Source of the DNA: a virus
DNA length: 20,469 nt
Reading direction: 5' to 3' (one strand)
Virus record (IMG/VR): IMGVR_UViG_3300025128_000444
Location: 1-20,469 of that record
Shown: one piece after another, positions 1 through 20,469 of the stretch
Numbering within the stretch: the first letter of the stretch is position 1
Layout of the letters: each line of letters opens with the position of its first letter
Position numbers and translations under genes: made by a program
The notes under the pieces: generated by a model
Told to the model about the DNA's origin: nothing
The model's input: only the letters and a program-made list of their open reading frames with translations
Database searches by the model: none

Positions 1-3000
1 GCATATTCTTTGCCGCCGGTCAAATCCCCACTACGCACATACGCGCGTATCGCGCCGTCGCTCATTTTCTCCAGGGCCGCGACGGCATCCTGGTCATTCT
101 TGTTGCTCGCGTACCGCGTTGCCTCGCGCCGTATCGTGTCGGTGTTCTTGCCCCACCAATCGCGCACGGTATTCCAATCGGTGACCAGTTGCTCTGTTCC
201 AAATTCCAGCGCATCAGATTTCATTTGTTCGAGGAACAGGTGACCGTTTTCATGCAGGAAGGATGACGGGTCCGCGTCCTTGCCTAATTTTATGACAGTT
301 TCATGCGCTCTAAATTCTATGCTGGCGCGTTCGCGCTGTTCGTATTGAACTACGTTAATCAGCTTATCGTCGTAGACAACGTAGTTATAACTTTTTTGAC
401 TGTGATCTAAGTACCGATTGCCGGCGACACCTTCTTTAGCAAGCGCAAGGGACACTTCCCGACCAGCCCAATCAGCCTTCATATACTTGGCTATTGATCG
501 ATACCATTGTTCTCCTGACAGGACATCGACCCCGGCACTTTTAGATGCATCCGTTTGTGGACTCAAATGAGGCGTAATCAATAAGGGATCTTCACTTGGG
601 TCGTAATTAATCTTCTCTTGGATATTTTTGACTGCCTGGATAACCAAATCGGATTGCTGGGTTATCGGATTCGAGAAGTCCAAAAACTGATCGTCTTCTG
701 GGATCTCGACCTCGAACAATCGACCGGGCCGACTTATCTTAATGTCGAACAAATCAATAAGTTTCTCAGCCTCTACAAAACCCTGGTAAAAAAGTAATCC
801 CTGTTCCTTCGCGAACTCAACATCACGTTCATCTCGCCTTCCTCTATTTGCCCACTGGCTAATGAAATACTGGAAACCAACTACAGCCATATAATCGTCT
901 TTGAGAAGAGGAACGTCTATGCCACGATCAATCAGATCTTGTGGTCTATAATCGTCTGGAACCATCATGCCAGAGTCGACCACTTCTTGTTTTAACTTCC
1001 CAAACTCTTGCATATCGTAGACCACTTCCGTTTCGAAAGCGTTCCACAACTCCTCCTTTAGTTCAGACGGCGTTAAAATTACACCGTCCCACTCAAAACC
1101 GAATTGAGATGCATCCACGGCGGATAAAGTTTCACGGTAAAAATTAGCCACCTCCCACTGGGAGGCGAAATACAGCCCCCAGCCGTATGCCTGCAACCCC
1201 TCACCCGTGCCTATTGCACTGGTCGAGAACTTTTCAAATCGATGCGGTGTACCGTGATAGACGGGTTGCAGAAAGACGCCGCTAGGCTCTAACCCCTGCC
1301 CTGCAAGGATGCCGGTAAATCTGCTGCCAGTTCCGCTGGGAGATAGTCCAGGTTCAAATCTGGGTAAGCCGCTTTTAGATAGTTCTTCAGAGTAACTGGA
1401 ATCGAATTCTCCTCCAATAACTCCACTATCGCGTCCTTCCCACTCCGGTGGATTGATACCCCCCGCGTGCTGGACGACCGCATCCCGCGCCTCTTCGATG
1501 GTAATTTTGCCATTGCGATAATTATCCCATACTTGCTCTATCGCTTCAATATTAGCCGAGTCTTGTTTGTATGCCGGCGTGAATAATCCTCGCGCTGCTT
1601 CCCAGGTTATCGACTGCATTTGCCGCGCCGAAACACCACGTTGACTAGCCGCTAGTCGATAGGCTTCCGCATAAATTCCATACAAGCCTTCGACGCCATT
1701 ACCTTTATAATTTTTGGCGGCGATCCACTCTGGCGGCTTTTTGCCAACCATAGGAGATGATCCAAAATTGTGGTGAACCTCACGGCTACCGCCCGACAAT
1801 GGTTGCAGCAACGCCGCTGCAACAGCATGCGTATCGATTGTAACATCTTGCGCGCTCGAATTGGGCGAAAGAATGTTATTAAAGAAATTTCTGACCTTGT
1901 GCTTGGCTCCCATCTCTATGGAAATGTTTTCTGGACTTGGATCTAAAATTACATTCACTGCTTTAGTGATTTCCGAAAACGATCCCCATCCTGTTTTCTT
2001 TTCCTCACCGACCGGCGTCAGTATACCCATATCATCAATTGGACTTTCAACCGTGCCGCGCGCCCAATCCGCGAACTCACCTTCGGGCGTTACAATTCTA
2101 TGCCGCCGGTCGTTATAGGTTTCATCATAAATTCGAAGCCAAATTGCTTTGTGCTTGGGGTCAAGCACTTCCGCCAAAGTCTTCCCCTGGATTTCCTTCA
2201 GTGCTTTTTTATAAGCCGGAATAATTTTTCCAGGTATTGGCTTACTATTTTTCTTAACGGCAAGCACCGAGTCACGCGCTGCCTTTAACATTGCATCATC
2301 AAAACGATGGTTTTGCTGATTGGTCATAATGTCGAGAACACGTTCGCCCAGCGACACATTCATAAACCAATCTTTTTGCGGTGACAGAGATGCCAGCACA
2401 CCCGCAACAACGCGATCTGGCACGTTGTACTTAACAGACCATTTATCGGTTAATGCCCTGGCACCATCGTACCAAAGACGAGAGCGATCTCGCGTTTCCG
2501 CTGGGACGCTATCATATAAGTGCAATAGATTAGAGATTAGATGATTAACAAAATTTTCTGCCAGTTCATCTGACGGTAAATTAGCATCGGCTTGTTTTAC
2601 GTTACGATATCGTCCGACAATCTCACTCATATTAAATTCAAACGTATTTCGATCACGCTTCATTGTGTCGAGATCGATAGTAAGGTTCTCTGTTAATGGG
2701 TCTTCAGTCGCAAACTTAGTTGTCGGTTGCCGTGTACTAATGCGGTCAGGATGTCCTATTAAGTTATCTTTCGTATCAACTTGCTCGAACTCGCGCGATT
2801 CCTGCATCGCGGCATCGACCGCCGCGCGGATCTCCTCATTGGTCGCTTCGGGCGTTAGACCAGCCTGATCCATGATCAACTGGAGTTCAGCGATATCGCC
2901 TTCATACTCTTCGATCTGCCGCTGTTCATCGAGCGACCTAAACGGCGCACCGCCGATATCAGACTCGATAGCCTCGATCAAAACGTCCTGGCTAACGTAG

Positions 3001-5303
3001 CCGGTATCAGTTCCCTCGACCGCGTCGAGAATATCTAACTCGCTTTGCACCAGGTCATCAGCGGACTGCAACCCGCCCTTAACGAACAGCCGGCGGTTTG
3101 TCTTTGGCGTTATGTCGCGTGCCGCTAATTCCGCCGCCAACGGACCTGTCGGATCAACGCCACCACGCTCGATCAATTCGTTAATCATCGGCGTCTTGCG
3201 TAGACCCAGGAACTGTTCCGCCGGAATACCGCCGCGTAGCTTATCGATAGCTACATCGAGCATGTCGAAGCCTGGGAGTTCCTGCCCCGGCGCGGTAACT
3301 CTCACATTGTCCCGGCGCCACATTTCGAGCGGAGACATATCCGCGCGCTCACCTCGCGTGGCGTAACGCTCCGCAAGCAATAAGCCATAGAACTGGGCTT
3401 CGTTTTCAGATCGTCCCGCCGCCTTGACCTGGGCCTCGACTTCCTTACGGATTGTCTCGACATCTGACATGGACTCCAGATCAATCGCCTCGATCTGGCC
3501 CTCCAGGCGCTCCATTTGATCTGCGAAGAAACTATCTTCGTATTCCTGCGCCTCTGCCGCCGTCATGTCACTGTCATCGAAGCGCACATGGTCAGCTATC
3601 TCACTGTAGGTTTCGGCACCGGTCAGCACCGCAAAACCATCTGCATCTATTTTTATGTCGCCATCCAACTGGATAGCTTCCGCCATCTCTTCGTTTGTGA
3701 CGCCCAGGCTTTCCATAAAGCCAGGATCATCTAACTCCTGTGCATATCTATTGAGCGTATTGGCATTGATTGTTACTTCGTCAATGCCATTGTCACGAAA
3801 AACCTCCGCTCGATGTTCAGCGGCAATCTCCGGTGCGCGTTCTGCCAGCTTTGTTTTTCGCGATAGTTCAAGGGCATCTTTTAAACGTGCCACCTGACGC
3901 TTAACTTTTCTGGCCTTGCGTACATTGTTTAGTTCTTTTCCGCCAAACACAGCAAACTCGGCTGGAGCCATCGCCAGTTCAGCAACGGCTTCCACAACCA
4001 CTTCGCCCCAGTTCTCGACCTTGCCTTCGGTTTTTAACTGCGCAAGCGCCTCACCGCCGCCGCCTAAAACAGGTTGCGCGACCATGTTAATCAGAATTGT
4101 TCTTAGGACGCCGCCATAAATTTGCGAAGCAACGCCACCGGATATTGCATCGAGAGATCCGATAATAGCCCCTCGATCAAAGCCATATTGTTGAGCCTGG
4201 AGCATCACCTCGCGATTACTGACAATTTTCTTAATGTCTTCCGGCTTGCTTAAATCGTAACCCTGTTTTGCAAAGTATTCTGCCGGCGAAGAAAACCTCT
4301 CTGTTAACGCAGACCCAAAACCCAATGTAACCGCGCCTGCTATAGGCCCACCGGCAACCGTAGCACCAGCGGCAACAGCGAGTTGCGGTGCGAACTCGCC
4401 GGCTACCTCAAGGCCCATCAACAATGTTGCGACAGGGTCTGACACAGCCGCCTCGATTGCTTCCCTCGGACCAAGTTTGCCAGCTTCTATAATTGCCTTT
4501 AGATGCCCTGCCTGTGCCATCTCGTATTCACTTTGAGACAACGTATTCAATTCCTGCACGCGCCTTAATCGGTACGCAGCCGCCTTTGCAGCTTCCTTTT
4601 GCGAAAGCAACCTGGACGTAACGTACCGCTCTGACGCGAGTAACAGATCGAAGGGGTTGTATATCGAAATCGGACTTGCCGCCTGCACGGGGCTTTGCTG
4701 GCGCAGTATTTCCATGAAGGATTTATCAGTGTCATCCGCTTGCTGCGCGCTTTCTTCTGCCAGGAACTGTTGAGATCCAGCGGCAATGCGTAACCCGCCG
4801 CGCGCTCCCGCGCGACCGCCATATTTTATCGTCGCCTCGACGGCAGACAATTCCTCCGCACTGTCCTGCGCGACACGATAATTATCAGGGTTCTGGAAAA
4901 ATTTCGCAGTCGCCGGCATTTGTAATGCGCGCACGAAATCATCTCTGTGGGCTTTGTCCGAATACGCTTTCGGATCTTCGTAAATATCATCGACGTTCGC
5001 GCCAATTTTTTTTGCCAGCTTCCTGGCGTCTGCAAACTTATTCGGATCAGTATCTGTGCCTAGCAACCGGTTGTTATCTTGCGCGCGTTCCTTCGCACCA
5101 GAGGTGAGCGGTGCCGTTAATAATTCAGCGAAATTATCCGCCGACCCTTCAGATCCCGCTACCGGTGGCCTGGGACCAAGCGGTTGTTCATCTCCTATTT
5201 CACCATAATTACCAGCCCGTATTCTTGCATCAGCATACCCAGCCGAGGCGGGTTTCTTTTCTTTCTTATCGTCATCATCAATTTTGAGAGGGACTACTGC
5301 CAT
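1..5303 (-). CDS. Giant polyvalent ejection protein (gp16 position), C-terminus outside window
   Basis: The frame is open from ATG at 5303 to the left edge (1767 codons, no stop), one base after the previous gene's stop. Residues about 285-430 are hydrophobic and Gly/Ala-rich, ending in an FDRGAIIGSLDAISGG-type stretch that I recall from giant podovirus virion proteins. Residues about 850-1290 form a domain with SPQ974-976, W979, N982, VTIDTHA around D1157-H1159 and ITWEAARG near 1234. Residues about 1345-1655 match the polyvalent-protein ADP-ribosyltransferase (ART-PolyVal): YHG 1349-1351, GTGEG 1365-1369, GWGLYFA 1374-1380, LFEVEIP 1529-1535 and a YVVYDD stretch near the end. HENGH at 1684-1688 is an HExxH zinc-peptidase motif. 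Being last in the virion operon, it is probably packaged in the core and injected, with its enzymatic domains acting on host targets (inference). No lytic transglycosylase motif is seen at the N-terminus. Sampled GC is lower left of about 2.8 kb. Full length, and any third zinc ligand, lie outside. Confidence 0.9.
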   Translation of the reverse strand, partial: MAVVPLKIDDDDKKEKKPASAGYADARIRAGNYGEIGDEQPLGPRPPVAGSEGSADNFAELLTAPLTSGAKERAQDNNRLLGTDTDPNKFADARKLAKKIGANVDDIYEDPKAYSDKAHRDDFVRALQMPATAKFFQNPDNYRVAQDSAEELSAVEATIKYGGRAGARGGLRIAAGSQQFLAEESAQQADDTDKSFMEILRQQSPVQAASPISIYNPFDLLLASERYVTSRLLSQKEAAKAAAYRLRRVQELNTLSQSEYEMAQAGHLKAIIEAGKLGPREAIEAAVSDPVATLLMGLEVAGEFAPQLAVAAGATVAGGPIAGAVTLGFGSALTERFSSPAEYFAKQGYDLSKPEDIKKIVSNREVMLQAQQYGFDRGAIIGSLDAISGGVASQIYGGVLRTILINMVAQPVLGGGGEALAQLKTEGKVENWGEVVVEAVAELAMAPAEFAVFGGKELNNVRKARKVKRQVARLKDALELSRKTKLAERAPEIAAEHRAEVFRDNGIDEVTINANTLNRYAQELDDPGFMESLGVTNEEMAEAIQLDGDIKIDADGFAVLTGAETYSEIADHVRFDDSDMTAAEAQEYEDSFFADQMERLEGQIEAIDLESMSDVETIRKEVEAQVKAAGRSENEAQFYGLLLAERYATRGERADMSPLEMWRRDNVRVTAPGQELPGFDMLDVAIDKLRGGIPAEQFLGLRKTPMINELIERGGVDPTGPLAAELAARDITPKTNRRLFVKGGLQSADDLVQSELDILDAVEGTDTGYVSQDVLIEAIESDIGGAPFRSLDEQRQIEEYEGDIAELQLIMDQAGLTPEATNEEIRAAVDAAMQESREFEQVDTKDNLIGHPDRISTRQPTTKFATEDPLTENLTIDLDTMKRDRNTFEFNMSEIVGRYRNVKQADANLPSDELAENFVNHLISNLLHLYDSVPAETRDRSRLWYDGARALTDKWSVKYNVPDRVVAGVLASLSPQKDWFMNVSLGERVLDIMTNQQNHRFDDAMLKAARDSVLAVKKNSKPIPGKIIPAYKKALKEIQGKTLAEVLDPKHKAIWLRIYDETYNDRRHRIVTPEGEFADWARGTVESPIDDMGILTPVGEEKKTGWGSFSEITKAVNVILDPSPENISIEMGAKHKVRNFFNNILSPNSSAQDVTIDTHAVAAALLQPLSGGSREVHHNFGSSPMVGKKPPEWIAAKNYKGNGVEGLYGIYAEAYRLAASQRGVSARQMQSITWEAARGLFTPAYKQDSANIEAIEQVWDNYRNGKITIEEARDAVVQHAGGINPPEWEGRDSGVIGGEFDSSYSEELSKSGLPRFEPGLSPSGTGSRFTGILAGQGLEPSGVFLQPVYHGTPHRFEKFSTSAIGTGEGLQAYGWGLYFASQWEVANFYRETLSAVDASQFGFEWDGVILTPSELKEELWNAFETEVVYDMQEFGKLKQEVVDSGMMVPDDYRPQDLIDRGIDVPLLKDDYMAVVGFQYFISQWANRGRRDERDVEFAKEQGLLFYQGFVEAEKLIDLFDIKISRPGRLFEVEIPEDDQFLDFSNPITQQSDLVIQAVKNIQEKINYDPSEDPLLITPHLSPQTDASKSAGVDVLSGEQWYRSIAKYMKADWAGREVSLALAKEGVAGNRYLDHSQKSYNYVVYDDKLINVVQYEQRERASIEFRAHETVIKLGKDADPSSFLHENGHLFLEQMKSDALEFGTEQLVTDWNTVRDWWGKNTDTIRREATRYASNKNDQDAVAALEKMSDGAIRAYVRSGDLTGGKEY

Positions 5304-5304
5304 G

Positions 5305-7299
5305 TTACCGACTCCCCTCTGCCGGCTTGCTGAAACTCATCAAACGCCTATTAGCATCTGCCTTGATCTCAGGATCTACGGCTTGATCCATTACCATTTT
5401 CAACGCGATAAGGTGAGCAATCAGCCTATCCTTGCTGTAGTCTTTAATATATTGATCAGCCGCGTAACTTAACCCTCTGCCGTCATACACAGCATTCCGA
5501 ATTGCTGCGATAGCCCCTCGTATCGACGGCATTTGTTTCTCTGCAAATTCCAGGTCTACCTCTAGCCCATCTCTCTGATCGTCTGCCATGGACGAGTATT
5601 CCAGCAGCACTCCGACCGCTGGGTCTATATCATCTGCGCGGAAACTCCTTTCGGTGGATGTAATGCCCCATACATCGTCCTCGACGCCTGCTTTTAGATA
5701 TAAACCGCGCACATGCTGACGTATTTCTACTTCAGTCGGCCACTTATTATGTTCCGCCTCAAACGCGGTAATCCAAGACTCGACCCTAGCTTTAATCCGA
5801 TTCGCCGCCTGTGCTTGCCCAGGCGTTGCACCATCTCTAAAACCTTTTCGGGTATTGGTGGGCGCGATATCCCGTATCGCATTCTCCCCTCTAGTATACG
5901 CGGCGTCGCTTGTTTGCCTTCTTTCCGCCTTATTATCAGCCGTTCGTTTTAGATTTATTATTTGGTCCCATTGCCTCTTCGACACTTGGCTAGTGTGAGT
6001 CATCTTGCCATCAACTACAACAGATGTATCCGTTAAAGAAACCTCCTCCCATTCAGCGTCAGTCATCGAGAGAAGTTTACGACCGTCATCTGTATCACCC
6101 TCCGCAAATTTAATCCCGTCTGCCGTTTTTATTGCCGCCCTTTCAAGGTTGCCGAGTACCCCATACTCGGTTGCCAGTATCGCAAAGTCTCCAGGGTTAT
6201 CCTTTATCCATTGCCGATATGACGTTCCTCCCGTAATCTCCTTGGTTGCCCTCTTCAACGCTTCGTTAACATTAGCTTTCTCCACACTTGCGACCTGGGC
6301 CTGTGCAGCCTTAACCAGCGGTGCCACCAGCTTCCGTATGCTTGCCGGCAAACCTTTCAGATCCTCTTGCACCGACTTTAATTTTTCTGGGTCAATCCTT
6401 CCATCAGCGGTGGTTATACCCGCATTATTCCGTCCAAGTAGCCGATCCGCTGCCGCAAATGCTGCTTGTTGATCTACACCGGTTTTCAACTTAGCCATCA
6501 AGTCCACAGCTTCATCTGGATCGATATCTTTTGCCGCGACCCGTTCCTTGAAAAACTTATCAGCTTCCTCGAATTTACCCTCATTAATCAAACGCTGGAC
6601 ACGCTTCACAGCCATATCTGTAATTGCTGATTTCACCTGGTTTGCGATAACTGCCCTGTCGGTAATGCCAACAGACTTAGCACTTTCTTCCACCTCGCCA
6701 GTGACCACAGCCTTTGCATCATGAAATTTTTGCTCATCACCCAGGATGCCGCCGTGCTGCCCTTCTTCGAGACGCGCAGCACGAACAATTTTTTGGAAGT
6801 TTTTATTTTGCTGGTCGTGGAATTTAAAGGACGCCTCGATCTCTGCGCCGACCGAATTATCAAACTGACTTCGCAACAACCGCTTAACCGCATCGGTTGG
6901 CGCGGTCTTAAAAACATCCTCATAATGCTTACGGACTGCCGCCTGGAATTTCCCTGTTTCCGCAATAGCCTCTTGGTTATTTAGATTGTAATAACCTTTG
7001 CGAACACTCGTTGAGTCACTCTCATCGAGCAACCCGCCGTAACTTTCAACGCGCACCCGTCGCATCGCTTCAGTGTCGAGTTCTTTCGCTTGCGCGATAT
7101 TGTTTTCTTGCTGCGTCTTTAACGCAGTAGCCGCCCACTGGTTGCTGGCTTGCCCCACAGCGTTGCCGGCAGAAACTAACGATCTGCCTATCCCTGCGCC
7201 AAATGCGTCTGGGGTTGCGCCTTCGGCGCTTTGGTATGCATTGCCGACATCCCTCACCTGCGTGAGGTTGCCGATATCAATTTTAGGGACGGTAGCCAT
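5305..7299 (-). CDS. Internal virion protein, T7 gp15-like by position
   Basis: This 664-residue, mostly helical and highly charged protein has no signal peptide, no membrane span and no enzyme motif that I can see. It lies between a gp14-like protein and the giant gp16-position protein. That is the T7 order gp14-gp15-gp16, and the length is near that of T7 gp15 (about 750). By position it should form part of the ejected inner core that makes the channel through the periplasm. It contains repeated charged helices, such as NEGKFEEADKFFKERV in the middle. It starts at ATG 7299, overlapping the stop of the upstream gene by one base (TAATG), which suggests translational coupling. A GGGGAG near its 3' end can serve as the ribosome site for the giant gene. 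The family assignment rests mainly on synteny and general character. Confidence 0.8.
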   Translation of the reverse strand: MATVPKIDIGNLTQVRDVGNAYQSAEGATPDAFGAGIGRSLVSAGNAVGQASNQWAATALKTQQENNIAQAKELDTEAMRRVRVESYGGLLDESDSTSVRKGYYNLNNQEAIAETGKFQAAVRKHYEDVFKTAPTDAVKRLLRSQFDNSVGAEIEASFKFHDQQNKNFQKIVRAARLEEGQHGGILGDEQKFHDAKAVVTGEVEESAKSVGITDRAVIANQVKSAITDMAVKRVQRLINEGKFEEADKFFKERVAAKDIDPDEAVDLMAKLKTGVDQQAAFAAADRLLGRNNAGITTADGRIDPEKLKSVQEDLKGLPASIRKLVAPLVKAAQAQVASVEKANVNEALKRATKEITGGTSYRQWIKDNPGDFAILATEYGVLGNLERAAIKTADGIKFAEGDTDDGRKLLSMTDAEWEEVSLTDTSVVVDGKMTHTSQVSKRQWDQIINLKRTADNKAERRQTSDAAYTRGENAIRDIAPTNTRKGFRDGATPGQAQAANRIKARVESWITAFEAEHNKWPTEVEIRQHVRGLYLKAGVEDDVWGITSTERSFRADDIDPAVGVLLEYSSMADDQRDGLEVDLEFAEKQMPSIRGAIAAIRNAVYDGRGLSYAADQYIKDYSKDRLIAHLIALKMVMDQAVDPEIKADANRRLMSFSKPAEGSR

Positions 7300-7844
7300 T
7301 AGCTAAAGATCCCCTCTTTTTTAAACCCGTACCATTTATTGGAAACACTACTCGCACCCTCAAACAGCGAAGTCGTCGCACCTATGCGACCGGCTGTAAG
7401 TGCATTTCTAGATGCCATGTCTGACAACGCTGCGCTAGATTCGAAGTTCTGCCCCTCGACCAGCAAACCGTATTTCTCACGCTCGACATTCGCCGCGAGG
7501 TTCAACGCATCCAGCTTGCCCCATCCAGCCGTTTCCTCGACGATACGTCCTGCACTTTCCTCATCAACAACAACACCCATGCCAGCCTGGGCGGTACGCT
7601 GCCGACCCATAAGCTGCGCCGTTTTCCAATTAACTTTGTTAACTTCGGTCCTGCCGCGCTCTGCCGCATCGTGCGCGCGCCATACAGCGACTTGCTGGTT
7701 GTTCCTGGCGACCGCCGCCTTATACGCCGCTGACCTTGCATCAGCCTTCGCCTGGGCCTGTTGGCCCATCATTGTTATGCCTGTACTCGCAGCGCCCATA
7801 ACCAGTGACGCCGTTGCCATTGTTGTAGTGCTAAATGCCGGCAT
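7299..7844 (-). CDS. Internal virion protein, T7 gp14-like
   Basis: A 181-residue protein. Its N-terminal 30 residues are rich in Ala, Gly, Met, Ser and Thr and moderately hydrophobic. A long Ala/Gln/Arg-rich helix follows (QQAQAKADARSAAYKAAVAR and onward), and the central RQRTAQAGMGVVVDEESAG segment is typical of gp14-type core proteins of T7-like phages. T7 gp14 is 196 residues, so the size fits. Members of this family leave the virion during infection and insert in the host outer membrane, forming the first part of the ejection channel. The start at ATG 7844 overlaps the preceding stop by one base (TGATG). The gene order (gp13-like, GNAT-like, this gene, gp15-like, giant) supports the call. 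Confidence 0.82.
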   Translation of the reverse strand: MPAFSTTTMATASLVMGAASTGITMMGQQAQAKADARSAAYKAAVARNNQQVAVWRAHDAAERGRTEVNKVNWKTAQLMGRQRTAQAGMGVVVDEESAGRIVEETAGWGKLDALNLAANVEREKYGLLVEGQNFESSAALSDMASRNALTAGRIGATTSLFEGASSVSNKWYGFKKEGIFS

Positions 7845-8317
7845 CAGACCGCTCCCGCGTATGTATGTTGCAGTAACCGCAGACCCATCCGCTTATAGAT
7901 CTTCGGCACTGCGCTAGGACTTCCCGGCAGATGATGCATGACGGCAAACGACACGCCGTGCTTCTTAATGTGCTGACGCAATCGACGCAGTAACGCCATG
8001 CCTGCGCGTGCCGGCGCATCCCTTGCCGCCCACCAAAACAACTCATCCGCCGATTTGCGGGAGGGATCAAACGGATAAGGCGCAATCATCACACCCGTAC
8101 CGCCAACGCACTTGTCATCGTCATAAGCCAGGAAGATCGAAATCAAACCTGTTTTAATCAGCGCATCTATTGCAGCGTCCAGGTTCAAGCGACCTTCAAT
8201 CGTTTCGATATCCGGCAATATGTCAGGTCGCCCCACATCACGAGCAAACTGCACGGCACCCCAGCGAATATCCCTCATATGCATTTTGTTCAGCGGATCT
8301 GCCTGGATAACTTTCAT
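7844..8317 (-). CDS. GNAT-fold acetyltransferase-like phage structural-region protein
   Basis: A 157-residue protein starting at ATG 8317, which overlaps the upstream stop by four bases (ATGA) and has a G-rich stretch (GGTGGGGG) upstream. An in-frame start at 8398 would add 27 residues lying inside the neighbouring gene and is not favoured. The protein has a GNAT-like layout: CVGGTGVMIAPYPFDPS is the central strand pair, ELFWWAARDAPARAGMALLRRLRQHIKKHG is where the acetyl-CoA loop and helix would be, and VPKIYKRMGLRLLQHTY is the usual C-terminal Y-x-x-x-G strand. The canonical R/Q-x-x-G-x-G/A loop is degenerate (ARAGMA), so activity is uncertain. Proteins of this type are common beside the tail and core genes of podoviruses. 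Their role is not established, and a virion or assembly role is as likely as enzymatic acetylation. Confidence 0.72.
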   Translation of the reverse strand: MKVIQADPLNKMHMRDIRWGAVQFARDVGRPDILPDIETIEGRLNLDAAIDALIKTGLISIFLAYDDDKCVGGTGVMIAPYPFDPSRKSADELFWWAARDAPARAGMALLRRLRQHIKKHGVSFAVMHHLPGSPSAVPKIYKRMGLRLLQHTYAGAV

Positions 8318-8772
8318 GCTTGCCCCCACCAAAATTTTTGGAAAGGCATATTCAAGAAACCCCAACGGACGGGCGCCGACATCTCGAACCCTAACCACCG
8401 TAACCAGCGCAGCGCCTTGCGGTTTCTTACATCCGCATAGTTGGTCAGGTAGCTATATGCTCCTCTCATTTCCTCGAACGCTACTTTGCTGCGCGGAAGG
8501 AAAGCGCGCGCGTGCTGATCAATCAGATCCGTACCCAGTAACCAAGGCCGGCCACAATCGCTCATAACGTGCGCTTGCTCGACGCCAAACATGCAGACCA
8601 CATTGCCATCGGCTAGCCCTGTCATCGGCTCCCGCGACCGAGAGAACGCAGCCGTCGCCGCAAACGATGGACTTATCCCGTGACTTGCAAACACCTCATC
8701 GATATCGGCTTGCCGCATGCGACCGCCTAGCTCGATGGCGTGATTCAATTTGGCTGGGACGACCTCGTACAT
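8314..8772 (-). CDS. T7 gp13-like protein (internal virion protein A region)
   Basis: A 152-residue protein starting at ATG 8772, whose first base is the last base of the tail tubular B stop (TGATG). An upstream in-frame start at 8865 would run inside tail tubular protein B and is rejected. The layout resembles T7 gp13 (138 residues), which has a degenerate GNAT-like fold. There is an early ASHGISPSFAATAAFSRS segment, a central WLLGTDLIDQHARAFLPRS segment matching the T7 region around WFVTSDQV, and a YLTNYADVRNRKALRWLRWLG segment matching the T7 region ending HIRFLKTIG. T7 gp13 is needed for core and virion assembly. Here the gene sits between gp12-like and gp14-like genes, exactly as in T7. 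The assignment comes from remembered T7 sequence and synteny. Confidence 0.72.
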   Translation of the reverse strand: MYEVVPAKLNHAIELGGRMRQADIDEVFASHGISPSFAATAAFSRSREPMTGLADGNVVCMFGVEQAHVMSDCGRPWLLGTDLIDQHARAFLPRSKVAFEEMRGAYSYLTNYADVRNRKALRWLRWLGFEMSAPVRWGFLNMPFQKFWWGQA

Positions 8773-11537
8773 CACCCACCTATTGCAACATCTGGCACAA
8801 TTGCCAGAACCGTTATCGGTAGAGGATCTGTCTGTCGGATAAACACACGCGCGCCCAGGTTCCAATCTGGCGTGATAACAATTTCCTTATCGCCGGTCAG
8901 TAATTGCGTAGGTTGACCAAGCAACTCAAATTCTCGCTGCTTCAACTCGATCAGGTTATCAACATCGGGACCAACGAAACCGCCGCGCGTATCCTCCAGG
9001 CGCAACGTAACCTTGCTCACTTTCTTCAATCGATGTTGGACCGTTCCACCTCGCGTAGAGTAATTGAGATCGAGCGTCTCCATGTCTGTCGTATAACCCA
9101 AACCGATATGAACGCGGCTCGATGCACGCGGTAACGTGACCGCACCGCTCGACACCACAAGGTCTGGCACAACATTGCCATCTGCCAGCACTTTAACAGT
9201 CTCGCCTTCCAGATGATTTAAACCGCTGATCGAGGTCACCGCCTCGCGCGCTTTGCCGCCAGCCGTATACGCCGTATAGGCCGAGCCATCGACGCCAGAT
9301 AATTCAAACGTGTTTGTCGTTGCGTTCGCGACCGTAAAACGCAGATCGTTGATCTGGCTCATACCTGTTGCGGCACCGGCTGAATTGGTGCCGGTCGTGA
9401 CATCGGAGATATCGACCAGATCACCATTCGAGAAACCATGACTTGCAGCGGTAATCACAACAGGGTTTGCCGCTGTCGCACCTGTAATCGCGACCGGAAC
9501 GTCCAGGCTCAAACCACTATCGATGAAAAATGAATCGCGGACATCATCGAAGTACCGAGTATGCAACCGCTCAATATATTTAACCGTGTTACCGTTGATT
9601 GTTCGCTCGACAACGAAATAGACGCCGTCCTCTACATCGTTGCTTTCCGGCACCGCGCACACGGATTTGAAAGTTCCAACCGTGTCATGCCGTGTCCAGG
9701 CAACGACCTCCTGTTCCCTGTTGTAGGTCAATGTCAACAATGTGCCGTCGCTTTGCACAACCCAGATCATGCTATGCGGGATCTGTTGATAGCCCCATTC
9801 AGCTATCGTTTTATTTTCAAATAAATGCGTGGACAGAATAGTGAGATCCCCGCCCACGTAACTATCCGACTCCAACTGGTAACCAATGTTACGAACCATT
9901 GAGCCACGATCTTGGACAAACAGGATCGACCCGCCGACCACGATAGGCGGCACATGGCTTGCGCCAACGTAGGTTTGCGGGTTTTGCCGGATCGTGCTGG
10001 CGCTAAACGCGACATCGCTACCGGCGTTGATTTTCCATTCCGAACCACTTGTCAGCACGATCAAATCATTCAACGGTATGAAGTGCCGGATCTCATTCAG
10101 TTGCAGCGCGCTTAATGCTGCCGTAATCGCGTCATCGTCGCGGCTAGGCGTCGAAGTATTGAAGTTCGATTGATTACCGGTCTGCGTATAGAAAATAGTA
10201 TCCGGCTTGTTGTTGGTATTCCCAAACACTCGCCGCTGTTGGTAATAGCTAACGCAGCTAGGCTTGTTGTTCGTAAATCTAAACGGGTTCTTTTGTTGCG
10301 GCGGCGTGTCGCTCAAATCAGGATCGATGTTGTCATCGATAAAACTGGTGCCTTTACTAGACCCAATAAAACCGAATATGCCGTGATCCTCTTTATAGAC
10401 ATCGTACTTTTCAGCGCCCGCGACCGCCGTCCAGCTAACCGTGATCGTATTGGTTGATGACATCGCGGCGGTGTTCGCACTCGTAAAGTCCCTGGCGAAC
10501 GTGCCGCCAGACGCATACGCCGTATGGCTTGTGCCGTCCTCACCGCGCAACTCAAACGTGTTTGTCGTTTTATTCGCAACAACAAACCGCCGACCGTTCA
10601 GTTCAGTCATCCCAACCACGGCAGCTATATGGATGGTATCGCCATCGTTTAGCGCGTGACTGCTACTGGTGACCACGACAGGGTTGGCCTGGGTCGCAGC
10701 GGTAATCGCTGTTGTGCTAACGATCCCAGGCAAACTTTGTTCCTTTGTATCCTCCGCAACCGCCACGACCTGATATGCATAATTGATCGAACCGGCACTT
10801 GCCGGTGACGCCGACACGCCGGTCGGAAACGTGATCAACGGTTCGAATGTAGGTGTAGTCAACGTCCAGGTCGTGTGCGCCGTTCGCGACAATTCACGCG
10901 GGTCATACATCGGGTGCGCCAACGTCAGAACATCACCAGACTGTGCGAACTTTAATTGTGCCAGAGATGCCGCGTTCCACGGCGTTGTCACAGTAAAGAC
11001 GCGCTCCGCTTTGCCTGCACTGCCATACGCCGTAAACGCCGAGCCATCGATGTTCGCACCCGTTATCTGGTCTGTAAGTTCGAACGTGTTCGTAGTTTTG
11101 TTCGCGACCACATACCGGTTTTGGTTCAATTGCGTCATACCGACAACTTCGGTAATCCGCACCTCGTCACCATTCTCGAAACCGTGGCTATTAGAGGTGA
11201 TCACAACCGGGTTGGCTTGCGTTGCGCCGGTTATCGTTTTCGCTGTTTCTAGAATATGACCGCCATTGCGGATTGGCCGCATATAGAGGTTTCCAAATTC
11301 TAGGATGTAAGTGTCATCGCTCGACGCCTCGAACGGGATCAGGCGAACAGTGTCGGTATGCGATTTAACCGGCCCGACATATTGCGTGCCTGGTCGGTTC
11401 GACAATCCGCCGGTCGCATAAACCAGTGCGTTGCGCGCCGTCCGCATCGCGACGGCATACTTCGATACATCGATGCGACCATATAGTGCTGGGCTAATCT
11501 CACCCGCTGCAAACGATGGCTGGACAAGCGTCACCAT
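8772..11537 (-). CDS. Tail tubular protein B (T7 gp12-like) with three FCCH-like repeats
   Basis: A 921-residue nozzle protein of the short tail. The N-terminus (VQPSFAAGEISPALYGR, then NALVYATGGLSNRPGTQYVG) is the hallmark start of gp12-type tail tubular B proteins. I chose ATG 11537, which overlaps the tail tubular A stop by seven bases; a GTG at 11552 would add five residues. T7 gp12 is 794 residues, and the excess is explained by three copies of a roughly 75-residue repeat at about 102-178, 278-350 and 684-765. Each runs ITxATxANPVV...SHG...GD...GM..xN..R.xVAN.TTNTFEL...YTAYxxGG. This resembles the FCCH-type beta-barrel domain often found in phage structural proteins. The protein should assemble as a hexamer below the gp11-like adaptor and form the DNA exit channel. 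Confidence 0.93.
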   Translation of the reverse strand: MVTLVQPSFAAGEISPALYGRIDVSKYAVAMRTARNALVYATGGLSNRPGTQYVGPVKSHTDTVRLIPFEASSDDTYILEFGNLYMRPIRNGGHILETAKTITGATQANPVVITSNSHGFENGDEVRITEVVGMTQLNQNRYVVANKTTNTFELTDQITGANIDGSAFTAYGSAGKAERVFTVTTPWNAASLAQLKFAQSGDVLTLAHPMYDPRELSRTAHTTWTLTTPTFEPLITFPTGVSASPASAGSINYAYQVVAVAEDTKEQSLPGIVSTTAITAATQANPVVVTSSSHALNDGDTIHIAAVVGMTELNGRRFVVANKTTNTFELRGEDGTSHTAYASGGTFARDFTSANTAAMSSTNTITVSWTAVAGAEKYDVYKEDHGIFGFIGSSKGTSFIDDNIDPDLSDTPPQQKNPFRFTNNKPSCVSYYQQRRVFGNTNNKPDTIFYTQTGNQSNFNTSTPSRDDDAITAALSALQLNEIRHFIPLNDLIVLTSGSEWKINAGSDVAFSASTIRQNPQTYVGASHVPPIVVGGSILFVQDRGSMVRNIGYQLESDSYVGGDLTILSTHLFENKTIAEWGYQQIPHSMIWVVQSDGTLLTLTYNREQEVVAWTRHDTVGTFKSVCAVPESNDVEDGVYFVVERTINGNTVKYIERLHTRYFDDVRDSFFIDSGLSLDVPVAITGATAANPVVITAASHGFSNGDLVDISDVTTGTNSAGAATGMSQINDLRFTVANATTNTFELSGVDGSAYTAYTAGGKAREAVTSISGLNHLEGETVKVLADGNVVPDLVVSSGAVTLPRASSRVHIGLGYTTDMETLDLNYSTRGGTVQHRLKKVSKVTLRLEDTRGGFVGPDVDNLIELKQREFELLGQPTQLLTGDKEIVITPDWNLGARVFIRQTDPLPITVLAIVPDVAIGG
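9245..9488 (-). repeat. FCCH-like repeat copy 3 in tail tubular protein B
   Basis: This encodes residues about 684-765 of the tail tubular B protein, beginning ITGATAANPVV and ending near AGGKARE. It is the most divergent copy, with a short insertion (GTNSAGAA) before the GMSQIN motif. It still keeps VANATTNTFEL and YTAYTAGG. Confidence 0.85.
10490..10706 (-). repeat. FCCH-like repeat copy 2 in tail tubular protein B
   Basis: This encodes residues about 278-350, beginning ITAATQANPVVV and ending near ASGGTFARD. It shares VVGMTELN and VVANKTTNTFEL with copy 1 almost unchanged. At DNA level the stretch encoding NTFEL is also very similar to the other two copies. Confidence 0.87.
11005..11234 (-). 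repeat. FCCH-like repeat copy 1 in tail tubular protein B
   Basis: This encodes residues about 102-178, beginning ITGATQANPVVITS and ending near GSAGKAERV. It holds HGFENGDEVRI, VVGMTQLNQNRYVVANKT and TNTFELTDQI. It has a slightly longer loop (TGANIDGS) before the AYGSAG end than copy 2. Confidence 0.87.
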
Positions 11538-12133
11538 CGAGCGCGTATCCACTCACTATCGCGAGGTGTTTGATCAACGCCTTCCTGGGCCGCGCTGCCT
11601 GCCGCCGACCGCAATACATTGCCATAGATCTGGAATGTCTGCTTTGATAGTTCTGGATCACCAGTAACCTGGAAAGCAATGTTAGACGCAATTCGATAAC
11701 TCAATGCGTCAACGAATTTTGACGAAAACATGGCAGGATCAAGCTGATCGAACGTGTAGATCAACTCAGCGGATTCGAGATCTGACAATATACATCGGGC
11801 CGAGCCATCGCTAACTGCCTCGACCGTAAATGCAATCGCATCTGCTTCTTTGCCGACCGGGTTAACGATCCACCGAGCCTTAACGCAATCGCTAGGATAT
11901 GCGTACCGATAACTCCATTCGGCTGGTGCTGCCTCATCCAATAAGCCCAAGGTCTGCCGCTTCCTGGCAAAGGGCCAATTGAAATCCTCCAGCGTTTGAA
12001 GTCGCGAATAATCGAACCACAGTTTCGAGATCTGCGCCTCGCGACTTGCTTCATCGAGCGACTCTATCGAACCCTTCGCACCGATATGGGACAGGCCCAT
12101 GTTGCAGATCTGAACACTCGATATTGCCGCCAT
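11531..12133 (-). CDS. Tail tubular protein A (T7 gp11-like adaptor)
   Basis: A 200-residue protein, close to T7 gp11 (196). The opening AAISSVQICNMGLSHIGAKG, followed by LDEASREAQISKLWFDYSR, then LEDFNWPFARKRQTL and WSYRYAYPSDCVKARWI, is the standard pattern of gp11/gp4-type adaptor proteins. These form a dodecameric ring between portal and nozzle and close the head after packaging. It starts at ATG 12133 with a clear ribosome site, TGAGGTG, ending four bases before the start codon. The gene overlaps the next one, tail tubular B, by seven bases. The neighbours on both sides (small head gene, gp12-like) agree with the call. Confidence 0.93.
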   Translation of the reverse strand: MAAISSVQICNMGLSHIGAKGSIESLDEASREAQISKLWFDYSRLQTLEDFNWPFARKRQTLGLLDEAAPAEWSYRYAYPSDCVKARWIVNPVGKEADAIAFTVEAVSDGSARCILSDLESAELIYTFDQLDPAMFSSKFVDALSYRIASNIAFQVTGDPELSKQTFQIYGNVLRSAAGSAAQEGVDQTPRDSEWIRARW

Positions 12134-12155
12134 CTATCACCTCAATCCGCCCAGG

Positions 12156-12326
12156 CTATTCATCGATGATTTTACGAGGCCGGCCCTTTCGGGCCGGCTT
12201 CGCGTTTTCATCAATCACCTCCGCGTCTTTTGGCAACACCATGCCATCCGGTATCTCTACCGGATTGGCTGATGCGCGGAAGCGATCTTCGGCAGTAATA
12301 AAGTCCCGTTTCAATAGAACTTGCAT
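12156..12326 (-). CDS. Small 56-residue phage protein, unknown function (head-tail junction position)
   Basis: A complete short gene lies between the cement and tail tubular A genes: ATG 12326, 56 residues, stop at 12156. The product begins MQVLLKRDFITAEDRFRA, continues NPVEIPDGMVLPKDAEVI and ends with a basic stretch (KPARKGRPRKIIDE). Short proteins with a similar strand, an 'IPD...LP' middle and a basic tail occur beside head and tail genes of many phages as far as I recall; their function is not known to me. An AGGTG ribosome site overlaps the cement-gene stop codon and lies eight bases from the ATG. A GC-rich perfect hairpin at 12179-12198 falls inside this reading frame, in the codons for the basic tail. 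Confidence 0.8.
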   Translation of the reverse strand: MQVLLKRDFITAEDRFRASANPVEIPDGMVLPKDAEVIDENAKPARKGRPRKIIDE

Positions 12327-12337
12327 ATGCCGATCAC

Positions 12338-12781
12338 CTAGTTGGTCGCGTCAGGATAGGCTTTCCAACCGTGCGGCTCTGCCGTGATAAAGGCCGAGTA
12401 AGTCCCGCCAGTTGTGGTCGCTGTTCCCACAATCAACTGCACACCGAGATAACGCTCATAGGCGTTGCCCTCTAGCGGCAGCGGAATGACCTTTGTGTGA
12501 CCAGCGGACCAGACCGTAAACGCTTCGGCGCCAGTATCAACGTGACCGGTCGAGGTCGTTGCGTGGATTGCAGCACTGTCATCCGACCGGAGCCGGAATT
12601 GCACAGTTGCCGACCCAGACGATGCAAACGCTGCATCAGCCTGGATAACCAAATACAGCGGTTGACCGTTTGCAATGTCGCGAGCGACTTCCAGGTCAAC
12701 TTGGTTTGGTGCGAGGAATGTGCCAGCGGACTGACTACCGTCAGCGGCGTCGGCAAATTCGAGACGTGAGTCCATCAACAT
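12338..12781 (-). CDS. Capsid cement/decoration protein, Bbp16-like
   Basis: A 147-residue protein, beta-rich and free of long helices. It begins MLMDSRLEFADAADG and continues with a Gly/Ser/Ala-rich core, including PLYLVIQADAAFASSGSATV and FRLRSDDSA, and ends AFITAEPHGW plus a short tail. This matches the cement proteins of Bordetella phage BPP-1 (Bbp16, about 140 residues), which clip neighbouring capsid subunits together. It lies directly downstream of the major capsid gene, as in BPP-1. The start at ATG 12781 has a strong AAGGAG ribosome site at eight-base spacing. Thirty bases further upstream lies a copy of a repeated element also found before the capsid gene. Capsid and cement may therefore be controlled together. 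Confidence 0.85.
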   Translation of the reverse strand: MLMDSRLEFADAADGSQSAGTFLAPNQVDLEVARDIANGQPLYLVIQADAAFASSGSATVQFRLRSDDSAAIHATTSTGHVDTGAEAFTVWSAGHTKVIPLPLEGNAYERYLGVQLIVGTATTTGGTYSAFITAEPHGWKAYPDATN

Positions 12782-12808
12782 ATCAGTTTCTCCTTGATGG
12801 GATTGTAG

Positions 12809-12828
12809 ATGATTGCTGTTTTGTCATC
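12809..12828 (-). promoter_or_regulatory. Repeated intergenic element, copy A (before cement gene)
   Basis: Minus-strand sequence GATGACAAAACAGCAATCAT lies just after the capsid stop codon. It is 19 of 20 identical to copy B upstream of the capsid gene. The 17-base identical core (12812-12828) is separated from the cement start codon by exactly 30 bases, the same as in copy B. It may be a promoter, operator or leader RNA element; the sequence alone does not decide. A TACAAT lies shortly downstream of it. Confidence 0.6.
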
Positions 12829-12835
12829 AAACAGA

Positions 12836-13837
12836 TTAAGAAACAGTGGCTTCGTCCGGTGCCAACGCATCGGTGCGACGGACGGGTATACCGTCGTACA
12901 TAACGACATGCTTCCCGCCAACTTGCTCCATCGTCAACGTCGAGTTCGCAACCTTACTGGCAAGCTGCCGGCGCAGGAACGATTTGATCTTGCGCGAGCA
13001 ATAGAACGCTGGGCGCCCCATCCCAAGCGACGGGATCATCTCGACCGCCTGTGCCATAAGATCCGTTAGGTCAGCAGATGAACCGCTCGAATCTTTTGTA
13101 AGGGCCGACTTATCGATGTTGGCAATGCGAACAGCATACCGCCAATCGCGAACTGTGAGTCCGCAATCCCAGCGATAATGTGTCCGGTACGCTTCCATCC
13201 GACCACCAGACCCATCGACATCTTCAATGGTCACCTGACCCTTGTCGGTCATGGTAAGACCGGCGACCGAGCCTTTAGGATAGATGCCGTGAACCGTATT
13301 CGGACCCCAGCAAATCAGCCAGATCGAGGTGTTGTCGCTACCAGATCCACCGCCCGAAATGATGTTCTCACCATTCGAGGCGCTGGTGCTGTTGTAGCGA
13401 GGCGCCAACCCGGTGAACTCAGCCGGTGCCGTGGCTTCGTCGCCAAAGAATAACGTATCGACGTATTCCTGGTTCATGCCTTCCAGGTGTGAGCGGTCTT
13501 CCGAAAGTCGGAAAGCAGCAGTGTTACCATTGAGGTCAGCAAGCGCCTTATCGACTTCGGCATACGCCTCCATCATGCCCGTGTTGTCCGTGATTTGGGC
13601 TGTGGTTGACTTGGTCGGCTGGACACCACCGTACAATTTACGCCATGTCGGTGCCGGCAAACCGGTACGGATGGTCGTTCTATGACCGGTCGGCAAATTG
13701 CCTTCGATCATCGTCGCATCTTCCAAGATCTCATTCGTCTCGTTGAGAATCTCGACAATCGTGTCGATCTTCCCTTGGGGATCGAGCCGCTTGGCAACGT
13801 CTGCCAAAGTCGGATTAGTCACACTAAGTGCAGCCAT
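12836..13837 (-). CDS. Major capsid protein, epsilon15/BPP-1 type
   Basis: A 333-residue protein. Its length matches the major capsid proteins of epsilon15 (gp7, about 335) and BPP-1 (Bbp17, about 327), which have an HK97-related fold with a rearranged topology in BPP-1. Sequence hallmarks are LADVAKRLDPQGKIDTIVEI and LNETNEILEDATMIEGNLPT near the N-terminus, then TGLPAPTWRKLYGGVQPTKS, LFFGDEATAPAEFTGLAPRY and, near the C-terminus, FLRRQLASKV. Its place after an acidic scaffold gene and before a Bbp16-like cement gene agrees. The start at ATG 13837 has GGAG at eight-base spacing. Unlike most junctions in the cluster it does not overlap its upstream neighbour. A 68-base gap holds a terminator-like hairpin tail and a repeated element, so the gene is probably expressed partly on its own. 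Confidence 0.93.
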   Translation of the reverse strand: MAALSVTNPTLADVAKRLDPQGKIDTIVEILNETNEILEDATMIEGNLPTGHRTTIRTGLPAPTWRKLYGGVQPTKSTTAQITDNTGMMEAYAEVDKALADLNGNTAAFRLSEDRSHLEGMNQEYVDTLFFGDEATAPAEFTGLAPRYNSTSASNGENIISGGGSGSDNTSIWLICWGPNTVHGIYPKGSVAGLTMTDKGQVTIEDVDGSGGRMEAYRTHYRWDCGLTVRDWRYAVRIANIDKSALTKDSSGSSADLTDLMAQAVEMIPSLGMGRPAFYCSRKIKSFLRRQLASKVANSTLTMEQVGGKHVVMYDGIPVRRTDALAPDEATVS

Positions 13838-13864
13838 TTCAACTACTCCATTTTATCAATGACA

Positions 13865-13884
13865 ATCATTGCTGTTTTGTCATC
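13865..13884 (-). promoter_or_regulatory. Repeated intergenic element, copy B (before major capsid gene)
   Basis: Minus-strand sequence GATGACAAAACAGCAATGAT lies between the scaffold and capsid genes. The 17-base core (13868-13884) is identical to copy A and is likewise 30 bases from the start codon. It follows a T-rich terminator tail, which fits a promoter re-initiating capsid transcription. Just downstream, CAATGA and TCATTG form a small inverted repeat, and GATAAAAT could be a -10-like stretch, although the spacing to a TGACA -35 would be long. Confidence 0.62.
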
Positions 13885-13893
13885 GATGGTTGC

Positions 13894-13921
13894 AAAAAAG
13901 GGGCATCAAGGTTCTTGCCCC
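13894..13921 (-). terminator. Rho-independent terminator at end of scaffold gene
   Basis: On the minus strand, GGGGCA and TGCCCC form a six-base-pair stem (13916-13921 with 13900-13905) with a ten-base loop that can pair further (CAAG with CTTG). It is followed immediately by six Ts (13894-13899). The left arm overlaps the last scaffold codons and the stop lies in the loop region. It is moderate rather than strong, so partial read-through into the capsid gene is expected. Confidence 0.6.
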
Positions 13922-14610
13922 ATCTCTGGGTAGAGGATTTGTTCTGCCGTTCGAGGACCGGTAGTCGCTCTTCCCGGTATCATCGCATCCTCTGATATCG
14001 CCTTACCGACCCGTGCCATTAACCGGATAAACTCAGGATGATTTCCCGCACCGGTTACTGACAGCGCGTCAGTCAGTTCGGGTGTTCCAAATTCTTTGAT
14101 AGCTCGCTTGGCATCGCCAAGGTTTGAATCAAACTTATCGCCACCGATCTCAGGATCAGTTTTGGCTTGGTCTACCCATTCTTGCTGCGTATCAGCCCAC
14201 AGTTTTTGCTGACTTTCCGCCGCCTCAACAATTGCTGCGGTATAGAGATCGACAAACTTCTGCGCGTTCTCTTGATCCAGGCCGGCTTCTTTTGCAAGCG
14301 GTCTGAATTGATCCAGCGCAGCGTCATTCATCTCGATACCCTCTGGCAAAGTGAAGGCGTCATAATCGTCAGGAGCGTCTTGCTTTTCGTCACTTTCAGT
14401 GTCCGACTTAGCGTCTTGCTCTTCTGTTTCTGCATCAGTTGCAGCATCTTCCGAATCCGCTGATGACTTGCCATCGAACATGCTTTCAGCTTGTTCCTGT
14501 GCCTGGTCTTCAGCAGCGACCTCAACGGTTTCGGTTGCCTGATCGTTTGCAGCTTCGACAGCGGGTTCGGTGTTATCTTCCGCCGTCAGTGCTGTTTCAG
14601 TATCAGCCAT
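13906..14610 (-). CDS. Capsid scaffolding protein
   Basis: A 234-residue, strongly acidic protein immediately upstream of the major capsid gene. The first 100 residues are almost entirely Glu, Asp, Ala, Gln and Thr with low complexity. The middle (LPEGIEMNDAALDQFRPLAK, then DQENAQKFVDLYTAAIVEAA and AKTDPEIGGDKFDSNLGDAK) is the helical pattern common to phage scaffold proteins. Scaffolds of this kind guide procapsid assembly and are lost or degraded before DNA packaging. The start at ATG 14610 overlaps the upstream stop by eight bases and has an AGAGGAG site about ten bases before it. A terminator-like hairpin overlaps its 3' end and may set the scaffold-to-capsid ratio. Confidence 0.88.
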   Translation of the reverse strand: MADTETALTAEDNTEPAVEAANDQATETVEVAAEDQAQEQAESMFDGKSSADSEDAATDAETEEQDAKSDTESDEKQDAPDDYDAFTLPEGIEMNDAALDQFRPLAKEAGLDQENAQKFVDLYTAAIVEAAESQQKLWADTQQEWVDQAKTDPEIGGDKFDSNLGDAKRAIKEFGTPELTDALSVTGAGNHPEFIRLMARVGKAISEDAMIPGRATTGPRTAEQILYPEMGQEP

Positions 14611-14923
14611 TCGTCGTAATCTCCTCTTGGTGATTGATCATCATGTTTGCATAAGCCTTCGGGTCCGCAGCCATGATCTCCGCTAAGACCCACAGGCCGA
14701 CCTCGCGCTTACCTTCGTTGAAGAAGGTCTGCGAGTTGCCGGTGAAAGATGTTTCGTAGAGCTTGCATCGAGAGAGCAACCGCCAGAGAAACTCCGCACC
14801 GCCTTTGTTTTCAACAATGTCCCGCATTGCGGACAGTTGATTTTCTCGCTCGATCTTGGCCCTGGTCTTCTTGGTTTTGACATGCTTCTCATCACTCGCG
14901 TCATAAATATTTTCTACGCTCAC
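14603..14923 (-). CDS. Bbp19-like small phage protein between portal and scaffold
   Basis: A 106-residue protein starting with GTG at 14923, whose GTGA overlaps the portal stop by three bases. After a charged N-terminus (KTKKTRAKIERE), the conserved-looking core runs GGAEFLWRLLSRCKLYETSF, then FFNEGKREVGLWVLAEIMAA and DPKAYANMM. That combination, a 'fL..LL..c' helix followed by 'FnEGkReVGL', matches the Bbp19-type proteins found beside portal and scaffold genes in BPP-1-like and many T7-like phages. The molecular role is not known to me; position suggests head assembly. It overlaps the scaffold gene by eight bases. Confidence 0.78.
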   Translation of the reverse strand: MSVENIYDASDEKHVKTKKTRAKIERENQLSAMRDIVENKGGAEFLWRLLSRCKLYETSFTGNSQTFFNEGKREVGLWVLAEIMAADPKAYANMMINHQEEITTNG

Positions 14924-16611
14924 AGGTTCAGTACCTCTTGCAGTGCGTTGCGTTCTGCATTTGCCCCGTCATTAGTGACCGGCGTCTGCGACATATTTCT
15001 GCCAGCCTCGCTCGCAGTCTTTGCCATCTCAGCCGCCTGTTGCATTTGCTGCATTTGCTGGCGTTGAGCGCGGATTGCTGCGACAGCTTCTTCATCGCGG
15101 ATCACGCGAGGATCGACGCCGAGCATCGCGGTGTATTCATCGACCGCCTGATCCATGTCGATCTTGTCCAACACGGATGGATCTGCCGCCGCCAGTTGCG
15201 ATACGAACATTGCCGTCCGCTCGATGGCACCAGTGCCAATTGATTTCTGCGCCATCGCCATGACTGAGATGTATTCGACCTTCAATGGCATACCCGCTAG
15301 CTCGTCCGGTATCGGCGGAAGCAGATCTGCCTTTGCCATGATCGAAAACGTCCGGTCTATTAATGGGTCCAGCAGCGAGTTGTTGAGCCTTTCCAGAACT
15401 GGGCCTAACGCCAAAAGTTTCTCCTCATGGCGTTCGTCTATTTCCCGCGCCGTGATCTGTCTTCGATCACTGTTCGCCATCATCAGGAACAGATCTGCGT
15501 AAAACGCCTTATTGATCCGCATCTCGACCTGTTGGATATCAGCCATCAATTCTTGGATGCGAGGGTTCACTTGATAGATTGGCTCTAGCCCTTCGCGCGC
15601 CTGATCGTTGTCGTACAGCGTCAAGCCACCTGGCAGGGAATTGACCGGGATGTTTCGAAGGCTCGATGGGCCTTTCAATGGCGGACTTGCCAGCTTATCA
15701 ATCGCCTGCGCCTTGCGCTTTTCCTCTATCTGGAGCGCCTTGATATCGCCTAGTGCCGTCATACCTGGGCAATCAGTGCCGTAGATATCGCCGCCTGTCA
15801 GTTCCCATCGAGGAACCATGACAGGAAAATCGTCGTACCCACGTTCACTTAATAAATCGGCAATCGCCGTCGAATGAATGCGACCCAATTCATAATAGAC
15901 CGAGCGGTATCTCTTGTTCTTGCTGTCTCTTAAATTGAGGTCGCGACCATCGTTTGGCTCGATGCAATGCACGACCGGTCGCCAAGCATCGACGTTGCCT
16001 TCGTTCCATAGTTTGAGCGTATCCTCGCCAACAGCGGACAGGCCAAACCGCTGCACGATCTGACCGACCGACATGTCGAATAGCCGATAGAACGTATCGA
16101 CCTCATACCGGTCGTTCATGCCAATCGAGTATTCACCGATTGGATGATGATAGACGCGGATCACATCTTCGAAATCCTCGACAACGGACATTGCACTGGT
16201 GCCAAACAGACCCAGTTCGCGATACAAGATCGGCAGCACCTCATAGAGATTGGACGAGTTGAAGATCTCCCGCATCAGAGCCTCAACATCCGACAACCAG
16301 ATCCGCACTTCTGTTTTGTCGTTCAGGTCACGGTTATGCGTTGCCAGCTTGAACCAGGGGCGTGCCGGCGAAGTGATGCCTGCCATCATCCCAGACGATA
16401 AGGTCTTGAGCGCAAAACCGCCGGCAGAGTTAATGATGCTTTTGTTCTGCTTCTCGCCACGGTTTCGGTCAGTATGCTCAAACCGGCCCCGTCGCGGAGC
16501 CAGGAACTGCGCGCACTCTTTCCAATGACTGATGAACGATGACCGCTCCAGTTCGAGAGCGCCTCGACGCTTCTCGAAATGTTCCTTAGCGTTGCGGATG
16601 GGGTATTCCAT
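14920..16611 (-). CDS. Portal / head-to-tail connector protein, T7 gp8 type
   Basis: A 563-residue protein, near the length of T7 gp8 (536). Key stretches are LERSSFISHWKECAQFLAPR and SAGGFALKTLSSGMMAGITS close to the N-terminus, with PARPWFKL directly following. YREMGLFG-type sequence appears as YRELGLFGTSAMSV, then come PGMTALGDIKALQIEEKRKA and a Gln/Met-rich C-terminal tail (QRQQMQQMQQAAEMAK). These are characteristic of T7-like connector proteins, which form the dodecameric ring through which DNA is packaged and ejected. The start at ATG 16611 shares one base with the previous stop (TAATG) and has GGGG five bases upstream. It follows the terminase and precedes the Bbp19-like, scaffold and capsid genes. 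Confidence 0.95.
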   Translation of the reverse strand: MEYPIRNAKEHFEKRRGALELERSSFISHWKECAQFLAPRRGRFEHTDRNRGEKQNKSIINSAGGFALKTLSSGMMAGITSPARPWFKLATHNRDLNDKTEVRIWLSDVEALMREIFNSSNLYEVLPILYRELGLFGTSAMSVVEDFEDVIRVYHHPIGEYSIGMNDRYEVDTFYRLFDMSVGQIVQRFGLSAVGEDTLKLWNEGNVDAWRPVVHCIEPNDGRDLNLRDSKNKRYRSVYYELGRIHSTAIADLLSERGYDDFPVMVPRWELTGGDIYGTDCPGMTALGDIKALQIEEKRKAQAIDKLASPPLKGPSSLRNIPVNSLPGGLTLYDNDQAREGLEPIYQVNPRIQELMADIQQVEMRINKAFYADLFLMMANSDRRQITAREIDERHEEKLLALGPVLERLNNSLLDPLIDRTFSIMAKADLLPPIPDELAGMPLKVEYISVMAMAQKSIGTGAIERTAMFVSQLAAADPSVLDKIDMDQAVDEYTAMLGVDPRVIRDEEAVAAIRAQRQQMQQMQQAAEMAKTASEAGRNMSQTPVTNDGANAERNALQEVLNL

Positions 16612-16823
16612 TACATCCCCAACAACGTCTTGCCAGTGCGGTTGGCTTCACCCAATTGCTGACCAGTGGTGAGCAATGTCGATGACCGGCCTTGCGCCAA
16701 TGCCGCTCGATTACGCTCCTGTTGACGAGATCGTTTGACCGCGTCATCTGTTCTCTTCGGCGGTGCCGCTGGCGGTTGAATTGGTGCTGGCGGTGCTACT
16801 GACGGCGCGCTTCCAAAACACAT
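16611..16823 (-). CDS. Small Pro/Ala-rich phage protein between terminase and portal
   Basis: A 70-residue protein. The N-terminal third is rich in Pro and Ala (PPAPIQPPAAPPKR). The remainder is basic and ends GRSSTLLTTGQQLGEANRTG followed by KTLLGM. Short proteins opening M-C-F/G-G-S and ending in a 'GRSSTxLT...KTLLG' motif are common between terminase and portal genes in podoviruses, from memory; no function is established to my knowledge. It starts at ATG 16823, one base overlapping the terminase stop (TGATG), and its stop shares a base with the portal start. The conserved position suggests a head-completion or packaging role. Confidence 0.8.
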   Translation of the reverse strand: MCFGSAPSVAPPAPIQPPAAPPKRTDDAVKRSRQQERNRAALAQGRSSTLLTTGQQLGEANRTGKTLLGM

Positions 16824-18340
16824 CAGGCGATCTCCTCAAACGGATTGTATTCGGATTTGATCTGACCAATCATCGCACCGCCGGCTGGCATCATTCTTGG
16901 TGCCACAGGTTGTGCGTAGGTCAACGCCAGGGCATCAGCCATGTCTGGTGACGCGGCGCCGCGTTTCTTCATGTCACTTTTCTTTTCGAGTAGGATCGCG
17001 TTCTGAAGATTGAAGCCGTACTCAATGCCTGTCAGGTCTTCTTTCAGTTCGCGGTCATTAACGATAGCCAAACCATTTGCCATCGCTTCACGCATGTTGC
17101 CCCACATCTCAGCCCGCTTGTTGGCGTAGGCTCGATTGGTAGGACTTGACGCACTGTGGACTTCGCGAGGATCGTAACCCAACGCACGCAATTGATCGAT
17201 CACGCCGCCGCCGACACCACCACCATCAACAAATAATGCATTGGTTTCTCGACCACGGACCTCGAACTCTTTGATGACCTCGATCACTCGACCAGCGACC
17301 TGGACTGTGTCGAGGCCACGGAACTTTTTGACCTCCCAGGACTGCGCGTCCCTGCCAATCCTGGGATAGATCACCGTTTGATCATCACCAAATCGCGCAA
17401 CATCAACGCCTATGATTAATGGTGCGCTGCTTTCATTCCCTGGCATCTGATTGATTGCATTCTCGACCAACTCACTCGAAATGAATTGCAGATCGCCGGC
17501 ACTGGGGAAGTCGCCACGCACCCTCACCTTGACGAAATCGCTCTCCTCGCCGTAATCCTCAACCCACTTATTGAGTCGGTCTTTGTTGGTGATTGCAACA
17601 GACCGGCTATCGATAGATCGCACGTTCCATCGATGCCGGAACTTGCCCTTGCAGTTCTCAAAAAAGCGACCGGTGTTCCTGGTTGGATTACCAAACTGGA
17701 ACCACATTGGTTCGCCATCAGTCGTGCCGCCTTCAGACACTTCATAGATCTTGTCAGGGATCGCAGATGCTTCGTCAAAAATGTAGAACGGCGTCGAACT
17801 GGCTGAATGCAGCCCAGCAAACGCCTCACTGTTTTCTTCACGACAGGTCTGGGCATCGACTCGCCATGTTTCCGGCATATCGCGAAACACCAACGACATC
17901 GAGCCGCGACCGCTTGAATAATGAAACCAGTTTCTGGTGATGCAGAGCCGTAGCCATTTGCCCAGTTCTGCCCAGGTTTTGGTCCGTAGCTGTTCAGCGG
18001 TGTTAGCCGTTACCACGCCCTTGGCATTGGGCCGCGTGGACATGATCCAGAGTATCAGCCATGCAGTGATCGCAGACTTGCCGATACCATGACCGCTCGA
18101 CGTTGCGAACAGAATTGGATCGACGGCATTGAACCCGTCGAAGCCACGGGCGCGAACTTGCTCGCCAACGTCCGATAGGAATTTGCGTTGCCAGACATCC
18201 GGTTCGCGACCGGCTAGTTCGCCTTCACCCCAGGGGAACGCGTAGTTAACGAAACCCAACGGATCTGCATAAAAATTAGCGAGATCCCTGGCTAGGAGTT
18301 CGTCAACACTCTCGTCCCTCTTGATCGATAGTGATGCCAC
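16823..18340 (-). CDS. terL: Terminase large subunit (packaging ATPase-nuclease)
   Basis: Numbered from GTG 18340 (505 residues): a deviant Walker A SSGHGIGKS at 81-89, a Walker B FYIFDEAS with D189-E190, and an RNase H-like nuclease with GVDVARFGDD (D313), LFVDGGGVGGG (D372) and PDMADALALTY (D466, D469). Both the ATPase motor and the DNA-cleaving domain are therefore intact. The enzyme drives DNA into the procapsid and cuts the concatemer. The start is uncertain. GTG 18340 has AGAAAGG eleven bases upstream and gives a 38-base overlap with the small-terminase gene, whereas ATG 18367 or TTG 18370 give longer overlaps without a visible ribosome site. No start lies downstream before the conserved DPLGFVNYAFPWG stretch. 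The stop overlaps the next gene by one base. Confidence 0.94.
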   Translation of the reverse strand: MASLSIKRDESVDELLARDLANFYADPLGFVNYAFPWGEGELAGREPDVWQRKFLSDVGEQVRARGFDGFNAVDPILFATSSGHGIGKSAITAWLILWIMSTRPNAKGVVTANTAEQLRTKTWAELGKWLRLCITRNWFHYSSGRGSMSLVFRDMPETWRVDAQTCREENSEAFAGLHSASSTPFYIFDEASAIPDKIYEVSEGGTTDGEPMWFQFGNPTRNTGRFFENCKGKFRHRWNVRSIDSRSVAITNKDRLNKWVEDYGEESDFVKVRVRGDFPSAGDLQFISSELVENAINQMPGNESSAPLIIGVDVARFGDDQTVIYPRIGRDAQSWEVKKFRGLDTVQVAGRVIEVIKEFEVRGRETNALFVDGGGVGGGVIDQLRALGYDPREVHSASSPTNRAYANKRAEMWGNMREAMANGLAIVNDRELKEDLTGIEYGFNLQNAILLEKKSDMKKRGAASPDMADALALTYAQPVAPRMMPAGGAMIGQIKSEYNPFEEIA

Positions 18341-18617
18341 TGCGCACGCGACCTTTCTGTATCGCATCAACTAGCGCGCCGTGTACGTTCACATCTGCCT
18401 TCACTTCTGTCGGAATAATTTTTGCCAGAAGCGCGCAAAAAACCCTTGGATCTTCCTTCGCGACTTGCACCAAATAATCAACACCGCCCGACAACTCAAA
18501 AGCCTTCGCGATAGCTTCCTTGACATCGAGCGATAAAGTTCGACGGCGTTTCGGCGTACCCGTGTTTGGGCGCGCACCACCGCTTCTTTTAGGCTTACCA
18601 GTTTTTCCATTCGCCAT
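18303..18617 (-). CDS. Terminase small subunit-like protein
   Basis: A 104-residue basic protein, ATG 18617. The N-terminus (NGKTGKPKRSGGARPNTGTP, then KRRRTLSL) is a Lys/Arg/Gly-rich tail. It is followed by VKEAIAKAFELSGGVDYL and then AKEDPRVFCALLAKIIPTEV. This pattern of a 'GG.xYL...A..dP..F..Ll.KiiP' helical core after a basic tail is common to small proteins placed just before phage large terminases. It would recognise phage DNA and regulate the large subunit. An in-frame start at 18794 would add 59 residues running through the terminator hairpin and is not credible. The gene is the first of the late module downstream of that terminator. Confidence 0.78.
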   Translation of the reverse strand: MANGKTGKPKRSGGARPNTGTPKRRRTLSLDVKEAIAKAFELSGGVDYLVQVAKEDPRVFCALLAKIIPTEVKADVNVHGALVDAIQKGRVRSGITIDQEGREC

Positions 18618-18635
18618 ATTAAACTCAACTTGGGC

Positions 18636-18652
18636 ATTGACAAAATAACAAT
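18636..18652 (+). promoter_or_regulatory. Repeated intergenic element, copy D (upstream of small terminase)
   Basis: Plus-strand ATTGACAAAATAACAAT matches 15 of 17 bases of copy C (which lies on the minus strand) and carries the same ATTG...CAAT ends. It starts 18 bases beyond the small-terminase start codon. The orientation is opposite to the genes and to the other copies. An operator with partial dyad symmetry therefore fits better than a simple promoter for this copy. Confidence 0.45.
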
Positions 18653-18675
18653 ACTTGATCCTTGCCGCAATACGC

Positions 18676-18709
18676 AAAAAAAACCCCCCTGCCTTGGGAA
18701 GCAGGGGGG
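18676..18709 (-). terminator. Strong Rho-independent terminator between early block and packaging module
   Basis: On the minus strand a perfect nine-base-pair stem, CCCCCCTGC with GCAGGGGGG, has an eight-base loop (18693-18700) and is followed directly by eight Ts (18676-18683). It lies 53 bases after the stop of the VRR-NUC gene and 59 bases before the small-terminase start. It separates the early-type genes from the late structural genes, so the structural operon needs either its own promoter or antitermination. Confidence 0.92.
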
Positions 18710-18762
18710 ATGAGGAAAGAACACGGAGTCGCGAAGTAGGAAGGGAGGAACCCACAGCGCGT

Positions 18763-19161
18763 TCAGATACTATCAACGCTTTCCAATATGTCAACGGTCA
18801 GTTCGACCGCCTCAGCCGGCGTTGACGCCTTCACCACGTAGGCATGATGATCCAGGTCGCGCAGCCCTTTGAGTCGTTGCTTCTGCGTCTTCGACAACTG
18901 ACCCCTGGCGGTCTTCATCTCGATGAACACCGTTCGACCGGCATCGAGGTAGATCCGCAGATCTGGTTCGCCCGCCGCCATGCCCAGCGCCTTGCGCCTT
19001 GCGCCATCACGCGCAGACCGCCGACCAGCATTCTGATCGGCGGCAAACATGTAACCGGATTTTCTTAGATGCTGCGCGACAGCCATCTGGAGATCATCTT
19101 CACGCCAACGTATCGTGGCGTCTGCCCAGTTCGACTGCGATAGTAGTTGCTTAGTACTCAT
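18763..19161 (-). CDS. Stand-alone VRR-NUC domain nuclease
   Basis: A 132-residue protein taken from ATG 19161, which overlaps the upstream regulator stop by eleven bases. A longer frame from 19215 lies wholly inside that regulator gene. The protein is a single VRR-NUC domain of the PD-(D/E)xK superfamily. It has E21 in REDDLQMAV, GEPDL with D67, the E81-x-K83 core in VFIEMKTARGQLSKTQ, and the late glutamines Q88 and Q93. A final YVVKASTPAEAVELTVDIL helix completes it. These nucleases are common in phages beside replication or packaging genes and are thought to process branched or structured DNA. Here it is the last gene of the early block, directly before the terminator. Confidence 0.88.
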   Translation of the reverse strand: MSTKQLLSQSNWADATIRWREDDLQMAVAQHLRKSGYMFAADQNAGRRSARDGARRKALGMAAGEPDLRIYLDAGRTVFIEMKTARGQLSKTQKQRLKGLRDLDHHAYVVKASTPAEAVELTVDILESVDSI

Positions 19162-19597
19162 CCCTAACGAGCCGCACCTTATACCCCAAATGATCCGCCA
19201 CGCGGTACAGCACACTCAAATCAGGCCGGCGCCGTCGTAATCGATAGTTGCTGATCGTGGCATGCGACACGCCAGCCGCTGGGCCAAAATGCGTATCGGG
19301 CATTTGCTGTAGGTCGATCAACTCCAGCATTTGCCTTTCGACAGTACCCCAGGCATACGGTTTTAACTCGCTCTGCCGTACAGCACTGCCACCTTCCACC
19401 ACCTCAAGATCTGGCGAAACGGCTTCACCATCCTCCTCAATCGATACCGCATGTGGGTAGTCCTCTCTTGCGTCTGCCATTGTCTCGTATCTCTCCCGAT
19501 AAACTTTCTGACCTTCGTCGCATTGCATGCACTGGCTACCTGACCAAGTCTCCCAGGTGCCATCGCATTCGCCACATTCAACAGTTATCACAAACAT
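19151..19597 (-). CDS. Zinc-ribbon plus helix-turn-helix regulator
   Basis: A 148-residue protein, ATG 19597, with AGGG five bases upstream. The N-terminus carries two CxxC pairs (C8/C11 and C23/C26) separated by eleven residues, a probable zinc ribbon. An acidic linker (about 40-75) follows. The C-terminal part reads LIDLQQMPDTHFGPAAGVSH and then ATISNYRLRRRRPDLSVLYR, ending VADHLGYKVRLV. The GVSHATISNYRLRRRRP segment looks like an XRE-type helix-turn-helix with its recognition helix, and the VADHLGYKV end is typical of that fold. It probably binds DNA. A copy of the repeated element lies 16 bases upstream of its start, so it may control itself and the other element-bearing genes (inference). 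It overlaps the nuclease gene by eleven bases. Confidence 0.78.
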   Translation of the reverse strand: MFVITVECGECDGTWETWSGSQCMQCDEGQKVYRERYETMADAREDYPHAVSIEEDGEAVSPDLEVVEGGSAVRQSELKPYAWGTVERQMLELIDLQQMPDTHFGPAAGVSHATISNYRLRRRRPDLSVLYRVADHLGYKVRLVRDEY

Positions 19598-19613
19598 CTA
19601 CACCCTATCCACG

Positions 19614-19630
19614 ATTGTTGCTTTGTCAAT
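19614..19630 (-). promoter_or_regulatory. Repeated intergenic element, copy C (before regulator gene)
   Basis: Minus-strand ATTGACAAAGCAACAAT lies 16 bases upstream of the regulator start, right after a run of seven Ts. It contains a perfect TTGACA, but no good -10 box follows at normal spacing (TAGGGT at 16 bases). It shares 13 of 17 bases with copies A/B and 15 of 17 with copy D. The flanking ATTG/CAAT give partial dyad symmetry. Confidence 0.5.
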
Positions 19631-19654
19631 GATTGCGGTAAAAAAAGAGCGCGG

Positions 19655-19726
19655 CTAATTACGCCCAAACCCAATAGGACTACCGTGAGGATCTCTGTTC
19701 GCTTGAAATTCAATCGGCGTATTCAT
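19655..19726 (-). CDS. 23-residue putative microprotein
   Basis: A short reading frame, ATG 19726 to TAG at 19655. It is coupled to the upstream gene by a one-base TGATG overlap and preceded by a good AAGGGGG ribosome site four bases from the ATG. The product runs MNTPIEFQANRDPHGSPIGF and ends GRN; it is hydrophilic, with no membrane span. No family is recognised. The strong ribosome site and tight overlap are the only evidence that it is translated. Confidence 0.45.
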   Translation of the reverse strand: MNTPIEFQANRDPHGSPIGFGRN

Positions 19727-19935
19727 CATTCCCCCTTTCGCGTTCTCTCAACAGAATAAGACCTTAAAATTCTAAAGCACGGAAATTTTGCGTGTACTTC
19801 GTCGGCGGTATAATAGTGACCAATCACCCGCGTACGATTCCGACCACGATGCTCCATGCGGTAGAGGATGGGGCCGGCAAGACCTTTCTTGCCGACTTCC
19901 AATACCGCATGGAGATTTTTACGCCTCCGCGCCAT
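19726..19935 (-). CDS. Small basic protein, unknown function
   Basis: A 69-residue protein rich in Arg and Lys (MARRRKNLHAVLEVGKKGLA, then HRGRNRTRVIGHYY). ADEVHAKFPCFRILRSY follows near the end. The two short strands and the YYTADEVHAKFP turn suggest a small beta-alpha fold, but I do not recognise a family. It starts at ATG 19935, overlapping the upstream stop by 17 bases, with no clear ribosome site, so it probably relies on translational coupling. It ends in the TGATG overlap with the 23-residue frame. It is likely an accessory early gene. Confidence 0.65.
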   Translation of the reverse strand: MARRRKNLHAVLEVGKKGLAGPILYRMEHRGRNRTRVIGHYYTADEVHAKFPCFRILRSYSVERTRKGE

Positions 19936-20263
19936 CGATGATCTTGTCCAGGTCTGCCCTGGTCACCAAACCAGCATCGATGCACTGCTCAAGCAACCAG
20001 CGCATGTTGATGCCGCCGCCGAAACCGGGACGGACACACCAGGACGCATCGATGGCATCCAAAACCTCGATGCCACCCTCTTCACGCCCCATGTGCGCGC
20101 TGGCAACGCAATCCATCAAGGTCAGAAACGACCCGTCAGGCAGATCCGCCAAGACGCGGAGATCGTCATCCGCGCGGAGACGCTCACGCAGCGTATCCAT
20201 TGAGGTTTTCACGAAGGGTAATACCTCCGCGAGACTGATTTTGTGGTTCGAAACTGTTTTCAT
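19919..20263 (-). CDS. Small protein of unknown function
   Basis: A 114-residue protein starting at ATG 20263, which has GGGAG six bases upstream. In-frame ATGs at 20281 and 20269 are less well placed. The N-terminus (KTVSNHKISLAEVLPFVKTS) leads into a charged helix (MDTLRERLRADDDLRVLADL) and a C-terminal MRWLLEQCIDAGLVTRADLD segment. The protein is probably all-helical, and no catalytic motif is visible. No family is recognised. It lies ten bases downstream of the membrane microprotein stop and overlaps the next gene by 17 bases, so it belongs to the same early transcript. Confidence 0.68.
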   Translation of the reverse strand: MKTVSNHKISLAEVLPFVKTSMDTLRERLRADDDLRVLADLPDGSFLTLMDCVASAHMGREEGGIEVLDAIDASWCVRPGFGGGINMRWLLEQCIDAGLVTRADLDKIIDGAEA

Positions 20264-20273
20264 ATGCATCTCC

Positions 20274-20354
20274 CTAAGCAAAAATTGAATACATCATTAA
20301 CAAAGTCACCAAAAACAAACCCCAGACCGTGGCCTCGATTGCCGTTTTAAGCAT
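20274..20354 (-). CDS. 26-residue single-span membrane microprotein
   Basis: A short frame, ATG 20354 to TAG at 20274. It overlaps the stop of the upstream partial gene by eight bases and ends ten bases before the next start. The product begins MLKTAIE and continues with about 19 hydrophobic residues (ATVWGLFLVTLLMMYSIFA) to the C-terminus, an obvious single membrane span with a short N-terminal head. The ribosome site is weak (GGA), so coupling to the upstream gene is likely. Phage microproteins of this kind can act on host membrane proteins or in lysis or exclusion, but no function can be assigned. Confidence 0.5.
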   Translation of the reverse strand: MLKTAIEATVWGLFLVTLLMMYSIFA

Positions 20355-20469
20355 CGATCCAGATCTTTTGCGTGGCGTACTGGATGTTCTTCTTTTCCGC
20401 CAGCCACGCCGGAACCAGGATTGCGTCATGGTAGCCGTCCTCGCGGATCTGGCTGATGGGCAAGATGTC
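20347..20469 (-). CDS. C-terminal end of an unidentified phage gene (5' partial)
   Basis: An open frame enters from the right edge and stops with TAA at 20347, giving the last 40 residues: DILPISQIREDGYHDAILVP, then AWLAEKKNIQYATQKIWIDA. It is in frame with no stop from the edge and overlaps the membrane microprotein start. Too little is present to name a family. Confidence 0.6.
   Translation of the reverse strand, partial: DILPISQIREDGYHDAILVPAWLAEKKNIQYATQKIWIDA

What the first reader, a model, noticed from the sequence alone, without database searches (positions are those of the whole stretch)
1..1280. ADP-ribosyltransferase domain plus HExxH motif inside a virion ejection protein
Within one reading frame that occupies the gp16 position, residues 1345-1655 carry the polyvalent-protein ART pattern (YHG 1349-1351, GTGEG, GLYFA, LFEVEIP, YVVYDD), followed closely by HENGH at 1684-1688. 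Established knowledge: polyvalent proteins of phages and conjugative elements combine such domains and are thought to enter the host with the DNA. Inference: this phage injects a modifying enzyme and possibly a protease that act before phage transcription starts. The peptidase may instead process the giant chain itself.
Basis: partly seen in the sequence, partly recalled or inferred. Interest (0 to 1): 0.7.

Follow-up and report, generated by a model that had tools for sequence, protein, structure and literature searches.

The report
Giant phage ejection protein with toxin-like cargo
A short-tailed phage makes a roughly 3,000-residue protein, probably injected with its DNA, that carries a probable protein-modifying enzyme (an ADP-ribosyltransferase) on a carrier with a built-in metalloprotease-like segment; it belongs to a known class, the polyvalent proteins, but its parts can be sorted into fixed carrier and exchangeable cargo.

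Summary
Relatives show a complete protein of 3,138 aa. The ART assignment is supported by Pfam ART-PolyVal (E 2.7e-5, below the curated cut-off alone, but 41/42 aligned relatives match), a profile comparison and a Foldseek match to a phage PolyVal ART. Gene order puts it in the T7 gp16 place.

New here is the sorting of parts. Among 66 relatives selected only by the C-terminal carrier, all 66 have the [ST]-x-x-HExxH zincin motif before it, but only 9 have the long ART. Bordetella phage BPP-1 Bbp10 shares only zincin plus carrier. So the HExxH belongs to the delivery backbone and the ART is exchangeable cargo. A second cargo, DUF7178 (852-1289), confidently modelled, with no PDB fold match, is a separate gene between gp15 and gp16 in many T7-like cassettes.

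Most likely: an injected polyvalent protein; the ART modifies a host target and the zincin processes the chain or has a carrier role. Injection, NAD chemistry and proteolysis are inferred. Known kind, new member.

The parts
3..5303 (-). Giant ORF, 1767 aa, 3' open (runs off the contig); polyvalent ejection protein in gp16 position
   Evidence: complete 3138-aa relative L083
4815..5063 (-). LPD22 domain, residues 81-163
   Evidence: Pfam PF18834, E 4.1e-11, above cut-off
1437..2750 (-). DUF7178 domain (residues 852-1289), second cargo; looks enzymatic by its invariant polar residues, function unknown
   Evidence: Pfam PF23802 E 1.8e-25; about 50% identity in at least 79 viral loci; AF2 pLDDT 89.9 pTM 0.89; no PDB match
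339..1271 (-). ART-PolyVal-like ADP-ribosyltransferase domain, residues 1345-1655, with a long, mainly helical insert after strand 2
1254..1256 (-). H1350, strand-1 histidine of the ART, 42/42 relatives
1170..1172 (-). Y1378, strand-2 tyrosine of the ART, 42/42 relatives (partly fixed by the search pattern GWGLYF)
369..386 (-). N1640-D1645 (NYVVYD), strand 5; N 42/42, D 41/42
   Evidence: H-Y-D configuration described in PMC5512222
3..326 (-). Zincin-like domain, N-terminal part (from about residue 1660); rest lies beyond the contig
240..254 (-). HENGH, residues 1684-1688
   Evidence: [ST]-x-x-HExxH motif in 66/66 carriers
5305..7299 (-). 664-aa ORF in the gp15 position
   Evidence: no PHROG or Pfam match
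7299..7844 (-). Internal virion protein, gp14 position
   Evidence: phrog_418 E 9.7e-19; matches BPP-1 Bbp12

Best explanation
The ORF is the N-terminal ~1,770 residues of a roughly 3,000-residue polyvalent ejection protein of a podovirus. The C-terminal ~1,300 residues, starting with the HExxH domain, are a conserved carrier shared with Bordetella phage BPP-1 Bbp10 and related phages (shown). N-terminal to it sit exchangeable cargo domains: here DUF7178 and an ART of the H-Y-D PolyVal type (shown by homology and fold). Inferred steps: the protein is packed in the head with the gp14- and gp15-position proteins, passes into the cell during DNA ejection, and the ART uses NAD+ to ADP-ribosylate a host target before or as phage transcription starts, as T4 Alt does. 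The zincin most likely works for the carrier itself, cutting the chain to free the cargo or to fit it into the head, and less likely attacks host proteins.
For: ART: Pfam, hhalign 93% probability, E 3e-7 to canonical ART-PolyVal copies, AF2 strands 1, 2 and 5 carrying H, Y and N/D, Foldseek to A0A8S5RYQ5 'PolyVal ADP-Ribosyltransferase' E 3.3e-6, prob 1.00, target-normalised TM 0.68. Backbone versus cargo: 66/66 carriers keep the HExxH motif, 9/66 have the long ART, 18/66 canonical ART, 0/66 DUF7178; L083 matches the window on both sides but has another ART where the window has DUF7178; Bbp10 and Carin1 gp32 align only from the zincin on, apart from a weak N-terminal match in Carin1. Position: same order in BPP-1, Carin1, phage AF, ctEw122 and SR18. 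Literature: ARTs and zincin MPTases in phage polyvalent proteins (PMC5512222).
Against: No virion proteomics for this phage, and none found for Bbp10. The window protein alone is below the Pfam ART-PolyVal cut-off. The PARP-type catalytic Glu position appears to be Asn here. No PDB structure matched the ART-zincin model at E <= 0.001. The zincin is supported by HExxH, an invariant downstream Glu and predicted helices only; the best PDB profile hit, SprT/Spartan, is not significant (E 0.09).
Confidence: 0.72

Rival explanations
1. The HExxH domain is an effector protease that cleaves host proteins after injection.
For: HExxH and a downstream Glu are strictly conserved; PMC5512222 lists this as a possibility.
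Against: It is present in 66/66 carriers regardless of cargo, next to the conserved C-terminal carrier, and is kept in BPP-1 Bbp10 without the ART, unlike a swappable effector.
Confidence: 0.15
2. The ART fold is catalytically dead and serves as a binding module, since the PARP-type catalytic Glu position is Asn (N1640).
For: N1640 is invariant, 42/42, where PARPs have Glu (general knowledge).
Against: H1350 and Y1378 are kept and D1645 is conserved 41/42; the published active-site configuration of this family is H-Y-D.
Confidence: 0.15
3. The giant is not injected; the enzymes act during assembly or late infection (for example on phage proteins or to exclude other phages).
For: No direct virion or injection data were found; virion cassettes are usually expressed late (general knowledge).
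Against: It lies in the ejection-protein position in this and other podoviruses. T7 gp16 and N4 vRNAP, which occupy comparable positions, are ejected.
Confidence: 0.12

Closest known systems
Polyvalent proteins of phages (Iyer et al. 2017, PMC5512222)
   Same: Giant multidomain protein in a phage virion cassette combining ART, HExxH MPTase and LPD22
   Different: DUF7178 is not named in the passages read; here the zincin is shown to segregate with the carrier and the ART with the cargo
Bordetella phage BPP-1 Bbp10
   Same: Same genome position; homologous from the HExxH domain to the C-terminus (26.7% over 1,382 alignment columns to L083)
   Different: No alignment to the ART or to the N-terminal part; 2,052 aa
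N4 virion RNA polymerase (gp50)
   Same: About 3,500-aa ejected protein with HExxH domain followed by a large helical C-terminal domain and N-terminal cargo (PMC12633501)
   Different: Cargo is an RNA polymerase; carrier homology not significant by sequence
Bacteriophage T4 Alt
   Same: Model for a head-packaged, injected ART (PMC5512222)
   Different: Alt is of the R-S-E class, a separate protein, not part of a polyvalent chain
T7 gp16
   Same: Same place in the cassette between the gp15 position and tail fibres
   Different: Sequence relation not tested; T7 gp16 has a transglycosylase domain and is 1,318 aa (PMC8954989)

Membership tests
ART-PolyVal (PF18760) | Score above the Pfam curated cut-off | tested here: not met
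   Window 25.4 bits against 31.2; relative L059 40.4 bits over nearly the whole model. The domain is therefore called ART-PolyVal-like, related to the family, not filed as a full Pfam member
ART-PolyVal (PF18760) | His in strand 1, Tyr in strand 2, Asp in strand 5 | tested here: met
   H1350, Y1378 and D1645 with AF2 strands on relative L002; D sits just after the strand. Definition from PMC5512222
ART-PolyVal (PF18760) | ART fold | tested here: met
   Foldseek viral library, PolyVal ART A0A8S5RYQ5 E 3.3e-6; PDB comparison not significant. The model is of relative L002, 55% identical to the window in alignment A2
ART-PolyVal (PF18760) | NAD-dependent ADP-ribosyl transfer | not testable with these tools
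   Needs a biochemical assay
Zincin-like MPTase of polyvalent proteins | HExxH on a helix and a Glu on a second downstream helix | tested here: met
   HENGH in the window; Glu 40/40 in relatives (L002 E1256); both in predicted helices of the L002 model. The Glu of this phage itself lies past the contig end and was not seen
Zincin-like MPTase of polyvalent proteins | Zincin fold by structure or profile comparison | tested here: inconclusive
   No Pfam match; SprT/Spartan profile hit E 0.09; no known zincin recognised among the listed Foldseek PDB hits
Polyvalent proteins | Several unrelated catalytic or LPD domains in one giant chain encoded in a virion cassette | tested here: met
   LPD22, DUF7178, ART, HExxH; gene order
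Podovirus ejection proteins (gp16 position) | Gene follows gp14- and gp15-position genes and precedes tail fibres | tested here: met
   for the window's upstream genes; downstream tail-fibre-like ORFs seen in L002, judged by position and composition; BPP-1
Podovirus ejection proteins (gp16 position) | Present in virions and ejected into the cell | not testable with these tools
   No proteomics at hand
HhH-GPD DNA glycosylases (considered for DUF7178) | Profile or fold similarity | tested here: not met
   hhalign probability 0.3%; no Foldseek PDB match

The most novel reading that the evidence does not exclude
DUF7178 is a virion-delivered enzyme of a fold not represented in the PDB. It travels either as its own gene between the gp15- and gp16-like genes of T7-like phages or fused into giant ejection proteins beside an ART, so that ejection carriers act as interchangeable delivery vehicles for unrelated effectors.
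Probability: 0.35. Interest if true: 0.65.

Novelty: new member of a known kind. Interest (0 to 1): 0.42.

Why it matters
It gives a concrete, testable case of a podovirus ejection protein doubling as an effector vehicle, and separates the fixed carrier (zincin plus C-terminal ~1,300 aa) from exchangeable cargo. That predicts where the chain should be cut, suggests that cargo is dispensable for delivery, and singles out DUF7178, common in T7-like virion cassettes, for an activity screen.

Tried and rejected
DUF7178 as an HhH-GPD DNA glycosylase: motifs looked alike by eye (LSPQ..W..N, HKVRN, IDTH), but hhalign against 34 HhH-GPD sequences and Foldseek gave nothing. Homology of the C-terminal carrier to the N4 vRNAP C-terminal domain: same order of parts, but no significant profile match against 11 vRNAPs. 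Virion evidence for Bbp10 or the phiGT1 ART gene in papers: none found in the main texts searched; the phiGT1 mass-spectrometry table is in a supplement that could not be opened. PDB fold match for ART plus zincin: only weak, non-significant ART-fold hits (diphtheria toxin, RES toxin, tankyrase). NCBIfam: no family. Papers naming DUF7178: none.

Full report
The sequence. The window is a 20,469-base IMG/VR fragment carrying a podovirus virion module on the minus strand: large terminase, portal, major capsid protein, two tail tube proteins, an acetyltransferase, an internal virion protein in gp14 position, a 664-aa protein in gp15 position, and the giant ORF 3-5303. The giant is open at its 3' end. 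In relative L002 the chain continues about 1,220 residues past the window's last residue, and in L083 the whole protein has 3,138 residues.

The observation. Pfam finds LPD22 (81-163), DUF7178 (from 919) and ART-PolyVal (1347-1391, E 2.7e-5, below the curated cut-off). The short ART match is explained by a long, mainly helical insert after strand 2: in the AF2 model of L002 strand 1 holds the His, strand 2 the Tyr, and strand 5 the NYVVYD segment. In 42 relatives H1350, Y1378 and N1640 are invariant and D1645 is 41/42. The Tyr is partly fixed by the search pattern, but L059, found through DUF7178, has the same layout and matches nearly the whole Pfam model. A profile comparison with canonical ART-PolyVal copies gives 93% probability. 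Foldseek finds phage ART-PolyVal proteins, the single-domain one at E 3.3e-6; the PDB search gave no significant hit. The H-Y-D configuration is the one reported for polyvalent-protein ARTs (PMC5512222).

The HExxH. A Glu in a later helix is invariant in 40/40 relatives but lies beyond the window. To test what the HExxH belongs to, I selected relatives only by C-terminal carrier motifs. Of 66 with at least 600 aa upstream, 63 have HExxH within 600 aa and the other three have the same STFLHEFAH motif slightly further upstream. Only 9 have the long ART, 18 a canonical ART and none DUF7178. BPP-1 Bbp10 aligns with L083 only from the zincin onward; Carin1 gp32 does too, apart from a weak N-terminal match. 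L083 and the window agree at 58% in the N-terminal part and 49% from the ART onward, but between these the window has DUF7178 and L083 another ART. Shown, therefore: the zincin motif is part of the carrier, and the ART and DUF7178 are exchangeable cargo.

Position. The same order (internal virion protein, gp15-position protein often annotated lysozyme or transglycosylase, giant, tail fibre or spike) is annotated in BPP-1, Carin1, phage AF, ctEw122 and SR18, with minor differences such as holin genes before the spike in AF and unannotated neighbours in SR18; LS06-2018-MD07, whose giant has DUF7178 and an ART motif, shows the upstream part. T7 gp16 (PMC8954989) and N4 vRNAP (PMC12633501) are ejected from comparable positions. 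N4 vRNAP also has an HExxH domain followed by a large helical C-terminal domain, but I found no significant sequence relation, so this remains a likeness of layout.

DUF7178. The full domain is about 440 residues, about 50% identical across most of 79 viral loci. In 53 of these loci its gene is flanked by gp15-like and gp16-like genes (L003). It also occurs beside GGDEF and RadC domains in L167. Its model is confident (pLDDT 89.9, pTM 0.89) and matches nothing in the PDB library. Invariant polar residues (for example SPQKDWFMN, DTHA, QSITWEA) suggest an enzyme. A glycosylase relation was tested and not supported.

Mechanism. Best explanation: an injected polyvalent protein whose ART modifies a host target early and whose zincin serves the carrier, most likely by processing. 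PMC5512222 reports processing of phage P1 DdrB, but N4 vRNAP is packed unprocessed, so timing is open. Injection, catalysis, target and proteolysis are all inferred.

Verdict. The finding is sound and the class is known. The additions are the carrier-cargo split and the recurrence of DUF7178 in ejection cassettes.

Noticed in passing
window 7844-8398 and 8314-8865, minus strand: Two adjacent, slightly overlapping ORFs: the first matches an acetyltransferase PHROG, the second looks by eye like a T7 gp13-type virion protein; possible acetyltransferase pair in the gp13 position.
   Followed up: partly
window 18763-19215, minus strand: ORF that by eye resembles a VRR-NUC-type nuclease, just upstream of the terminase genes; not searched.
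   Followed up: no
L083 830-1000 and 1443 onward; L086, L090, L117, L133, L152 (protein residues): Many relatives carry a canonical ART-PolyVal copy N-terminal of the long ART, often directly adjoining it, i.e. tandem ARTs in one chain.
   Followed up: partly
L178 (Sulfitobacter phage phiGT1) 4918-6081: An ART-like match lies in a separate 387-aa gene in the head cassette (phiGT1_5), suggesting that this ART also travels as its own virion-module gene.
   Followed up: partly
L167: Pseudofulvimonas gallinarii contig with a 2,603-aa frame combining GGDEF, RadC and DUF7178.
   Followed up: no
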